From NCBI GenBank assembly GCA_018241745.1, contig JAFEDG010000141.1, positions 1 through 64,000 of the forward strand: 64,000 bases of DNA, in the 5' to 3' direction. Position 1 is the stretch's first letter. Every line of letters starts with the position of its first letter. Shown in pieces: positions 1 through 64,000 of the stretch. The notes beneath the pieces were generated by a model. That model was given only the letters and a program-made list of their open reading frames with translations. It was not told where the DNA came from and searched no databases. This stretch comes from Pseudomonadota bacterium (GTDB lineage: Bacteria; Pseudomonadota; Gammaproteobacteria; Burkholderiales; Casimicrobiaceae). The position numbers were made by a program, and so were the translations under genes.

Positions 1-197
1 GCCGTCGCCGAGGTCGTTGCGCCGTGTCCGCGCTGGTCGTAGCGGATGACGCGATGGTGTCGCATCAGCTCCGGCAGCTGCGGCTCCCACAGCGACAGGT
101 CGGTGCCAAGCGAGTTGGACAGCACGATCGCGGGCGCGCCGTCGGCACCGTCGAGCCGGTAGTGGATTTGCGCGCCGGGGACTTCCGCGTAAGGCAT
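1..197 (-). CDS. pcaD: 3-oxoadipate enol-lactonase, N-terminal part only (runs off the window)
   Basis: Only the first 65 or so codons are present; the gene continues beyond base 1. The protein begins MPYAEVPGAQIHYRLDGADG and continues with SNSLGTDLSLWEPQ and a YDQRGHG segment, the usual start of an alpha/beta-hydrolase of the PcaD type. PcaD hydrolyses 3-oxoadipate enol-lactone to 3-oxoadipate in the cytoplasm, the step before PcaIJ. The ATG lies two bases after the pcaB stop, so the two are cotranscribed. The catalytic Ser, Asp and His lie outside the window, so catalytic competence cannot be checked. A fusion with pcaC (PcaL), which occurs in some bacteria, cannot be excluded because the 3' end is missing. 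Confidence 0.85.
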   Translation of the reverse strand, partial: MPYAEVPGAQIHYRLDGADGAPAIVLSNSLGTDLSLWEPQLPELMRHHRVIRYDQRGHGATTSAT

Positions 198-199
198 CG

Positions 200-1525
200 T
201 CAGCGTTCCTTCCAGTGGCGGCGCACGCGCGCGATGTAGCGTGCGCTCGAGCCGAGGTAACGGGCGGGCGTGAGCAGCTCCGCGAGCGCCGCGCGGTCGC
301 AATGCGCGGACACGACCGCATCGCGCGCAAGCGTCTCCAGCAGCGGTTCGTGGCGGGCGCCAGCGTCCTTGCACAGCGCCGCGATGCGCGCGTGTGCTTC
401 GCCGCGCCCGATCTTCGTCGCGAGCGCCATCTGCACGGATTCGGCGAGGATCTGGCCGCCGGTCGCCTCGAGGTTGGTCGCCATCCGCGCAGCATCGACA
501 TCGAGCCCGGTGATGACATCGGTCATCGCATCGACTGCGCCGGCCGCCAGCTCGAACAGGTCCGGCAGCGTGTCCCATTCGGCCGGCCAGTTGCCGAGGC
601 CCCGTTCGTGTTCCTGGACGGCAGCCGCGTACATCGTCGCGAGCAGGCCGGGCGCGCGCGTGGCGGCCGCGAGCGCCAGCGCGCAGCCCACGGGATTGCG
701 CTTGTGCGGCAGCGTCGACGAGCCGCCGCGGCCGGGGGCGGCAGGCTCGAACGCCTCGGCCACCTCCGTCTGCGCGAGCAGCGCGATGTCGCGCGCGAGC
801 TTGCCGGTCAGCGCGATCAGGCCAGCGAGCCACGCGGCGATGTCGCACGGACGGTCGCGCTGGGTATGCCACGGCGTGTCGGCGACCGCGAGCCCGAGCA
901 CCTGCGCCAACGCCGCTTCCACCGCCTCGCCGTCGGCGCCCAGCGATGCGAGCGTCCCCGCCGCGCCACCGAACTGGAGCACCGCCACGTCGTCACGGAG
1001 CGGTGCGAGCCGGGCTCGCGCGCGCGTGACCGCCGACAGCGTGCCCGCGAGCTTGAGCCCCAGCGTCACCGGCAGCGCCTGCTGCATCCACGTGCGGCCG
1101 GGCATGACCGTGTCGGCGTACCGCGCCACCGCTGCGTCGAGCGCATCGCCGAACGCGTCGAGCTGGCGCGAAAGCAGCGCGAGCGCGTCGCGCCACTGCA
1201 GTACCGCAGCGGTGTCGAGCACGTCCTGGCTCGTGGCGCCCCAATGCACGTAGCCGCGCGCAGGTTCGGGCACCGCCTTCGTCAGCTGTGCGACGAACGG
1301 GATCGCCTTGTTGCCGCCCACGCGGATGCCCGCGGACAACGCATCGGTGTCGATCGCGGCGTGCGCGCAGGTGGCGGCGATCGCATCGGCCGCCGTCGCC
1401 GGAATCACGCCGCAGCGCGCCTCGGCACGGGCAAGTGCCGCCTCGAACGCGAGCATCCGCTGCGCCAACCCGGCCGGCGTGAACAGCGCACGCATCGCTT
1501 CCGTGCTGAAGCCCGCGTCGATCAT
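200..1525 (-). CDS. pcaB: 3-carboxy-cis,cis-muconate cycloisomerase
   Basis: A 441-residue member of the fumarase/adenylosuccinate lyase superfamily. PcaB converts the protocatechuate ring-cleavage product 3-carboxy-cis,cis-muconate to 4-carboxymuconolactone. Visible signs are the N-terminus MIDAGFSTEAMRALFTPAGL, the segment YVHWGATSQDVLDTA (the substrate-binding GATSQD motif) and the superfamily signature GGSSTLPHKRNP near residue 270. Length is about normal for PcaB. The start chosen is the ATG at 1525, which overlaps the stop of the upstream YeeE-like gene as ATGA; this predicts translational coupling. pcaD follows after two bases. The gene is separated from pcaHG by a sulfur-related module, which is unusual. 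The expected next enzyme, PcaC, is not seen in the window. Confidence 0.95.
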   Translation of the reverse strand: MIDAGFSTEAMRALFTPAGLAQRMLAFEAALARAEARCGVIPATAADAIAATCAHAAIDTDALSAGIRVGGNKAIPFVAQLTKAVPEPARGYVHWGATSQDVLDTAAVLQWRDALALLSRQLDAFGDALDAAVARYADTVMPGRTWMQQALPVTLGLKLAGTLSAVTRARARLAPLRDDVAVLQFGGAAGTLASLGADGEAVEAALAQVLGLAVADTPWHTQRDRPCDIAAWLAGLIALTGKLARDIALLAQTEVAEAFEPAAPGRGGSSTLPHKRNPVGCALALAAATRAPGLLATMYAAAVQEHERGLGNWPAEWDTLPDLFELAAGAVDAMTDVITGLDVDAARMATNLEATGGQILAESVQMALATKIGRGEAHARIAALCKDAGARHEPLLETLARDAVVSAHCDRAALAELLTPARYLGSSARYIARVRRHWKER

Positions 1526-1992
1526 TCGGCGTCCTGCGTTGCTTGCGGCACGAGACGCGTCGGCTGCAGCGCGCCGGGCGGCCGCGCGAGCCATCCGTAC
1601 ACCAGCATGCCGGCCACCATCGCGCCGCCGAACCACCAGGCCCCCGCGATGCCGGCGCCCATGTCGACGATCGCCGGGCCCGGGCAGAAACCCGCCAGTC
1701 CCCAGCCGACGCCGAACACGGCGCTGCCGGCCACGAGGCGACGGTCGATCGCCTGCCGCGACGGCAGCATCATCGGCGTACCGCAGACGCCCTGCTCGCG
1801 CCGGCGCGCGATCCGGAACAGCGGCGTGGCGACCACGAGCGCTGCACCCATCACGAATGCGAGCGTCGGGTCCCACGCGCCGGCCACGTCGAGGAAACCC
1901 TGCACCCGCTGCGGGTCCGTCATGCCCGCCAGCACGAGGCCGACACCGAACAGGAGGCCCAGCACGAATGCGGAGACGAGTGCGCGCGGCAC
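1522..1992 (-). CDS. YeeE/YedE family half-size membrane protein (C-terminal type)
   Basis: A 156-residue integral membrane protein of the YeeE/YedE family, associated with uptake of thiosulfate or other sulfur species. Hydrophobic segments are visible at about residues 3-22 (ALVSAFVLGLLFGVGLVLAG), in the middle (LAFVMGAALVVATPLF), around GSAVFGVGWGLAGFCPGPAIV, and near the end. The FCPGP segment carries the family's conserved cysteine. The start is taken as GTG at 1992, because it begins two bases after the stop of the upstream YeeE-like gene and gives the expected N-terminus VPRALVSAF. Two half-size proteins encoded side by side usually stand in for one full-length YeeE. The 3' end overlaps pcaB by four bases. 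The substrate is not known from sequence. Confidence 0.82.
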   Translation of the reverse strand: MPRALVSAFVLGLLFGVGLVLAGMTDPQRVQGFLDVAGAWDPTLAFVMGAALVVATPLFRIARRREQGVCGTPMMLPSRQAIDRRLVAGSAVFGVGWGLAGFCPGPAIVDMGAGIAGAWWFGGAMVAGMLVYGWLARPPGALQPTRLVPQATQDAE

Positions 1993-1993
1993 G

Positions 1994-2416
1994 TCAGTAT
2001 CCCGCCACGTGACGGACGACGAAGACCGCGAGGGCTCCCGTTGCCATGAACACCAGCGTCGCGACCAGCGAGCGAGGCGAGGCGCGGGCCAGGCCGCAGA
2101 CACCATGACCGCTCGTGCAGCCGCCGCCGTAGCGCGTACCCAGGCCGACCAGGAGCCCCGCGACCACCAGGACCGGCACCGGCGCCAGGGCGATCCCCGG
2201 AAAAGGCGCCCACAGTCGCCACGCGAGCGGAGCGACGACGAGGCCCGCGAGAAATGCGATGCGCCACCCCGGATCGACGCCGCCTGCCACCAGGCTGCCG
2301 ACAACGCCGCTGATGCCGGCCAGGCGGCCGTTCATCAACGCGAGCCCGCCGGCCGCCGCGCCGATCAGCGCGCCGCCGGCAAGCGCATGCCAGGCGTCGA
2401 AAGGGGCGAGTGTCAT
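1994..2416 (-). CDS. YeeE/YedE family half-size membrane protein (N-terminal type)
   Basis: A 140-residue membrane protein, first gene of a leftward operon that continues into the second YeeE-like gene, pcaB and pcaD. It starts [24 protein letters not shown], has about four hydrophobic segments, and contains [20 protein letters not shown], the family's cysteine-bearing GCxxGHGxCG segment thought to handle sulfur. The ATG at 2416 lies 83 bases from the start of the divergent metallo-beta-lactamase gene. Paired half-YeeE proteins next to a persulfide-dioxygenase-like protein recall the BigR/BLH sulfide-detoxification modules of Xylella and Agrobacterium. No BigR-type ArsR regulator is present here. 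Confidence 0.82.
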
Positions 2417-2499
2417 CGTTTTCGTGTGTATTCGAGCGCTGCAGGCACGACCGCTGCGGCACAATGGCGTACCGACCGCAACGCACGAGGAACGCCGTC

Positions 2500-3363
2500 A
2501 TGCAGCCCGTCGTCGCCACATTCTACGACCCCGCCACCGCGACGATGACGCACGTGCTGTCGACGGGCGACGGCAGTCCCTGCGCGATCGTCGACCCGGT
2601 GCTGGACTTCGACGCCAAGTCCGGCCGTACGTCGACCGTCTCCGCCGACAAGGTCGCGGCGTACGTCCGCGAGCACGCGCTCACCGTGCAATGGCTGCTG
2701 GAGACGCACGCGCATGCCGACCACTTGACCGCCGCGCCTTACCTGCAGCGGCTGTTCGGCGGCACGCTGGGCGTCGGCGCCGGCATCTGCAACGTGCAGC
2801 ACACGTTCCGCGGCATCTACCACCTGGAGCCGGGGTTTGTCGCGGATGGGTCGCAGTTCGGGCACCTGTTCGTCGACGACGAGACGTTCGCCGTCGGGCC
2901 GTTGACGCTGCGCGTGATGCACGTCCCCGGCCACACGCCGGCCGACGTCGCCTACGTGCTCGACGGCGAGTTCGCGTTCATCGGCGACACGCTGTTCATG
3001 CCGGACGTCGGCAGCGCGCGCTGCGACTTTCCCGGCGGCGACGCCGCGACGCTGTATCGCTCCGCGCGCCGGATCCTGGACCTCGCGCCGGCGACGCGCC
3101 TGTACCTGTGTCACGACTACCCGCCGGCGGGACGCACCGCGAGCGGCGAGACCACCGTCGCCGCCGAGCGCGCGCACAACGTGCACCTGCGCGACGGTGT
3201 CGGCGAAGCGGAATTCGTCGCCATGCGCGAGGCGCGCGATCGCACGCTGTCGATGCCCGCGCTGATCCTGCCTGCGATCCAGGTCAACATCCGCGCGGGC
3301 CAGTTGCCGCCCGCCGAAGAGAACGGCGTCCATTACCTCAAGATCCCGGTCGACGCGCTCTGA
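2500..3363 (+). CDS. metallo-beta-lactamase-fold hydrolase, persulfide-dioxygenase-like (BLH type)
   Basis: A 287-residue metallo-beta-lactamase-fold protein. Metal-site motifs are LLETHAHADHLTAAP (H70, H72, D74, H75), VPGHTPADV, a GDTLFMPDVGSARCDF segment, and LYLCHDYPPAG. The GSARCDF and CHDYPP segments are typical of the glyoxalase II-like persulfide dioxygenase/BLH branch rather than true lactamases. The likely role is oxidation of glutathione persulfide or another sulfane sulfur species, which fits the adjacent, divergent pair of YeeE-like membrane proteins. The ATG at 2500 is preceded by GAGGAA with good spacing; an upstream in-frame ATG at 2464 has no such site. It converges on pcaG with a 19-base gap. 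Confidence 0.85.
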   Translation: MQPVVATFYDPATATMTHVLSTGDGSPCAIVDPVLDFDAKSGRTSTVSADKVAAYVREHALTVQWLLETHAHADHLTAAPYLQRLFGGTLGVGAGICNVQHTFRGIYHLEPGFVADGSQFGHLFVDDETFAVGPLTLRVMHVPGHTPADVAYVLDGEFAFIGDTLFMPDVGSARCDFPGGDAATLYRSARRILDLAPATRLYLCHDYPPAGRTASGETTVAAERAHNVHLRDGVGEAEFVAMREARDRTLSMPALILPAIQVNIRAGQLPPAEENGVHYLKIPVDAL

Positions 3364-3382
3364 CCGCGGGCGTGGGTCGACG

Positions 3383-3952
3383 TCAGGTGTCGAAGAACAC
3401 CGTCTCGCCGTCGCCCTGCAGCCGCACGTTCCACGTGAGTGCATGCGGCTTGCTCGGCGTGCGCGTCGCGACCAGCGTGCCGCGGCGCGCGGCGGGCACC
3501 GACGACAGCACCGGGTCCTTGGCATTGGCGGGATCGTCGGGGAAGTAGATCCGCGAGACGAGGTGCCGCAGCATCCCGCGCATGAAGATCGTCACGTTGA
3601 TGTGCGGCGCCTGCAACGTGCCGTCCGGGCCCGGCACGCGGCCCGGCTTGACGGTCGTGAAGCGGAAGCGGCCGTCCTTGTCGGTCGGCGAGCGGCCGAA
3701 GCCCTTGAACGCGGCCTCGAGCGGCAGGTCGCGCGTGTCTTCCGGGTGCGCGTAGCGGCCATGCGTGTTGGCCTGCCAGATCTCCACGAGGGCGTCCGGG
3801 ACGACGGCGCCGTCGCCGTCGGTGACTACTCCGCTGATCGTGATCGGCTGGCCGTCGACGCCCGGCGCGACGAGGTTCTCGGTGACGAGCCACGTGAGCC
3901 CGATGTGCAGGTAGGGACCGACGGTCTGGGATGCGGAAGTCTCGAGGCTCAT
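3383..3952 (-). CDS. pcaG: protocatechuate 3,4-dioxygenase alpha subunit
   Basis: A 189-residue intradiol ring-cleavage dioxygenase subunit. With PcaH it forms the enzyme that opens protocatechuate to 3-carboxy-cis,cis-muconate using O2. The start MSLETSASQTVGPYLHIGL is characteristic of PcaG, followed by LVEIWQANTHGRYAHP, GFGRSPTDKDGRFRFTTVKPG and APHINVTIFMRGMLRHLVSRIYF. As in other alpha subunits, the iron ligands lie in the beta subunit. Its ATG shares one base with the pcaH stop (TGATG), so synthesis of the two subunits is probably coupled. It is the last gene of the pcaIJFHG run. Confidence 0.95.
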   Translation of the reverse strand: MSLETSASQTVGPYLHIGLTWLVTENLVAPGVDGQPITISGVVTDGDGAVVPDALVEIWQANTHGRYAHPEDTRDLPLEAAFKGFGRSPTDKDGRFRFTTVKPGRVPGPDGTLQAPHINVTIFMRGMLRHLVSRIYFPDDPANAKDPVLSSVPAARRGTLVATRTPSKPHALTWNVRLQGDGETVFFDT

Positions 3953-4758
3953 CACAGTCCTTTCAGCAGGTGGCGCATGTCGTTTTCCATCGGCGTCTCC
4001 TCGCGGCCGCGCAGCACCACGTCGAACCGGTAACCCAGCGCCATCTCGGGGATCGTCGTCTCCCAGTCGAACGTCGAGATGAGCCGCTTGCGAGCGCGCT
4101 CCGTCGGGATCGACAGGTACATCGGGTCGTACTCGAGCAGCGGATCGCCGGGGAAGTACATCTGCGTCACGAGTCGCGTCTGGAACGCGGGCCCGAACAG
4201 CGAGAAATGGATATGCGCCGGGCGCCACGCGTTGTAGTGGTTGCGCCACGGGTATTCGCCGGGCCGGATCGTCACGAAGCGATAGCGGCCTTCGCTGTCG
4301 GTCAGCGTGCGGCCGCAGCCGGTGAAGTTCGGGTCCGTCGGCGCGTCATGCTGGTCGCGCGGGTGCGGGTAGCGGCCCGCGGCGTTGGCCTGCCAGATCT
4401 CGACGAGCGTGTGCGGCACCGGACGCCCATTGGCGTCGAGCACGCGGCCCGACACGATGATCCGTTCGCCGATCGGATCGCCATTGTGCTGCGCGGTCAG
4501 GTCGTAGTCGTTGGCGTGGATGCGGTCGTAGCCAAAGAGCGGGCCGGTCACTTCGGACAGCGTGGACGGCAGCCGCACAAGCGCCTGGCTCGGCGCGCGC
4601 TTGACGGTGGACGCATACGGCGGGAACAGCAGATCGGGTTGCGTGCCGCGATCGGGTGGGCGATAGCTCATCAACGTGTTGGGTTTGCCGGCGGATGGCG
4701 CCGGGCGCGCGGCCGGAGCCTTGGCTGCGCGCTTTTGCGCCTGCTTGAGGGTCGACAT
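3952..4758 (-). CDS. pcaH: protocatechuate 3,4-dioxygenase beta subunit
   Basis: A 268-residue intradiol dioxygenase subunit carrying the non-haem Fe(III) site. Visible family segments are SEVTGPLFGYDRI, NGDPIGERIIVSGRVLDANGRPVPHTLVEIWQANAAGRYPH, PGEYPWRNHYNAWRPAHIHFSLFG and RLVTQMYFPGDPL. The tyrosine and two histidines of the Tyr-Tyr-His-His ligand set are in the YPWRNHYNAWRPAHIHF region. The protein is about 30 residues longer than typical PcaH because of a Lys/Ala/Pro-rich N-terminus (KQAQKRAAKAPAARPAPSAGK). The ATG at 4758 is nevertheless favoured because GAGGAA precedes it at good spacing; an internal ATG at MSYRPPDRG would give a more usual length. It lies 14 bases after pcaF. Confidence 0.95.
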   Translation of the reverse strand: MSTLKQAQKRAAKAPAARPAPSAGKPNTLMSYRPPDRGTQPDLLFPPYASTVKRAPSQALVRLPSTLSEVTGPLFGYDRIHANDYDLTAQHNGDPIGERIIVSGRVLDANGRPVPHTLVEIWQANAAGRYPHPRDQHDAPTDPNFTGCGRTLTDSEGRYRFVTIRPGEYPWRNHYNAWRPAHIHFSLFGPAFQTRLVTQMYFPGDPLLEYDPMYLSIPTERARKRLISTFDWETTIPEMALGYRFDVVLRGREETPMENDMRHLLKGL

Positions 4759-4772
4759 GGGTATTCCTCGAT

Positions 4773-5975
<1,203 letters not shown>

Positions 5976-6000
5976 GGTGAGTCGTGGTCCTTGCGTGGAT

Positions 6001-6654
6001 TCAGAAGTGGAGTGGAACACCGGACAGCTCGACGAGCTGGGTGGGCGAGAGGCCGTCGACGATGTCGACGACCGCGAGGCCTGCAGGCGTGACGTCGATG
6101 ACCGCGAGGTCCGTGTAGATGCGCGACACGCAGCCGAGCGCCGTGACCGGGTACGTGCAGCGCGCGACGATCTTGCTCTCTCCCTGCTTCGTCAGGTGTT
6201 CCATCATCACGAACACCTTCTTCGCGCCGAGCGCCAGGTCCATCGCGCCACCGACCGCCGGAATCGCGTCCTTGGCGCCCGTGTGCCAGTTGGCGAGGTC
6301 GCCGCTGGCGGATACCTGGAACGCGCCCAGCACGCAGAAGTCAAGATGGCCGCCGCGCATCATGCCGAACGAGTCGGCCTGGTGGAAATACGCGCCGCCG
6401 GGCAGCAGCGTGACCGGCTGCTTGCCGGCGTTGATCAGGTCGGGATCCTCATGGCCCGGCGCGGGCGCAGGGCCCATGCCGAGCAACCCGTTCTCGCTGT
6501 GCAGGAAGATGTCGCGGTCCGCCGGGAGGTGATTGGCGACCATCGTCGGCAAGCCGATGCCGAGGTTCACGTAGGCGCCTTCGGGGATGTCGCGTGCGAC
6601 GCGCGCGGCCATCTGGTCGCGCGTGTAACGCTGGGTGGGAAGCGGTGCATTCAT
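6001..6654 (-). CDS. pcaJ: 3-oxoadipate:succinyl-CoA transferase, beta subunit
   Basis: A 217-residue subunit B of a class I CoA-transferase. It contains VNLGIGLPTMVANHLP, the SENGLLGMGP segment with the glutamate that forms the CoA-thioester intermediate, and a C-terminus ending ELSGVPLHF. With PcaI it moves CoA from succinyl-CoA to 3-oxoadipate. Start at ATG 6654 (MNAPLPTQRYTRDQMAARVA), which fits family N-termini. It begins 21 bases after pcaI. Homologues acting on acetoacetate (ScoB/AtoA) look similar; assignment to PcaJ rests mainly on the pca context. Confidence 0.94.
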   Translation of the reverse strand: MNAPLPTQRYTRDQMAARVARDIPEGAYVNLGIGLPTMVANHLPADRDIFLHSENGLLGMGPAPAPGHEDPDLINAGKQPVTLLPGGAYFHQADSFGMMRGGHLDFCVLGAFQVSASGDLANWHTGAKDAIPAVGGAMDLALGAKKVFVMMEHLTKQGESKIVARCTYPVTALGCVSRIYTDLAVIDVTPAGLAVVDIVDGLSPTQLVELSGVPLHF

Positions 6655-6675
6655 GGCGTGTCCTCTGGCGTGCAT

Positions 6676-7374
6676 TCAGCCCGCTGCGCCCGGCCGGGCC
6701 ATCGGTGTTGGCGCGGCGAGCGCGACGATGCGCTTGACGAAGATGCCCGGCGTGACGATCGCCTCCGGGTCCAGCGCGCCAAGCGGCACGATCTCGCGCA
6801 CCTGCGCGATGGTCGTCGTGGCGGCGGACGCCATGATCGGGCCGAAGTTGCGCGCGGTCTTGCGGTATACGAGATTGCCCCACCGATCACCGCGGTCCGC
6901 GCGGACGAGCGCGAAATCGGCGTGGATCGGATATTCGAGCACGTACTGGCGCCCGTCGATCATCCGCGTTTCCTTGCCCTCCGCGAGCAGCGTGCCGAAG
7001 CCCGTCGGCGTGAAGAACGCGCCGATGCCGGCGCCCGCCGCACGAATGCGCTCGGCCAAATTGCCTTGCGGCACGAGCTCGAGCTCGATCTCGCCGGCGC
7101 GGTACAGCGCGTCGAAGATCTGCGAATCGACCTGGCGCGGGAACGAGCAGATGATCTTGCGGACGCGCTTCGTCTTCAGCAGCGCCGCGAGGCCGATCTC
7201 GCCGTTGCCGGCATTATTGTTGACGATCGTCAGGTCGCGCGCGCCCTGCGCGATCAGCGCGTCGATGAGTGCGGACGGCATGCCGGCGGTGCCGAAGCCC
7301 CCGATCATCACGGTGGCACCATCCGGGATGCCGGCAACGGCTTCGGCGGCGGTGGCGACGGTCTTGTCGATCAA
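6676..7374 (-). CDS. pcaI: 3-oxoadipate:succinyl-CoA transferase, alpha subunit
   Basis: A 232-residue subunit A of a class I CoA-transferase: IDKTVATAAEAVAGIPDGATVMIGGFGTAGMP is the family N-terminus with the GGFG glycine-rich segment, and VPQGNLAERIRAAGAGIGAFFTPTGFGT is the CoA-binding region. The start codon is TTG at 7374; no ATG is suitably placed, and AGGAG lies seven bases upstream of this TTG, so the assignment is firm. It is the first pca gene after the oxidoreductase, with a 30-base gap, and pairs with pcaJ. Confidence 0.94.
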   Translation of the reverse strand: MIDKTVATAAEAVAGIPDGATVMIGGFGTAGMPSALIDALIAQGARDLTIVNNNAGNGEIGLAALLKTKRVRKIICSFPRQVDSQIFDALYRAGEIELELVPQGNLAERIRAAGAGIGAFFTPTGFGTLLAEGKETRMIDGRQYVLEYPIHADFALVRADRGDRWGNLVYRKTARNFGPIMASAATTTIAQVREIVPLGALDPEAIVTPGIFVKRIVALAAPTPMARPGAAG

Positions 7375-7404
7375 GCGTGTTCTCCTGGAAGAGCGGTAGG
7401 CGGA

Positions 7405-8481
7405 TCAGCGCGGCATCGCAGCCGGGACGGAAGTGTCCCCGGCGAACGCCGGCGATGGGACAGGCGACGCACCGGCAACCCGCGCGATCGCGAGCGTTGT
7501 GGCCAACGTGCGCGCCGCGTCGGCGGCGTCGATGCGCGGCAGCTCCTCGCCGCGGACGACGCGGACGAAATGCGCGAGCTGGCGCACCTGCGGGTCCGCG
7601 TGCTCGACGGCAAGCGTCCGCCGCTCGAGCGGCGCGGTCCACCCCGGGGTGCCGGTGTAATGCCAGTAGGTCAGCGTCGGCACGGCGAGTGCGCCGTGCG
7701 TGCCGCTGATCAGGTAGCAGTTGTCGACGCGCTGCGGATACATCGCGGCTTCGCCCGACGTGAGCTCCCAGCTCCACGGCGCCGGCGTGCCGTCGGACAG
7801 CAGCGCGGTGCCGAGCGCGCCGTTCCCGAACCGCAGCGCGACGGCGCACGCGTCCTCGACCGGGTTGCCGCGCAGCGCGTTGCTCGCGAACCCGGTCACG
7901 TCGGCAATCTCGCCGACGACGTAGCGCAGGTTGTCGACGTCGTGGATCAGGTTGATGAGCACGGGGCCGCCGCCGGGTTCGCGGCGCCATGCGACGTCGA
8001 AATAGTCGTCGGGCTTGCGGATCAGGAACAGCGCGTTGACGGCCACGATGCGGCCGAGCTCGCCATCGCGCACCGCGGCGCGCGCGCGCTCGATGATCGG
8101 GTTGTAGCGGCGATGGTGGCCGACGAGCACCGGCACGCCAGCGTTGGCGGCCGCGGCGACGAGGACCTGCGCGGATTCCACCGTCTCGGCGACGGGCTTC
8201 TCGACCAGCACCGGGATGCCGCGCGCCACGGCGGCGAGTGCCGCGGGCACGTGCTCGCGATTCGGCGTGGCGACGATCAATGCATCGGGCTGCGTCGCGT
8301 CGAGCATCGCGGCCGTGCCGGCGTACGCGGTCACGCCCTGCGCGTCGGCCGCACGCTGGGCCGCCGGCGCCGGGTCGGCCACGGCGACCAGCTGCGTATC
8401 GGGATTCGCACGCACGGTCGCTGCGTGGCGCTGGCCGAACATGCCGAAGCCGGCAATGGCGATGCGGACAGGTGTCGTCAT
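7405..8481 (-). CDS. Gfo/Idh/MocA family oxidoreductase of unknown substrate
   Basis: A 358-residue protein with an N-terminal Rossmann domain (VRIAIAGFGMFGQRHAATV, residues 5-23, with GxGxxG) and the family motif VEKPVAETVESA, whose Lys and Pro are conserved. A GPVLINLIHDVDNLRY segment corresponds to the catalytic DxxxH region. Such enzymes oxidise or reduce sugars, inositols, quinate-like polyols or diols with NAD(P). The gene lies between livF (16-base gap) and pcaI (30-base gap), so a role on a pathway precursor such as a cyclohexane carboxylate is possible, but this is inference from position only. The last 20 residues (SPVPSPAFAGDTSVPAAMPR) are low-complexity. Confidence 0.85.
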   Translation of the reverse strand: MTTPVRIAIAGFGMFGQRHAATVRANPDTQLVAVADPAPAAQRAADAQGVTAYAGTAAMLDATQPDALIVATPNREHVPAALAAVARGIPVLVEKPVAETVESAQVLVAAAANAGVPVLVGHHRRYNPIIERARAAVRDGELGRIVAVNALFLIRKPDDYFDVAWRREPGGGPVLINLIHDVDNLRYVVGEIADVTGFASNALRGNPVEDACAVALRFGNGALGTALLSDGTPAPWSWELTSGEAAMYPQRVDNCYLISGTHGALAVPTLTYWHYTGTPGWTAPLERRTLAVEHADPQVRQLAHFVRVVRGEELPRIDAADAARTLATTLAIARVAGASPVPSPAFAGDTSVPAAMPR

Positions 8482-8497
8482 CGGCAGTTCGCGTGCG

Positions 8498-9235
8498 TCA
8501 GCCGGCGGCAGGCCGCGCGTGACCGCCCAGGAACAGGCGGTTGAGGTCGGGTTCGTCGAGCAGTTCGCCCGCGGGGCGGTCCAGCGCGAGCCGTCCCATC
8601 TCCAGCACCAGCGCGCGGTTCGAGTACTTGAGCGCCGTGCGTACGTTCTGCTCGACCATCAGCACCGTCGTACCGCCGTCCGCAAGCGCACGCAGCAGCG
8701 CCATCACGTCCTGGACGAGCTTCGGCGACAGGCCGATCGACGGCTCGTCGATCAGGATCACGCGCGGGCGCAGCAGCAGCGCGCGGCCTACCTCGAGCTG
8801 CTTCTGCTCGCCGCCGGACAGCGTCGACGCCTGGTTGTCGATCCGCTCGCGGATGCGGGGGAAGCGCGCCAGCACCTCGTCGATGCGGGCGGTGAGCTCG
8901 CCGCGCGGCAACGTGATGCCACCGAGCTCCAGGTTGTGGCGCACCGACAGCGAGCCGAACAGGTTGCGTCCTTGCGGCACGAACGCGATGCCGCGGCCGA
9001 GCAGGTCGCGCGGGTCCATGCCGTTGATCCGCTGGCTTTCGAAGCGCACTTCGCCGCTGCGCGGCGTCAGCAGGCCGAACAGCGTCTTCAGCACCGTCGA
9101 CTTGCCGGCGCCGTTCGGCCCGATCAGCAGCGTGATCTCGCCGGCGCGCGCGTCCAGCGTCGTCTCGTTGAGGATCGTGAGGCTCGGCGTGTACCCGGCC
9201 ACGACCTTGTCGAACGCGATGATCGGCGCGGCCAC
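8498..9235 (-). CDS. livF: branched-chain-type ABC transporter ATP-binding protein LivF
   Basis: A 245-residue ABC ATPase of the HAAT (branched-chain amino acid) family. Walker A is GPNGAGKST, the Q-loop is FVPQGRNLF, the signature is TLSGGEQKQLE and Walker B is VILIDEPSIGLSP. Start is GTG at 9235, overlapping no gene and one base after the livG stop. It pairs with LivG to power the LivHM channel. In this setting the transporter probably imports an aromatic or hydroaromatic acid rather than leucine, by analogy with liv-type transporters linked to benzoate and 4-hydroxybenzoate genes in other bacteria. Confidence 0.92.
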   Translation of the reverse strand: MAAPIIAFDKVVAGYTPSLTILNETTLDARAGEITLLIGPNGAGKSTVLKTLFGLLTPRSGEVRFESQRINGMDPRDLLGRGIAFVPQGRNLFGSLSVRHNLELGGITLPRGELTARIDEVLARFPRIRERIDNQASTLSGGEQKQLEVGRALLLRPRVILIDEPSIGLSPKLVQDVMALLRALADGGTTVLMVEQNVRTALKYSNRALVLEMGRLALDRPAGELLDEPDLNRLFLGGHARPAAG

Positions 9236-9236
9236 G

Positions 9237-9983
9237 TCAGTTTCCGAGGTAGGCCGCGAGGACCTGGCGATTCGACTGCACGTCCGCGGGCGCGCCCCGC
9301 GCGAGCACCTTGCCCTCGACCATGCAGATCACGTGCGGGCACAGCCGCATGATGAAGTCCATGTTGTGCTCGATGACGACGAAGCTGCCGCCCTGCTCGC
9401 GGTTCAGCGTGACGAGCAGCTCGCGCAACTGGTCGACGAGGCTCGGATTCACGCCGGCGCACGGCTCGTCGAGCAGCACGAGCCGTGGCCGCGGCATGAA
9501 GGCCATCGCGATGTCGATCAGCTTCTGCTGGCCATACGAGAGGCGTCCGGCAGGCAGGCCCGCGACGTGCTGCAAGCGGAAGAGCTCGATCATCTGGTCT
9601 GCGGCCTGGCCCAGGCCCGCGTCGGGTCGCGCGAACAGCCGCGCGCCGAGCGAGCCCTGGAACTCCTGCGCGGCGACGATCAGGTTGTCGCGCACCGACA
9701 GCTGGCCGAACACCTGCAGCGTCTGGAACGTGCGGCCCACGCCGCGGCGCGACAGCTCCAGCGGGGACATGCCGGTCACGTCTTCGCCGCAGAACGCGAC
9801 GTGGCCGGACGTGGGCTCGATCTGCCCGAGGATGCTGTTGAACAGCGTCGTCTTGCCCGACCCGTTGGGCCCGATGACGCCGACGATATCGCCCGGCCCG
9901 ACCGCAAACGACACGCCGTCCACTGCGCGTATGGCGCCGTACGCCTTGCGCACGTCGTTCACCTCGAGGAAGGAGGCGCTCAT
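9237..9983 (-). CDS. livG: branched-chain-type ABC transporter ATP-binding protein LivG
   Basis: A 248-residue ABC ATPase. Walker A is GPNGSGKTTLF, the segment RRGVGRTFQTLQVF is the LivG-type Q-loop, the signature region is LSYGQQKLIDIAMA (SYGQ instead of SGGQ, usual for LivG), and Walker B is LVLLDEPCAGVNP. The C-terminus ends QSNRQVLAAYLGN, the normal LivG tail. ATG at 9983; a GGAG-like site lies in the livM-livG gap of 22 bases. It works with LivF, LivH and LivM. Confidence 0.93.
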   Translation of the reverse strand: MSASFLEVNDVRKAYGAIRAVDGVSFAVGPGDIVGVIGPNGSGKTTLFNSILGQIEPTSGHVAFCGEDVTGMSPLELSRRGVGRTFQTLQVFGQLSVRDNLIVAAQEFQGSLGARLFARPDAGLGQAADQMIELFRLQHVAGLPAGRLSYGQQKLIDIAMAFMPRPRLVLLDEPCAGVNPSLVDQLRELLVTLNREQGGSFVVIEHNMDFIMRLCPHVICMVEGKVLARGAPADVQSNRQVLAAYLGN

Positions 9984-10005
9984 CGCACGAGGCTCCGCAG
10001 CGTGC

Positions 10006-10968
10006 TCATTGCCCCACCCTGCCGCGCCGCCAGCGGTCGCCGAGCGACAGCAGGCCGCCAGGCAGCCACACCATCAGCAGCACGACGGCGACACCGAACG
10101 CCACGAGATACCACTTCTGCATGAACTGCAGCGCCGGCACCGTCGACGCGCGCAGCAACTCGGGCAGCAGGATGATGACGACGGTGCCCAGCAGCGGGCC
10201 GAAGAAGCGCCCCGCGCCACCGACGATCACGGCGAGGAGCATCATCAGCGACGTCGAGAAGTGGAACGGGCCCGGCTCGACGAACTGCACGAGCGACGCG
10301 TAGTAGACGCCGCCGATGCCCGCCGCGGCCGCGCCGATCGCGAATGCGAACAGCGTGTAGGCGGTGATGTTGACGCCGAGGCTCTCGGCACGGATCGGGT
10401 TGTCGCGCAGCGCGGCGAACGCGCGGCCCCACGGCGAGCGCAGCAGCAGCCACAGCAGCGTCATCAGCACGCCGAGCGAGGCGAACGTGAGCCAGAAGAA
10501 CCGGAACTCCGTGTCCAGCGGATAGCCGAACAACGTCGGCCGCGGGATGTTGGCAATGCCGAACGTGCCGCCCGTGAGCCATTCCTCGTTGCGCAGCGCG
10601 AGGAATACGAGCACGTTGAAGCCGAGCGTCGCGAACGCGAGGTAGTGGTGCTGGACGCGCAGCGCCGGGAACCCGATGACGAGGCCCACGACGAAGCAGA
10701 CGATCGCGGCGACCGGCAACACGCACCAGAACGGCCAGCCGGCCTTGGTCATCAGGATCGCGCCGATGTAGGCGCCGATGCCGAGGAACGCCGCCTGCCC
10801 CAGCGACATCTGGCCGGCGTAGCCGACCGTCAGGTTGAGCCCGTACGTCGCCATCAGGTAGACGCTGCACAACGACAGCAGGTAGATGTCGCTGCGCTTC
10901 AGGAAAAACGACGTGCACGCGACGACGAGCATGCCGACGAGCCATGGCCAGGTCGAGCGCACCGTCAT
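10006..10968 (-). CDS. livM: branched-chain-type ABC transporter permease LivM
   Basis: A 320-residue polytopic membrane protein of the LivM family, with TYGLNLTVGYAGQMSLGQAAFLGIGAYIGA as the family signature and a second conserved region SLGVNITAYTLFAFAIGAAAAGIGG. About eight to ten membrane segments can be picked out. Start is set at ATG 10968 (MTVRSTWPWLVG), with GGAG nine bases upstream; a GTG at 10995 four bases after livH is an alternative. It forms the transmembrane pore with LivH. Confidence 0.91.
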   Translation of the reverse strand: MTVRSTWPWLVGMLVVACTSFFLKRSDIYLLSLCSVYLMATYGLNLTVGYAGQMSLGQAAFLGIGAYIGAILMTKAGWPFWCVLPVAAIVCFVVGLVIGFPALRVQHHYLAFATLGFNVLVFLALRNEEWLTGGTFGIANIPRPTLFGYPLDTEFRFFWLTFASLGVLMTLLWLLLRSPWGRAFAALRDNPIRAESLGVNITAYTLFAFAIGAAAAGIGGVYYASLVQFVEPGPFHFSTSLMMLLAVIVGGAGRFFGPLLGTVVIILLPELLRASTVPALQFMQKWYLVAFGVAVVLLMVWLPGGLLSLGDRWRRGRVGQ

Positions 10969-10999
10969 GTCCCGCCGCTCCGCGCCAGGGGCCACGCGT

Positions 11000-11875
11000 T
11001 CATACCTTGCGCTCCTCGCTCCTGCCCAGCAGGCCTTCCGGCTTGAACAGGATCACGAACAGGAACAGCACCAGCGCAACGCCTTCCTTGTACTCGGGCG
11101 ACACGTAGAAGCCGACGAGATTCTCGAGCACGCCGATCAACACGCCGCCGAGCAATGCGCCGCGCGTCTGGTTGAAGCCGCCGATGATCGCGGCGAAGAA
11201 CGCCTTCTGGCCGATCGCGTCGCCCATGTCGAACTTGGCGAGGTAGGTCGGCGTGACGAGCAGCGCGGTGACGACGGCCAGTACCGCGTTGATCAGGAAC
11301 ACGTAGAGCACCATCCGCTTGACGTCGATGCCCAGCACGCGCGCGGCGTCGGCGTTCTGCGCCACCGCCTGCATCGCGCGCCCGGTCACCGTGCGGTTGA
11401 GGAAGGCCTGCAGCGCGACGACGATGCCGCCGGCGAGCACCAGCGTGCCGACGTCGGCGTACGAGAGCGTCACGCCCGCCAGCGCGAACTGGCCTTCCGG
11501 GAACGGGCTCGCGAACGGGAACGCAAGCGCGCTGTAGCCGGCGCGCACGGTCGACTTGGCCGCGATCGACAATCCCAGCGTCGCGATGACGAGCGGGATG
11601 ACGCCGTGGCGGATCAGCGGGTCGACGATCGCGACCTTGAAGCCCCAGCCGAGCACGAGCATCGCCACGGCGCAGGTCACGAGGAATGCAAGCCACAGTG
11701 GCATCCCGAACGACACGCAGATCAGCATGCCGAACGCCGGCAGCATCACGAACTCGCCTTGCGCGAAATTGATGACGCCGGCGGCCTGCCAGAGCAGCGT
11801 GAAGCCAAGCGCGGCGAGCGCGTAGATCGACCCCGTGGCGATGCCGGACACGATGAGCTGGACGAACTCGCTCAT
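11000..11875 (-). CDS. livH: branched-chain-type ABC transporter permease LivH
   Basis: A 291-residue permease with the LivH start MSEFVQLIVSGIATGSIYALAALGFTLLWQAAGVINFAQGEFVMLPAFG, the NFAQGEF segment being the family hallmark, and a later GRAMQAVAQNADAARVLGIDV. It is first in the leftward run livH-livM-livG-livF-oxidoreductase-pcaIJFHG. Start ATG 11875 matches family N-termini. About 150 bases upstream is a pair of PcaR-like sites. No periplasmic binding protein gene (livK type) lies in the operon or elsewhere in the window. Confidence 0.92.
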   Translation of the reverse strand: MSEFVQLIVSGIATGSIYALAALGFTLLWQAAGVINFAQGEFVMLPAFGMLICVSFGMPLWLAFLVTCAVAMLVLGWGFKVAIVDPLIRHGVIPLVIATLGLSIAAKSTVRAGYSALAFPFASPFPEGQFALAGVTLSYADVGTLVLAGGIVVALQAFLNRTVTGRAMQAVAQNADAARVLGIDVKRMVLYVFLINAVLAVVTALLVTPTYLAKFDMGDAIGQKAFFAAIIGGFNQTRGALLGGVLIGVLENLVGFYVSPEYKEGVALVLFLFVILFKPEGLLGRSEERKV

Positions 11876-12023
11876 GGCTTGCCGCGACTTCTGCGCCGGC
11901 CCTGCTCGCTCACCGTGACATCCTCCAGGTCGGCGATCCCGTCGCAGCGGCGCACCGTTCTGCGACGGCATCGGCCCGGGATCCCGGTCCAGCGAGATTA
12001 GGTCGCGACGCCACCCCGGTCAA

Positions 12024-12057
12024 GTGCGATAATCGAAAAATGGGGCGATAAACGAAC
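12024..12057. promoter_or_regulatory. candidate tandem PcaR operator upstream of livH
   Basis: Two related 15-mers: GTGCGATAATCGAAA at 12024-12038 and GGGCGATAAACGAAC at 12043-12057, starting 19 bases apart. The published Pseudomonas putida PcaR site, as I recall it, is GTTCGATAATCGCAC, whose reverse complement is GTGCGATTATCGAAC; the two sites here match that in 13 and 12 of 15 positions. The same motif with the same 19-base pitch occurs at 15188-15221 beside the pcaR-like gene. It lies about 150 bases before livH, a plausible activator position for the liv-pca operon. Confidence 0.65.
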
Positions 12058-12101
12058 AACGTCGGGCTGACTGGCGCGGTCCCCGCTGCGACTCCGGTCA
12101 C

Positions 12102-12989
12102 TCAGGCCGCAGAGGGCGAGGGCCGGAGACCGGAACCCAGCGGAATGCCGCGCCGCGGTACCTGCCCCTGCAGCCAGGCCACCGAGCGGCGTGCGCGCTC
12201 GACGACGGTGGCGAGCGGCAGTTGCACGTAGTCGTCGTTGAAGACTTCGAACGAGTAGTCGCCTGCGTAGCCGTTGTCGTCGAGGCGCTGCATCAGCGCC
12301 GCGATCTGCGCGCTGTGCACACCTTCGCCGGGGAACACGCGGAAATGCCGCGCCGTCTCGCGGCGCTCGTCCGGCGTGTCGGTGCGCTTCCACATGAAAT
12401 CCGCGAGTTGCACGAACAGGATGCGCGCGGGGTCGACTTCGTCCAGCACCTCGAGCGGCGTCGACGTCGCCAGCATGTGGTACGAGTCGATCGCAAGCCC
12501 CAGGTTGTGGCGGTCCGCGCGCTCGACCAGCGACCACGCCTGCGGCACCTCGTTGACGTAGCGGCCCCACGACAGCGCCTCGTACGCGACGTTGATGCCG
12601 AAGGGGACGGCCAGCATCGCGAGCTTCCGCAGGTCGGCGACCATGCGGTCCCGGTTGTCCTCCGCGTGCGCGGACGTGCTGGAGCAGATCAGCAGCACCC
12701 GCGAGCCCAGTGCGTGGCACATCTCGAGCATCGCCTTCGCGATGTCGACCTTGTAGTCGTGCAAGTGGCCGGACAGGCCCTCGAAGTCGCGCAGCACCTG
12801 GAACCCGGTGACGCGCAGGCCGCTCTCGCGCACGGCGGCGATCGCGACGTCCTCGCCGGCCGGATGCCCGACGATGTCGCGCGCCGACAGCATGATCTGC
12901 GAGAACCCGCCGGCGCGCACGGCGCGCAGCTTTGCTTCCAGCGGGCCCGCCAGCGTGATCGTGTCCATGCCGAAGCGACTGCCGTTCAT
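12102..12989 (-). CDS. probable 3-dehydroshikimate dehydratase, TIM-barrel part (QuiC N-domain type)
   Basis: A 295-residue sugar-phosphate isomerase/epimerase-fold protein. The segments MDTITLAGPLEAKLRAVRAGGF, FQVLRDFEGL, VLLICSSTSAHA, NVAYEALSWGRYVN, IDSYHMLATSTP, RILFVQLADFMW, HFRVFPGEG and YSFEVFNDDY line up well with the N-terminal domain of QuiC1-type 3-dehydroshikimate dehydratases, where the Glu, Asp-x-x-His, Gln and Glu residues bind the metal. The reaction would be dehydroshikimate to protocatechuate, feeding PcaHG. In Pseudomonas QuiC1 this domain is fused in front of an HPPD-like domain; here the HPPD-like protein is a separate gene just upstream with an ATGA overlap. Last gene of its operon; 112 bases of noncoding DNA separate it from the livH-side PcaR-like sites' outer edge and 226 from livH. 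Confidence 0.75.
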   Translation of the reverse strand: MNGSRFGMDTITLAGPLEAKLRAVRAGGFSQIMLSARDIVGHPAGEDVAIAAVRESGLRVTGFQVLRDFEGLSGHLHDYKVDIAKAMLEMCHALGSRVLLICSSTSAHAEDNRDRMVADLRKLAMLAVPFGINVAYEALSWGRYVNEVPQAWSLVERADRHNLGLAIDSYHMLATSTPLEVLDEVDPARILFVQLADFMWKRTDTPDERRETARHFRVFPGEGVHSAQIAALMQRLDDNGYAGDYSFEVFNDDYVQLPLATVVERARRSVAWLQGQVPRRGIPLGSGLRPSPSAA

Positions 12990-13876
12990 CGGGCGCCGCC
13001 CCCGCCCAGTGCTTCCTCGCGGCTGCGGACGAGCTCGAACGTGACGGAGCCCATGTAGATCTGCGTCAGCGCGCCCTTCTCGCTGGTCTGCACCGGCTCG
13101 CGGTCGACGAACACGACGCCGCGCTCGCGCAACGCGCGCGTGGCGGCGACGACGTCGGGCGCGCCGATGCCTACCCGCAGCAGCCGCTCCTCCCAGGCGA
13201 TGTCTTCCGAGCCTTCGGGCGGCTCGATCAGCTGCAGGTAGAACTTGCCGCACGGGCTCTTAAGCAGCATGCCCTTCGGCAGGATGCCGAAGTACTGGCC
13301 GCCCGGCAGCGGCGCAAAGCCGAACAGGTGGGTGTAGAAATCGACCCAGTCGCCGGTACGCTCCGCGTGCACGCTCTGCACGACGCCGAACCAGTGCATC
13401 CCGGCGAGCGCGGGCGGCCGCGGATCGACGCCGGGCAGCGGCAGGAAGTCGACGTCGTAGATCGAGAATTCGCGGTAGCGGTCTACGAAATACACCAGGC
13501 TGTCGCCGACGCCGTGGATGCCGGGAATGTTCAGTTCCATCACCGACGCGCGCGTCGGCATCGCCCACGCGCCCAGCTCCAGCGCGCGGCGGTACGCGAA
13601 CTCGGCGTCGCGCACGCGGAGCGCGATCGCCGAGATCGCCGGGTGCGCGGCAGGCGCGCTCATCCCGGGCAATGCCTCGGGATGCGCGTTGACGATGACG
13701 TTCATCGAGCCTTGCCGGTACAGCGTCACTTCGCGCGAGCGATGGCGTGCGACCTGCGCGAAGCCCAGCGTCTGCAGCACCGCGCCGAGCTGCTGCGGTT
13801 GCGACGTCGCGTACTCGATGAACTCGATGCCGTCCATGCCCAGCGGGTTGACGGGCTCGGGATAGTGTTCCTGCAC
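12986..13876 (-). CDS. 4-hydroxyphenylpyruvate dioxygenase-like protein (QuiC C-domain type)
   Basis: A 296-residue protein of the HPPD/vicinal-oxygen-chelate family, about 60 residues shorter than true HPPD. The start VQEHYPEPVNPLGMDGIEFIEYATSQPQ aligns with HPPD N-termini, supporting the GTG at 13876 over the ATG at 13837. ELNIPGIHGVGDSLVYFVDRY also matches. By eye-alignment, the first iron ligand may be H161 (GMHWFG) and the last E281 (TFELVRS), but the middle ligand, normally in QHIA, reads LLRVG with R234, so a standard iron site seems broken. It overlaps the TIM-barrel gene by four bases; together they reproduce the two halves of QuiC. A structural or regulatory role is as likely as catalysis. 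Confidence 0.75.
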   Translation of the reverse strand: MQEHYPEPVNPLGMDGIEFIEYATSQPQQLGAVLQTLGFAQVARHRSREVTLYRQGSMNVIVNAHPEALPGMSAPAAHPAISAIALRVRDAEFAYRRALELGAWAMPTRASVMELNIPGIHGVGDSLVYFVDRYREFSIYDVDFLPLPGVDPRPPALAGMHWFGVVQSVHAERTGDWVDFYTHLFGFAPLPGGQYFGILPKGMLLKSPCGKFYLQLIEPPEGSEDIAWEERLLRVGIGAPDVVAATRALRERGVVFVDREPVQTSEKGALTQIYMGSVTFELVRSREEALGGGGAR

Positions 13877-13969
13877 GGGGGGACTCGTCTGCGGATCCGG
13901 CGACAGTGTGGGTCGATGGTGCGGCGACGGCCGCGACGCGTCAAGCGCGCGGCAGGCGCAGCACCGCGT

Positions 13970-15151
13970 TCAGTCGGGCAGCGCGAGCGGCAGCCCGACG
14001 TAGTTTTCCGCGAGCGCCGTGGACGCGGCACGCGAGCCCGCGACGTATGCGAGCTCCGCAAGCTGCAGCCGCTGCTGGTAGGAGTCGGCGTCGGGGAAGC
14101 GATGCAGCATCGACGTCATCCACCACGAGAACCGCTGCGCGTTCCACACGCGTGCAAGCGCCGTGTCGGAATAACGGTCCAGCAGGTCGTCGCGCTTCTC
14201 CGTGTAATGCGCGATCAGCGCGTGCGCCAGCACCTGCACGTCCGCCACCGCGAGGTTGAGGCCCTTGGCACCGGTCGGCGGCACGATGTGCGCCGCGTCG
14301 CCGGCCAGGAACAGCCGCGCGTGGCGCATCGGCTCGCACACGAAGCTGCGCATGCCGACGACGTTCTTCTGCACGATCGGGCCTTCGATCGGCGCCCAGC
14401 CGTCCCGCGTCGCGAGCCGTGCGCGAAACTCGGCCCAGATCATCTCCACGGTCCAGTCCGCCGCGTTCGCGTGCGGGTCGCACTGGAAGTACATCCGCTG
14501 CAGCGTGGGCGAGCGCGTGCTGACGAGTGCGAAGCCGCGCTCGTGCAGCGTATAGATGAGTTCCGGCGACGAGGGCGGCGCCTCGGCCAGGATGCCGAAC
14601 CAGCCGAAGGGGTAGGTGCGGACGAACTCGCGGCGCGCCGTCGCGGGAATCGCCTGCCTGCACACGCCGTGGAAACCGTCGCAGCCGGCGATGTAGTCGC
14701 ACTGCAGCCGGTGCGCGGCGCCGCCGGCCTTGTAGCTCAACCACGGCTTGTCGCCATCGATGCCGTGCGGCGCGACGTCGCGCGCGTCGAACACGATCGC
14801 GCCCGCCTGCGCGAGCCGTTCCGCGACCAGGTCCTTCACCACCTCGTGCTGCGCATAGACGGTGATCGAACGGCCGGTCAGGCCCGTCAGGTCGATGCGA
14901 TGGCCGACGCCGTCGAAGCGCAACTCGATGCCGTGGTGCACGGCGCCTTCGCGATGCAGCCGCCCGGCGACGCCCAGCTCGTCGAACAGGTCGACGGTGC
15001 CCTGCTCGAGCACGCCCGCACGCACGGTGGCCTCGATGTCCTCTCGCGAGCGCGATTCGAGGATCACCGATGCGATGCCCGCGCGCTGCAACAGCAACGA
15101 CAGCGTGAGCCCGGCAGGCCCTGCCCCGACGATCGCGACCTGGGTGCGCAT
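13970..15151 (-). CDS. pobA: 4-hydroxybenzoate 3-monooxygenase
   Basis: A 393-residue FAD monooxygenase, the usual PobA length. The FAD fold begins TQVAIVGAGPAGLTLSLLLQRAGI; the family DG motif is in IAGCDGFHG; and FLAGDAAHIVPPTGAKGLNLAVADV binds flavin ribityl. ESRSREDIEATVRAGVLEQGTVDLF is a PobA-specific stretch. It hydroxylates 4-hydroxybenzoate to protocatechuate with NADPH and O2, supplying PcaHG. ATG 15151 gives the family N-terminus. It is divergent from the pcaR-like gene, with PcaR-like sites in between, and is followed by the QuiC-like pair after 93 bases. Confidence 0.95.
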   Translation of the reverse strand: MRTQVAIVGAGPAGLTLSLLLQRAGIASVILESRSREDIEATVRAGVLEQGTVDLFDELGVAGRLHREGAVHHGIELRFDGVGHRIDLTGLTGRSITVYAQHEVVKDLVAERLAQAGAIVFDARDVAPHGIDGDKPWLSYKAGGAAHRLQCDYIAGCDGFHGVCRQAIPATARREFVRTYPFGWFGILAEAPPSSPELIYTLHERGFALVSTRSPTLQRMYFQCDPHANAADWTVEMIWAEFRARLATRDGWAPIEGPIVQKNVVGMRSFVCEPMRHARLFLAGDAAHIVPPTGAKGLNLAVADVQVLAHALIAHYTEKRDDLLDRYSDTALARVWNAQRFSWWMTSMLHRFPDADSYQQRLQLAELAYVAGSRAASTALAENYVGLPLALPD

Positions 15152-15187
15152 GAGCCGCGATTGTGCCGCAGATGCCCCTGGCGATGA

Positions 15188-15221
15188 TTCCGATGATCGA
15201 CAAACTGTGCGATTATCGACC
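15188..15221. promoter_or_regulatory. candidate tandem PcaR operator between pobA and pcaR
   Basis: GTGCGATTATCGACC at 15207-15221 matches GTGCGATTATCGAAC (reverse complement of the reported Pseudomonas PcaR site) at 14 of 15 positions. A weaker copy, TTCCGATGATCGACA at 15188-15202, matches at 10 of 15 and starts 19 bases earlier, the same pitch as at 12024-12057. It sits between the divergent pobA start (15151) and the regulator start (15268), so it could serve both activation of pobA and autoregulation. Confidence 0.7.
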
Positions 15222-15267
15222 GCGTTCGCACCCCGCGCCGGCCGCGCATGCAGGCCGCGCTTCCCGC

Positions 15268-16110
15268 ATGCCGCGCACCGCCGCCTCGCCACCGCCGTCG
15301 CCCCAGCCCGCCGCGCCCTCGCGCACGATCGCGCAGGACATCCAGGCTTACGCAGGCGATCCGGATTTCATGGCCACGCTCGCGCGCGGGCTCGCGGTGA
15401 TCCGCGCGTTCTCGCAGCAGCGGCGCACGCTGACGATCGCGCAGCTGTCGCAGAAGACCGGCATTCCGCGCGCCGCCGTGCGCCGCTGCCTGTACACGCT
15501 CGGGGAGCTGGGCTACGTGGCGTCGACCGACGGCCGCGCGTTCGCGCTGCGCCCGCGCATCCTGGCGCTCGGCCACGCTTACCTGACGTCGAGCCCGCTG
15601 GCCGCCTCGGCGCAACCCATCCTGGACCAGGTCAGCGACACGACCCACGAGTCGTGCTCGATGGCCGTGCTCGACGGCGACGACATCCTCTACATCGCGC
15701 GCTCGCGCTCGTCGATGCGCATCATGTCGATCGACCTCAACGTCGGCAGCCGGCTGCCGGCTGCGAGCACGTCGATGGGTCGCGTGCTGCTGTCCGGCTT
15801 GCCGCCGCAGGAGCTGGCCGCCTACTTCGCGCGCGTGCGCCCGGTGCCGCACACGCCGCACACGATCGTCGCGCTCGATCGGTTGCGCAGCGTCGTCGAA
15901 GGGCTGCGTGCGCGCGACTATGCGATCGTCGACGAGGAGCTCGAGCTCGGCCTGCGTTCGCTCGCGGTGCCGGTGCGCGACGCCGCGGGTCATGTCGCGG
16001 CCGCGATCAACATCAGCGTCCACGCATCGCGCGTCACGGTCGCCGAGATGCAATCGCGGCTGAAGCCGGTGCTGCAGGCCGCAGCGCACGAGCTGGGCCT
16101 GCTGCTGTAG
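15268..16110 (+). CDS. pcaR: IclR-family regulator, PcaR type
   Basis: A 280-residue IclR-family protein. After a Pro/Ala-rich lead, DPDFMATLARGLAVIRAF and LTIAQLSQKTGIPRAAVRRCLYTLGELGYV (about residues 31-85) form the winged helix-turn-helix; the effector domain has SMAVLDGDDILYIARS, LPAASTSMGRVLLSG and EELELGLRSLAVPVRDAAGHVAAAINISVHASRV. These segments resemble P. putida PcaR closely. PcaR responds to 3-oxoadipate; a PobR role on 4-hydroxybenzoate is an alternative given the pobA neighbour. The start is uncertain: ATG 15268 matches PcaR length, while in-frame starts upstream (15172, 15184, 15193) would place the operator inside the gene. Confidence 0.85.
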   Translation: MPRTAASPPPSPQPAAPSRTIAQDIQAYAGDPDFMATLARGLAVIRAFSQQRRTLTIAQLSQKTGIPRAAVRRCLYTLGELGYVASTDGRAFALRPRILALGHAYLTSSPLAASAQPILDQVSDTTHESCSMAVLDGDDILYIARSRSSMRIMSIDLNVGSRLPAASTSMGRVLLSGLPPQELAAYFARVRPVPHTPHTIVALDRLRSVVEGLRARDYAIVDEELELGLRSLAVPVRDAAGHVAAAINISVHASRVTVAEMQSRLKPVLQAAAHELGLLL

Positions 16111-16192
16111 CGCGCACGCGCCGCCCGGGTTGGCACGCGTTCGCTCCAAGGCCGCGACGCGTGTCGTCGTGGACAGCGTCGCCGCCGGCGAT

Positions 16193-16207
16193 GTGCGATA
16201 TTCGCAG
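16193..16207. promoter_or_regulatory. short palindrome before the PagL-type gene, unassigned
   Basis: TGCGA-TAT-TCGCA (16194-16206) is a 5-base inverted repeat 26 bases before the PagL-like start codon. It has 11 of 15 matches to the PcaR-like motif used above when read from 16193. It could be an operator for the PagL gene or chance; the rest of 16111-16232 shows nothing recognisable. Confidence 0.25.
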
Positions 16208-16232
16208 CTTCGTATTCGCGGAACTCACGGTA

Positions 16233-16781
16233 ATGGGACGTTTCGGACGGGCCCTCGGGCTTGCCGTCGGCATCGTGTTGTCGTCCGCCGCGCACGCGGA
16301 CGATGCCGGTCCGTGGTTCACGGCCGACGGCGGATCCGGGCAAGGCGTCAATACGCTGGGTCTCGGCCTCGAGTGGGCCACCCCATGCGCGTGCACGTGG
16401 TTGCGCGAGCACGCCACGGAGCCGCGGATCGCCGCGCGCGTGAGCTTCTGGGACGCGCGGGATCACAGCACCGAGAACGACAACCTGTGGAACGTGTCGG
16501 TGCTGGGCGGCCTGCGCTGGAAATTCGCGGAGGCGAGCGCGCTGCAGCCGTTCGTGCAGCTGTCGCTCGGTGCCGGCGCCATTTCCAAGACCCGCATTGG
16601 TCCGCGCCACCTGTCGACCGCATTCCAGTTCCAGGAGCAGCTCGAGGCGGGCATCGCGCTCGACCCCGAGCGCCGCTACGAGCTGGCGGCATACGCGCGG
16701 CACAGCTCCAATGCGGGCATCGAGGAGCCGAACGACGGCCTGACCACGTTCGGGCTCGAGTTGCGCGTCGCCATTCGCTGA
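16233..16781 (+). CDS. lipid A 3-O-deacylase (PagL type), outer membrane
   Basis: A 182-residue protein with a signal peptide (MGRFGRALGLAVGIVLSSAAHA, cleavage after about residue 22) and alternating hydrophobic strands as in an eight-stranded barrel. The C-terminal ARHSSNAGIEEPNDGLTTFGLELR carries the PagL signature HxSN: H157, S159 and N160, with E176 as a candidate for the third member of the Ser-His-Glu triad. PagL removes the 3-linked acyl chain of lipid A, altering host recognition and membrane properties. Start ATG 16233; an ATG at 16193 would precede the signal peptide by 13 residues and is less likely. It lies 122 bases after pcaR and seems to be a single gene. Confidence 0.82.
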   Translation: MGRFGRALGLAVGIVLSSAAHADDAGPWFTADGGSGQGVNTLGLGLEWATPCACTWLREHATEPRIAARVSFWDARDHSTENDNLWNVSVLGGLRWKFAEASALQPFVQLSLGAGAISKTRIGPRHLSTAFQFQEQLEAGIALDPERRYELAAYARHSSNAGIEEPNDGLTTFGLELRVAIR

Positions 16782-16856
16782 CGCGTCCGCGCGATCGGCC
16801 GCCGCGCACGGCGGGCGGCCGCAACATCACGTTACACTTGCGGTCCCTTCGCTGAC

Positions 16857-17405
16857 ATGAGGACCGTCGCCTTGCACGCAGCCACGCCGCAATCGATTCG
16901 CCTGCTTGCCGTTGTCGCCGCAACCTGCCTGATGGCCGCAAGCGTGCAGGCAGATTCCGCGGCACCGCTGCCCCCCGAGACGCTCGCCAAGGTACTGCCG
17001 GCCGCGTGGGGCGACATGACGCGCGAAGCCACGAAGACGGAAGCGGCGACGATCGGCGTGCGCAGCCACCGCGCCAGCGTCCGCGTCACAGCGAAGCGCG
17101 GGTCGACGGACCCGTTCACCGCGCGCTTCGAAATCGTCGACGAAGGCGCGAACGGTGCGCGCATGTACGCGATGGGCGCGGCCTACCTGACCGGCGACGT
17201 GCGCAGCGACGCCGAGCACAGCATCAAGCTGCCCGGCGGCCGCCGCGCGCTGGTCACGCCGGCAACGGCCGACAGCATGACGATCGAGACGCAGGTCGCC
17301 GGCCGCTTCCTCGTCCAGGTCTCGTGCTCGCGCGCGACGGAGGCCGAGTGCGTCGGCGCATTCGGTCACTGGGACTTCAAGGCGATCGAGGCGTTGCCCC
17401 ACTGA
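16857..17405 (+). CDS. small exported protein of unknown function
   Basis: A 182-residue protein with an N-terminal signal sequence (about residues 14-32, SIRLLAVVAATCLMAASVQA). The mature part is a mixed alpha/beta sequence with LPPETLAKVLPAAWGDMTR near the start and two cysteines close to the C-terminus (SCSRATEAEC). I do not recognise a family. It lies between the PagL-like gene (75-base gap) and a bidirectional terminator, and converges on groEL. Probably periplasmic. Confidence 0.7.
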   Translation: MRTVALHAATPQSIRLLAVVAATCLMAASVQADSAAPLPPETLAKVLPAAWGDMTREATKTEAATIGVRSHRASVRVTAKRGSTDPFTARFEIVDEGANGARMYAMGAAYLTGDVRSDAEHSIKLPGGRRALVTPATADSMTIETQVAGRFLVQVSCSRATEAECVGAFGHWDFKAIEALPH

Positions 17406-17438
17406 CGGCGCACGGCGCCGCCGGGACGGCTGCGCCCA

Positions 17439-17471
17439 ACAAAAAGCCCGGCACGCGGCCGGGCTTTTTGT
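17439..17471. terminator. bidirectional intrinsic terminator between the small exported protein gene and groEL
   Basis: The stem pairs 17441-17452 (AAAAAGCCCGGC) with 17458-17469 (GCCGGGCTTTTT), around a small loop. The A-run on one side and T-run on the other make it functional in both directions, as expected between convergent genes. Confidence 0.93.
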
Positions 17472-17520
17472 GCGGATCGGTGCCGGGGTGCTGCGGGTCC
17501 CCGGCCACTGATCCTGCGGG

Positions 17521-19197
<1,677 letters not shown>

Positions 19198-19485
19198 TCA
19201 GGCGACGATGCCGATGATGTCGTCTTCGCGCATGTGCAGAAGGTCGGCGCCGTCCATCTTGAATTCCTGGCCCGAGTACTTGCCGAACAGCACCTTGTCG
19301 CCGGCCTTCACGCCCATCGGCTGCAGCTTGCCGTTGTCGTCCGTCTTGCCGGGGCCGACCGCGACCACCTCGCCCATCGACGGCTTTTCCGCCGCCGTAT
19401 CGGGGATCACGATGCCGCCGGCCGATTTACGCTCTTCTTCGAGCCGCTTGACGATCACGCGGTCGTGCAAAGGCTTGAGTTTCAT
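19198..19485 (-). CDS. groES: co-chaperonin GroES (10 kDa)
   Basis: A 95-residue co-chaperonin, first gene of groES-groEL. [46 protein letters not shown] is the family N-terminus; the mobile loop is in the [10 protein letters not shown] region. ATG 19485 is preceded by AGGAG (TAGGAGTGAGTACTCAC leader) and is preferred to an in-frame start four codons upstream. It caps the GroEL chamber as a heptamer. Confidence 0.98.
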
Positions 19486-19569
19486 GTGAGTACTCACTCC
19501 TAGTAGATGTTTGGATAATCGGCGCTTGACAGCGACTTGCGTGCGCGGGTAGCGCGCATGCAGCCTCTG

Positions 19570-19596
19570 TTAGCACTCATTGGATGCGAGTGCTAA
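19570..19596 (-). promoter_or_regulatory. CIRCE element (HrcA operator) of groES-groEL
   Basis: A perfect TTAGCACTC - 9 bases - GAGTGCTAA inverted repeat, the canonical CIRCE with no mismatch, 84 bases upstream of the groES ATG. CIRCE is bound by the HrcA repressor, so the operon should be heat-inducible by derepression. hrcA is not in the window. Confidence 0.97.
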
Positions 19597-19713
19597 TAAT
19601 AGGTCCGCGACGCTGGGACGTCAACTGGATACTGCGGATTTCGTGCGGCGGCGCAGCGGAAACACGCGGCGGTGCGGCGATAATGCCGCCTTCCCGCATC
19701 GCCCGCTTTCCCA

Positions 19714-21162
19714 ATGCCCCGCGCCATCGCCGTTGCCTTGCTCGCCGTCGTCACGCTGCTGGCCGGGTGCGCCACGCGACCCGTCAACCCGCCGCTCACC
19801 GAGGTCCACCCGGACAGCGGGTACCGGTTCGAGGCGCGCCAGCGTACCGCCGACGACAAGGAGAACCTCGTGATCCTCGCGTTCTCCGGCGGGGGCACGC
19901 GGGCCGCCGCGTTCTCGTACGGCGTGCTCGAATACCTGCGCAACACGACGATCGTGGGGCCGAAGGGCAACACCGGCCGTCTGATCGACCAGGTCGACGT
20001 GATCACCGGCGTGTCGGGCGGCAGCTTCACGGCGCTCGCATACGGCCTGTACGGCGACAAGCTGTTCGACCTGTACGAGGGCGCCTTCCTCAAGCGCAAC
20101 ATCCAGGGCGAGATCGTCGCCGGCACGTTCAACCCTGCCAACTGGGGCGACCTCGCGTCCACCGCGTGGGGACGCTCGGAGCTCGCCGCCAACATCTACG
20201 ACGACGTGCTGTTCAAGGGCGCGACGTTCGCCGACCTCGACCACGGGCATGGGCCGATGATCATCGCGTCGGCGACGGACCTCTCGACCGGCGCCCGCTT
20301 CGTGTTCGACCAGCGCACGTTCGACGTGCTGTGCTCCGACCTCGACGCGGTGCGGCTGTCGCGCGCGGCGGCGGCATCGTCCGCGGTGCCGGTCGTGCTG
20401 TCGCCGGTGACGATCAACAACTACGGTGGCACGTGCCACCGGACCGCGCCGGCGTGGGTCACGCTGTTCCTCGATTCCGCGGATCCGCCGCGCCCGGCCG
20501 CGCGCGCGATCCGTTCGCTGCGCGCGCTCGAGTCCTACAGCGACAGCGTCGCCCGCCCGTACATCCACCTCGTCGACGGCGGCGTCTCGGACAACGTCGG
20601 GATGCGCGCGGTCGTCGACTCGATGCAGTTGATGGAAGCGCTGCACGACGCGGGAAAATCGACGCCGCTCGACCACGTGAAGCGGATCATCGTGTTCGTC
20701 GTCAACTCGGTGTCCATCCCGCCCACCGACTGGGACAAGCGCGAATCGCCGCCGTCGACGCTGGACGTGCTGCTCAAGTCCACCGGGACGCCGATCGACT
20801 ACTTCTCGTTCGAGTCGATCGAGCTGCTGAAGGACACCGGACATGCGTGGGCGAACGACAAGCTGGTCCGGGACTCCGCCGCGTTCAGGAACAACACGGA
20901 CCCCGCCGTCGCCGCGGCGTTACGCGCGCCGTCGGCACAGGTCTACGCGATCGACGTGTCGTTCGCCGCACTGAAGGACAAGGACGAGCGCGACTACCTG
21001 AACACGCTACCGACGTCGTTCGTACTGCCGCCGGAGGCCGTCGACCGCTTGCGTGCGGCGGCAGGCGAGCTCATCAGCACGTCGCCCGATTTCAAGCGGC
21101 TGCTGCAGGATGTCGGGGCGCGCATGGTGCCGCCGCCGGCGCCACCCCCGGCGGCGCACTGA
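19714..21162 (+). CDS. patatin-like phospholipase, lipoprotein
   Basis: A 482-residue patatin-family acyl hydrolase. The N-terminus MPRAIAVALLAVVTLLAGCATRP is a lipoprotein signal with lipobox LAGC (Cys19). Catalytic features are the oxyanion segment FSGGGTRAAAFSYGVLEYL (about residues 58-76), the nucleophile motif GVSGGS (Ser in GxSxG), and VDGGVSDN with the Asp of the Ser-Asp dyad. Patatin enzymes cleave phospholipids or other lipid esters; this one should be anchored to a membrane facing the periplasm. The C-terminus is proline-rich (PPPAPPPAAH). It is divergent from groES, sharing the 228-base region with CIRCE. Confidence 0.88.
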   Translation: MPRAIAVALLAVVTLLAGCATRPVNPPLTEVHPDSGYRFEARQRTADDKENLVILAFSGGGTRAAAFSYGVLEYLRNTTIVGPKGNTGRLIDQVDVITGVSGGSFTALAYGLYGDKLFDLYEGAFLKRNIQGEIVAGTFNPANWGDLASTAWGRSELAANIYDDVLFKGATFADLDHGHGPMIIASATDLSTGARFVFDQRTFDVLCSDLDAVRLSRAAAASSAVPVVLSPVTINNYGGTCHRTAPAWVTLFLDSADPPRPAARAIRSLRALESYSDSVARPYIHLVDGGVSDNVGMRAVVDSMQLMEALHDAGKSTPLDHVKRIIVFVVNSVSIPPTDWDKRESPPSTLDVLLKSTGTPIDYFSFESIELLKDTGHAWANDKLVRDSAAFRNNTDPAVAAALRAPSAQVYAIDVSFAALKDKDERDYLNTLPTSFVLPPEAVDRLRAAAGELISTSPDFKRLLQDVGARMVPPPAPPPAAH

Positions 21163-21199
21163 AAGGCGCGTGACCGCCCGGCGGAGGCCCCGGCGCGCG

Positions 21200-22129
21200 T
21201 CAACAGCATTCGAGCAGCGCCGCCAACGCCTCGTTGCCGAGGCTCGCTTCGCGCCATGCCAGCGTGATGCCGGTGTCCTCGCGGCCCCAGTCGACCGGAA
21301 GCACGACCAGGTCCAGCATCGGACACACTGAAAGTGCGGCCGCGCGTGGCGCCGTCGCAAGCAGGTCCCCGCTCGCGGCGAGCCGCAGGTTGCTGTGGAA
21401 GTTCATCGACGTGATGGCGGCGGCCGGCGGCTGCAAGCCGGCGCGCATGAACAGCCGCTCGATCTCCAGGCGCGTATAGGAGCCTTCCGGCGGCAGCACC
21501 CACGCCTGTTCCCGCAACAATGCGAGCGACGGCTTGCGCTGGCGCGCCACCGGGTGACGGCGGCTGCACACGAGTGCCAGCGACTCGTGGCTGATCGTGC
21601 GGAACACCACGTCGGCCGGAATCCGCTGACTCTCGCTCAGGGCGGGAAGCCGGCACACGATCGCGTCGAACTCGCCCGCCTCCAGGCGCCGCCACAGGTG
21701 GGGCACGGTGTCTTCGCTCAGCCGGACATGGACACGCGGGAGGCGGCGCCGCAACAGCGCCAACGCTCCGGGCAGCGGATGGACGAGCGTCAGCGCGAGC
21801 GCGCCGATCCGCAATTCCGGCGTCCCCGCGGCCGCGGCCGCGCGGACCGAGGCGACGAGTTCGTTGTGCGCGACGCGGACGTGCATCAGCACCGCGGCGC
21901 CTGCAGCCGTCAGGTCGACGCCGCGCTTGCCCCGCGTCCTGCGCACGACGAGCGGCGCGCCGAACGCGTCCTCGACGGCACGCAGCGCCTGCGACACGGC
22001 CGATTGCGTCACGTGCAGCCGCGCGGCGGTCTCGGTCAGCGACCCCAGCTCGTCGATGTAGCCGAGCAGCAGCAGGTCACGGATCCGCAGCTGTGCACAG
22101 CGGGCGGGCAAGTCGGTGGGCGGGTCCAT
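21200..22129 (-). CDS. LysR-family transcriptional regulator
   Basis: A 309-residue LysR-type regulator. The winged helix-turn-helix is at about residues 18-75 (DLLLLGYIDELGSLTETAARLHVTQSAVSQALRAVEDAFG), followed by a periplasmic-binding-like effector domain (PELRIGALALTLVHPLPGALALLRRRLPRVHVRLSE). It is divergent from the Bug receptor/CoA-transferase operon with 100 bases between, so it very probably controls that operon with an acid or its CoA ester as effector. It ends in adjacent cysteines (ECC). Confidence 0.92.
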   Translation of the reverse strand: MDPPTDLPARCAQLRIRDLLLLGYIDELGSLTETAARLHVTQSAVSQALRAVEDAFGAPLVVRRTRGKRGVDLTAAGAAVLMHVRVAHNELVASVRAAAAAGTPELRIGALALTLVHPLPGALALLRRRLPRVHVRLSEDTVPHLWRRLEAGEFDAIVCRLPALSESQRIPADVVFRTISHESLALVCSRRHPVARQRKPSLALLREQAWVLPPEGSYTRLEIERLFMRAGLQPPAAAITSMNFHSNLRLAASGDLLATAPRAAALSVCPMLDLVVLPVDWGREDTGITLAWREASLGNEALAALLECC

Positions 22130-22229
22130 GCATCAGCATAGCTTATTGCTTCATTAATATGTTTCAGTATTTCTAATCATCCGCGCGCCCTAGACTGCGC
22201 ACCGGACCAACTTCCGCGGGACGCCCACC
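22130..22229. promoter_or_regulatory. AT-rich divergent control region of the LysR gene and the Bug operon
   Basis: Bases 22139-22180 are strikingly AT-rich for this window (GCTTATTGCTTCATTAATAT and on through TTCAGTATTTCTAATCAT), as expected of LysR binding sites with T-N11-A boxes and the two promoters. TAGACT at 22191-22196 is a possible -10 for the operon, whose GTG start is at 22230. No single clean palindrome can be chosen by eye. Confidence 0.55.
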
Positions 22230-23222
22230 GTGACCACACGCCGGCAGTTCAACTTGAGCGCGCTGTCGCTCGCGGCGGCCGCCCTCGCGCGCGTGCCCGC
22301 GGCGCACGCCGACGGCAACGACTATCCCAACCGCTACATCCGGATCATCGTGCCGTTCGCGGCCGGCGGCGGGCCGGACGTCCTGACGCGCAAGCTGTCC
22401 GTCACGCTGAGCCGCATGCTGGGTGGCACGAACGTCGTCGTCGAGAACGTGGTCGGCGCCGGTGGCATCGTCGCCGCGCAGAACGTCGCGCACGCGGCGC
22501 CCGATGGCTACACGTTGCTGCTCGGCGCGTCGTCGCACATCGTGCAGAAGGCGATGCAGCCGTCCGTGCAATTCGACCCGCTGAAGGACTTCGCGCACAT
22601 CACCCGCACGGTGTTCACGCCGTCGGTCCTCGTCGTCAGCGCGACGTCGGAATACACGACCGTCGAGCAGCTGGTGCAGGCGGCGCGCAGCAAGCCGGGC
22701 GTGCTGAACTACGCCTCGGGCGGTGTCGGCAGCGCGGCGCACCTGTGCGCGGCCGCGATGGCGATCCACGCGAAGATCGACGTCGTGCACGTCCCGTACA
22801 AGGGCTCCGTGGAGATCGTGCCCTCGATCGTCATGGGTTCGACGCAGTTCGCGTTTCCCATCGCGTCGACGGCCATCCCGCAGATCAAGGCGGGCAAGGT
22901 TCGCCCGCTGGCCGTATCGAGCGCCAAGCGGATCCCGAGCCTGCCCGACGTGCCGACGCTGGTCGAGGTGTTCAAGACGCAGGACCTCGCGCTCGACGCG
23001 TGGTTCGGGTTGTGGGCGCCGGCGGGCACGCCGCAACGGATCGTCGACCTGCTGTTCAACGCCACGACCCGGAGCTATGCCGATCCGGCGCTGCGCGCCG
23101 ACAGCGAGGCCGTCGGCGCGGTCGTCGCGCTCAGCGCATCGCCGGCCGAATTCACGCAATTCATGCAGAGCGAGACTGCCAAGCTGGACGCGATCGTCAA
23201 GGCCGCTCACCTGGTCACGTGA
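22230..23222 (+). CDS. Bug-family tripartite tricarboxylate transporter receptor
   Basis: A 330-residue periplasmic receptor of the Bug/TctC family. The N-terminus (VTTRRQFNLSALSLAAAALARVPAAHA) has a twin-arginine-like RRQFNL before the hydrophobic stretch, cleaving after AHA. The mature part begins DYPNRYIRIIVPFAAGGGPDVLTRKL, the family's first carboxylate-binding loop, followed by NVVVENVVGAGGIVAAQNVAHAAPDGYTLLLG and YKGSVEIVPSIVMGSTQFAF. Start is GTG at 22230. It binds a carboxylate in the periplasm. No TctA or TctB permease is in the window, so it is an orphan receptor, common in Burkholderiales. Its stop overlaps the CoA-transferase start (GTGA). Confidence 0.9.
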   Translation: MTTRRQFNLSALSLAAAALARVPAAHADGNDYPNRYIRIIVPFAAGGGPDVLTRKLSVTLSRMLGGTNVVVENVVGAGGIVAAQNVAHAAPDGYTLLLGASSHIVQKAMQPSVQFDPLKDFAHITRTVFTPSVLVVSATSEYTTVEQLVQAARSKPGVLNYASGGVGSAAHLCAAAMAIHAKIDVVHVPYKGSVEIVPSIVMGSTQFAFPIASTAIPQIKAGKVRPLAVSSAKRIPSLPDVPTLVEVFKTQDLALDAWFGLWAPAGTPQRIVDLLFNATTRSYADPALRADSEAVGAVVALSASPAEFTQFMQSETAKLDAIVKAAHLVT

Positions 23223-24313
23223 CGGCGCCCGTAGCGCAGGTGCAGCCGCTGCGCGGCGTCCGGGTCGTCGACTTCAGCCACGTGATCGCGGGTCCGTTCG
23301 CGACCTTCCACCTGGCGCAGCTCGGCGCGCACGTCACCAAGATCGAGAAGCCCGGCGGCGGCGACGTGATGCGGCGCACGCCATCCGGGGCGCGCGCATT
23401 CACCGCGCTGAATGCCGGCAAGACGATGCGCGCGATCGACATCGCGACGGATGCCGGGCGCGCGGAGGTGCTCGCGCTGGTGCACGCGGCGGACGTGATG
23501 GTCGACAACTACCGGCCGGGCGTCCTTGCGCGGCACGGGCTCGGCTACGACGCCGTGCGCGCCGTGAAGCCCGACATCATCTACTGCGCGATCTCGGGCT
23601 ATGGGTACGGCGAGCCGTCGCGGACGCCGCACGGCGCATACGACCACGTGATCCAGGCGCTGACCGGGATGACGATGATGGGCGGCGAGGAAGGCGGCCC
23701 GCCGGTGAAGACCGGGTTTCCGGTCGTCGACGCCGCCACCGGCATCATCGGCGCGCTCGCCGTGGTCACCGCGCTGCGCGAGCGCGACCGCAGTGGCGAA
23801 GGCTGCTTCCTCGACGTCAGCATGTGGGCCAGCGCGCTACAGCTCATGTATCCATTCGCATGCGAGACGCTCACGGCCGGCAGCGAGATCCGGCGCGTCG
23901 GCAACAAGGGGTATTCAGGCAGCCCGGCGGCCGACATCCTGGCGTGCCGCGACGGCTGGGTCGCGCTGGGTGCCAACACGCCCGCGCAGGTGATGCGTCT
24001 CACGCAGGCGCTCGGCATCGATCCGGCCGAGGTGACGCCGCTGCTCGAATCCGATCCCGGCGACGGCCCGGCGTTCGCCCGCGCGCGCGATCCGGACGCG
24101 TTCCGGCGCCTGTTGGCGTCGCGCGTCGCGGTGCACGCGGCTGCCGATCTCGAGCAGCGATTGAACGCGCTCGGGGTGCCGGCCGCCCGCGTCCGCACGC
24201 TGCGCGAATTCACGCAGGAGGCAGTCGCCACGAAGCTGCTCGCGCCGACGGTGTTGGGCGACGGCGACGCACAGGCGATCACGCCCGGCCTCGGCTGGAC
24301 CGTCCGCCGGTGA
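23219..24313 (+). CDS. class III (CaiB/BaiF family) CoA-transferase
   Basis: A 364-residue family III CoA-transferase. It has LRGVRVVDFSHVIAGPFATFHLAQLGAHVTKIEKPGGGD at the N-terminus, the typical substrate/CoA-binding start, and GAYDHVIQALTG, whose D142 matches the catalytic aspartate of formyl-CoA transferase. Start is GTG at 23219, overlapping the Bug gene stop. It probably activates the acid captured by the Bug receptor to its CoA thioester for the two enzymes encoded next. The donor and acceptor are unknown. Confidence 0.88.
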   Translation: MTAPVAQVQPLRGVRVVDFSHVIAGPFATFHLAQLGAHVTKIEKPGGGDVMRRTPSGARAFTALNAGKTMRAIDIATDAGRAEVLALVHAADVMVDNYRPGVLARHGLGYDAVRAVKPDIIYCAISGYGYGEPSRTPHGAYDHVIQALTGMTMMGGEEGGPPVKTGFPVVDAATGIIGALAVVTALRERDRSGEGCFLDVSMWASALQLMYPFACETLTAGSEIRRVGNKGYSGSPAADILACRDGWVALGANTPAQVMRLTQALGIDPAEVTPLLESDPGDGPAFARARDPDAFRRLLASRVAVHAAADLEQRLNALGVPAARVRTLREFTQEAVATKLLAPTVLGDGDAQAITPGLGWTVRR

Positions 24314-24329
24314 TGCGACCGCGACAGCG

Positions 24330-26438
24330 ATGAGTGTTTCTCCGGTCGAGCTGCGCCGGCACGGCGCGATATCGCTCGTCACGATCGACCATCCGCCGGT
24401 CAATGCGTTGTCCGCAGCGGTCGTCGCCGGGTTGCGCGCCGCCGTCGACGCGTTCGCCGACGACGCGGCATCGCGCGCGCTGGTGATCGGATGCGCCGGC
24501 CGCACGTTCGTCGCCGGCGCGGACATCGCGGAGTTCGCGCTGCCGTCGTTCTCGGCCGCACCGCTCAACGAACTGCTGGCGAGGATCGAGGCGCTGGAGA
24601 AGATCGTCGTGGCGACGATGCACGGGTACGCGTTCGGCGGCGGCCTCGAGCTCGCGCTGGCATGCCATCATCGTGTCGCGACGCGCGAGACGCAGTTCGC
24701 ATTCCCCGAAGTGTCGCTGGGCCTGATACCGGGGTCGCTCGGCACGCAACGGTTGCCGCGGCTGGTCGGCGCGGCACGGGCACTGGACCTGATCACGACC
24801 GGCCGCCGGATCGACGCCACGGCTGCGCTGGACGCGCACCTGATCGACGGCGTGCACGACGGCGCGCCGCTCGCGCACGGCATCGACGTGGCGCAGGCGC
24901 TCGTCGCGGCGCACGCCACGCCGCGGCGCACGCGCGCCCTCGCGTCCGACGCGGGCGGGCTGCCACCCGCGTTCTTCGTCGAGGCCCGCGCACGCGCGTC
25001 CCCGGCGTACCCGGCTCATGCCGCCGCCGTGGACGCCGTGGCCGCGAGCGCGTTGCCGTTCGCGGAGGGCGAGCGTGTCGAAGCGGCCGCGTTCGAAGCG
25101 TTGCGCCGGTCGCCGCAGGCGCGCGCGCTGCAGCACCTGTTCTTCGCGCGGCGCCGGGCCGGGCGCGTGCCCGGTCTCGACCCCGCAGCCCGCGCACGCA
25201 CGGTGCGCACCGTCGGCATCGTTGGTGGCGGCACGATGGGTCGCGGCATCGCGATGAGCTTCCTCAACGCGGGAATCCCGGTGACGCTCGTCGAGTCGAC
25301 GCGCGACGCGATGGAACGCGCGGCCGCCGGCATCCGCGACACGTATGCGGGCAGCGTCGCCCGGGGCAAGCTCGCCGCGGACGACGCCGAGCGGCGTGCC
25401 GCGCTGCTGCGCGTGGAGACCGACGACGCCGCGCTCGCCGACCGCGACCTCGTGATCGAGGCGGTGTACGAGGACCTCCCGCTGAAGGAGCGCGTGCTCG
25501 CGCGACTCGGGCGCACGTGCAAGCCGGGCGCGACGATCGCGTCGAATACCTCGACGCTGGACCTCGACGTCCTCGCCCGCGCGACGGACCGGCCGGCCGA
25601 CGTGGTCGGCATGCATTTCTTCAGTCCCGCGCACGTGATGCGCCTGCTCGAGATCGTGCGCGGCGCCGCCACGGCGCCCGACGTGCTGCTGACCGCGATC
25701 GACGTGGCGCGCACGCTCGGCAAGCTGCCGGTCGTCGCGGGCGTCTGCTACGGCTTCATCGGCAACCGGATGCTGGAACCCTACCTGCGGGAAACCGAGT
25801 TCCTGCTGCTCGAGGGCGCGACACCGGACGCGATCGACACGGCGATGGAAGCGTTCGGCATGGCCATGGGTCCGTGCCGGATGCTGGACATGGCGGGCAT
25901 CGACGTCGGTGCGAACGTGGTCATGGCGCAGCAGGTGGCCGGCCGGCTCCCCGCCGACCCGGCCTATCGCGTCGTCGTGCGCCGCTTGTTCGACGCAGGC
26001 CGCCTGGGCCAGAAGTCCGGCGCCGGCTACTACCGGTACGAGGGGCGCCGCGCGACGCCCGATCCCGCGGTGCCGGCGCTCATCGGCGAACTCGCGCGCA
26101 ACCTGGGCGTTGCGCAAAGGACCGCGATCGACGGCAGCGAGATCGTCGAGCGGCTGCTGTTCCCGCTCGTCAACGAAGGCGCGCGCATCCTGGAGGAAGG
26201 CATCGCGAGCCGCGCGTCGGACCTCGACGTCGTGTGGACGGCGGGCTACGGGTTCCCGGACTATCGCGGCGGGCCGATGCTGCATGCCGATACACTGGGC
26301 CTCGCGCAGCTGGTGGGCGGGCTCGCGGCGTACGGCCGCGCGCGCGGCGACGCGTTCGGGTACTGGACGCCGTCGAACCTGCTCGTCAGGCTCGCGCAGA
26401 TGAATCGTCCGCTGGCATCCTGGGAGGCCGGATCGTGA
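24330..26438 (+). CDS. FadB-like enoyl-CoA hydratase/3-hydroxyacyl-CoA dehydrogenase
   Basis: A 702-residue bifunctional beta-oxidation protein of the peroxisomal-type order. Residues 1 to about 190 form the crotonase domain: [11 protein letters not shown] is the oxyanion region, GGGLELALA and [11 protein letters not shown] supply the two glutamates. From about residue 292, [28 protein letters not shown] is the NAD-binding fold; [16 protein letters not shown] and [17 protein letters not shown] follow; and [23 protein letters not shown] begins the C-terminal dehydrogenase domain. It would hydrate a 2-enoyl-CoA and oxidise the 3-hydroxyacyl-CoA. It follows the CoA-transferase by 16 bases and overlaps the thiolase gene by four. 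No acyl-CoA dehydrogenase gene is nearby. Confidence 0.9.
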
Positions 26439-27619
26439 GGGAAGCTGTGATCGTGTCAACCGCGCGCACCGGCATCGGCCGCGCGTTCCGTGGCAGCCTC
26501 AACGCGACGCGCTCGCCGTCGCTGTTCGCGCACGTGATCGTCCATGCGTTGCAACGCGCCCGCGTCGACGGCGCGGAAGTCGACGACGTGATCGCCGGCA
26601 CGGTGCTCGCCGCCGGCACCGCCGGCATGAACGTCGCCCGCAACGCCGTTTTCGCCGCAGGCCTTCCGGTGAGCGTCCCGGCACAGACGATGGACCGGCA
26701 GTGCGCGTCCGGATTGATGGCGATTGCCACGGCGGCCAAGCAGATCGTCGTCGACGGCATGGATGTCGTCGTCGCCGGCGGCCAGGAGAACATCAGTGCC
26801 GTGCAGGCGCGCTACTTCGACTGGGTGGCCGCCGAACGCGACGACGCCGTCCTCCGGCACGCCCCGGCCGCCTACATGCCGATGCTGCAGACAGCCGAAG
26901 TCGTCTCGCGCCGCTACGGGATCACGCGCGACGCGCAGGATGCCTACGCGCTCGAATCGCAGCAGCGCACGGCGCGCGCCCAGGCGCGCGGCGCGTTCGC
27001 GGACGAGATCGTGCCGTTCCACACGACGATGGCCGTCGTCGACAAGGCCACCGGCGCCGTGCGGCACCAGGATGTCGTGCTCGCCGCCGACGAGGGCAAC
27101 CGTCCCGACACGACGCGCGAAGGCCTGGCCGCGCTGAAGCCGGTGCTCGAAGGCGGTGTCGTCACGGCGGGCAACGCGAGCCAGCTGTCGGACGGCGCGT
27201 CCGCGTGCGTGCTGATGGAGGCGTCGCTGGCCGCGCGCCGCGGGCTGCAGCCGCTCGGCGTCTATCGCGGCATGTCCGTGCGGGGCTGCGCGCCGGACGA
27301 GATGGGCATCGGCCCGGTGTTCGCGATTCCCGACCTGCTCAGGCGGCACGCCCTGCGCATCGACGACATCGGGCTGTGGGAACTCAACGAAGCATTCGCC
27401 TGCCAGGCGCTGTATTGCCGGGACCAGCTCGGCATCGATCCCGCGCGCTACAACGTGGACGGCGGCGCCATCGCGATCGGGCACCCGTACGGGATGACCG
27501 GCGCGCGTCTCGTCGGCCACGCGCTGCTCGAAGGACGGCGGCGTGGCGTGCGCCACGTCGTCGTGACGATGTGCGTCGGCGGCGGCATGGGCGCCGCCGC
27601 GCTGTTCGACGTCGCCTAG
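26435..27619 (+). CDS. acetyl-CoA acyltransferase (thiolase)
   Basis: A 394-residue thiolase. Active-site segments are [16 protein letters not shown] (nucleophilic Cys near residue 89), [16 protein letters not shown] (His) and [16 protein letters not shown] (second Cys). Start is GTG at 26435, with GGAGG seven bases upstream and a GTGA overlap with the preceding gene. It would release acetyl-CoA from a 3-oxoacyl-CoA, completing the operon's chain-shortening route. Its stop codon and that of the opposite-strand efflux gene overlap by two bases (27616-27619). Confidence 0.9.
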
Positions 27620-29079
27620 CGCGCCGCGCTGGCCATCGCCGCCGGCGGGACGACGGGCACGTCCACGTTCCAGCCGCCGCCGATCGCCTTGACGAGCGCG
27701 ACGCTCGCGAGCAGCTGGCGCCCGCGCAGGATCACGAGCGTGCGTTCGTTGTTGAACTGCACGGCCTGCGCCGTGACGACGTTCAGGAACGCCACGATGC
27801 CCGCCTTGTACTGGTTCGTCGTGAGTTCGACGGACCGCTGGGCCGCGTCGACGGCCTGCTGCTGCACGACGGCCTCGTCCGCCAGCACCGCGAGCGTCGT
27901 CAGGTTGTCCTGCACTTCCTGGAACCCCGTCAGCACCGTCGACTTGTACGTCGCGACGGCCGCGTCATAGGCCGCCTCGTTCTGCGCCAGCGCGCTCTTG
28001 CGCAGGCCGCCGTCGAACAGCGGCTGCGCCGCGGACGCGCCGATCGACCACACGGTGGCCGGCAGCGAGAACAGGTTGGCGAAGCTCGAGCCCGTGACGC
28101 CGCCGGCGGCCGCGAGGTTGATCGTCGGGTAGAACGCCGCGGTGGCGACGCCGATCTCGGCGTTCGCCGCCGCGACGCGCCGCTCCGCCGCGGCGATGTC
28201 GGGCCGGCGCTCGAGCAGCTGCGAGGGCAAGCCGGGCGGCACCGACGGCGGCGGCGGCGAGTCGCCCGCCACCGCCAGCGAGAACGACTGCGGTGGCACG
28301 CCGACCAGCACCGCGATCGCGTGCTCGTAGGACGCGCGCGTCGCGCGATTGTCGATTGCCGATGCCTGCGCCGACTTGAGCTGGGCCTCCGCCTGTACGA
28401 CGTCGGCCCGCGCGGCGACGCCCGCGTTGTAGCGGTTCTGCGTGAGGTCGAGCGAACGCTCGTAGGCGTCGACGGTGCGATCGAGCAGCCGCTGGCCACT
28501 GTCCGCCGTGCGCAGCGAGAAATAGTCCTGCGCGAGCTCGGCCTGGATCGACAGCATCGCGCCGGCATATTCGTCGCCCGCCGCCGCAGCGTTGGCCTGG
28601 CTCGCCTCGACGGCGCGCCGCACCTGCCCCCACAGGTCCAGTTCCCAGCTCGCGTTGGCGTCGAAGCTCACCGCATTGCGCGGCTCGGCGTAGGGCGCGC
28701 CTTTTGCGCGCGAGCCGGCGGCGCCGCCGTTGACGACCGGAAAGAGGCCGGCGCGCGCCGTGCCCACCTGCGCCTGCGCGGCACGGTAGTTGGCGTACGC
28801 GACGACGAGCGACGGGTTGGCGCGCATCGCCGCGTCCTCGAGCCGGTTGAGCTCCGGGTCGTTGTAGATCTCCCACCAGTGCCCGCGCGGGAACTGGTCG
28901 GCGGGCGTCGCTTCCTTCCACCCGGCCGGCACGTTGTCGGCCGCCTTGTACGGACCCGGCGCGTCGGCGGCCGGGCGCACATAGTCGGGCCCGACCATGC
29001 AGCCCCCGAGCAGAGCGGCGAGGGCGATGACGGCGAACGGCGTGCGGCGCATGGCACGGTGAACGGGTGCGTTGGGCAT
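27616..29079 (-). CDS. RND efflux outer-membrane factor lipoprotein (NodT/OprM type)
   Basis: A protein of about 487 residues in the outer-membrane factor family. The signal [22 protein letters not shown] has a lipobox (LGGC) and the family's CxxGPDYxRP start. Two repeated coiled-coil halves follow ([56 protein letters not shown]). It completes the tripartite pump encoded upstream. The start is uncertain: ATG 29079 ([15 protein letters not shown]) avoids overlap with the RND gene; ATG 29097 overlaps it by 13 bases and ATG 29052 gives a bare signal peptide. Last gene of the mdt-like operon. Confidence 0.9.
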
Positions 29080-29084
29080 GGGTG

Positions 29085-32000
29085 TCAGGATTGCCATTGG
29101 TGGTCCGGATCGTGGCGGGGGACGGCCGCGGCGCGGGCCTGGCGGCGCGCGACGCGCGCGCGGAACCACAGCCGGAAGCGGTCGAGGTAGAGGTAGACAA
29201 CAGGCGTCGTGTACAGCGTCAGCAACTGGCTCACGAGCAGGCCGCCGACGATCGAGATGCCGAGCGGCCGCCGCAGCTCGGCACCTTCGCCGAAGCCGAT
29301 CGCGAGCGGGATGGCGCCCAGCATCGCCGCGAGCGTCGTCATCATGATCGGGCGGAAGCGGCGGAGGCAGGCCTCGTAGATGGCGTCGCGCGGCGGCACG
29401 TCGCGCTCGCGCTCCGTGCTGATCGCATAGTCGATCATCATGATCGCGTTCTTCTTGACGATGCCGATCAGGAGGATCACGCCGATCAGCGCGATCAGGC
29501 TGAACTCGATGTGAAACGCGAGCAATGCGAGCAGTGCGCCCACGCCGGCCGACGGCAGCGTCGACAGGATCGTGATCGGGTGCACGTAGCTCTCGTACAG
29601 CATGCCCAGCACGATGTAGACGGTGATCAGCGCGGCGAGGATCAGCCACGGCTGGCTCGACATCCCCTGCTGGAACGCGCGCGCCGTGCCCTGGAACGAG
29701 CCGTGCACACTGTTCGGCACGCCGAGCTTGGCAAGTGCGTCGTCGATCGCCGCCTGCGCCTGCGACAGCGACACGCCCTCCGGCAGGCTGAACGAGATCG
29801 TCGACGCCGCGAACTGGCCCTGGTGGTTGACGGCGAGCGGCGTGTTCGTCGGGCCCCAGTGGGCGAACGCGGTCAGCGGGACGGACGTGCCGTCCTTCGT
29901 CTGCACGTACGTCTGCGCGAGCGCCTCCGGACTCTGCCAGTACTGCGGCGCCACTTCCATGACGACCTTGTACTGGTTGAGCGGGTTGTAGATCGTCGAC
30001 ACGGCGCGCTGGCCGAACGCATCGTTGAGCGCCGTGTCGATGTCCTTCGGCGACAGGCCGAGGCGCGCGGCCGCGTCGCGGTCGATCGTCAGCGACGTCT
30101 GCACGCCCTTGTCCTGCTGGTCCGTGCTGACGTCGACGAGCTGCGGCAGGTTGGACAGCGCATAGCGGATCCGCGGCTCCCACGTGCGCAACTGGTCGAG
30201 GTCGTCGGCCTGCAGCGTGTATTGGTAGGCGGCCTGCCCCTGCCGCCCGCCGACGCGGATGTCCTGCGCGGGCACGAGGAACAGGCTGGCGCCGGCCACC
30301 TCCGCGGTCTTCGCGCGGAGGCGCGCAACGACACCGTCGGCGCTGACCTTGCGTGTACCCAGCGGCTTCAGCGTGACGAACATGAAGCCGCCGTTGCGCT
30401 GGCCACCCCCGGTGAACGCGACGACGTTGTCGACGGCCGGGTCCGCGCGCACGATCGCCACGAACTGCGCCATCTTCTGCTGCATCGACTGGAACGAGCT
30501 CGCCTGGTCGGCCTGGATGAAGCCCATCATGCGACCGTTGTCCTGCTGCGGGAAGAAACCCTTGGGGATCACGACATACAGGTAGACGTTGAGCACGACG
30601 GTGGCGCCGAGCACCAGCATCGTGATGACGCCGTGGCGCAACACGACCGTCAGCGAGCGCGCGTACGCGTCGGCGAGCCACGCGAACGCGGCTTCCGCGC
30701 GGCGCGCCCAGCGCCCGGGCTCGCGCTTGGACACGGGCTTCAGGATCCGCGAGCACATCATCGGCGTCGTCGTCAGCGACACGACGAGCGACACGAGGAT
30801 CGCGGCGGACAGCGTCACCGCGAACTCGCGGAACAGGCGGCCGATGATGCCGCCCATCATCAGGATCGGGATGAACACGGCAATCAGCGACAGGCTCATC
30901 GACAGCACGGTGAAGCCCACTTCCTTCGCGCCCGCGAGCGCAGCCCGGTAGGGTTGCATGCCCTCCTCGATGTGGCGCGACACGTTCTCCAGCACGACGA
31001 TCGCGTCGTCGACGACGAAGCCCGTCGCGATCGTCAGTGCCATCAGCGTCAGGTTGTTGAGCGAGAAGCCGGCCACGTACATGACGGCGAACGTGCCGAC
31101 CAGCGACACCGGCACGGCGATGCTCGGGATCACCGCGGCGCGCCAATTGCGCAGGAATGCGAACACGACCAGGATCACGAGCGCAACGGCGATCACCATC
31201 GCGCGCTCGACCTCGTGCAGCGACGCGCGGATCGTCGTCGTCTGGTCCATCACGATGTTGAGGTCGATCGCCTGCGGGATCGCCGCCTGCAGCGAAGGCA
31301 GCAGCGCCTTGATGCGGTCGATCGTCTCGATGATGTTGGCGCCCGGTTGCCGGCTCACGATCAGCAGCACCGAGGGCTTGCCGTTGGACGAGCCGTCGTT
31401 GCGCAGGTCCTCGACGGAGTCCACGACCTGCGCGACGTCCTGCAGTCGCACGGCGGCGCCGTGGTAGTAGCTGACGATCAGCGGCATGTACTCGCTGGCC
31501 GTCTTCGCCTGGTCGTTGGCGCCGATCTGCCACCGCCGCTCCCCGTCCTCGACAGCGCCCTTCGGCCGGTTGGCGTTCGTGTTGGCGATCACCTGGCGCA
31601 CCTGCTCGCCGCTGATCCCGTAGTTGTTGAGCGCCGTCGGGTTGAGCTCGACGCGCACGGCCGGCAGCGAGCTGCCGCCCACCTGCACCTGGCCCACGCC
31701 CTCGACCTGCGACAGCTTCTGCGCGAGGATCGTCGACGCCGCGTCGTACATCTGGCCGCGGCTCAGCGTATCCGACGTCAGCGCGACGATCATGATCGGC
31801 GCGTCGGCCGGGTTCATCTTGCGGTACGTGGGATTGCTGCGCAGGCCGGTCGGCAGCATGCTGCGCGCCGCGTTGATCGCGGCCTGGACGTCGCGCGCGG
31901 CGCCGTCGATGTCGCGCGACAGGTCGAACTGCAGTACGACGCGCGTCGAGCCCAGCGAGCTCGTCGACGTCATCTCGGTGACGCCGGCGATGCGTCCGAG

Positions 32001-32210
32001 CGAGCGCTCGAGTGGCGTCGCCACCGTCGACGCCATCGTCTCGGGGCTCGCGCCGGCGAGGTTGGCCGACACGGCGATCGTCGGGAAGTCCACCTGCGGC
32101 AGCGGCGCCACCGGCAGCAGGTTGAAGCACAGTGCGCCCGCCAGCGCGACACCCAGCGTCAGCAGCGTGGTGGCCACCGGGCGGTCGATGAAGGGCTTCG
32201 CGAGGTTCAT
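29085..32210 (-). CDS. mdtC: RND multidrug efflux transporter, MdtC-like
   Basis: A 1041-residue inner-membrane RND pump protein. It starts [45 protein letters not shown], has [20 protein letters not shown] with the acidic residues of the proton relay in TM4, and [15 protein letters not shown] in TM10-11. Two large periplasmic loops carry porter and docking parts. MdtB and MdtC form a hetero-trimer; in the E. coli complex, MdtC lies distal. It follows the MdtB-like gene by 11 bases. Exports drugs or bile-salt-like compounds by proton antiport; substrates cannot be told from sequence. Confidence 0.92.
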
Positions 32211-32221
32211 GCGGCGCGCTC

Positions 32222-35200
32222 TCAGTCCGCGATGCCGTCGGCGGCGGCGCCACGCGGCGCGTGGCCGGCCTCGCGCTCGCGATTGCGCTTGGTGAACCGG
32301 TCGAACGCGAGGTAGATGACCGGCGTCGTGAACAGCGTCAGCACCTGGCTCACGATCAGGCCGCCGACCATCACGAGGCCCAGCGGATGGCGGAGCTCGG
32401 AGCCGACGCCGGTGCCCAGCATCAGCGGCAGCGCGCCCAGCAACGCGGCCATCGTCGTCATCAGGATCGGCCGGAAGCGCAGCAGGCAGGCTTCGTAGAT
32501 CGCGTCGCGCGGCGCCTTGCCCTGCTGCCGTTCGGCGTCGAGCGCGAAGTCGATCATCATGATCGCGTTCTTCTTGACGATGCCGATCAGCAGGATGATG
32601 CCGATGATCGCGATGATGTCGAGGTCGTTGCCGGTGACGATCAGCGCAAGCAGCGCGCCGACGCCGGCCGACGGCAGCGTCGACAGGATCGTGATCGGGT
32701 GGATGTAGCTCTCGTACAGCACGCCCAGCACGATGTACATCGTGACGACCGCGGCAAGGATCAGCAGCAGCGTGTTGTTCAGCGACGCCTGGAAGGCGAG
32801 CGCCGCGCCCTGGAAGTTCGTCGTGATCGACGCCGGCATGCCGAGCTCGGCTTCCACGTTGCGCACGGCGTCGACGGCGGCGCCCAGCGACTGGCCCTCG
32901 GCCAGGTTGAACGACACCGTGGTCGCCGGGAACTGGCCCAGGTGGTTGATGACCAGCGGCGATGCGCGCTCCTCGACGCGCGCGATCGACGACAGCGGCA
33001 CCTGCGTCGCGCCGGCCGCCGTGCCGGTGGCGCCGGTGACCGACGCCGCGACCGTGCTCGTCACCGGCACGTAGATGTCGTCGAGCGTCGCCGGGCCGCG
33101 CTGCATGCCCGGCGCGAGTTCCAGCACGACGCGGTACTGGTTGGCTTGCGTGAAGATCGTCGAGATCAGGCGCTGGCCGAACGCGTTGTACAGCGCAGTG
33201 TCGACGGCGGCCGGCGTGATGCCGAGGCGCCCCGCCGCGTCGCGGTCGATGACGACGTAGGCCTGCAGCCCCTGGTTCTGCGCGTCGGACGCGACGTCGG
33301 TGAACTGCGGCAGCGCGCGCAGGCGCTCGACGAGCTGCGGCGTCCACCTGGCGAGCGCGTCGGCATCGGCGCTTTCCAGCGTGAACTGGTACTGCGTACG
33401 CGCGACGCGATCCTCGATCGTCAGGTCCTGCACCGGCTGCATGTACGCGGTGATGCCGGTGACGTCGTGCGCGCGGCCGGTGAGCCGCCGGATGATCGCG
33501 GCGACGTCGCGGTCGCGGTCGGCCTTGGGCTTCAGGTTGACGAGCATGCGGCCGCTGTTCAGCGTCGTGTTCTGGCCGTCGACGCCGATGAACGACGACA
33601 GGCTCTGCACCGCCGGGTCAGCGAGCAGCACGTTGGCGAGCGCCTGCTGGCGCTCGGCGATCGCGGCAAACGACACGGATTCCGGCGCCTCCGTGACCAC
33701 CTGGATGACGCCGGTGTCCTGCAGCGGGAAGAAGCCTTTCGGCACGACGAAGTACAGCAGCACCGTCAGCGCGAGCGTCGCGATGGCGACGAGCAGCGTC
33801 CAGAACTGGCGATCCAGGACCCACGCCAGCATCCGGCCATACCCGGCGATCACGCGGTCGAACAGGCGCCCCGACTCGCGATACAGCCAGCCCTGCTCCG
33901 CTTCCGGCGTGTGCTTCAGGAGCCGCGCCGACATCATCGGCGTCAGCGTCAGCGACACGACGGCCGAGATCAGGATGGCCACCGCGAGCGTGATCGCGAA
34001 CTCGCGGAACAGCCGGCCGACGACGTCCTGCATGAACAAGAGCGGGATCAGCACGGCGATCAGCGAGATCGTCAGCGAGATGATCGTGAAGCCGATCTCG
34101 CCGCTGCCCTTCAGCGCCGCCGCCATCGGCTTCTCGCCGTTCTCGATGTGGCGTGCGATGTTCTCGATCATCACGATCGCGTCGTCGACGACGAAGCCGG
34201 TGGCGATCGTCAGCGCCATCAGCGTCAGGTTGTTGATCGAGAACCCGGCCAGGTACATGACGCCGAACGTGCCCACCAGCGACAGCGGCACGGCCACGCT
34301 GGGGATCAGCGTCGCGGCACCGTTGCGCAGGAACAGGAAGATCACGAGCACGACGAGCGCGATCGCGAACAGAAGCTCGATCTGCACGTCGTGCACGGAC
34401 GCGCGGATCGTCACCGTGCGGTCGGTCAGCAGCTGCACGGACACATCGGCCGGCAGGCTTGCACTAAGCGTCGGCAGCAGCGCCTTGATGCTGTCGGCCG
34501 TCTGGATCACGTTCGCGCCTGGCTGCCGCTGGATGTTGAGGATGACGGCCGGCTTGTCGTTGGCCCACGCGTGCAGCTTGGAGTTCTCGGCGCCGTCGAC
34601 GACGGCGGCCACGTCGGACACGCGCACCGGCGCGCCGTTCTTGAACGCGACGATCAGGTTGCGGTATTCGTCCGCCGACTTGAGCTGGTCGTTGGCGTCG
34701 ATCGTCGACGCGCGTGTCGGCCCGTCGAAGCTGCCCTTGGCCTGGTTCACGTTCGCATTGGCGATCGCCGTGCGCAGGTCGTCCATCGACAGCCCGAGCG
34801 CCGCGAGCGCCTTCGCGTTGGCCTGCACGCGCACCGCCGGGCGCTGGCCGCCGCCGATGCTGACGAGCCCCACGCCCGGAAGCTGCGAAATCTTCTGGGC
34901 GATCCGCGTGTCGACGAGATCCTCGAGCTTGGGCAGCGTCATCGTCGGCGACGTGATGCCCAGCGTGAGGATCGGCGCGTCGGCGGGGTTGACCTTGCTG
35001 TAGATCGGCGGCTGCGGCAGGTCGGAGGGCAGCAGGTTGCTGCCCGCATTGATCGCCGCCTGCACCTCCTGCTCGGCGGTATCGAGCGACACGTCGAGGC
35101 TGAACTGCAGCGTGATCACCGACGCGCCGCCGGAACTCGACGACGACATCTGGTTGAGCCCCGGCATCTGCCCGAACTGGCGCTCGAGCGGCGCCGTCAC

Positions 35201-35386
35201 CGAAGACGTCATCACGTCCGGCGACGCGCCGGGGTACAGCGTGACGACCTGGATCGTCGGGTAGTCGACCTCCGGCAGCGCCGAGATCGGCAGCAGCCGG
35301 TACGCGACGATGCCCGCCAGGAAGATGGCGACCATCAGCAACGAGGTCGCCACCGGCCGCAGGATGAAAAGGCGCGACGGGTTCAT
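32222..35386 (-). CDS. mdtB: RND multidrug efflux transporter, MdtB-like
   Basis: A 1054-residue RND transporter. [59 protein letters not shown] is the family start; [23 protein letters not shown] holds the TM4 proton-relay acids; [24 protein letters not shown] lies in TM10-11. It lies six bases after the MdtA-like gene. Order A-B-C matches the E. coli mdtABC operon. A non-standard insert [23 protein letters not shown] in the second periplasmic loop is Thr/Ala/Gly-rich. Confidence 0.92.
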
Positions 35387-35392
35387 CGCGCG

Positions 35393-36859
35393 TCAGCCCG
35401 GTGGCGGGCCTCCGGGCGGTGGTCCACCGGCGGGCGGGCTGCCGTCGCCCCGGTTGCCGGCATTGCCAGGGCTGTCGGCATTGCGGCGGCCTTTGCCGTT
35501 GCTGGCGCCCTTGCCTTCGGTGCCGGCGGCACCCGCCCCGCCGGCGGCACCGGCCGCGCCCGCACCCCGCGTCCGGCGCGCGCCGGTCGGCGTCACCGTC
35601 GTGTCGCGCGACACCGTTTCCACGGTCATGCCTTCGCGCAGGCGGTCGGTGCCGTCGACGACGACGACGTCGCCCGGCGCCACGCCGCGGGTGATGACGG
35701 TGGTCTCGCCGTCGACCGGTCCCACGTTGACCACCTTGATCGACACCGTCTTGTTCGCGTCGACGACGTAGACGAACGTGCCTTGCGTGCCGCGCTGCAC
35801 GGCGGCCGACGGGACGACCGTCGCGTCGGGGATCGTCGTCACCAGCATCCGCACGTTGACGAACTGGTTCGGGAACAGCGCGCTGTCGGTGTTCGCGAAC
35901 TCGGCCTTCAGCTTGACCGTGCCCGTCGCGACGTCGATCTGGTTGTCCATCGTCAGGACCTTGCCCGTCGCGAGCTTGGCGGTCTGGTCGCGATTCCACG
36001 CGTCGACCGGCAGTGCGCCGGCCTTCATCGATGCCTGGACCTGCGGCACGTTCGTCTCGGGGATCGTGAACACGACGTCGATCGGCTGCAGCTGCGTAAT
36101 GACGACGATGCCGCTCGCGTCCGCCGCGTGGACGATGTTGCCGACGTCCACCTGGCGCAGGCCCAGGCGCCCTGCAATCGGCGCCGTGATCTTCGTGAAC
36201 GAGAGTTGCAGCTTGGCCGCGTCGAGGTTGCCCTGGTCCGACGCGATCGTGGCCTCGTACTGCGCGACCAGCGATGCCTGCGTATCGACCTGCTGGCGCG
36301 CGATGGAGTCCTGCGCGAGCAGCGTCTGGTAGCGGGCGAGGTCGGCCTTGGCATTGGCGAGCAACGCGCGGTCCTTCTGCAGCGTGCCGTCGGCCTGCGT
36401 GACCTGCACGGCAAACGTCCGCGGGTCGATCTCTGCCAGCACGTCACCGGCCTTCACGTAGTCGCCTTCCTTGAAGTTGATCCGCAGCAGCGGGCCGTCG
36501 ACGCGCGGCCGCACGGTCACCGTCGCCCGTGGCGTCACCGTCCCCAGCGCGCTCAGGTAGACCGGGAAGCTGGCCGTGCGCGCAGTCGCCGTGGCGACCG
36601 GCGCCGGCTTCGCGTTGGGGTCGAAGCGCCCACGGCCCGGCGCCGATGCGGCCGGCGCGGCGGGCGCCGCCGCATCGCTGCCGTGCAGGAAATGCCACGC
36701 GGCCCAGGCCACTGCGGCCAGCAGCAGGACGCCGAGCACGATCCAGCCGGTGCGGCGGCGCGGCGCTTGTTCTGGCGCAAGCGGGACTGCCGCCGCGCGG
36801 GCGGGCGCGTAGGGGGCGGGCCGCGGCGGGGGCGGCACGTTGGATTCATCGGGAGTCAT
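35393..36859 (-). CDS. mdtA: RND periplasmic adaptor protein, MdtA-like
   Basis: A 488-residue membrane-fusion protein. A proline-rich N-terminal cytoplasmic stretch precedes one membrane anchor (GWIVLGVLLLAAVAWAAWHFL). The barrel-sandwich half-motifs are RPRVDGPLLRINFKEGDYVKAGDVLAEIDPRTF and ITAPIAGRLGLRQVDVGNIV, split by an alpha hairpin. The C-terminal ~60 residues are low-complexity (Gly/Ala/Asn, ending GGPPPGGPPPG), longer than E. coli MdtA's tail. First gene of the operon mdtA-mdtB-mdtC-OMF; the promoter must lie in 36860-37135. Confidence 0.92.
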   Translation of the reverse strand: MTPDESNVPPPPRPAPYAPARAAAVPLAPEQAPRRRTGWIVLGVLLLAAVAWAAWHFLHGSDAAAPAAPAASAPGRGRFDPNAKPAPVATATARTASFPVYLSALGTVTPRATVTVRPRVDGPLLRINFKEGDYVKAGDVLAEIDPRTFAVQVTQADGTLQKDRALLANAKADLARYQTLLAQDSIARQQVDTQASLVAQYEATIASDQGNLDAAKLQLSFTKITAPIAGRLGLRQVDVGNIVHAADASGIVVITQLQPIDVVFTIPETNVPQVQASMKAGALPVDAWNRDQTAKLATGKVLTMDNQIDVATGTVKLKAEFANTDSALFPNQFVNVRMLVTTIPDATVVPSAAVQRGTQGTFVYVVDANKTVSIKVVNVGPVDGETTVITRGVAPGDVVVVDGTDRLREGMTVETVSRDTTVTPTGARRTRGAGAAGAAGGAGAAGTEGKGASNGKGRRNADSPGNAGNRGDGSPPAGGPPPGGPPPG

Positions 36860-37135
36860 GGCGGGTGTCGTTGTTTATCGTTGTCGTGCCGGGCCCGGCC
36901 GCAGGGGCCGTGGGTTGAGTCTCAATGTAGGGTTTGGTTGCACGGCTACTGTGAAGAAATCGTCAAGACCGGCGTCCACTCGCAACGAACTGTAACGACG
37001 GGCGGATGCGCCGTTTTCCGCCGCGCCGTCCGTCTGCCCGCCGTGCCGTCCGTACGCCCTGCAACCCCGTCCGGCCAGCGCCGGCGTTAATTTAGCCAGG
37101 CGGACAACAGGGTGGGCGCCACCCACGGGGGATCC
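36860..37135. other. noncoding region between divergent mdtA and GNAT gene
   Basis: 276 bases with no open frame I trust. Its middle part (about 36915-36990) is less GC-rich than its surroundings and probably carries the mdtA promoter. No BaeR-type box or clear palindrome was recognised. Confidence 0.5.
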
Positions 37136-37672
37136 ATGCTACGTCCTGCGCATATCGGTCACCTTGCGATGCTGCGCGCATTGATCCGCGACGGCGCCCG
37201 CGACGGCGCGTTCGACCCCGCGCTCGCCTGGGATTCGCCCCACGCGGACCGCTTCTTCACCGAGTTGCGCCAGGCGTTGAAGACCGGCTACTTCGTCATC
37301 ACGAACGAGCGCACCGGCACGCTGGAGACCGTCGCGGTGCCCGGCTACGTGTACTGGCCCGACGACGACGCCCCCGGCGCGCCCCCCGCGGGATTCGGGC
37401 TGTTCCGGGCCATCGGCGACGGCTACGAGCTGTGGCTTGCGGGCCTCGAGACGTCGCTGCGCGGCAAGGGGCACGGTCGCAGCATGCTGCAGGCGCTGTT
37501 CGCGACGCCAACGGGCAGGCGCACCCGCCACATGCGCGTCCGGCGCTCGGCGCGCCACGCGCAAGCGATCGCGCGGCTGCTGGAGGAACAGGGCTTCACG
37601 CCCACGCGCGAGACGACGACCGAGACGTGGTTCGTGCGCGCCAGCGACGCCCGCGCGCCGGCGTCGGCCTGA
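37136..37672 (+). CDS. GNAT-family N-acetyltransferase
   Basis: A 178-residue GNAT protein. The acetyl-CoA pyrophosphate-binding motif A is LETSLRGKGHGRSMLQALF (RGKGHG, about residues 112-130). A C-terminal FTPTRETTTETWFVR follows. The substrate is unknown. Start ATG 37136 is preceded by a GGGGGA stretch. Opposite to mdtA and convergent with the DedA-rhodanese gene, with only two bases between stops. Confidence 0.75.
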   Translation: MLRPAHIGHLAMLRALIRDGARDGAFDPALAWDSPHADRFFTELRQALKTGYFVITNERTGTLETVAVPGYVYWPDDDAPGAPPAGFGLFRAIGDGYELWLAGLETSLRGKGHGRSMLQALFATPTGRRTRHMRVRRSARHAQAIARLLEEQGFTPTRETTTETWFVRASDARAPASA

Positions 37673-37674
37673 CG

Positions 37675-38613
37675 TCAGGCGGCGGCTCGCTCCTCGACGT
37701 CGCCGCCGACGGCGATCCACGCATCGATGCCGCCGACGAGCGGCCGCACGCGCTCGAACCCCTTGGCGCGCAGGATCTGCGCCGCGCGCTTGGCCGACGC
37801 TTCGTTCGGGCAGCCGCAGTAGAACACGATGTCGCGGTCGCGCGGCAGATCGGGCGCGGCGCGGACGATGTCGTCGAGGTCCAGCAGGCGCGCGCCGGGG
37901 ATGTGCGGGCGCGAGCGGTGCGCCAGAGCCGAGCCGACGTCGATGATCAGGAACTCGTCCCCGCGTTCCCGGCTGTCGCGCAGCTCGTCGACGGTGATCT
38001 GCGACGCTTCGACGAAGCGCGCGAGCCGCACGCGCTGCCACGCCTTGTAGCCGATCCAAGCGCCGAGCAATGCGGCGAGCACGATGCCGGCACCCGCCGC
38101 GTGCGCGGCAACCCAGGCCAGCAGCGCGAGCACGCCGTCGGCAAACAGCCAGCCGGCGCCCATCGCGACGCCCACCCACAGCGACGCGCTCGCGAACGCC
38201 GCCAGCGTGAAGCGCGGCAGCGGCATCTTCAGCGTGCCCGCGATCGGCGGCCCGACGGCCGCGAAGCCCGGCACGAACTTGGACACGATCAGCGAATAGA
38301 AGCCCCAGCGCTCGAAGATGCCTTCCGCCTCGCGCACGCAGGTGTCCGGCGACAGCGAGATGCGGCACAGCGTGCGCAGGATCCGGTAGCCGTAGCGACG
38401 GCCGGCGAAGTACCAGAGGTGGTCGGACAGCATCGACGCCAGCACCGCCGCCGCGAAAATCGCAGGCGCCGACAAGCGGCCGGCGCTCGCCAGCGCGCCG
38501 GCGACGACGAGCGTCGGCACGGCCGGGACCGGTACGCCGACCTGCTCGACGAACACGTTGACGCCCACGAACAGGGCGCCGTAGCGGATCAGGTCGGCGA
38601 GCAGCAGGTCCAT
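37675..38613 (-). CDS. DedA-rhodanese fusion membrane protein
   Basis: A 312-residue protein. Residues 1-190 form a DedA/SNARE-associated membrane domain (FVEQVGVPVPAVPTLVVAGALAS; WGFYSLIVSKFVPGFAAVGPPIAGTLKMP, with the conserved FxPGxR-like region here reading KFVPGFAAVGP). Residues 200-310 are a rhodanese domain: FLIIDVGSALAHRSRPHIPGARLLDL and IVFYCGCPNEASAKRAAQIL, the active Cys being in YCGCPNE. DedA proteins help lipid translocation and envelope homeostasis; the rhodanese part may handle persulfide sulfur on the cytoplasmic side. The fusion itself is known in proteobacteria. Confidence 0.87.
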   Translation of the reverse strand: MDLLLADLIRYGALFVGVNVFVEQVGVPVPAVPTLVVAGALASAGRLSAPAIFAAAVLASMLSDHLWYFAGRRYGYRILRTLCRISLSPDTCVREAEGIFERWGFYSLIVSKFVPGFAAVGPPIAGTLKMPLPRFTLAAFASASLWVGVAMGAGWLFADGVLALLAWVAAHAAGAGIVLAALLGAWIGYKAWQRVRLARFVEASQITVDELRDSRERGDEFLIIDVGSALAHRSRPHIPGARLLDLDDIVRAAPDLPRDRDIVFYCGCPNEASAKRAAQILRAKGFERVRPLVGGIDAWIAVGGDVEERAAA

Positions 38614-38695
38614 CGGGCACGGGTGGCAACGGGGACAGGATGAACGGTGGGGCCGGCTCCTGCGCGAAGCAAGTCACGCGCGGCGCGTCCGGCAT

Positions 38696-38703
38696 GCTAA
38701 CGT
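38696..38703 (+). promoter_or_regulatory. extended -10-like box next to the start of the 38710 gene
   Basis: TGCTAACGT (38695-38703) has the TGn extension and a TAACGT hexamer ending six bases before the ATG at 38710. No Shine-Dalgarno sequence lies between. The transcript would start at or near the start codon. No -35 box stands out. Confidence 0.45.
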
Positions 38704-38709
38704 AAGCCC

Positions 38710-39498
38710 ATGGCCTCGATCGATCCGCAGCCGGCAGCCGAACCCGTGCTCGCCCGCGTCCCCGCCGGCGAAGGCGCCGCCTGGTGGAGCGAAGGCTGGC
38801 GCCTGTTCACGGCGCACGCGGGCACCTGGATCGGCATTTTCGTCGTCTGGGTGGTCATCAACGTCGTGCTGTCGCTGGTGCCTTTCCTCGGCAGCATCGT
38901 GGCGACGCTGACGACGCCAGTGTTCGCGGCCGGCGCGCTGCTCGGCGCGCGGGACATCGACGCCGGGCGGCCGCTGCGCTTCGACCACCTGTTCGCCGGC
39001 TTTTCCGGGGGCCGCCTCGGGCCGCTGCTGCTGCTGGGCTTCTACAACTTCGTACTGTCGTTCGCGGTCGTCGCGCTTGTTGCGCTGGTGCTGATGGCGA
39101 TCGTCGGCAGCGATCTCCTGCTCCAGCTCGCGTCCACCAACGCGGAGGACGTGGCGGCGCTGGACTTCGGCTCGCTGATCACCGTGCTGGTGGTCGGCGT
39201 CCCGCTGGCGTCGCTCGGCTGGCTGCTCGTCGGCATCGCGATGTGGTTCGCGCCGGGGCTCGTCGCCGTCCAGGGCGTGGCCCCGGGGCGCGCGATGGCG
39301 CTGTCGTTCAAGGCATCGCTGTCGAACATCGTGGCGCTGATCGTCTACGACATCGTGCTGCTGGTGCTCGCGATCGTCGCGACCATTCCGGTGGGCCTCG
39401 GCTGGATCGTGCTCGGCCCGGTGCTCGTCTGCTCGTGGTACGCGAGTTGGCGCGACCTCTTCGGTGGCGGCCGCGCGGCGGTGACGGCCGCCGTGTAG
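38710..39498 (+). CDS. BPSS1780-family integral membrane protein
   Basis: A 262-residue membrane protein with about five to six hydrophobic segments (WIGIFVVWVVINVVLSLVPFLGSIV; LLLLGFYNFVLSFAVVALVALVLMAIVG; ITVLVVGVPLASLGWLLVGIAMWFAPGLVAV; IVALIVYDIVLLVLAIVATIPVGLGWIVLGP). A soluble N-terminus with VPAGEGAAWWSEGWRLF precedes them. It resembles the Burkholderia BPSS1780 family, of unknown function; a second member is at 44500. It is followed by polA on the opposite strand. Confidence 0.8.
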   Translation: MASIDPQPAAEPVLARVPAGEGAAWWSEGWRLFTAHAGTWIGIFVVWVVINVVLSLVPFLGSIVATLTTPVFAAGALLGARDIDAGRPLRFDHLFAGFSGGRLGPLLLLGFYNFVLSFAVVALVALVLMAIVGSDLLLQLASTNAEDVAALDFGSLITVLVVGVPLASLGWLLVGIAMWFAPGLVAVQGVAPGRAMALSFKASLSNIVALIVYDIVLLVLAIVATIPVGLGWIVLGPVLVCSWYASWRDLFGGGRAAVTAAV

Positions 39499-39544
39499 CA
39501 GCGACGCGGCGCGCGACGTGGCGGCAGCGCGTGCCGGGCACGCG

Positions 39545-42316
39545 TCAGTGCGCCTGTTCCCAGTTGGGCCCGACGCCGACGTCGACGACGAGCGGGACGT
39601 CGAGCTGCGCGACACCTTCCATCCGGCGCTTCAGTTCCGCGCGCACGCTGTCCACCTCCGCGTCCGGTGCTTCGAGCACCAGTTCGTCGTGGACCTGCAG
39701 CACGAGCTTCGTGGCGAGCCCCGAATCCGCGAGCCAGCGGTCCACGGCGATCATCGCGAGCTTGACCAGGTCGGCGGCCGTGCCCTGCATCGGCGCATTG
39801 ATCGCCGCGCGTTCCGCGGCCGCGCGGCGCGGGCCGCCGCCCGCGTTGATGTCGGGCAACCACAGCCGCCGCCCGAACACCGTCTCGACATAGCCCTGCG
39901 CCCGCGCCTCCTCGCGCGTCCGCTGCATGTACTCGGCGACGCCGGGATAGCGCTGGAAATAGCGGTCGATGAACTGTTGCGCGGCGGCACGCTCGATGCC
40001 GAGCTGCTGCGCGAGCCCGAACGCCCCCATCCCGTAGATGAGGCCGAAGTTCACGGCCTTGATGTAGCGGCGCTGCTCGGCGGCGACGTCCTCCGGCTTC
40101 ACGTTGAAGATCTCGGCCGCCGTCGCGCGGTGGATGTCCTGCCCCGCGTGGAAGGCCGCGACGAGCGTCGGGTCGCGCGACAGGTGGGCCATGATCCGCA
40201 GCTCGATCTGCGAGTAGTCGGCCGAGATGATCGAATGCCCCGGCGGCGCCACGAACGCCTCGCGGATCCGCCGCCCTTCGGCCGTGCGCACCGGGATGTT
40301 CTGCAGGTTGGGATCGGCGGACGCGAGGCGCCCGGTCACCGCGGTGGCCTGCGCGAACGTCGTGTGCACGCGCCCGGTCTTCGGGTTGACCATCGCCGCC
40401 AGCTTGTCCGTGTACGTCGACTTGAGCTTCGCGAGCGCACGGTGCTCCATCAGCACCTTGGGCAGCGCGTAGTCGGCGGCAAGCTCCTGCAGCACCTCCT
40501 CGTCCGTGGACGGCTGGCCCGTCGACGTCTTCTTGCGCACCGGCAACTGCATCCGCGTGAACAGGATCTCGCCCAGCTGCTTCGGCGACGACAGGTTGAA
40601 AGGCTGCCCCGCGAGCGCGAACGCCTGCTGCTCGAGCGCTAGCACGCGCTCGCCAAGCTCGCGACTCTGGGCGGCCAGCCGATCCGTGTCGACGAGGACG
40701 CCGGTGCGTTCCATCCGGAACAGCACGTCGCGCACGGGCATCTCGATCTGCGCGTAGATGGTGGCGAGCTTCGGATCGCGCGCGATGTCGGGATGCATCT
40801 TCTCGTGCAGCCGCAGCGTGACGTCGGCGTCCTCCGCGGAATAGGCGGTAGCGGTCTCCACGCTGACCTGCTCGAACGGTATGCGGGCGGCACCCTTGCC
40901 CGTGACGTCGTTATAGGAAATCGTCTTCCAGTCGAGCCAGCGCCACGCGAGGCTGTCCATGTCGTGCGGCCGGTGCGACTCCAGCACGTACGACTCGAGC
41001 AGCGTGTCGTGCGCCACGCCCTTCAGTGCGAGGCCGTCGTTGGCGAGCGCGTGTTCGTCGTACTTGACGTTCTGCCCGAGCTTCGCGCGCGACGCATCGG
41101 CGAACCACGGGGCGAGCGCCGCCAGCACGCGCGCGCGGTCGAGCTGCGCCGGCGCACCGGCATAGTTGTGGCCGAGCGGGATGTAGCAGGCGTTGCCCGC
41201 GGCGGTGGCGAACGCGAGGCCGACGATCGACGCCTGCATCGGGTCGAGGCTCGTCGTCTCGGTGTCGAAGCAGACGAGCGGCGCGGCGGCGATCGCGGCC
41301 TGCCAGCGCGCGAACGCTTCGTCGTCGACGACCATCTCGTACACGAGGTCGGCCGGCTTGCCCGTGCCGTCGCCGGCCGGCTCGGCCGGCAGGTCGAAAC
41401 GGCGTCCGCCGCCGTCGCGCGCAGCCTTGGCCGCGATCGTGCCTGCCGCGTCGTCGTTCTTCGCAGCCGCGCCGCCGGCGGCGTCGCGCAGCCAGCTCTT
41501 GAACTCGTAGCGCGTATACAGGTCGCGCAGCACGCTCTCGTCGGCCGGCGCGATCGTCAGCTGGTCGAACGCCGTCGGCAACGCGACGTCGGTCTTCACG
41601 GTGAGGAGCTTGCGCGCCTGCGGCAGCCAGTCGAGCTTGGCGCGCAGGTTGTTGCCGACGACGCCGCCGATCTCGTCCGCGTGCGCGACGATGTTGTCGA
41701 GCGACCCGTACTGCGTGAGCCACTTGACCGCCGTCTTCGGGCCCACCTTGTCGACGCCGGGGATGTTGTCGACCGTGTCACCGATCAGCGTCAGGTAATC
41801 GAGGATCAGGTGCGGAGGCACGCCGAATTTCGCCTCGACGCCCGCGGGGTCGAACGTCTCCCGGCTCATCGTGTTCACGCAGCGCACGCCCGCGTCGACG
41901 AGCTGCGCGAGGTCCTTGTCACCGGTTGAGATCGTGACGTCGATGCCGGCGGCGCGCGCGCTGCGCGCCAGCGTGCCGATGACGTCGTCGGCCTCGACGC
42001 CCTCGACCATCAGCAGCGGCCAGCCGTTGGCGCGAATCAGCTCGTGCAGCGGCGCGATCTGCAGCGCGAGGTCGTCCGGCATCGGCGCGCGATGCGCCTT
42101 GTACTCGGGATACCAGTCGTCGCGGAACGTCTTGCCCGGCGCGTCGAACACGACACCGAAATAATCCGGCTTGCCGTCGTCGATCATCAAGCGCAACATC
42201 GACAGCACGCCGCGCAATGCCCCCGTGGGCTCGCCGCGCGACGTGCGCAGGTCGGGCAGCGCGTGATACGCCCGATACAGGTAAGAAGAACCGTCGACGA
42301 GGACCAGAGTGGGCAT
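39545..42316 (-). CDS. polA: DNA polymerase I
   Basis: A 923-residue family A polymerase with all three domains. The 5' nuclease starts MPTLVLVDGSSYLYRAYHALPDL with YFGVVFDAPGKTFR and VEADDVIGTLA. The 3'-5' exonuclease has CFDTETTSLDPMQASIVGLAFA (DxE retained) and YSAEDADVTLRL. The polymerase has STDEEVLQELA, ADYSQIELRIMAHLS (motif A), RRYIKAVNFGLIYGMGAFGLAQQL (O-helix) and LQVHDELVLEAP (motif C). It processes Okazaki fragments and repair gaps. Its ATG overlaps the start codon of the divergent LOG gene within GCATGC (42313-42318). A -10-like box, TATACAAC on the minus strand near 42360, lies inside the LOG gene. Confidence 0.97.
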   Translation of the reverse strand: MPTLVLVDGSSYLYRAYHALPDLRTSRGEPTGALRGVLSMLRLMIDDGKPDYFGVVFDAPGKTFRDDWYPEYKAHRAPMPDDLALQIAPLHELIRANGWPLLMVEGVEADDVIGTLARSARAAGIDVTISTGDKDLAQLVDAGVRCVNTMSRETFDPAGVEAKFGVPPHLILDYLTLIGDTVDNIPGVDKVGPKTAVKWLTQYGSLDNIVAHADEIGGVVGNNLRAKLDWLPQARKLLTVKTDVALPTAFDQLTIAPADESVLRDLYTRYEFKSWLRDAAGGAAAKNDDAAGTIAAKAARDGGGRRFDLPAEPAGDGTGKPADLVYEMVVDDEAFARWQAAIAAAPLVCFDTETTSLDPMQASIVGLAFATAAGNACYIPLGHNYAGAPAQLDRARVLAALAPWFADASRAKLGQNVKYDEHALANDGLALKGVAHDTLLESYVLESHRPHDMDSLAWRWLDWKTISYNDVTGKGAARIPFEQVSVETATAYSAEDADVTLRLHEKMHPDIARDPKLATIYAQIEMPVRDVLFRMERTGVLVDTDRLAAQSRELGERVLALEQQAFALAGQPFNLSSPKQLGEILFTRMQLPVRKKTSTGQPSTDEEVLQELAADYALPKVLMEHRALAKLKSTYTDKLAAMVNPKTGRVHTTFAQATAVTGRLASADPNLQNIPVRTAEGRRIREAFVAPPGHSIISADYSQIELRIMAHLSRDPTLVAAFHAGQDIHRATAAEIFNVKPEDVAAEQRRYIKAVNFGLIYGMGAFGLAQQLGIERAAAQQFIDRYFQRYPGVAEYMQRTREEARAQGYVETVFGRRLWLPDINAGGGPRRAAAERAAINAPMQGTAADLVKLAMIAVDRWLADSGLATKLVLQVHDELVLEAPDAEVDSVRAELKRRMEGVAQLDVPLVVDVGVGPNWEQAH

Positions 42317-43040
42317 GCAGGGAACGCCGAAGATTCCGGAGACGATCGATCCCCAGGCGTTGTATACGTCGAATGGCCAGGAGGCCTGGCGCGTGCTGGG
42401 GATTATGTCAGAGTTCCAGACCGCGGCCGACCGGCTCCGCGGCATCCGACCTGCGGTGTCGATGTTCGGCAGCGCGCGCATCCGCGAAGGCCATCCGTAC
42501 TACGAGCGCGCCATCACGATATCGCGCCTCCTGTCCGACGCCGGCTTCGCCGTCATCTCGGGCGGCGGCCCTGGGCTGATGGAGGCCTGCAACCGCGGCG
42601 CGTTCGCGGGCCGCTCGCCGGCCGTGGGCCTCAACATCCTGCTGCCGCACGAGCAGATCTCCAACCAGTACCAGGATGTCGGCATCACGTTCCGTCATTT
42701 CTTTTCGCGCAAGATGACGTTCGTGCGCTTCGCGTCCGCCTATGTCGTGATGCCCGGCGGCTTTGGCACCCTGGACGAGCTGTCGGAATGCCTGACGCTC
42801 GTGCAGACGAAAAAGGCGCGGCGGATTCCGATCATCCTGGTCGGCGGCGACTTCTGGAACGGCTTGCTCGCCTGGATGCGCGAGCGCCTGGTCAGCGAAG
42901 GCATGATCGCGGCCACGGACCTCGAGCTGATGCAGGTCATCGACGAGCCGGACGCCGTCGTTTCCGCCATTTTCGACTTCTACGAAGGGCGCGGCTTCCA
43001 ACCGACGCGCGACGAGCTGGACCGCATGCTGAACCTGTAA
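42315..43040 (+). CDS. LOG family protein (cytokinin riboside 5'-monophosphate phosphoribohydrolase-like)
   Basis: A 241-residue protein of the LOG/lysine-decarboxylase-like family. Signature motifs are VISGGGPGLMEACNRGA and VVMPGGFGTLDELSE (PGGxGTxxE). VSMFGSARIREGHPYY is the family Rossmann start. It probably splits nucleoside 5'-monophosphates into base and ribose phosphate. ATG 42315 shares two bases with polA's ATG on the other strand; no other start yields the conserved QEAWRVLGIMSEFQ lead. GAGG at about 42299 could serve as ribosome-binding site. Confidence 0.87.
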   Translation: MQGTPKIPETIDPQALYTSNGQEAWRVLGIMSEFQTAADRLRGIRPAVSMFGSARIREGHPYYERAITISRLLSDAGFAVISGGGPGLMEACNRGAFAGRSPAVGLNILLPHEQISNQYQDVGITFRHFFSRKMTFVRFASAYVVMPGGFGTLDELSECLTLVQTKKARRIPIILVGGDFWNGLLAWMRERLVSEGMIAATDLELMQVIDEPDAVVSAIFDFYEGRGFQPTRDELDRMLNL

Positions 43041-43048
43041 CGCTTTGC

Positions 43049-43054
43049 TAGAAT
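43049..43054 (+). promoter_or_regulatory. extended -10-like box next to the DUF2782 start
   Basis: TGC precedes TAGAAT (TGCTAGAAT), an extended -10 that ends six bases before the GTG at 43061. There is no Shine-Dalgarno sequence between. It lies directly behind the LOG stop (43040) and points to a leaderless transcript. Confidence 0.55.
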
Positions 43055-43060
43055 CGGTGC

Positions 43061-43444
43061 GTGACCTCCCGCTCCGCACCGCTTGGCTCGTTGCCGTACC
43101 GGCTCGCAGTGGGCATCGCGCTTGCAGCGTGCAGTGCGCTGGCTGTTGCACAGTCCAACAGCGCCAGCGTACCGCCGCCGCCGCCGATGGAGGCGGTACC
43201 GGACCAGCCGTCGTCGGCGCCGCCTGACCCGGATCTCGAGCCCCAGGTCACGATCATCCAGAAGGACCAGGACATCGTCGAGGAAGTGCGCACCGGCGGC
43301 CAGCTCCGCTTCGTGCGCGTGACGCCGCCGCACGGACGGCCTTACTACCTCGTTCCTACCGGCACGGGACCCAACGCATTCATCCGTCGCGACAGCTTGG
43401 ACAGCGGGCTGTCCGTGCCGATGTGGGTGCTGTGGTCCTGGTAA
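43061..43444 (+). CDS. DUF2782 exported protein
   Basis: A 127-residue protein with a signal sequence (about residues 12-30, YRLAVGIALAACSALAVA), a proline-rich linker (SVPPPPPMEAVPDQPSSAPPDP), then QVTIIQKDQDIVEEVRTGGQLRFVRVTPPHGRPYYLVP, the DUF2782 core, which is found in the same polA-thrB neighbourhood of many betaproteobacteria. Function unknown; probably periplasmic. Start is GTG at 43061; no Shine-Dalgarno sequence is present and an extended -10 box lies six bases upstream. Confidence 0.82.
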   Translation: MTSRSAPLGSLPYRLAVGIALAACSALAVAQSNSASVPPPPPMEAVPDQPSSAPPDPDLEPQVTIIQKDQDIVEEVRTGGQLRFVRVTPPHGRPYYLVPTGTGPNAFIRRDSLDSGLSVPMWVLWSW

Positions 43445-43529
43445 GCGCGCCCGGTTCCACAACCCACCTCTCCGCCTGAAACTCGCGCGCGTCGTCGCCT
43501 GGAGGCGACGGCCCGCGATACGCCCCCCG

Positions 43530-44489
43530 ATGTCGGTCTACACCACGGTCAGTGCCCCGGAACTGGACGCCTGGCTCGCCCGCTACAACGTGGGGCGGCT
43601 GGTCGAGTGCGAACCGATCGCGGCCGGCATCGAGAACACGAACTACTTCGCGACGACGGAGCTAGGCCGCTACGTGCTGACGCTGTACGAACGGATGCCC
43701 GCGGAGGAGCTGCCGTTCTACCTCAACCTGATGGCACACCTCGCGCGCGCCGGCGTACCCGTGCCGGCGCCCGAGCCGGATCGCACGGGGGCGCTGTTCT
43801 CGCTGCTGAACGGCAAGCCGGCGGGCATCGTCGCGCGCGTCGACGGCGCCTGGACGCCGGCGCCATCACCGGCACAGCGCGCGGCCGCCGGCGCGGCGCT
43901 GGCCACGTTGCACCAGTGCACGGCAACCTATCGCGCGCGGCTCACCAACCGGCGCGGCCCGGCGTGGTGGCGGCAGGCGGCGCGCGCGGTGCGCCCCTAC
44001 GTCACGCCCGCGCAGAACGAGCTGCTCGCCAACGAAATCCGCTTCCAGACCGGTTACGGCAAGGAGAAGCTGCCGAAGGGCGCGATCCACGGCGACCTCT
44101 TCCGCGACAACGTGCTGTTCGACGGCGACCGGGTCGCCGGCATCATCGACTTCGGTTTCGCGGCCACGGATTTCTACGCACTCGACCTCGCGATCGCCGT
44201 CAACGACTGGTGCAGCGACCGCAACGGCGCGCTGGACCCGGAGCGCACGCGCACGTTCGTCGGTGCGTACGCCGCGGTCCGCATGCCCACGCCGGAGGAA
44301 CGCACGCAGTGGCCTGCGCTGCTGCGTGCCGCCGCGCTGCGCTTCTGGCTGTCGCGGCTGTATGACCTCCACCTGCCGCGCGCCGGGGAGATCACGCACG
44401 CGCACGACCCGGCGGAATTCGAGCGCATCCTGCGCGACCGCGTGACGACGATGCCGCGCTTTCCCGACGTTGCGCCGCCCGCCGCGTGA
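43530..44489 (+). CDS. thrB: homoserine kinase (choline-kinase-like ThrB)
   Basis: A 319-residue kinase of the aminoglycoside phosphotransferase/choline kinase fold, the ThrB2 form used by Pseudomonas and betaproteobacteria. It starts MSVYTTVSAPELDAWLARYNVGRLVECEPIAAGIENTNYFA; the catalytic segment is AIHGDLFRDNVLFDGDRVAGIIDFGFAATDFYALDLAIAVNDWC (HGDxxxxN with the metal-binding IDFG). It phosphorylates homoserine in threonine synthesis. It is followed ten bases later by a BPSS1780-family gene. Confidence 0.93.
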   Translation: MSVYTTVSAPELDAWLARYNVGRLVECEPIAAGIENTNYFATTELGRYVLTLYERMPAEELPFYLNLMAHLARAGVPVPAPEPDRTGALFSLLNGKPAGIVARVDGAWTPAPSPAQRAAAGAALATLHQCTATYRARLTNRRGPAWWRQAARAVRPYVTPAQNELLANEIRFQTGYGKEKLPKGAIHGDLFRDNVLFDGDRVAGIIDFGFAATDFYALDLAIAVNDWCSDRNGALDPERTRTFVGAYAAVRMPTPEERTQWPALLRAAALRFWLSRLYDLHLPRAGEITHAHDPAEFERILRDRVTTMPRFPDVAPPAA

Positions 44490-44499
44490 CGCGCCCCCG

Positions 44500-45351
44500 A
44501 TGACCAACGCAGTGCCCGTATCTTTCGTCGTGCATCCCCCGCAACAGGGCGCGCTGTGGCTGCGCCAGTCGTTCGCGATGTTCCGCGCCGCCCGGCTGCC
44601 ATGGCTCGTGCTGCTGTTCCTGTACTACTTCGTGATCCTGGTCGCGCGCATCATCCCGTTCCTGGCCTACGTGCTGCCGGTGTTGAAGCCCGTGTTCGCC
44701 GTCGGCTTCCTCGCGGCCGCGTGGTCGCAGGAGCGCGGCGGCCGCCCGCGTCCCGCCGACCTGTTCCGCGGCTTTCGCGCCAACCTGGTCGCGCTGGTGC
44801 TGCTCGGCCTGTTCCTGATGGCCGGCATGACGCTGGCCACGCTCGCGACGAGCCTCGTCGACGACGGCAAGCTGATCGACCTGTTCGTGCATCCGCCGGC
44901 GCTCGACGCGCACACGGATCCGGACGCTGCCGGGCGCCGCGTCGAGGCCGTGTTCGCGGACGGACGCGTGCAGCTCGGCATGATGCTGGCTGTCGCGTGT
45001 GCCCTGCCGGTCCTGCTCGCGATGTGGTTCGCGCCCGCGCTGGTCGTGTTCCAGGATCGCGGCGCGCTGTCGGCGCTCGGCACCAGCCTGCGCGCGGCGC
45101 TCGCGAACTGGCGCGCGATCGTCACCTACGTGCTGTGCGTGTTCGCGCTGATGGCCGTCGTGCCCGCGCTGCTGCTGACGATCATCGGCGTGCTCGGCTC
45201 GTTCGGCGGCGACGCGCTGCGCGTCGTGCTGACGTTCGTGATCCTGATGCCCTACCTCGCGATCGTGATGGCTACGCTGCAGATCAGCGACTATGTCGCG
45301 TATCGCGACGTGTTTCATCCCGACGAGCCGGTGTCGCCGGGCGAAGCGTAG
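44500..45351 (+). CDS. BPSS1780-family integral membrane protein
   Basis: A 283-residue membrane protein. It begins VHPPQQGALWLRQSFAMFRAARLPWLVLLFLYYFVILVARIIPFLAYVLPVLKPVFAVGF, then LVALVLLGLFLMAGMTLATLA, MLAVACALPVLLAMWFAPALVVFQDRGALSALGTSLRAALANW and a final hydrophobic pair. It shares the layout and the MWFAPALVVFQD/MWFAPGLVAVQG segment with the protein at 38710, so they are paralogues. Function unknown. Ten bases after thrB; probably cotranscribed. Confidence 0.82.
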   Translation: MTNAVPVSFVVHPPQQGALWLRQSFAMFRAARLPWLVLLFLYYFVILVARIIPFLAYVLPVLKPVFAVGFLAAAWSQERGGRPRPADLFRGFRANLVALVLLGLFLMAGMTLATLATSLVDDGKLIDLFVHPPALDAHTDPDAAGRRVEAVFADGRVQLGMMLAVACALPVLLAMWFAPALVVFQDRGALSALGTSLRAALANWRAIVTYVLCVFALMAVVPALLLTIIGVLGSFGGDALRVVLTFVILMPYLAIVMATLQISDYVAYRDVFHPDEPVSPGEA

Positions 45352-45580
45352 GCGAGCCCGCACTCCGACCTCACGCCGGCGGCGGTGACGGGCCTGCCTG
45401 GCGTCTTGCGGGCGCGCCTTCGACTTCGGCCATCCGATAGCCTCGTCCGTGCGACATCGCGCCAGTGAGCGACGCTGAGAGAGATCACCGGCCTCGCCGA
45501 CGTGCGCGCAAGGAGCGCACGGCCGGGAGTCACGGGCAGCCGAGGTCGAAGCGTCAGTTCGCTGCGCACAGCGCCAGGCA

Positions 45581-45647
45581 GCGGTGAGGGGGCCGTCCGA
45601 CGCAGCGCCTGAGTTCGTGAAGCGGAGTCGGACGGCCCCCTCGCCGC
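45581..45647. repeat. long GC-rich hairpin (21-bp arms)
   Basis: Arms 45581-45601 and 45627-45647 pair over 21 positions with a single G-U/T-G mismatch (45585/45643), including a perfect 16-bp run with GGGGGCCGTCC. The loop is 25 bases. No T-run follows on either strand, so it is not a standard intrinsic terminator, though it may stop transcription between the convergent genes. Confidence 0.85.
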
Positions 45648-45699
45648 CGCCGGCGTACGGACGAAGCGCAACGACGCCGCCGGCGTAGGGACGAAGCGC
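45645..45699. repeat. two tandem 30-base repeats
   Basis: CGCCGCCGGCGTA-x-GGACGAAGCGC occurs at 45645-45669 and 45675-45699, identical except for one base, with a 30-base period. A partial third copy (CGCCGCC at 45705) enters the 3' end of uvrD. Confidence 0.8.
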
Positions 45700-45701
45700 G
45701 A

Positions 45702-47960
45702 CTACGCCGCCTCGAGCTTCGCATACTCCAACGCCAGCCACTTGACGCCCGCGTCGCGGAAGTTGACCTGCACGCGCGCGTCGGACCCTCGCCCTTCCGC
45801 GTCGATGATGACGCCGACGCCGAACTTCGCATGACGCACGCTCTGCCCGATCCGCCATTGCGGCGCCTGCGGCGTGGGCTTCGGGCTGCCGGGCGTGGGT
45901 GCCGGCAGCGCGCCCCACTCGGCCGCGTCGACGTCGATCGCGCGTGCGCGCATACGCTGCGGCGACAGCCATTGCAGCAGCCCGGACGGCACCTCGTCGA
46001 TGAAGCGACTCTGGATGTTGTAGCGCGACTGGCCGTGCAGCATGCGGCTTTGCGCGTACGTGAGGTACAGCCGGCGGCGCGCGCGCGTGATCGCGACGTA
46101 CATGAGCCGCCGCTCCTCGTCGACGCCGGCATCGACGTTGAAGCTGTTCTCGTGCGGGAAGAGGCCCTCCTCGAGGCCGGTGACGAACACCGTGTGGAAC
46201 TCGAGGCCCTTGGCGGCATGCACGCTCATCAGCTGCAGCGCGGGCCGGCCTTCCTCGGCCTGCGTGTCGCCCGCCTCCAGCGCGGCATGCGCGAGGAACG
46301 CGGTCAGCGGGTCGGACGCGCCTTCGTCGGGACCGTCCGCCGGCGGCTCGGCAGGCACGGCCTCGACGCGCGTGGACAGCATCGGGGCGTCGGTGGCGAG
46401 GTCGCCTTCGCGGACGAACGTCTCGGCGGCGTGTACGAGCTCCTCGAGGTTCTCCAGCCGGTCCTGGCCGTCCTTCTCCGCCTTGAAGTGCGCGGCCATG
46501 CCGGACATCTCGATGATCGTCGCCACGGCTTCCGAAAGCGGCAACGCTGCCGTGGACGCGCGCAGCGCCTCGACCAGCTGCACGAAACCGCCGAGGCTCG
46601 CGCCGGCACGGCCGGTGATGCCACCGGCGCGCGCGGCCTGCCACAGTGTCGAGCCGGCGCTGCGCGCGTTCTCCTGCAGCTGCTCGAGCGTGCGCGCGCC
46701 GATGCCGCGCGGCGGGAAGTTGACGACGCGCAGGAACGCGCCGTCGTCGTCGGGGCTCGCGACGAGCCGCAGGTACGCGAGCGCATGCTTGACTTCGGCG
46801 CGCTCGAAGAAGCGCAGGCCGCCATAGACGCGATACGGGATGCCGGCCGCGAACAGCGCATGCTCGAGCACCCGCGACTGCGCGTTGGAGCGATACAGCA
46901 ACGCGATCTCCGACGCGGCGAGCCCTTCGTCGACGAGGCCGCGGACGACGTCGACGATGAACGCCGCCTCGTCCAGGTCCGACGGCGCCGAGAACACGCG
47001 CACGGCATCGCCCTTGCCCGCGTCGGTCCACAGGTTCTTGCCGAGCCGCGCCTGATTGTTGGCGATCAGCGCGTTGGCGGCGTCCAGGATGTTGCCGTGC
47101 GAGCGGTAGTTCTGCTCGAGCTTGATGAGCCGCACGGGGCGCTCGGGTGTCGCGAAATCGCGCTCGAAATGCTGCATGTTGGCGACGTTGGCGCCGCGGA
47201 ACGCGTAGATCGACTGGTCGTCGTCGCCGACGGCGAACACCGCCGCGTCGGGGCCCGCGAGCAGCCGTAGCCAGCGGTATTGCAGTTCGCTCGTGTCCTG
47301 GAACTCGTCGACGAGGATGTGCGCGAAGCGCGCCTGGTAGTGCCCGCGGATGCCCGCGTGGTTGGACAGCAGTTCGAAACTGCGCAGCAACAGCTCGGCG
47401 AAGTCGACGACGCCTTCGCGCTGGCACGCGGCCTCGTACAACGCGTAGTACTCGACCAGCCGGCGCTCGTGGTCGTTGCCCGCCTCGACCGCGTTGGGCC
47501 GCTTGCCGGCTTCCTTGGCGTCGGCGATGAACCATTGGAGGTCGCGCGGCGGGAATTTCTCGTCGTCGATGCCGTGCGTACGGTACAGGCGCTTGATCAG
47601 CGCAAGCTGGTCCTGCGTGTCGAGGATCTGGAACAGCTGCGGCAGGTTGGCGTCGCGGTAATGCGCGCGCAGCATCCGGTTGCACAGGCCGTGGAACGTG
47701 CCGATCCACATGCCGCGCGTCGACTGCGGCGTCATCGCGGAGAGGCGCGTCAGCATTTCGCGCGCCGCCTTGTTCGTGAACGTGACGGCGAGGATACCCA
47801 TCGGCCGCGCCTGCCCGGTGCCCAGCAGCCACGCGATCCGCGTGGTCAGCACGCGCGTCTTGCCGCTGCCGGCACCGGCCAGGATCAGCGCGGAAGCCTG
47901 CGGCAGCGTGACGGCGGCAAGTTGCTCGGGATTGAGGTTGTCGAGGAGCGGTGATGCCAT
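45702..47960 (-). CDS. uvrD: ATP-dependent DNA helicase UvrD
   Basis: A 752-residue superfamily 1A helicase. LLDNLNPEQLAAVTLPQASALILAGAGSGKTRVLTTRIAWLL gives the Q motif and Walker A (AGAGSGKT); ILAVTFTNKAAREM is motif Ia; FAHILVDEFQDTSELQYRWLR is motif II; VGDDDQSIYAFRGA is motif III; EQNYRSHGNIL is IV; LMSVHAAKGLEFHTVFVTGLEEGLFPH is V; EERRLMYVAITRARRRLYLTYA is VI. It unwinds DNA in excision and mismatch repair. ATG 47960 has no Shine-Dalgarno; a TATCAT box ends six bases upstream. Confidence 0.96.
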   Translation of the reverse strand: MASPLLDNLNPEQLAAVTLPQASALILAGAGSGKTRVLTTRIAWLLGTGQARPMGILAVTFTNKAAREMLTRLSAMTPQSTRGMWIGTFHGLCNRMLRAHYRDANLPQLFQILDTQDQLALIKRLYRTHGIDDEKFPPRDLQWFIADAKEAGKRPNAVEAGNDHERRLVEYYALYEAACQREGVVDFAELLLRSFELLSNHAGIRGHYQARFAHILVDEFQDTSELQYRWLRLLAGPDAAVFAVGDDDQSIYAFRGANVANMQHFERDFATPERPVRLIKLEQNYRSHGNILDAANALIANNQARLGKNLWTDAGKGDAVRVFSAPSDLDEAAFIVDVVRGLVDEGLAASEIALLYRSNAQSRVLEHALFAAGIPYRVYGGLRFFERAEVKHALAYLRLVASPDDDGAFLRVVNFPPRGIGARTLEQLQENARSAGSTLWQAARAGGITGRAGASLGGFVQLVEALRASTAALPLSEAVATIIEMSGMAAHFKAEKDGQDRLENLEELVHAAETFVREGDLATDAPMLSTRVEAVPAEPPADGPDEGASDPLTAFLAHAALEAGDTQAEEGRPALQLMSVHAAKGLEFHTVFVTGLEEGLFPHENSFNVDAGVDEERRLMYVAITRARRRLYLTYAQSRMLHGQSRYNIQSRFIDEVPSGLLQWLSPQRMRARAIDVDAAEWGALPAPTPGSPKPTPQAPQWRIGQSVRHAKFGVGVIIDAEGRGSDARVQVNFRDAGVKWLALEYAKLEAA

Positions 47961-47966
47961 CGGCCG

Positions 47967-48006
47967 ATGATAGCCGACGCCACCCGCCGCGCTGCGACGC
48001 TATAAT
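47967..48006. promoter_or_regulatory. divergent -10 boxes of uvrD and argA
   Basis: In the 55-base gap, TATCAT (minus strand, 47972-47967) lies six bases before the uvrD ATG, and a perfect TATAAT (48001-48006) lies nine bases before the argA GTG. No Shine-Dalgarno occurs on either side and no clear -35 was found. Both transcripts would be leaderless or nearly so. Confidence 0.6.
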
Positions 48007-48015
48007 CGCCGCCCA

Positions 48016-49380
48016 GTGTCCACCGTCCCCATCCCGCGCCCGTCCGACGCCACGCCCGCGGCCACGTCCGCGGCGATGCGCGGCTTCGTGCAGTGGATAC
48101 GCGGCGCCGCGCCCTACGTCCACGCGTTCCGCGGCAAGACGTTCGTCATCGCATTCGGCGGCGAGGTCGTCGCCGACGACTCGTTCCTGGGCGTCGTCCA
48201 CGACCTCAACCTGCTGCACGCGCTTGGCATCCGCCTCGTCGTGATCCACGGCATGCGGCCACAGATCGAGGTGATCCTCGCGCAGCAGTCGATCGAGAAC
48301 CGCTACCAGAACGGGATGCGCGTCACCGACCCGGCGACGATGGACTGCGCGCTCGAGGCTGCCGGCCAGGTGCGCAGCCGCATCGAGGCGCTGCTGTCGC
48401 TCGGCATCCCCAACTCGCCGATGTCGGGCTCGCGCAACCGCGTCTCGAGCGGCAACTACATCATCGCCAAGCCGATGGGCGTCATCGACGGCGTCGACAT
48501 GCAGCTCACCGGCGAGACGCGCCGCGTGGACACGCAGGCGATCCAGCAGCGGCTCGAGGACGGCGACATCGTGCTGATCTCGCCAATCGGCTACTCGCCC
48601 ACCGGCGAGATCTTCAACCTGACGCTCGAGGAAGTGGCGATGCAGGTGGCCGTGCGGATGCAGGCGCACAAGCTGATCTTCCTGATGGACGCGGATGGCG
48701 TGCGCAACTCGCGTCGCCACCTGTTGACCGACCTGTCGACGAAGGAAGCGGAAGCACTGCTCGAGAAGCCCGAGCGCCTGTCGCCGGACGTGCGCCATTA
48801 CCTTCCGTGCGCCGTGCGCGCCTGCGACAACGGCGTCAAGCGCGCGCACCTCCTTTCGCGCCACACCGACGGCGCGCTGCTGATCGAGCTGTTCACGCGC
48901 GACGGCGTGGGCACGATGGTGTCGGCGACGCCGCTCGCGCACATGCGCAGCGCGACGATCGACGACGTCGGCGGCATCATCTCGATCATCGAGCCGCTGG
49001 AAGAGGCGGGCGTGCTGGTGCGCCGGTCGCGCGAGCGCCTGGAGGCCGAGATCGAGCGCTTCATCATCGCCGAGTACGACAGCCAGATCATCGGCTGCGC
49101 GGCGCTGTACGCGTTCCCGAACGAAGGCGTCGGCGAGCTCGCCGCGCTGGCCGTGGACCCCGACTTCCAGCGCGAGGGCTATGGCGAGGCGTTGATGCGC
49201 GAGATCGAGTTCCGCGCCCGCAAGCTGAAGCTCAAGTCGCTGTACGTGCTGACGACGCGCACGTCGGGCTGGTTCCTGGAGCGTGGGTTCGAGCTCGTCA
49301 GCGTCAACGACCTGCCGCAGGAAAAGCGCGCGCTGTACAACTATCAACGCAATTCGCTCGTCTACCGCAAGAACCTGTAG
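48016..49380 (+). CDS. argA: amino-acid N-acetyltransferase (N-acetylglutamate synthase)
   Basis: A 454-residue ArgA with an N-terminal amino-acid-kinase-like domain ([65 protein letters not shown]) and a C-terminal GNAT domain ([55 protein letters not shown]). It acetylates glutamate, the first arginine step, and is normally inhibited by arginine. The first 20 residues after GTG 48016 are Pro/Thr/Ala-rich; ATG 48076 (MRGFVQWIR) matches the E. coli N-terminus better. GTG 48016 is favoured only by a leaderless model with TATAAT at 48001. Confidence 0.92.
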
Positions 49381-49427
49381 GGTCCGACCCTGATTTCGCG
49401 CCTCAGGCGAAATCAGGGTCGGACCCT
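49379..49427. repeat. perfect 21-bp inverted repeat with GGGTCCGACCC core (REP-like)
   Basis: Arms 49379-49399 and 49407-49427 are exact reverse complements around a 7-base loop (GCCTCAG). The left arm begins within the argA stop codon. The arms carry GGTCCGACCC, itself a palindrome, plus a CGAAATCAGGGT part. It resembles repetitive extragenic palindromes dispersed by RAYT transposases. It may double as terminator; no T-run follows. Confidence 0.9.
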
Positions 49428-49437
49428 CAATGCACCC

Positions 49438-49457
49438 CGAAACCAGGGTTGGACTCC
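49438..49457. repeat. degenerate third copy of the REP-like arm abutting yggX
   Basis: CGAAACCAGGGTTGGACTCC matches 49408-49427 at 16 of 20 positions, exactly 30 bases downstream, and ends immediately before the yggX ATG. It leaves yggX without an ordinary Shine-Dalgarno unless the repeat's CAGGG serves. Confidence 0.75.
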
Positions 49458-49730
49458 ATGGCACGAACCGTCAACTGCATCAAGCTCGGCCGCGAGGCCG
49501 AAGGCCTCGACTTCCCGCCCTACCCGGGCGAGCTCGGCAAGCGCATCTACGACAGCGTCTCCAAGGAGGCGTGGCAGCAATGGGTGCGCCACCAGACGAT
49601 GCTCGTCAACGAAAACCGGCTGTCGCTCGCCGATCCGCGGGCCCGCAAGTGGCTCGCCGAGCAGATGGAGAAGCATTTCTTCGGCGAAGGCGCCGAAAAG
49701 CCGGCCGGCTACGTGCCGCCGGCGAGCTGA
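49458..49730 (+). CDS. yggX: Fe(2+)-trafficking / oxidative damage protection protein YggX
   Basis: A 90-residue YggX family protein. [60 protein letters not shown] is close to the family consensus; Cys7 is the conserved cysteine. It protects Fe-S clusters against oxidative damage. It is 77 bases after argA, the gap being filled by REP-like repeats. Normal length. Confidence 0.95.
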
Positions 49731-49756
49731 ACGGCGAAGCGCACCGCGCAGGCACG

Positions 49757-50806
49757 TTGGACAACGACTCGCAGCCCGCGCCGGGCGCCGCGGCAACCGC
49801 ACCGCGCGATCCGTCGTTGTGGAAGCAGCGGGTAGGTGTCCTTTCCGAGCTGCCGCACGTCGTGCGCGAAATGGGGGCGGACCCCGCGCACGCGCTCGCC
49901 GCGGTCGGGCTTGCCGCCGACGCGGTCGACCGCCCCGACCAATGGATCCCGTTCCTCGGCGCGCTGGCGCTGCTCAGCGAAGCCGCTGCGCGGGTGAAGC
50001 GCCCGGACCTCGGCCTCGCAGTCGGGCGGCGCTTCGCGCTCGCCCATATCGGCCTGCTCGGCGAGATGATCCAGGCGAGCGACACGATCGGCGACGGCCT
50101 GCGCAGCTACATCGTCCATCAACGCCTGTTCAGCCAGGGCTTCGCGCCGTTCCTCGTCGAGCGGGCCAACGACGTGCAGGTGGGGTTCGTCGTCTACCAT
50201 CCGACCGCGACCGATCTCGCCGCCCAGCACGACCTGCTGCTGGCCGCGGTGGTGGCCTATATCCGCGAACTGCGCGGCGCCCATTGGGCGCCCCGCGAAG
50301 TGGCGCTTCCGCGCAAGGCGCCCGCCGACGTTCGTCCCTGGCGCGAGCACTTCCGCTGCCGGCTCCGCTTCGACGCGGACAGGGCCTTCGTGAGCTTCCA
50401 TGCGGCCGATCTCGAGCACAGGGTTGCCACCGCAAACCCCGCGCGGCTCGCCGCGCTGGAGGCGAAGGCCATCAAGCTCATGGACCAGAACCTGCTGCCG
50501 CTGCTGTACCGGTCGCTGCGGGTGTTGCTGCTCGAGAGCGAAGCGTCCGCTGCGGCGCTGGCCTTCCAGTTCTCGATCCACGAGCGGACGCTCAACCGCC
50601 GGCTGCTGGCACAGGGAACGAATTTCCAGAATGTGCTCAACGACGTCCGCTTCGAGGTCGCGCGTAACCTGTTGCACGACACGTCCCTCGATATCACGGC
50701 CATCGCGAACAGCTTGGGGTATGCGGAAACTGCGTCGTTCTCGAAAGCGTTCAAGCGCTGGACCGGCACCACGCCCAGCGAATGGCGGCGGGAGGCCGGG
50801 GCCTGA
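49757..50806 (+). CDS. AraC-family transcriptional regulator (ArgR/OruR-like, arabinose-binding-like N-domain)
   Basis: About 349 residues. The N-terminal part (LPHVVREMGADPAHALAAVGLAADAVDRPDQWIPFLGALALLSEAAARV; GLAVGRRFALAHIGLLGEMIQASDTIGDGL) fits the PF12625-type domain of large AraC regulators. The C-terminal DNA-binding domain is SAAALAFQFSIHERTLNRRLLAQGTNFQNVLNDVRFEVARNLLHDTSLDITAIANSLGYAETASFSKAFKRWTGTTPSEWR. The start is uncertain: TTG at 49757 fits the length; there is no in-frame ATG before the domain other than one inside yggX's leader. Its target is unknown; candidates are the DUF1254 gene or the small gene next door. Confidence 0.82.
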   Translation: MDNDSQPAPGAAATAPRDPSLWKQRVGVLSELPHVVREMGADPAHALAAVGLAADAVDRPDQWIPFLGALALLSEAAARVKRPDLGLAVGRRFALAHIGLLGEMIQASDTIGDGLRSYIVHQRLFSQGFAPFLVERANDVQVGFVVYHPTATDLAAQHDLLLAAVVAYIRELRGAHWAPREVALPRKAPADVRPWREHFRCRLRFDADRAFVSFHAADLEHRVATANPARLAALEAKAIKLMDQNLLPLLYRSLRVLLLESEASAAALAFQFSIHERTLNRRLLAQGTNFQNVLNDVRFEVARNLLHDTSLDITAIANSLGYAETASFSKAFKRWTGTTPSEWRREAGA

Positions 50807-50833
50807 CGCGGGCGGCTGGCGGCGGACTACGCG

Positions 50834-51049
50834 TCACGAGGATTTGAGCAAGGCCGTCGCCTCCTGGACGATCGTCGCGTCGCGGCCGCGCAGGAACGCC
50901 TCGCGATACGCGACCACGGCGCCGAGCAGTTCGTCGATCGCCGTCTCGTCGTTCGGCGACCTGGCGACGCCGCTCATCGCGCCCGCCAGGCGTTCCGCCG
51001 CTTCGGCAAAGCGCCTGACCATCGACTCGTATTCGGCGTCCACTGCCAC
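50834..51049 (-). CDS. small predicted protein of unknown function
   Basis: A 71-residue, highly helical, acidic protein: AEYESMVRRFAEAAERLAGAMSGVARSPNDETAIDELLGAVVAYREAFLRGRDATIVQEATALLKSS. GTG at 51049 is preceded by GGGAGG four bases upstream, and the composition looks like a real gene rather than noise. It converges on the AraC gene with a 27-base gap. No family recognised. Confidence 0.6.
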   Translation of the reverse strand: MAVDAEYESMVRRFAEAAERLAGAMSGVARSPNDETAIDELLGAVVAYREAFLRGRDATIVQEATALLKSS

Positions 51050-51245
51050 GGCATCCTCCCGGCAACGCGGCCTGCGGCTCCTCCGCGTGCCCGCGCGCCG
51101 ATTGTCGAGTCGGGGCCGCCATGAGGCTTGCCAATTCCCGACAGTCGTCGCGTCCGCACGAATGTCTTAAACGGCAAAGTCAGCCGGGACCCGCCAATCC
51201 CAGAATCCGGGCGCGCAATCAGGCGCGACCAACCGGAGCAGAAGG

Positions 51246-52661
51246 ATGAAGACCAACGGGATTGTTGCTGCGCTCGCGGCAAGCGGCCTCCTGGCGCTGA
51301 GCGGTGCGGCAACCGCCGCCAGCGTCGCCGAGACCAAGGCCATCGCAATGGACGCCTACGTCTATGGCTATTCGATGATCACGACGGAGGTGACGCGCGT
51401 CCAGATGTCGAACGTGCCCGCCGCGGACGGTCTCCACGCGCCGATGGGTCAGTTCATCAACGTACCGAAATACCCGCCGGCGGACTACCGCGGCGTGTCG
51501 GCGCCCAACGCCGATACGCTGTACTCGATCGGCTGGATCGATCTCGCCGAACCGCAGGTGTTCAGCCATCCGGACATGGGCGGACGCTTCCACCTGTTCC
51601 CGATGGTCGACCTGTGGATGACCATCTTCGCGAGCCCCGGCACGCGCACCGGCGACGACAAGGCCGCGGACTACCTGCTGACCGGCCCCGGCTGGAAGGG
51701 CACGGTGCCCCCGGGCATGAAGCACATTTCGTCGGCCACGCGCTACATGGTGATCCTCGGCCGCACGTACGCGGACGGCACCGACGAGGACTACAAGAAG
51801 GTCAACGCGCTGCAGGCGCAGTACAAGATCACGCCGCTGTCGGCGTGGGGCAAGCCGTTCACGCCCGTGGCGCCGCCGGTGAATGCCAATCCCGGCTTCT
51901 CGATGACGGACAGCCCGCAGGACGTCATCCTGAAGATGGATACGGCGTCGTATTTCACCAAGGTGGCCGAGCTGATGTGCAAGGACTCGCCCGCCTATGC
52001 CGCCGACAAGCCGATGCTCGCGCGCATGGCCAAGATCGGTGTCGTTCCGTGCAAGCCGTTCGACATGACAAAGCTGGACCCGGCCGCGCAGGCCGCGCTC
52101 AAGGACCTGCCCAAGGCCGCGCTGGACAAGATCGCCGCCGCCAAGGCCAGCAGTCTGGGCAAGCCGGTCAACGGCTGGATCATCAGCAAGGGCCTTGGCG
52201 TCTATGGCACCAACTACCTGGTCCGCGCGATCATCGCGGCCTACGGCTGGCCGGCCAACCTGCAGGAGGACGCGGTCTATCCGTACACGGAGGTGGACGG
52301 CAGCGGCAAGACGCTCAACGGCGCGAACAAGTACACGATCACGTTCGCCAAGGGTCAGCAGCCGCCGACCAAGGGCTTCTGGTCGATCACGATGTACATG
52401 ATCGACAACGGCTGGTGGTTCGTGCCCAACGCGTTGAACAAGTTCACCGTGAGCCCGCGCAACAACCTGAAGCCGAATGCGGACGGCTCGGTGACGCTCT
52501 ACTTCCAGCACGATTCTCCCGGTGCGGACAAGGAAGCCAACTGGCTGCCGGCACCGACGGGGGACTTCATCCCGATGTTGCGGATGTACTGGCCCAATCC
52601 GGCCAAGCCGTCGATCCTCGATGGAAGCTGGGCGCCTCCGAAGATCGTCAAGGTGAACTGA
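51246..52661 (+). CDS. DUF1254/DUF1214 exported protein
   Basis: A 471-residue protein with a signal peptide (MKTNGIVAALAASGLLALSGAATAAS). The DUF1254 part contains AYVYGYSMITTEVTRVQ, PNADTLYSIGWIDLAEPQVFSHPDMGGRFHLFPMVDLWM; the C-terminal DUF1214 part contains NYLVRAIIAAYGWPANLQEDAVYPYTEVDGSGKTLNGANKYTITFAKGQQPPTKGFWSITMY. Such proteins are widespread and of unknown role. GGAG lies seven bases before the ATG. A terminator follows. 196 bases of upstream DNA separate it from the small divergent gene. Confidence 0.88.
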   Translation: MKTNGIVAALAASGLLALSGAATAASVAETKAIAMDAYVYGYSMITTEVTRVQMSNVPAADGLHAPMGQFINVPKYPPADYRGVSAPNADTLYSIGWIDLAEPQVFSHPDMGGRFHLFPMVDLWMTIFASPGTRTGDDKAADYLLTGPGWKGTVPPGMKHISSATRYMVILGRTYADGTDEDYKKVNALQAQYKITPLSAWGKPFTPVAPPVNANPGFSMTDSPQDVILKMDTASYFTKVAELMCKDSPAYAADKPMLARMAKIGVVPCKPFDMTKLDPAAQAALKDLPKAALDKIAAAKASSLGKPVNGWIISKGLGVYGTNYLVRAIIAAYGWPANLQEDAVYPYTEVDGSGKTLNGANKYTITFAKGQQPPTKGFWSITMYMIDNGWWFVPNALNKFTVSPRNNLKPNADGSVTLYFQHDSPGADKEANWLPAPTGDFIPMLRMYWPNPAKPSILDGSWAPPKIVKVN

Positions 52662-52684
52662 TCGCACTACCGGCAGCCAGCACG

Positions 52685-52712
52685 GCCCCGCTTCGGCGGG
52701 GCTTTGCTTTTG
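52685..52712 (+). terminator. intrinsic terminator after the DUF1254 gene
   Basis: GCCCCGC-TTCG-GCGGGGC (52685-52702), a 7-bp GC stem with a UUCG tetraloop, followed by TTTGCTTTT. A standard rho-independent terminator. Confidence 0.9.
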
Positions 52713-52787
52713 CGCACCGGGGGAGCGTCGCGAAGTCGCCCGACGGTTCGCGTCGCGTGAACGGCATGCCGTGAGCATGCCCTCCTA

Positions 52788-52793
52788 CAATGG
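52788..52793 (+). promoter_or_regulatory. -10-like box of the AhpD-like gene
   Basis: TACAAT lies 30 bases before the ATG at 52824, followed by GGAGG-containing leader TGGAGGGTCG. This is an ordinary leadered arrangement. Confidence 0.4.
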
Positions 52794-52823
52794 AGGGTCG
52801 CTCATTCCGCCGGACACCACGCC

Positions 52824-53405
52824 ATGATCCACGCCATCAGCCGCTACCCGGTCCCGACGCTCGACGCGTTGCCGGAGGACATCCGTGCCCGCATCCTGGC
52901 CGTCCAGGAAAAGGCCGGCTTCATTCCGAACGTGTTCGTGACGCTCGCGCACCGGCCCGACGAGTTCCGCGCGTTCTTCGCGTACCACGACGCCCTGATG
53001 GAGAAGGACGGCGGCCTCACGAAGGCGGAGCGCGAGATGATCGTCGTCGCGACGTCGGGCGCCAACGACTGCCTGTACTGCATCGTCGCGCACGGCGCCA
53101 TCCTGCGTATCTACGCGAAGAACCCGTTCGTCGCGGATCAGCTCGCGGTGAATCATCGCAAAGCCGACATCACGGAACGGCAGAAGACGATGCTCGACTT
53201 CGCGCTGAAGGTGGCGCTGCGCTCCAGCGAGCTCGTCGACGCCGATTACGCGGCCGTGCGGGCGGCGGGCTTCAGCGACGAGGACATCTGGGACATCGGT
53301 GCCATCGCCGCGTTCTTCGCGCTGTCCAACCGGATGGCCAACCTGATCGCGATGCGGCCCAACGACGAGTTCTTCGTCATGGGCCGCGTGCCACGGCAGA
53401 AGTAG
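52824..53405 (+). CDS. AhpD-like peroxidase-related protein (carboxymuconolactone decarboxylase fold)
   Basis: A 193-residue AhpD/CMD-fold protein. The redox motif is NDCLYCIVAHGAILR (CxxC with the following His, about residues 86-93), as in AhpD. KAEREMIVVATSGAN is the family lead-in. It may reduce peroxides through a thioredoxin-type partner. Although related in fold to PcaC, the CxxC marks it as the peroxidase-related branch, so it does not supply the missing pcaC. Convergent with the cysNC-like gene with a 30-base gap. Confidence 0.87.
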   Translation: MIHAISRYPVPTLDALPEDIRARILAVQEKAGFIPNVFVTLAHRPDEFRAFFAYHDALMEKDGGLTKAEREMIVVATSGANDCLYCIVAHGAILRIYAKNPFVADQLAVNHRKADITERQKTMLDFALKVALRSSELVDADYAAVRAAGFSDEDIWDIGAIAAFFALSNRMANLIAMRPNDEFFVMGRVPRQK

Positions 53406-53435
53406 AGGCGGCCGCGGAACGCGGCGCGGCCGCGT

Positions 53436-55289
53436 TCAGGTGGCGCTGCAGCGGCCAACGACGAACGCCGTCAGCTCGTCGACGCATTCGTCGATTGCGC
53501 GGCCCGCTGTCTTCAGGACCAGGTCGGCCGCGTCGGGCGCCTCGTACGGGCTGTCGACGCCGGTGAAATCCTTCATTTCACCGGCGCGTGCACGCCGGTA
53601 GAAGCCCTTGGGATCGCGCGCCTCGCAGGTGGCGAGGTCCGTGTCGACGTGGATCTCGAGGAACAACCGCTTGCCGGCCGACGCCCGCGCACGCGAACGG
53701 TCGTCGCGGTACGGCGAGATGAACGCAGTGATGCAGACCGCACCGGCGTCGGCGAACAGCGCCGCCACCTCGCCCACGCGCCGGATGTTCTCCTGGCGGT
53801 CGTCCGGCGAAAAGCCCAGGTCCCCGTTCAGGCCGCTGCGCACGTTGTCGCCGTCGAGCGTGTAGACGAACCAGCCGAGGTCGAACAGGCGTCGCTCGAG
53901 CGCGATGCCCAGCGTCGACTTGCCGGCACCCGACAGCCCGGTGAGCCACACGACGGCGCCCTGGTGGCCTGCGCGCCGCGCACGTTCGGCGGCGCGCACG
54001 TCGTGGTCGACGGCGACGAGATTCGACGCCGCCGGCGCACGCCGCGCGCGCTGATCCGGGTATTGCGTGGCGTCGGCGACGCCACCGCCGACGATGAGCC
54101 CACCGTCGACGAGCACGAAGCGCGCAGCCGGGGCCGCGGTCTCGGCGCTGTCCACCGGGACCGGCACGTCGGCGCGCAGCGTCACCCGCGCGACGCCGCT
54201 TTCGGGCACGGCGTCGCGGCCGACGGCCGCGAGCGTCGTGTCGTCCAGCACGTGATGGATCGCCGCGACGCGCACCATCGTCTCGCGTGGCCCGAAGCGC
54301 AGCACCAGGCGGCGGCCGATGTCGAGCTCACCGCGACCGAGCCAGAACAGGTCGGCGTCGAAGACCGTCGTCATCTTGGGCGGCGACGCGGGATCGCACA
54401 GCAGGTCGCCGCGCCGGATGACGAACGGATCGGCGATCGTCACCGCGGCGTTGTCACCCGCGGCGAGCGCCGACGGCGCGTCGGGCCAACCTTCCAGCGA
54501 CGTCACGCGGGTGAGCCGGTTGGCTGGCAGCAGCAGGACCTCGTCGTGCGCGCGGATGCGGCCCGCCGTCAGTTGCCCTGCGACCAGCCGCTGCGTGCCC
54601 TGCCGGTAGACGTTCTGCACGGGCAGGCGCAGCGGACCGCGCGCGGCGGCCTCGAGTGCGTCGTCCTCCGCGAGCGCGTCGATCGCGTCGACGATCGTGC
54701 CGCCCCGCCACCACGGGGCATCCGGCCACGGCTGCACGAGGTTGGCGCCGTCGCGCGCGGCCACCGGCACGATCGCGGTCGCTTTGAGGCCCAGCGCGTG
54801 CATCGCGGCGCGCAGCTCGTCGCGCACCGCGTCGAACCGCGCCTCGCTCCAGCCGACGAGGTCCATCTTGTTGACGGCGACGATCACCTCGGGGATGCCC
54901 AGCACGCGCAGCAACGCGAGGTGGCCGCGCGTCTGCATCTCCACCCCTGCCTGCGCATCGACGACCAGCAGCACGGCGGAAGCCTCGGCCGCGCCGGTCA
55001 CCAGGTTGCGCATCAGGTCGCGATGGCCCGGGGCGTCGACGATCGCGAACTCGCGCTTCTGCGAGCGCACGCGCACGTGCGTGATGTCGAGCGTGATCGC
55101 CTGGTCGCGCTCGACCTGGAACGCGTCGAGCACGAACGACCATTCGAGCGGCACGCCGCGCGCCGCGCTCGCCGCCTCCAGCGACGCCACCTTGCCGTCG
55201 GGCAGCAGGTCGAGGTCGTTGAGGAGCCGTCCCAGCAGCGTCGACTTGCCGTGGTCGACGTGGCCCGCCATGCACAGCGTCAGCGCCAT
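53436..55289 (-). CDS. cysNC: bifunctional sulfate adenylyltransferase large subunit / APS kinase (CysN-CysC fusion, NodQ type)
   Basis: A 617-residue fusion. Residues 1-410 are the EF-Tu-like CysN GTPase: LCMAGHVDHGKSTLLGRLL (G1), IVDAPGHRDLMRN (G3) and VNKMDLVGW (G4). Residues about 440-617 are APS kinase: VVWLTGLSGAGKSTLGIALERRL (Walker A), DGDNVRSGLNGDLGFSPDDRQENIRRVGEV (DGDN) and FISPYRDDRSRARA. With CysD it makes APS from sulfate and ATP and phosphorylates it to PAPS. The ATG shares one base with the cysD stop (TAATG). The divergent sulfotransferase gene suggests PAPS is used for sulfation. No cysH, cysI or cysG gene is near. Confidence 0.92.
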   Translation of the reverse strand: MALTLCMAGHVDHGKSTLLGRLLNDLDLLPDGKVASLEAASAARGVPLEWSFVLDAFQVERDQAITLDITHVRVRSQKREFAIVDAPGHRDLMRNLVTGAAEASAVLLVVDAQAGVEMQTRGHLALLRVLGIPEVIVAVNKMDLVGWSEARFDAVRDELRAAMHALGLKATAIVPVAARDGANLVQPWPDAPWWRGGTIVDAIDALAEDDALEAAARGPLRLPVQNVYRQGTQRLVAGQLTAGRIRAHDEVLLLPANRLTRVTSLEGWPDAPSALAAGDNAAVTIADPFVIRRGDLLCDPASPPKMTTVFDADLFWLGRGELDIGRRLVLRFGPRETMVRVAAIHHVLDDTTLAAVGRDAVPESGVARVTLRADVPVPVDSAETAAPAARFVLVDGGLIVGGGVADATQYPDQRARRAPAASNLVAVDHDVRAAERARRAGHQGAVVWLTGLSGAGKSTLGIALERRLFDLGWFVYTLDGDNVRSGLNGDLGFSPDDRQENIRRVGEVAALFADAGAVCITAFISPYRDDRSRARASAGKRLFLEIHVDTDLATCEARDPKGFYRRARAGEMKDFTGVDSPYEAPDAADLVLKTAGRAIDECVDELTAFVVGRCSAT

Positions 55290-56089
55290 TACATGTACCC
55301 CGTCGCGCGCAGCCGCTCGAACGCGTCCTCGCGCTCGTGGTCCATCGCGCGGCCCGCGCGCTCGGACTGCCGCGTCGTTGTCAGCTCCGCGATGATCTCG
55401 GCGATGTTCGCCGCGTTCGAGTCCACGGGGAACGTGATGTCCTTCTCGCCCAACGAGCGAAAGCGCTTGCCGTTGCGCGCGAAATACAGCTCGGGCACCG
55501 GGATGTTCTCCGCCTCGACATAGCGCCAGATGTCGAGCTCCGTCCACTTGAGCAGCGGGTGCACGCGCACGTGCCCGCCTTCCGGCGCGATCGCCGAATA
55601 CTGGCCCCACAGTTCCGTGGGCTGCGCATCGAAGTGCCAGCGCCCGTCCGCGTCGCGCGGGCTCATGCCGCGTTCCTTGCCGCGGATCGGCTGCTCGTCG
55701 CGCCGGATGCCGAGCAGGATGCCGGCGAACGGCCGCTCGGCGAGCAGGCGCTTGAGGCCCAGCGTCTTGCGCGCCGCGGCGCGCGCGGCCGGCGGCAGCG
55801 TCGCATCCGTGTCTTCCGCGGGCGGACAGACGGCCGCGATGTGGTCGAGGTTCCACTCGCGGACGTAGCGGTCGCGGAACGCATACACCTCGTCGAATTC
55901 GTTACCCGTGTCCAGCAGGATCAGCGGGAACGGAACGCGGCCGTTGAACGCCTTGCGCGCAAGCCACAGCAGCGTGTTCGAGTCCTTGCCCAGCGACCAC
56001 AGCATCGCCAGCGGGTTGAGCTGGGCGTGCGCTTCGCGGATCAGGTGGATCGATTCCTGCTCGAGGGCGTGGAGGTGGCGGTCTTGCAT
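55289..56089 (-). CDS. cysD: sulfate adenylyltransferase small subunit (CysD/NodP)
   Basis: A 266-residue adenylyltransferase of the PP-loop ATPase family. The P-loop is LWSLGKDSNTLLWLARKAF (SLGKDS, residues 32-37), then PFPLILLDTGNEFDEVYAFRDRY, ILLGIRRDEQPIRGKERGMSPRDADGRWHFDAQPTELWGQYS and the typical HPLLKWTELDIWRYVEAENIPVPELYFAR. The canonical SIGKDSxVMLHL reads SLGKDSNTLLWL here. ATG 56089 has no Shine-Dalgarno; TACAAT ends nine bases upstream. The gene's C-terminus is shorter than E. coli CysD by about 35 residues. Confidence 0.93.
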   Translation of the reverse strand: MQDRHLHALEQESIHLIREAHAQLNPLAMLWSLGKDSNTLLWLARKAFNGRVPFPLILLDTGNEFDEVYAFRDRYVREWNLDHIAAVCPPAEDTDATLPPAARAAARKTLGLKRLLAERPFAGILLGIRRDEQPIRGKERGMSPRDADGRWHFDAQPTELWGQYSAIAPEGGHVRVHPLLKWTELDIWRYVEAENIPVPELYFARNGKRFRSLGEKDITFPVDSNAANIAEIIAELTTTRQSERAGRAMDHEREDAFERLRATGYM

Positions 56090-56098
56090 GGGGGCGCA

Positions 56099-56104
56099 AT
56101 TGTA
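56099..56104 (-). promoter_or_regulatory. -10-like box of cysD close to its start codon
   Basis: TACAAT on the minus strand (56104-56099) is followed by nine bases (TGCGCCCCC) and the cysD ATG. No Shine-Dalgarno is present, again suggesting a leaderless message. On the plus strand, CTAGAAT at 56161-56167 may be the -10 of the hydroxylase-sulfotransferase gene, about 38 bases before its start. Confidence 0.55.
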
Positions 56105-56204
56105 CCAACCGGCCGGGCGCGCCCCGGCGCCAGCGCGCATGGCCCGCTCCGGCCCTCGGGCTAGAATGACACCCTGGTGCAAAGCCCCCGCGCGCCGCCT
56201 CCCG

Positions 56205-58118
56205 ATGCAACTCGCAGAACCCTTCTACAAGCTGCCGCTCACGTTCGACGCGGACCGGCTCGCCGCCGAGGTCAACCAGTTCACCGAAAGCGAGTGGCGC
56301 CCGCATCCGCAGGGACACGCCGGCAACTGGGCGCTGCCGTACGTCGCGCGCGGCGGCAACCCGGACGACGACGGCGTCGCCGGCCCGATGCGCCCGACGC
56401 CGTTCCTCGCGCGTTGCCCCTACGTCGCACAGGTGATGCACGCGCTTGCCTCGCCGATCGGTCGCTCGCGGCTGATGCGCCTCGACGGCCAGGCGGAAGC
56501 GACGCTGCACGTCGACACCAACTATTACTGGCAGCAGCGCGTGCGCGTGCACGTGCCGGTCGTCACGTTCCCTGAGGTCGAGTTCCAGTGTGGCGATGCG
56601 TCCACGCGGATGGCGGCCGGCGAGTGCTGGGTATTCGACACGTGGCGCCTGCACAACGTGCTGAACCGCACGCCCAAGCGGCGGATCCACCTCGTCATCG
56701 ACACGGTGGGCTCGGCCGCATTCTGGGACCACGTGCACGGGCGCGTACCACCGCGGCACGTGGCGTTCGACCCGGCTGCGCGCGTCGACCTGCCACTGGA
56801 ATCGGAAAACGTCCCGCCGGTGATGTCGCCGTGGGAGGTGCGCGACCTGTGGGCGCACTGGGTGGCCGACGCGAAAGGCGCCCCGCACGACAGCGCAGCC
56901 CTCGCGGCGCTGGAAGCGGAATTCGACGCGCTGTGGCTCGACTGGCGCGCGACATGGGCGCGCTTCGGACCGCGCAGCGACGGTCTGCGCGACTACGCCG
57001 CGCTGCGCGAGCGTTTCGGCGCGCTGGGCAAGCGCCACGCGGGCCGCATGACGCTGCCCAACAGCGCGGACCTCGGCACGCTGCTGTACCAGTCGCTGGC
57101 GGCGGCGATGGTCCGCGCCGACGCGGCCGCCGCACTTGCCGCTGCGCCTGGCGGCAGCGTCGCACCGCGGGCCGCCTCGGCGCGCGCCGACGTCCCGGAT
57201 CTCGGCCAGGCGCGCGCCGCGCCACGGGTCGTCACGCGCATCGAGCGGCCGCTGATCATCGTCGGCGCGCCGCGCTCGGGGAGCACGCTGCTGTTCGAGA
57301 CGCTCGCACAGTTTCCCGGGCTTCTTTCCGTCGGCGGCGAAAGCCATCGCCAGTTCGAGTCGATACCCGCGCTGCAGCCGGGGCCGCGCACGCGCGATTC
57401 CAACCGCCTCGACGCCAACGACGCGACGCCCGACGTCGTCCGCGCGCTGGTTGGCAACTTCCTCGCCGAGCTGCGGGACCGTGACGGCCGCCCGCCAGCC
57501 GCCGACAGCGTGCGCCTGCTCGAGAAGACGCCCAAGAATGCGCTGCGCATCCCGTTCCTCGCGAAGGTGTTTCCCGACGCGCAGTTCGTCTACCTGTACC
57601 GGCGCCCGGAGCAGAACGTCAGCAGCATGATCGAGGGCTGGGAGTCGGGCAACTTCGTCATGTACCGGCAGCTCCCCGGCTGGGTGGGCCCGCTGTGGTC
57701 GTTCTTGCTGGTGCCGGGCTGGCGGGACCTCATCGGCAAACCGCTCGCCGAGATCGCGGCGACGCAATGGCAGCGCACGCAGTCGCAGCTTCTCGACGAC
57801 CTGGCGGCGCTGCCTTCCGACCGCGTGCACGCGCTCGACTACGCGAGCTTCGTCGCGGACCCGGCGCGCCACGTCGCCGAGATCGGCGCGTTCGCGGGGC
57901 TTGCGTGGGACCGGCCGCCGCCGTCGACGCTGCCGCTGTCGCGCTACACGATGAGCGCGCCCAATCCGGACAAGTGGCGACGGCACGAAGCCGTGCTTGC
58001 GCCATATCGCGCGGCGATGGACGCGTTGGGCGCGCGGGCGGAGGCGTTCGTCGCGGCGCAGCGCGCGCGCTCGCCGCACGTCAGGCAGTCCGCCAACCCC
58101 GTCACCACGGGCACCTGA
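56205..58118 (+). CDS. aspartyl/asparaginyl beta-hydroxylase - sulfotransferase fusion protein
   Basis: A 637-residue two-domain protein. Residues 1-230: 2-oxoglutarate/Fe(II) dioxygenase of the aspartyl/asparaginyl beta-hydroxylase type, with LHVDTNYYWQQRVRVHVPVV (H102, D104) and GECWVFDTWRLHNVLNRTPKRRIHLVIDT (H150, Arg159/160). A linker (about 230-345) has few conserved features. Residues 346-637: sulfotransferase, with RPLIIVGAPRSGSTLLFETLAQFPG (5'-phosphosulfate loop, PRSGST 356-361) and LLEKTPKNALRIPFLAKVFPDAQFVYLYRRPEQNVSSMIEGW (3'-phosphate loop, RRPEQNVSSM 466-475). It would hydroxylate and sulfate a substrate, perhaps successive steps on one molecule. PAPS would come from the divergent CysD/CysNC. 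No signal peptide is visible. Confidence 0.85.
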   Translation: MQLAEPFYKLPLTFDADRLAAEVNQFTESEWRPHPQGHAGNWALPYVARGGNPDDDGVAGPMRPTPFLARCPYVAQVMHALASPIGRSRLMRLDGQAEATLHVDTNYYWQQRVRVHVPVVTFPEVEFQCGDASTRMAAGECWVFDTWRLHNVLNRTPKRRIHLVIDTVGSAAFWDHVHGRVPPRHVAFDPAARVDLPLESENVPPVMSPWEVRDLWAHWVADAKGAPHDSAALAALEAEFDALWLDWRATWARFGPRSDGLRDYAALRERFGALGKRHAGRMTLPNSADLGTLLYQSLAAAMVRADAAAALAAAPGGSVAPRAASARADVPDLGQARAAPRVVTRIERPLIIVGAPRSGSTLLFETLAQFPGLLSVGGESHRQFESIPALQPGPRTRDSNRLDANDATPDVVRALVGNFLAELRDRDGRPPAADSVRLLEKTPKNALRIPFLAKVFPDAQFVYLYRRPEQNVSSMIEGWESGNFVMYRQLPGWVGPLWSFLLVPGWRDLIGKPLAEIAATQWQRTQSQLLDDLAALPSDRVHALDYASFVADPARHVAEIGAFAGLAWDRPPPSTLPLSRYTMSAPNPDKWRRHEAVLAPYRAAMDALGARAEAFVAAQRARSPHVRQSANPVTTGT

Positions 58119-58145
58119 GACGCGTCGGCACCCGTGCGCCGGCGC

Positions 58146-59030
58146 CTACAGTCGCGCCTCGAACCACGCGGTCGTGCGCTTCCACGCGTCCTGCGCTGCC
58201 GCCTTGTCATACGTCGGGCGATAGTCGGCCAGGAAGCCGTGCGGCGCGCCCGGGTAGATCACGTACTCGCTCGCGCTGTTGCCGGACGCCTTCAGCGCGT
58301 CGAAGTAGGCCTTGATTGCCGCGGCCGGAATGCCCGGGTCCGCGCCGCCGTACAGGCCCAGCGTGGGGACGTGGTTGTCCTCGACGAGATCCTGCGGATA
58401 GCGATCGCCGTCGTGGAAGGCCTTCTGCGGAAAGCCGTAGTACGCGACGGCCGCCTTGAGCCGCGGGTTGTGCGATGCATACATGAGCACTTCGCGCCCG
58501 CCCCAGCAGAACCCGATGACGCCCATCCGCGCCGTGTTGCCGCCGTCGCCGGCTGCGAACGCGGCAGTGGCATCGAGATCGGCCATCACCTGCGAATCCG
58601 GTACCTGCGACACGATCTTCGTCACCAGTTCGTCAACGTCCTTGACCTTCATCGGGTCGCCCTGCCGCGCGTACAGCGCGGGAGCGATCGCGTAATACCC
58701 GAGGTGCGCGAGCCGCCGGCAGACGTCCTTGATCCACTCGTGCACACCGAACACTTCCTGGATCACGAGCACGACCGGAAACGGACCGGCACCGGCGGGC
58801 CTGGCGCGATAGGCCGGAACGCTGCCATCGTGGACGGGCACCTTGACTTCCCCGGCGACGAGGCCGCTGGCCGAAGTCGTGATCGTCTGCGCGGATACCG
58901 GCAATACCGCGAGCGCAAAGCCCGCGCCCAGCGAGGACACGACGAACGTCCGGCGGTTGACGTCGCGCTGGCCCATCAGCGTGCGCATGGATACGGGCTC
59001 CATCGTGTGGGGGTCGTCGTGATCCTTCAT
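58146..59030 (-). CDS. dienelactone hydrolase family protein, Tat-exported
   Basis: A 294-residue alpha/beta-hydrolase. A twin-arginine signal, VNRRTFVVSSLGAGFALAVLPVSAQ, follows about 20 charged residues. The dienelactone hydrolase fold has FPVVLVIQEVFGVHEWIKDVCRRLA, the nucleophile elbow GVIGFCWGGREVLMYAS (Cys), GLYGGADPGIP (Asp) and YPGAPHGFLADYRPTYDKAAAQDAW (His). Export to the periplasm is unusual for a catabolic dienelactone hydrolase, so the substrate may be an envelope or extracellular ester. ATG 59030 has GGAG nine bases upstream; ATG 59036 is the alternative. Confidence 0.86.
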   Translation of the reverse strand: MKDHDDPHTMEPVSMRTLMGQRDVNRRTFVVSSLGAGFALAVLPVSAQTITTSASGLVAGEVKVPVHDGSVPAYRARPAGAGPFPVVLVIQEVFGVHEWIKDVCRRLAHLGYYAIAPALYARQGDPMKVKDVDELVTKIVSQVPDSQVMADLDATAAFAAGDGGNTARMGVIGFCWGGREVLMYASHNPRLKAAVAYYGFPQKAFHDGDRYPQDLVEDNHVPTLGLYGGADPGIPAAAIKAYFDALKASGNSASEYVIYPGAPHGFLADYRPTYDKAAAQDAWKRTTAWFEARL

Positions 59031-59139
59031 CTGCATGATCTCCGGTGGGGACGGTGTGTGCGGCGTGACGCGCGTACGGCAGACGCGCGCTCCCGAATCT
59101 AGACTACGGCGCGCCGGGGAAGTTGCGCGAGCGCGCGAA

Positions 59140-60414
59140 TCAGCGGCGGAACACGGCCGTGCCGGCGGCCAGCGTGGCCACGACCCGCCCCGGCAGTTCG
59201 AGCCCCGCGAACGGCGTGCTGTGGCCGCGGCTCGCGAGCGCGTCCGGGTCCACGCGCCACCATGCGGCGCGATCGAACACGCAGAGGTCGGCCGGCGCAC
59301 CGATGGCCAGCGTCGGCGGCGCGACGCCCAGCACGCGCGCCGGTCCGGTGGTGACGGCCGCAAGCGCTGCGGGCAGCGCGATGCGCTCGTCGTCCGCCCA
59401 CTTGAGCGCCAGCGACAGCAGGAGCTCCACGCCGCTGGCACCCGGCGTGGCCTCGGCGAATGGCACCTGCTTCGCATCGGCGCCGACGGGCGTGTGATCC
59501 GAGCAGATCGCGTCCAGCGTGCCGTCGCGGACCGCCGCGCGCAGCGCAGCGCGGTCGCGCGTCGCGCGCAGCGGCGGCGTCACGCGGACGCGCGTGTCGA
59601 ACCAGCCGATGTCGATGTCCGACAGGTGGAGCGCGTGGCTCGCGACGTCGGCCGTCAGCGGCAGGCCCTCCGCCTTCGCGGCACGCACGAGCGCGACGCC
59701 TTCGGCCGACGACAGCCGGCACAGGTGCACGCGGGCGCCGGTGATGCGCATCAGCGCGACGATCGTCGCGACCGCCACCGTCTCCGCGACGACGGGCACG
59801 CCGGCGAGGCCGAGGCGCGTCGCGACTTCGCCGTCGTGCGCGACGCCGCCCTTGCCGAGCCACGGGTCCTGCGGCCGCAGCCACACGGGGAGGTCGAACG
59901 TCGTCGCATATTGCAGCGCGCGCCACAACACCTGCGTGTCGACAAGAGGATGGTCGGCCTGCGAGAACGCGACGCAGCCCGCTTCCGCCAGTTCGCGCAT
60001 CTCGGTCAGGTCCGCGCCGGCGAGGCCGCGCGTCAGCGCGCCCACCGGGTGGACGTGCACGCGACCCTGCAACATCGCGCGCTGGCGGACCATCGCGACG
60101 AGGCCGGGCTCGTCGAGCGGTGGATCGGTATCCGGCGGGCAGGCCACGCGCGTGACGCCGCCCGCGACGCAGGCGTCGACCTCGCGCCCCGGCGTGTCGT
60201 CGAGCGGCGCGCCCGGCTCGTCGAGGCGCACCGCGAGGTCGACGAGCCCCGGCATGACGGTGAGGCCGCTCGCGTCGATCGTCGCGTCCGCGTTCCAGTC
60301 CTTCGGCGCGGTGCCGACGGCGGCGATGCGGCCGTCGGCCACGTACAGGTCGGCGCCGTGCTCCGTGCCCGCGGCCGGATCGACGAGTGTTGCGCCGAGG
60401 ATCGCGGTCTTCAT
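59140..60414 (-). CDS. pyrX: dihydroorotase homologue lacking the HxH metal motif (PyrC' / pyrX type)
   Basis: A 424-residue amidohydrolase-fold protein following pyrB. Active dihydroorotases carry PGLIDxHVHLR; here the segment reads [15 protein letters not shown], with A61 and R63 at the two histidine positions. Other parts look intact ([37 protein letters not shown]). This pattern is known from the pseudo-dihydroorotase subunit that assembles with PyrB in Pseudomonas. So it is probably structural, and the active dihydroorotase should be encoded elsewhere. ATG 60414 overlaps the pyrB stop (ATGA). Confidence 0.88.
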
Positions 60415-61373
60415 CCGTTCCCCGCGATCAGGCTCATGACGGCCATGCGCACGGCGATGCCGAACGTCACCTGCGGCAGGATCACGGCGCGCGCGCCATC
60501 GGCCACCGCGGAGTCGATCTCGACGCCGCGGTTCATCGGGCCCGGGTGCATGACGATCGCGTCCGGCTTCGCGAGCGCGAGCTTGTCGGGCGTGAGGCCG
60601 TAGTACTGGAAGTACTCGCCGGTGGACGGCAGCAGCGCGCCCTTCATCCGCTCGTTCTGCAGGCGCAGCATCACGACGACATCGCAGCCGGCGACGCCTT
60701 CGCGCATGTCGTGGCATACGCGCACGCCCAGCGACTCGACGGCCGTCGGGATCAGCGTTTGCGGGCCGACGACGCGGACATCCGGCGTGCCGAGCGTCGT
60801 CAGCCCCGAGATCAGCGAGCGCGCGACGCGCGAGTGCAGCACGTCGCCGACGACGGCCACGGACAGCGCGGTGAACGCCTTCTTGTAGTGACGGATCGTG
60901 TACAGGTCCAGGAGGCCTTGCGTCGGATGCTGGTGGCGCCCGTCGCCGGCGTTGACGACGTGCACGTGCGAGCGGCCGGTGGCGTTGAGATGCGACGCGA
61001 TCAGGTGCGCGGCGCCGGATTCCGAATGGCGGACGACGAAGATGTCGGCGTCCATCGCCGTCAGGTTGTCGATCGTGTCGAGCACCGACTCGCCCTTCGC
61101 GGTGGACGACGCGCCGATGTTCAGGTTGATCACGTCCGCCGACAGCCGCTTGGCGGCGATCTCGAACGTCGTCCGCGTGCGCGTCGAGTTCTCGAAGAAC
61201 AGGTTGAACACCGCCTTGCCGCGCAGCAGCGGCACCTTCTTGACGTCGCGCTCGCCGAACGAGACGAACGGTGTCGCGCTGTCGAGGATGTGCGTGATCA
61301 CGGGCGCCGGCAGGCCCTCGAGCGTCAGCAGATGCGTCAGCTGGCCGTTGGCGGCGAGTTGCGGGTTGTGCAT
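60411..61373 (-). CDS. pyrB: aspartate carbamoyltransferase catalytic subunit
   Basis: A 320-residue ATCase. [26 protein letters not shown] is the carbamoyl-phosphate site (STRT), [12 protein letters not shown] follows, [22 protein letters not shown] carries HPTQ, and [15 protein letters not shown] the C-terminal [10 protein letters not shown]. It makes carbamoyl aspartate, step two of pyrimidine synthesis. With PyrC' it probably forms a dodecamer. ATG 61373 shares a base with the pyrR stop (TGATG). Confidence 0.97.
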
Positions 61374-61885
61374 CAGCCGGCCTCCCCGCTCCGCTCGAAC
61401 GCCAGCGCCAAGCGGCCGTCGTCGCCGCGCGACAGCGCCACCGTCAGGTCGCGCGCGACGGCCACGCGCGCGCCGACGTATGTCGCCTCGATGGGCAATT
61501 CGCGGCCGCCCCGGTCTACGAGCACGGCAAGCTCGATCGACGCCGGGCGCCCGAAGTCGAACAGCTCGTTGATCGCCGCGCGCACGCTGCGCCCGGTGAA
61601 CAGCACGTCGTCGACGAGCACGATCGCCGCGCCGTCGACGTCGAACGGCAGCTTGGTCGCGCGGCCTGCGCCCTTCAAGCCTGCGCTGCCGTAGTCGTCG
61701 CGGTGGAAGGCGACGTCGAGGTAGCCAACCGGGTGCTCGCCAGGAAGGAGCGTCGCGAGCCGGTCGGCGATCCACGCGCCACCGGAGTAGATGCCGACGA
61801 AGCGCGCATCCCACGCAACGCTCGCGCGCATCCGCTCGGCGAGCGTGGCCAGCGCCACTTCCGCGTCGGGCAGCGCCGTGGTCAT
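61373..61885 (-). CDS. pyrR: PyrR bifunctional regulator / uracil phosphoribosyltransferase
   Basis: A 170-residue PyrR-type phosphoribosyltransferase. The PRPP-binding motif is [24 protein letters not shown], preceded by [19 protein letters not shown] and [11 protein letters not shown] (the Y-hood region). In proteobacteria its regulatory role on pyr genes is less settled than in Bacillus. It lies between yqgF (ATGA overlap) and pyrB (TGATG overlap). Confidence 0.93.
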
Positions 61886-62352
61886 CGCGGCGCCTCCGCC
61901 GGGACCGCCACCGGGCCTTCGTCGAAGTAGCGCTCGAGGATCCGCTGTGCCGCGACGCTGTCGCGCGTCGCAGCGCTGCGCGGCGTGCGCCGCGGTGCGG
62001 ACGCAAGCACCGCGCGCGCCTCTTCCGTCGTGTAGCGCTCGTCGACGCAGGCGACCGGCAGATGGAAGCGGCCGGCGAGTTCGCGCGCAAAGCGCGTGGC
62101 GTGGGCCGTCATCGCATGGGCCTCGCCATCCGCGTGGACCGGCAGGCCCACGACGAGTTGCGCAGGCGTCCACGCCGCCACGAGCGTCGCGATGGCGGCG
62201 AAGCGCGCGTCGCGCGCCGCTGCTTCGATAGTCGCCAGCGGTTCTGCGGTGCGGGTGAGCGTGTTGCCGACGGCCACGCCAATGCGGCGCGTCCCGCAAT
62301 CGAATGCCAGCACGGTGGCGGCGGTAGGGAGGCCGGGACGCGGCGTGCTCAC
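61882..62352 (-). CDS. yqgF: pre-16S rRNA nuclease YqgF (RuvX family)
   Basis: A 156-residue RNase H-fold nuclease. The first Asp is in [17 protein letters not shown], the Glu in [14 protein letters not shown], the last Asp in [17 protein letters not shown]. It processes the 5' end of 16S rRNA. Start is GTG at 62352, overlapping the yqgE stop (GTGA). Confidence 0.95.
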
Positions 62353-62918
62353 GCGTGCCCGACGTCCTCGGACAGTTGCGAAAACGCGATGCCGAGCCGC
62401 TGCATCGCCGCCGGGAGCCGCGCTTCGGGGGGGACGTCGAACAGCACGTCGGCATCCGCCTCGACCGTCAGCCACGCGTTGGCGGCGATCTCGTCTTCGA
62501 GCTGGCCCGCGCCCCACCCGGCATAGCCGAGCGACACGAGCATCGCGGCGGGGCCTTCGCCGCGCGCCGCGGCTTCGAGCACGTCGCGCGACGTCGTGAG
62601 GCCAAGGTTGTCGCTGACGGCGAGCGTGGATTGCCAGTTGCCGAGCGGGCGATGCAGAACGAACCCGCGATCCGCGCTCACCGGGCCGCCGAGCAGCACG
62701 TGGCGCTCCGCAAGTCCCGCGGGCAGGCCGTCGGTGTCGACGTCGATCTGGCCGTACAACTCGCCAACGGTCAGGTCCGCGGGCTTGTTGACGACCAAGC
62801 CGACCGCGCCATCGGCGTTGTGCTCGCAGATGAACGCGAGCGTGTGCGAAAAGCGCGGGTCTGCCATGGCGGGCATGGCAATCAGGAAGTGGTGCGTGAG
62901 GTTTACGAGCGCACCCAT
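62349..62918 (-). CDS. yqgE: YqgE/AlgH family protein
   Basis: A 189-residue YqgE/AlgH protein. LTHHFLIAMPAMADPRFSHTLAFICEHNADGAVGLVVNKP, VLLGGPVSADRGFVLH, SLGYAGWGAGQLEDEIAANAWL are the family consensus. Function not settled. First gene of a five-gene operon, every junction overlapping. ATG 62918 lies eight bases after a TACAAT box, with no Shine-Dalgarno. Confidence 0.95.
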   Translation of the reverse strand: MGALVNLTHHFLIAMPAMADPRFSHTLAFICEHNADGAVGLVVNKPADLTVGELYGQIDVDTDGLPAGLAERHVLLGGPVSADRGFVLHRPLGNWQSTLAVSDNLGLTTSRDVLEAAARGEGPAAMLVSLGYAGWGAGQLEDEIAANAWLTVEADADVLFDVPPEARLPAAMQRLGIAFSQLSEDVGHA

Positions 62919-62925
62919 GGCCAGC

Positions 62926-62932
62926 TATTGTA
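62926..62932. promoter_or_regulatory. shared divergent -10 element of yqgE and phr
   Basis: The gap between the two ATGs is only 22 bases. TACAAT on the minus strand (62932-62927) ends eight bases before the yqgE ATG, and TATTGT on the plus strand (62926-62931) ends nine bases before the photolyase ATG. The two hexamers overlap almost completely, so the same AT-rich patch would melt for both. Confidence 0.55.
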
Positions 62933-62940
62933 ACGCGACG

Positions 62941-64000
62941 ATGACGGCGGGTACAGATCACGCAACAACGCGCGGTGGCCGCGCGCTGGTCTGGTTCCGG
63001 CGCGATCTGCGCGACTACGACCACGCCGCGTTGGCCGCGGCGCTGGCCAGGCACGCCGATGTGCACGGCGTGTTCGTGTTCGACCGCGACATCCTCGATG
63101 CGCTGCCGCGCGACGACCGCCGCGTCACGCTGATCCACGCGGCTGTCGTCGAGCTCGCCGACGCGTTCGCCCGCCGCGGCGGCCAGCTCGCCGTCGTCCA
63201 CGGCCACGCGCGCGACGCGCTCCCCGCGGTGGCCGCGGCGCTGGGCGCAGACGTCGTCTACTGGAATCGCGACTACGAGCCTGCAGCGCTTGCACGCGAC
63301 GCGGATGTCGGTGCGGCACTCGCCGCACGCGGCATCGCAGCGCGCAGCGGCAAGGACCAGGTGATCTTCGACACCGACGAAGTCCTGACGGGCACGGGCG
63401 GGCCATACGCGGTGTTCACGCCGTATTACCGACGCTGGCTGGATGCGCTCGACGACGCGGTCGTCGCGCCGCGCAACGCCGGCGGTGCGCTGGCGGGGTT
63501 GCCCGCACGGCTCGCGACCGGGGTGCCATCCCTCGCGGCGCTGGGATTCGACGCCGCGCCCGTGGCAGGCGTCGCCGGCGGCATGCGCGCAGGGGCCCGC
63601 CGGCTTGCCGACTTCCTGACGCGCATTGATGGCTATGCGGCAGCGCGCGACGTGCCGGCGCTGGACGCCACGTCACGGCTGTCCGTCGACCTGCGGTTCG
63701 GGACCGTGGCGGTCCGCGAGCTGGCGCGCGAAGCCCGCCGGCGCGCGCGCGCCCGCAGCGAAGGCGCGTCCACGTGGCTGCGGGAGCTCGCATGGCGGGA
63801 CTTCTTCGCGCAGGTGCTGTGGCACCACCCGCACGTCGTCGACGCGCCGTTCGACCGCGCCTGGCGCCGTCTGCGCTTCCCCGCGCACGACGACCGCTTC
63901 GCCGCGTGGTGCGAAGGCCGCACCGGCTTCCCGCTCGTGGACGCCGCGATGCGCGAGCTCGCGACGACGGGCTTCATGCACAACCGCGTGCGCATGGTGG
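62941..64000 (+). CDS. phr: deoxyribodipyrimidine photolyase, 5' part (runs off the window)
   Basis: At least 353 residues are present and the frame is open to the end. It begins GGRALVWFRRDLRDYDHAALAAAL, then GVFVFDRDIL, VVYWNRDYEP, FDTDEVLTGTGGPYAVFTPYYRRWL, the linker and WLRELAWRDFFAQVLWHHPHV, FAAWCEGRTGFPLVDAAMRELATTGFMHNRVRMV. The last segments are FAD-binding and the RxxxxxxMHNRxRM motif. It splits cyclobutane pyrimidine dimers with blue light. Its reading frame was followed through the nucleotide sequence. The C-terminus is missing. Confidence 0.93.
   Translation, partial: MTAGTDHATTRGGRALVWFRRDLRDYDHAALAAALARHADVHGVFVFDRDILDALPRDDRRVTLIHAAVVELADAFARRGGQLAVVHGHARDALPAVAAALGADVVYWNRDYEPAALARDADVGAALAARGIAARSGKDQVIFDTDEVLTGTGGPYAVFTPYYRRWLDALDDAVVAPRNAGGALAGLPARLATGVPSLAALGFDAAPVAGVAGGMRAGARRLADFLTRIDGYAAARDVPALDATSRLSVDLRFGTVAVRELAREARRRARARSEGASTWLRELAWRDFFAQVLWHHPHVVDAPFDRAWRRLRFPAHDDRFAAWCEGRTGFPLVDAAMRELATTGFMHNRVRMV

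Follow-up and report, generated by a model that had tools for sequence, protein, structure and literature searches.

A dispersed palindromic repeat with a conserved tip and a covarying stem behind a uvrD-type gene of a Casimicrobiaceae bacterium

The noncoding block behind the helicase gene

The window, the whole stretch of 64,000 nucleotides analysed here, is contig C46 of the draft genome G000 (3.47 Mb in 168 contigs). Two convergent genes in it leave 350 bases free of genes between their stop codons (Table 1), as a preliminary description of this DNA had stated. The gene on the minus strand encodes a helicase that we take, from its sequence, to be UvrD, and its C-terminal part had matches in 22 of 22 genomes of the genus. 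The 293-aa ORF on the plus strand scored 20.5 bits against DUF2189, under the Pfam cut-off of 26.2. The block had also been called the longest noncoding one in the window, which is plausible if unproved. Under rough ORF calling it ranks third among the gaps, and the two longer gaps probably result from ORFs that were trimmed or that overlap: the gap at 42482-43186 overlaps a 243-aa ORF at 42309-43040, and that at 36740-37168 shrinks to 252 once longer starts are used.

Within the block, positions 45581-45647 make up a hairpin whose stem is 21 bp (20/21 pairs) and whose loop is 25 nt. Dinucleotide shuffling of the block never produced such a stem in 60 trials (17/21 at best), and the fold z-score of 45540-45701 was -5.5. 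No T-run or intrinsic terminator was found in the block, and the description of a 21-bp hairpin without T-run was accurate. The 30-base tandem repeat said to run into uvrD was also recovered, with its two copies at 45642-45671 and 45672-45701. In the sense of uvrD its text (GCGCTTCGTCCNTACGCCGGCGGCG) takes in the 5' foot of the element, where five other copies have CGTCC. The distant inverted repeats that had been reported alongside them were near chance: the best 17-nt arms 140-190 nt apart paired at 14/17 positions (2/60 shuffles), and the best 21-nt arms at 15/21, which was equalled by 20/60 shuffles.

The element copy consists of a 24-nt arm, a 25-nt loop, a 24-nt arm and a 6-nt flank, in the same register as the other copies. 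It scored 88.5 bits with covariance model R1 and 85.7 bits with R2, being a member of the training set of both models. A weaker hairpin behind the plus-strand gene was excluded from the family; stems of 13 bp are also present within genes of the window in the same hairpin scan.

Table 1. Features of the block in the window, and the clpX copy of the element
Feature	Coordinates	Strand	Basis or remark
Noncoding block with one element copy, convergent genes on either side	45352..45701	.	ORF ends 45351 (+) and 45702 (-)
uvrD-type helicase gene, 752 aa, hairpin behind its stop	45702..47960	-	ORF call
Convergent neighbour, 293-aa ORF	44470..45351	+	ORF call
Element copy, sense to uvrD, 52 nt behind stop	45572..45650	-	Alignments A2 and A3
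5' arm (uvrD sense), sequence particular to the window copy	45627..45650	-	20/21 inner Watson-Crick pairs
Conserved tip/loop TCCGCTTCACGAACTCAGGCGCTGC, core CGCTTC...AGGCGCT	45602..45626	-	Common to other copies
3' arm, complementary to 5' arm	45578..45601	-	Hairpin scan and pair count
Two 30-base tandem copies up to the uvrD stop	45642..45701	-	90% identity
Weak 13-bp hairpin behind the plus-strand gene, without conserved tip	45350..45419	+	Hairpin scan
clpX copy	L306 4905-5005 (G000 C80, clpX-lon)		28 of 30 stem positions paired; 10 nt past the clpX stop

A hairpin family with a constant tip and a changing stem

A blastn search of G000 with the block found hairpins on contigs C135, C91, C80 and C58, which have the loop, but not the stem, in common with the window copy. 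Searching this genome for the loop pattern, with up to 3 mismatches allowed, yielded 10 sites versus 1 for the reversed control; nine of the sites are hairpin copies and the tenth (C89) lies inside a called ORF. Covariance models added copies on C84 and C67 (R1) and an inverted pair on C51 (R2). Two more were picked out by inspection: a 26-bp hairpin that follows a dacA-type gene and stands opposite the recN copy, and a variant between genes presumed to be clpX and lon, whose loop has a GC-rich insert between divergent versions of both tip halves. The family thus has 16 copies in G000, three of them divergent (dacA and clpX, both placed in the family by eye) or decayed (C80 at 13.07 kb). One congener, G012, has 17 distinct family hairpins among 23 matches of R2 with E values up to 0.1; of the other six matches, five read a listed hairpin from the opposite strand and the sixth (C216) is a different palindrome. 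The preliminary description had proposed an extragenic repeat element as one explanation of the block, and the relatives of the hairpin found by genome-wide search, in its own genome and in this congener, support that proposal. The description had counted a joint lack of copies, transcript and conservation as a refutation, and such a lack is contradicted by the copies found.

A unit is about 75 nt long, with stems of about 20-28 bp and loops of 24-45 nt. The typical tip core, in the sense of the neighbouring gene, is CGCTTC-N(7-8)-AGGCGCT, with imperfections. For most copies the variable stretch within the tip measures 7-8 bases; it measures 20 in both C51 copies and 28 in the dacA copy, and at clpX only GCTTC and AGGCGC are left, 34 bases apart. 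Among 28 pairs of 8 full copies, a comparison that leaves out C80, C58, C84, C67 and three G012 copies, the 25-nt loops were 85% identical and 18-nt parts of the arms 52%, with 35% expected from composition.

The stem covaries strongly. Alignment A3 holds 15 copies, 12 from G000 and 3 from G012; the dacA, clpX and C51 copies are absent from both alignments because of their loop length. Of the 345 cells of A3, 92.5% are paired and 91 are compensated, and 19 of its 23 stem pairs have changed on both sides, the C84, C67 and G012 copies having been recruited through a model that includes pairing. Slid controls gave 40-45% paired cells and 7-10 pairs changed on both sides. The covariation score was reached by 0 of 500 shuffles and the count of pairs changed on both sides by 1 of 500. 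An earlier alignment of 10 copies, recruited by loop pattern or blastn, gave 16/23 pairs and 53/229 compensated cells. Among 315 inner pairs there are 291 Watson-Crick pairs, 4 G-U pairs and 20 other mismatches. G-U makes up one sixth of the 24 non-Watson-Crick cells, which in these small numbers is the chance proportion, so an RNA-type tolerance of G-U is not visible and pairing may be kept at the DNA level. A structured RNA, the other explanation that had been offered for the block, is favoured by the strong covariation but not by the frequency of G-U, which is no commoner than other mismatches, and is possible only.

Most copies in G000 (14 of 16) follow a stop codon in sense orientation at a distance of 10-53 nt, and counted by site, 10 of the 11 near a stop are sense; these distances rest on our own crude ORF calls. 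Besides uvrD and clpX (Table 1), the distances are 15 nt for the gene at C91a, 35 for a prolyl-oligopeptidase-like gene, 37 for gpmI, 32 for UbiA, 29 for an SDR-like gene, 26 for an aldehyde-dehydrogenase-like gene, 11 for recN, 15 for the dacA-type gene, 16 for a manC-like gene, 18 for the gene on C67, 47 for a methyltransferase-like gene before C51a and 53 for the gene after C51b. Seven neighbour proteins were compared with Pfam, which gave UbiA, FAD-binding, peptidase S11, NlpC/P60, peptidase S41 and the sub-threshold DUF2189, and no match for a 100-aa ORF; the names of all other neighbours are ones we presume from their sequence. Two G000 copies break this pattern. C135a points at the start of the S41 peptidase gene and is preceded by no gene end in sense, and the decayed C80 copy at 13.07 kb is antisense to a small gene. 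In G012, the copy lies 17-56 nt behind a stop in sense at 5 of 8 sites (C213, C401, C240, C400 and C169). Of the other three sites, C165 has a copy 109 nt behind a stop, C360 follows no gene end and C1 is ambiguous; the plus-strand copy on C401 does not follow a gene end either.

Spread, pairs and other palindromes in the same slots

No copy was confirmed outside G000 and G012. R1 had matches in 2 of 61 genomes, its own included, and R2 in 5 of 22 genomes of the genus at E values up to 0.1, clear in two and weak in G001, G013 and G019. The G001 match is a GGGGTCAG palindrome outside the family, both G019 matches were rejected as lying inside called ORFs, and the G013 match, an 18-bp hairpin whose tip is vague at best, is a doubtful candidate. 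Loci were also tested for the combination of tip and flanking stem, which was present in G000 only: the result was negative at 23 uvrD loci from 21 relatives, at 14 clpX loci of relatives (no G012 clpX locus passed the cut-off) and at 21 recN loci from 20 relatives. Some of the relatives' loci are short or end near the gene. Vertical retention of the uvrD, clpX and recN hairpins was not seen in these loci. The gap between gpmI and ctpA is 55 nt in G012, by called ORFs, versus 468 nt with a hairpin pair in G000. The loop pattern matched 43 of 399 genomes of the order, a sample that did not include G012, with at most 2 sites in any genome other than G000 and 0-2 per genome for reversed-pattern controls. 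G000 itself had 7 sites, six of them known copies and one on C80 at 84.2 kb. A wider contig scan gave, among the matches listed, 131 loop-pattern instances on 124 loci (7 viral loci included). Long stems accompany 7 of these at least 131 instances, on 4 loci, three of which match G012. A distant blastn search of a plasmid collection with the block and 100 flanking bases on each side gave no match.

Copies also occur in pairs and arrays. In G000, two inverted hairpins lie about 240-300 bp apart, centre to centre, on C91, on C135 (twice) and on C51; the window copy has no recognisable inverted partner. Pairs (spaced by about 130 bp) and arrays (about 118 bp) both occur in G012, frequently where a contig ends, and the hairpins of this genome fall into two main stem types whose tips are much alike. 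The C91, C135 and C51 pairs and the G012 arrays have the organisation of BIMEs or REP dimers (alternating, close, several per genome). The partners of the C51 pair have an identical extended tip core of 33 nt on arms that are 62% alike, and both partners of the G012 C1 pair carry a tip variant of their own on arms 81% alike. Loop identity was 0.88 within units versus 0.70 between units in G000 (4 units), and 0.93 versus 0.75 in G012 (3 units). The partners are inverted, and therefore loops with the same tip are complementary on one strand. The recN/dacA pair is a counterexample, with loops of 25 versus 45 nt, and the clpX tip is partly like that of C51 (GCAATTCG versus GCAGTTCG). Partners may have a common tip because their loops pair with each other, because gene conversion acts on the tips, or through descent. 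One G012 hairpin near a contig end (C165, L077 3209-3280) is a chimera of a type A 5' arm, the common tip and a type B 3' arm. It is followed by an inverted spacer, as if the spacer had been flipped by recombination at the tips, and may be an assembly artefact. GCGACATCGC occurs at 45451-45460 of the window, and a TGTCGCGACA-like palindrome lies in mid-spacer in both C135 units (L034 and L035), which may be chance.

The 3' slot of uvrD is a hot spot, occupied by unrelated palindromes or repeats in at least G007, G011, G012, G013, G018 and G021. At loci L112-L131 the occupants include GGGGTCAG types and GTCATCCCCGCGAA arrays, and in several other genomes the slot is shorter than 100 nt. G016 (L318) and G005 (L319) have their own long hairpin directly behind clpX, with a different loop. 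A stem scan of 385,643 bases of G000, about 11% (stems of at least 15, loops of 12-50), found 13 hairpins clear of called ORFs, of which 4 belong to this family, 6 to a GGTCCGACC family and 3 to neither. The single Y1 transposase (RAYT-type) detected in G000, at C105 6658-6987, is flanked by GTAGGGTCCGACCCTA, the GGGTCCGACCC palindrome. Because this palindrome flanks the only detected Y1 transposase, the element behind uvrD is a second, separate family. G012 had no Y1 hit, and both genomes are incomplete. No transposase was noticed beside family copies on crude inspection of ORFs, and no insertion boundaries or target-site duplications were convincing by eye.

Relation to known repeats and possible roles

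To our knowledge, no repeat with a constant tip and a variable stem has been published; none was recognised among the full-text matches listed. The attC sites of integrons have constant ends and a variable centre, the reverse of the pattern in this family. Rfam gave matches below threshold only, those at the hairpin being to microRNA families (best 32.1 bits versus a threshold of 168). Like an intrinsic terminator, the element is a stable GC-rich hairpin just behind a stop codon, but it has no U-tract after it and its loop is 25 nt. An ordinary-looking intrinsic terminator is found in the same window at 17439-17471, behind a gene that we take to be groEL.

The REPIN/RAYT literature includes Bertels and Rainey 2011 (PMC3116915). 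As described in Nunvar 2010 (PMC2817692), REPINs and REPtrons with RAYT resemble our family in their inverted pairs and non-autonomous nature; they differ in that the Y1 transposase detected in G000 borders a different repeat. Passages of Di Nocera 2013 (PMC3733652) give stems of 5-13 bp and loops of 2-20 for GTAG REPs, in whose stems G-U pairs are "often observed", and stems of 8-9 bp and loops of 4-5 for CGTC REPs; they also mention CGTC repeats without linked transposase genes and state that the preference for REP heterodimers "has no obvious explanation". Set beside these passages, the family is like REPs and BIMEs in consisting of small dispersed palindromes behind genes, with inverted dimers, arrays, compensated stem differences and heterodimers. 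It is unlike them in its longer stems and loops, constant tip, lack of a GTAG head, few copies and rare G-U. The family shares the heterodimer puzzle with REPs and the lack of a transposase link with the CGTC repeats. Assignment to GTAG REPs was rejected: the flanks of 12 G000 and 3 G012 copies have no unpaired GTAG or GTGG where the hairpin begins, intact copies have stems of about 20-28 bp rather than 5-13 bp, and the sole Y1_Tnp of the two incomplete genomes is flanked by another repeat. CGTC stands at the 5' foot of 5 of 12 G000 copies (C91a and C135a-d) and 0 of 3 from G012, and a CGTC REP was likewise rejected, as neither a stem of 8-9 bp nor a loop of 4-5 nt was found. TIR palindromes of TIRYT with GGGGWSAS are also long, and the GGGGTCAG hairpins in the uvrD slot look similar to them, but the conserved part of our aligned copies is the tip and not a GGGGWSAS end, as far as the passages of PMC3733652 describe them.

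The family itself, its covariation, its gene-end position and its dispersal were observed, and its transcription and mechanism are inferred. Judged from sequence, the element is probably a dispersed REP/BIME-like palindrome that has come to reside at gene ends, where it would serve mRNAs as a 3' hairpin. The mRNA of uvrD would end with the element as a very stable 3' hairpin, which would limit both attack by 3' exonucleases and transcription running on into the convergent gene. The tip would be the part recognised by a putative protein, perhaps the factor that spread the repeat; it would stay constant because that protein recognises it, and the stem would only have to pair. The stems are too divergent for recent copying from one master, which is awkward for simple transposition and counts against this reading. 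We rate as slightly better than even the chance that the copy in the block belongs to a dispersed, REP/BIME-like palindrome, specific to its lineage, that acts as a hairpin at the 3' end of transcripts. That the hairpin is instead a terminator specific to uvrD, or a chance GC-rich hairpin and no repeat, is extremely unlikely. It does stand behind uvrD in a GC-rich window where 13-bp stems are common, but it has no T-run, its stem appeared in 0 of 60 shuffles and other copies carry the same tip.

A purely DNA-level selfish repeat, MITE- or REPIN-like, is possible, if rather unlikely. The tip would then be the site of a putative single-strand-acting transposase, template-switch repair of near-palindromes would keep the stems perfect, and the 3' position would merely be where insertion is harmless. 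The patchy spread fits such a repeat, with clear matches in 2 of 22 genus genomes and weak, other-looking ones in 3 more, as do the G012 arrays with their spacing of about 118 bp, the G-U pairs no commoner than other mismatches and the other palindromes that fill the same uvrD slot in relatives. Harmless insertion would not, however, be expected to give the sense orientation found at 10 of 11 near-stop sites of G000; stems little alike between copies whose tips are alike, and the failure to find a linked transposase, also speak against it. A two-hairpin device, in which loops with the same tip kiss and fold convergent transcript 3' ends or cruciforms, seems decidedly unlikely. The C51 pair and the G012 C1 pair, each with one tip variant in both partners, and the higher loop identity within units than between them (0.88/0.93 versus 0.70/0.75) agree with it. 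The units are few, though (4 in G000 and 3 in G012), and the contrast comes mainly from two; the recN/dacA loops differ in length, the clpX tip is partly like the C51 tip, and some copies, including the one in the window, stand singly. Tips made alike by common descent or by gene conversion would give the same picture, and there is a chimeric G012 copy. We also consider it doubtful that the inverted hairpins make up a new kind of paired palindromic element with self-complementary stems, a shared tip and kissing loops. In such an element the stems would differ so that the pair avoids collapse into one long foldback. If true, kissing pairs would explain why REP dimers are often heterodimers.

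The REP families considered here are classified by their stems and by a short tag at the end, GTAG or CGTC, and in the present family it is an imperfect tip that is constant. Because the stem is free to change if it stays paired, the copies amount to a natural experiment on what maintains the pairing, a DNA process or an RNA structure. The inverted pairs offer a testable idea on the unexplained heterodimers of REPs. The practical value is modest, the lineage being narrow, the genomes drafts only and the function unassigned.

The window has another palindrome of this general kind at 49379-49427. It is a 21-bp hairpin (AGGGTCCGACCCTGATTTCGC...) of the GGGTCCGACCC palindrome family, directly behind a 454-aa ORF that we take for argA.

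Follow-up and report, generated by a model that had tools for sequence, protein, structure and literature searches.

PAPS is made by a CysD protein together with a CysN-CysC fusion in two well-known systems, NodP/NodQ and the CysDNC proteins of Mycobacterium, and in nodulation the PAPS serves the sulfation of an exported product. In Xanthomonas, the sulfotransferase RaxST, which operates with RaxP/RaxQ, has been described as a bacterial TPST-like enzyme using PAPS of the CysD/CysNC type (PMC4216712). Beyond rhizobia, mycobacteria and Xanthomonas, bacterial sulfation is poorly mapped. Here we describe a locus in which cysD and cysNC lie beside a gene coding for a hydroxylase fused to a sulfotransferase, within a 64,000-nucleotide stretch of DNA (the window) from a bacterium of the family Casimicrobiaceae.

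The PAPS genes and the fusion gene

The cysNC gene (53436..55289, minus strand, 617 aa) codes for the CysN GTPase subunit of ATP sulfurylase joined to the APS kinase CysC, with Pfam matches to GTP_EFTU (E = 3.4e-39) and APS_kinase (PF01583, E = 3.4e-63). The G1, G3 and G4 motifs of the GTPase (GHVDHGKS, DAPGH and NKMD) and those of the kinase (GLSGAGKST, DGDNVR and FISPYR) are intact. The cysD gene (55289..56089, minus strand, 266 aa), whose stop overlaps the cysN start (TAATG), codes for the catalytic subunit of ATP sulfurylase (PF01507, E = 8.9e-29; PP-loop SLGKDS; match to 1zun_A by phmmer at 3.8e-55). This CysD is of a compact form, as judged from a tree and from the absence of a loop of about 29 aa found in canonical CysD. 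By sequence criteria, the unit is a CysDN-type ATP sulfurylase plus APS kinase of the CysDNC/NodPQ type. The idea that compact CysD marks sulfation-only units had been favoured by its occurrence beside a sulfotransferase in Skermanella and inside an NRPS operon in Roseomonas; it was rejected because the same compact type is found in a cysG-cysI-cysH-cysD-cysNC operon in Niveispirillum.

Exactly 115 bp (56090..56204) separate cysD from the divergent fusion gene (56205..58118, plus strand, 637 aa; PF05118 and PF13469), and the coordinates thus bear out the arrangement given in a preliminary description of this DNA. The start was assigned to the ATG at 56205 on the basis of an alignment in which relatives begin with the same M(K/Q/R)L. 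The preliminary description had recognised a sulfotransferase with both PAPS-binding loops; the loops are present, but the N-terminal hydroxylase half of the protein had been missed. Specifically, the first ~200 aa (56205..56873) form a separate Asp_Arg_Hydrox domain (PF05118, E = 1e-13) of the Fe(II)/2-oxoglutarate type, in which the metal triad H102xD104...H150 and the 2-oxoglutarate-binding residue R160 are invariant in 17 sequences. Its AlphaFold model (pLDDT 87.8) gave an l-proline cis-4-hydroxylase as best Foldseek match (4p7x, E = 4e-9), and the best profile match was to 4p7w (E = 1e-10). The C-terminal sulfotransferase domain (57249..57911, PF13469, 1.5e-27) carries the 5'-PSB loop PRSGSTLLF and the 3'-PB loop YRRPEQNVSS (GAPRSGSTLLFE and YRRPEQNVSSM, respectively), both of which are kept in the alignment of full-length relatives, and it matched human TPST1 by phmmer (7e-7) and by Foldseek (5wri, E = 8e-9). 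The model of the full-length fusion reached a pTM of only 0.47, too low for reading how its two active sites are placed with respect to each other.

Relatives of the fusion gene and its probable insertion beside cysD

Fused forms were also found in two other genomes of the family (G012 and G057) and in Pseudoxanthomonas, Wenzhouxiangella, Diaphorobacter and Asticcacaulis, among them the cultured Pseudoxanthomonas japonensis DSM 17109 and Diaphorobacter HDW4B. The hydroxylase and sulfotransferase are encoded by separate adjacent genes in G005, G011 and G016, as are remote homologues in G059, G053 and G144; in Lysobacter, only the hydroxylase of the two is retained. The catalytic residues of both domains are intact across the relatives.

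A dienelactone hydrolase (DLH) family gene (58146..59477, minus strand, DLH 1.3e-53) flanks the fusion gene and is kept between pyrC and cysD/cysNC in three relatives (G015, G004 and G019). On the other side, a gene for a peroxidase-related CMD protein (52824..53405, plus strand, PF02627) lies beside cysNC in seven relatives; both belong to an ancestral syntenic block. In G015, G045 and G042, cysD-cysNC occupies the same site between pyrC/DLH and CMD with no sulfotransferase gene next to it. The adjacency of the fusion gene and cysD is therefore not ancestral, and the fusion gene is probably a later insertion. In addition, the genome contains seven Sulfotransfer_3 (PF13469) loci, six of them besides the fusion gene, so that cysDNC would be the shared PAPS source of the cell. 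The compact dedicated unit proposed in the preliminary description is not supported by these two observations.

It could be argued further that the link is accidental, the fusion gene having been inserted beside a resident, cell-wide PAPS locus to which it is tied by nothing other than a common PAPS pool. The empty syntenic sites and the six other sulfotransferase loci fit this explanation, as do the homologues of the fusion in Pseudoxanthomonas, Wenzhouxiangella and two MAGs, for which no cysDNC was seen within flanks of ~6 kb. Against it stand the distances from fusion to PAPS gene in the three fusion genomes of the family, which are 0.9 kb here, 10.5 kb in G012 and 3.8 kb (to the APS-kinase domain) in G057; the joint chance of these under random placement is ~6e-9, a figure calculated post hoc on three genomes. 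Moreover, the PAPS genes near the G012 and G057 fusions are of different lineages, and for two of the remote hydroxylase and sulfotransferase pairs a lone APS kinase is encoded nearby, at 0.7 and 5 kb. We consider an accidental link somewhat unlikely.

Sulfur gene content and proposed function

The draft genome, which is 95% complete, was searched for the genes of sulfate assimilation. The sole PF01507 match was the CysD of the window, leaving neither a cysH nor a second cysD, and Sat (PF01747) and AprB were not found. The only NIR_SIR (PF01077) protein was rejected as an assimilatory sulfite reductase, being NirB (TIGR02374, E = 2.6e-291). The only strong APS-kinase match was to the window CysNC; C66, considered as a second APS kinase, gave a marginal match. 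Among the neighbouring proteins scanned against Pfam, which represent part of the window ORFs, there was no cysH, cysI, cysJ or sulfate permease product, in agreement with the preliminary description. The latter had also held that a sole cysD/cysN pair would serve assimilation as well; the pair is indeed the only one in the genome, but there is no cysH for it to serve. The searches support the view that no recognised assimilatory pathway can be fed by this unit, and its supply of PAPS for sulfation rather than reduction, as originally suggested, is well supported by the gene content. The bacterium appears to retain PAPS synthesis without a reductive pathway, in which case sulfation itself must be the selective reason for keeping it.

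We propose that cysD-cysNC provides the only ATP sulfurylase and APS kinase of the cell and that, since no APS/PAPS reductase or assimilatory sulfite reductase was recognised in the genome, its PAPS would go to sulfotransferases. The adjacent fusion would be one user of this PAPS and would have two activities. Its N-terminal Fe(II)/2-oxoglutarate domain would hydroxylate a carbon of amino-acid type; its TPST-like C-terminal domain would then use PAPS to sulfate a hydroxyl on that substrate, most probably the one just made. The proposal builds on gene content, domains, catalytic motifs, the missing reductive genes and the recurrence of the fusion, all taken from sequence and genome searches; that the two domains act in sequence on a single substrate, and to which class this substrate belongs, is what we infer. 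As a whole we regard this model as somewhat probable. Besides the synteny and the flanks of the fusions from other families, it has to contend with the draft state of the genome and with G005, G011 and G016, which keep both the hydroxylase and the sulfotransferase gene although no APS kinase was found in them (weak matches were rejected by sequence as ~920-aa phosphotransferase/AAA-type proteins).

Our best guess for the substrate is a protein or peptide that is secreted or lies at the surface. IPTL-CTERM surface proteins adjoin the relatives in Diaphorobacter and Wenzhouxiangella and TonB receptors those in Lysobacter and Asticcacaulis, so the secreted or surface product of the preliminary description is still a reasonable guess, which the neighbouring genes support indirectly. 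More tentatively still, the fusion might unite in one polypeptide both steps of a modification that has not been described before. A residue in a surface or exported protein would receive a hydroxyl, and this same hydroxyl would be sulfated to give a sulfated hydroxy-amino acid, in bacteria that keep PAPS synthesis for sulfation only. Within the limited set of papers searched, nothing relevant was found on hydroxylase-sulfotransferase fusions or on TIGR03032/DUF4915. The fusion leads to a prediction open to test, namely that a single atom first gains oxygen and then sulfate.

The fused domains could instead act on different substrates or positions, with fusion serving co-localisation and sulfate going to a pre-existing hydroxyl such as that of tyrosine. 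The resemblance to protein-tyrosine sulfotransferases and the lone hydroxylase of Lysobacter are compatible with this; however, the pairing of hydroxylase and sulfotransferase, fused or adjacent, recurs in several families, and we consider separate substrates or positions unlikely.

It is highly improbable that cysDNC is assimilatory, whether through an unrecognised reductase or through cysH/cysI genes in the missing 5% of the draft genome. An assimilatory role does occur in the compact CysD clade, as the Niveispirillum operon demonstrates, but here cysH and cysI are missing along with Sat and AprB. PF01507 proteins are moreover absent from 19 of the 22 members of the genus, and G015 has CysD only, which makes cysH loss a trait of the genus.

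A separate observation concerns sister species that have no CysD and in which Sat/AprBA are usually present. In about three such lineages the GTPase domain of CysN has decayed while the fused APS kinase is intact. These species appear, from their sequences, to have replaced some of their PAPS-making apparatus with a different enzyme and left the old part to decay, so that a G protein is the subject of a natural experiment in this genus.

Comparison with known systems

The window unit shares with NodP/NodQ and Mycobacterium CysDNC the combination of CysD with a CysN-CysC fusion. It differs from both in its compact CysD and in that CysD and CysNC score under several curated NCBIfam cut-offs, and from NodP/NodQ in the absence of nod genes among the scanned window neighbours and in not being dedicated to one sulfotransferase. 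The hydroxylase domain has the fold, the HxD...H iron site and the C-terminal Arg of l-proline cis-4-hydroxylase, the nucleoside-antibiotic beta-hydroxylase (7v4f) and AspH, but its identity to PF05118 hydroxylases is only ~20% and it is fused to a sulfotransferase.

CurM and the olefin synthases likewise have a sulfotransferase fused to other catalytic domains, in their case polyketide-synthase modules acting on beta-hydroxyacyl chains. That sulfate is a leaving group here too, hydroxylation and sulfation priming an elimination as CurM/Ols do at polyketide chain ends, is the least probable reading, since the CurM and Synechococcus olefin-synthase structures, while among the fold matches, score below TPST, and the fusion has no polyketide synthase or thioesterase partner, either within it or beside its gene. 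With TPST1/2, the window domain has in common the sulfotransferase fold and the PAPS loops; it is, however, bacterial, ~20% identical and fused to an oxygenase. Lastly, compared with RaxST as outlined in the account cited above, no raxX, raxA or raxB neighbours were seen, and the window sulfotransferase is fused to a hydroxylase.

Gene content of the locus

The cysD gene (55289-56089, minus strand) overlaps cysN-cysC (53436-55289, minus strand) at a TAATG junction, and the GTPase and APS-kinase motifs of the latter are intact. The encoded CysD is a compact form without the loop of approximately 29 amino acids present in canonical CysD. In our tree, at 98/95 support, it clusters with compact CysDs from Skermanella, Niveispirillum and Roseomonas plasmids, a group outside which Ilyobacter CysD falls. 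On a Roseomonas mucosa plasmid (L185, 4337-12629) a compact cysD-cysNC pair closes an NRPS operon, which suggests a sulfated peptide product.

The divergent gene (56205-58118, plus strand), 115 bp from cysD, had been read as a sulfotransferase gene. Both PAPS loops are present, but its 637-amino acid product combines two domains: a predicted Fe(II)/2OG hydroxylase (PF05118; residues ~1-200), in which H102, D104, H150 and R160 are invariant, and a predicted sulfotransferase (PF13469; residues ~350-570). The modelled hydroxylase (pLDDT 87.8) was closest to L-proline cis-4-hydroxylase, followed by a nucleoside-antibiotic hydroxylase, proline 3-hydroxylase and AspH, while in the full-length model the sulfotransferase part was closest to human TPST1/2. 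Functions of all genes were assigned from sequence only, and the genomes compared are drafts.

PAPS supply and its link to the fusion gene

The genome-wide search proposed in the preliminary description found neither cysH nor a second cysD in the draft assembly (3.47 Mb, 168 contigs, 94.9% complete, 0.4% contamination), the window CysD being its only PF01507 match. Sat and AprB were likewise not found there, its single PF01077 protein is NirB, and no sulfate permease was present among the scanned neighbours of the locus. The genus argues against cysH having been lost in an assembly gap: among its 22 genomes, PF01507 proteins occur in just three, singly in G000 and G015 and as a cysH-cysD pair in G020, and the other 19 lack them. 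With the reductive genes missing, what is established about these pathways leaves PAPS no recognised use other than sulfation. The central proposal, that PAPS is made here for sulfation, is therefore supported.

The further proposal of a dedicated pair was not borne out: the genome holds seven Sulfotransfer_3 loci, and cysD-cysNC is a cell-wide PAPS supply. Two of the seven encode SEC-C/GT2 glycosyltransferase/sulfotransferase fusions (L122, 9327-11498; L123, 2919-6113). G012 encodes another (L145, 3007-6171), two genes away from a decayed CysN-CysC. On contig C60 of the own genome, a Sulfotransfer_1/3 gene (L120, 17374-18186) adjoins an apparent type II secretion gene cluster.

The block algH-ruvX-pyrB-pyrC-(DLH)-cysD-cysNC-CMD, where DLH is a dienelactone-hydrolase family gene and CMD a peroxidase-related gene, is found in synteny in G015 and G045 and, within the limits of its contig, in G042. 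The hydroxylase-sulfotransferase gene is absent from it in all three (in G042, to the contig end), so that the sulfotransferase gene is not conserved beside cysD; in the window it breaks the order between DLH and cysD. Judged from these sequences, the adjacency is not old. Full fusions occur in two other genomes of the family (149 genomes searched), and PAPS genes are near in both. The G012 fusion gene lies 10.5 kb from a gene for a CysN-CysC that belongs to a different lineage. In G057 the distance is 3.8 kb, measured to the APS-kinase domain of cysNC, which there forms a canonical pair with cysD and adjoins a second 2OG oxygenase gene. Under random placement the joint chance of such proximity is ~6e-9, calculated post hoc over three genomes. 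No cysDNC was found in the visible flanks of fusion homologues from Pseudoxanthomonas, Wenzhouxiangella and two MAGs.

Pairing of hydroxylase and sulfotransferase

Fusion of hydroxylase and sulfotransferase is seen in at least six lineages; in G016 (L081, 9039-10667), G011 (L082, 9497-11125) and G005 (L083, 9832-11499) adjacent genes encode the two. Recurrent fusion or adjacency classically indicates that two enzymes act one after the other on a shared substrate; because both arrangements recur, we infer that a single substrate would be hydroxylated first and sulfated second. APS kinase was not found in G005, G011 or G016 despite intact PAPS loops, which the model does not explain.

Remoter hydroxylase genes followed by sulfotransferase genes were seen in G059 (L085), G053 (L087) and G144 (L089). 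L085 and L087 each also contain a lone APS kinase, at a distance of 0.7-5 kb; L086 (G039) holds a remote hydroxylase gene and a collagen-like G-x-T repeat protein. Phage-tail-collar (PF07484) proteins adjoin the hydroxylase genes of L085, L086 and L089, and GNAT genes also lie beside the hydroxylases of this group. These loci are possibly surface-protein modification clusters.

No substrate candidate is encoded in the window, where the other neighbours are mostly housekeeping genes. Relatives give hints at a substrate: an IPTL-CTERM surface protein gene is divergent in Diaphorobacter and Wenzhouxiangella, and a TonB receptor lies upstream in Lysobacter and Asticcacaulis, the latter cluster also holding one more hydroxylase and two more sulfotransferases. 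A TIGR03032/DUF4915 domain, for which no literature was found, is fused to the hydroxylase-sulfotransferase in two MAGs (L014, 2224-5295; L017, 5977-9108) and encoded directly downstream in Diaphorobacter and G057 (L182, 13890-14987; L079, 7493-8326); it is likely a functional partner. Of the two MAG contigs, whose neighbourhoods are nearly identical, one bears the title Actinomycetota and the other Bifidobacterium breve; the latter is probably an error.

Decay of CysN in sister species

Most sister species in the genus have Sat and lack CysD; the two co-occur in none of 22 genomes (P ~0.013, phylogeny ignored). G003, G008 and G013 have neither, with AprB in two of the three. Many of the CysD-less species still encode CysN fused to CysC, and four of them do so at the syntenic position. 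In G012 (L145), G018 (L146), G010 (L147), G004 (L149), G019 (L150), G014 (L151) and G001 (L152) CysN has missing or damaged G motifs (G014, for example, reads GMPGRGRT, and G012, G018 and G010 have no P-loop), and the motifs of APS kinase are intact. All seven have Sat and nearly all AprB (no match in G004); in G019 sat is close to aprB-aprA. The CysN:CysC sequence-difference ratio is 1.2-1.7 in pairs with CysD versus 1.9-4.1 in those without. In the APS-kinase tree, where several forks have modest support, the CysD-less fusions form roughly three lineages, of which one is the sister group of the sequences from the window and G015. APS from sulfur-oxidation enzymes would render CysDN dispensable and leave CysN as a passenger domain; from its sequence, the decay looks like repeated vestigialisation of the G-protein domain after CysDN replacement, a side finding of wider interest. 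As known systems, NodPQ and RaxST served for comparison with the locus, partly on the basis of general knowledge.
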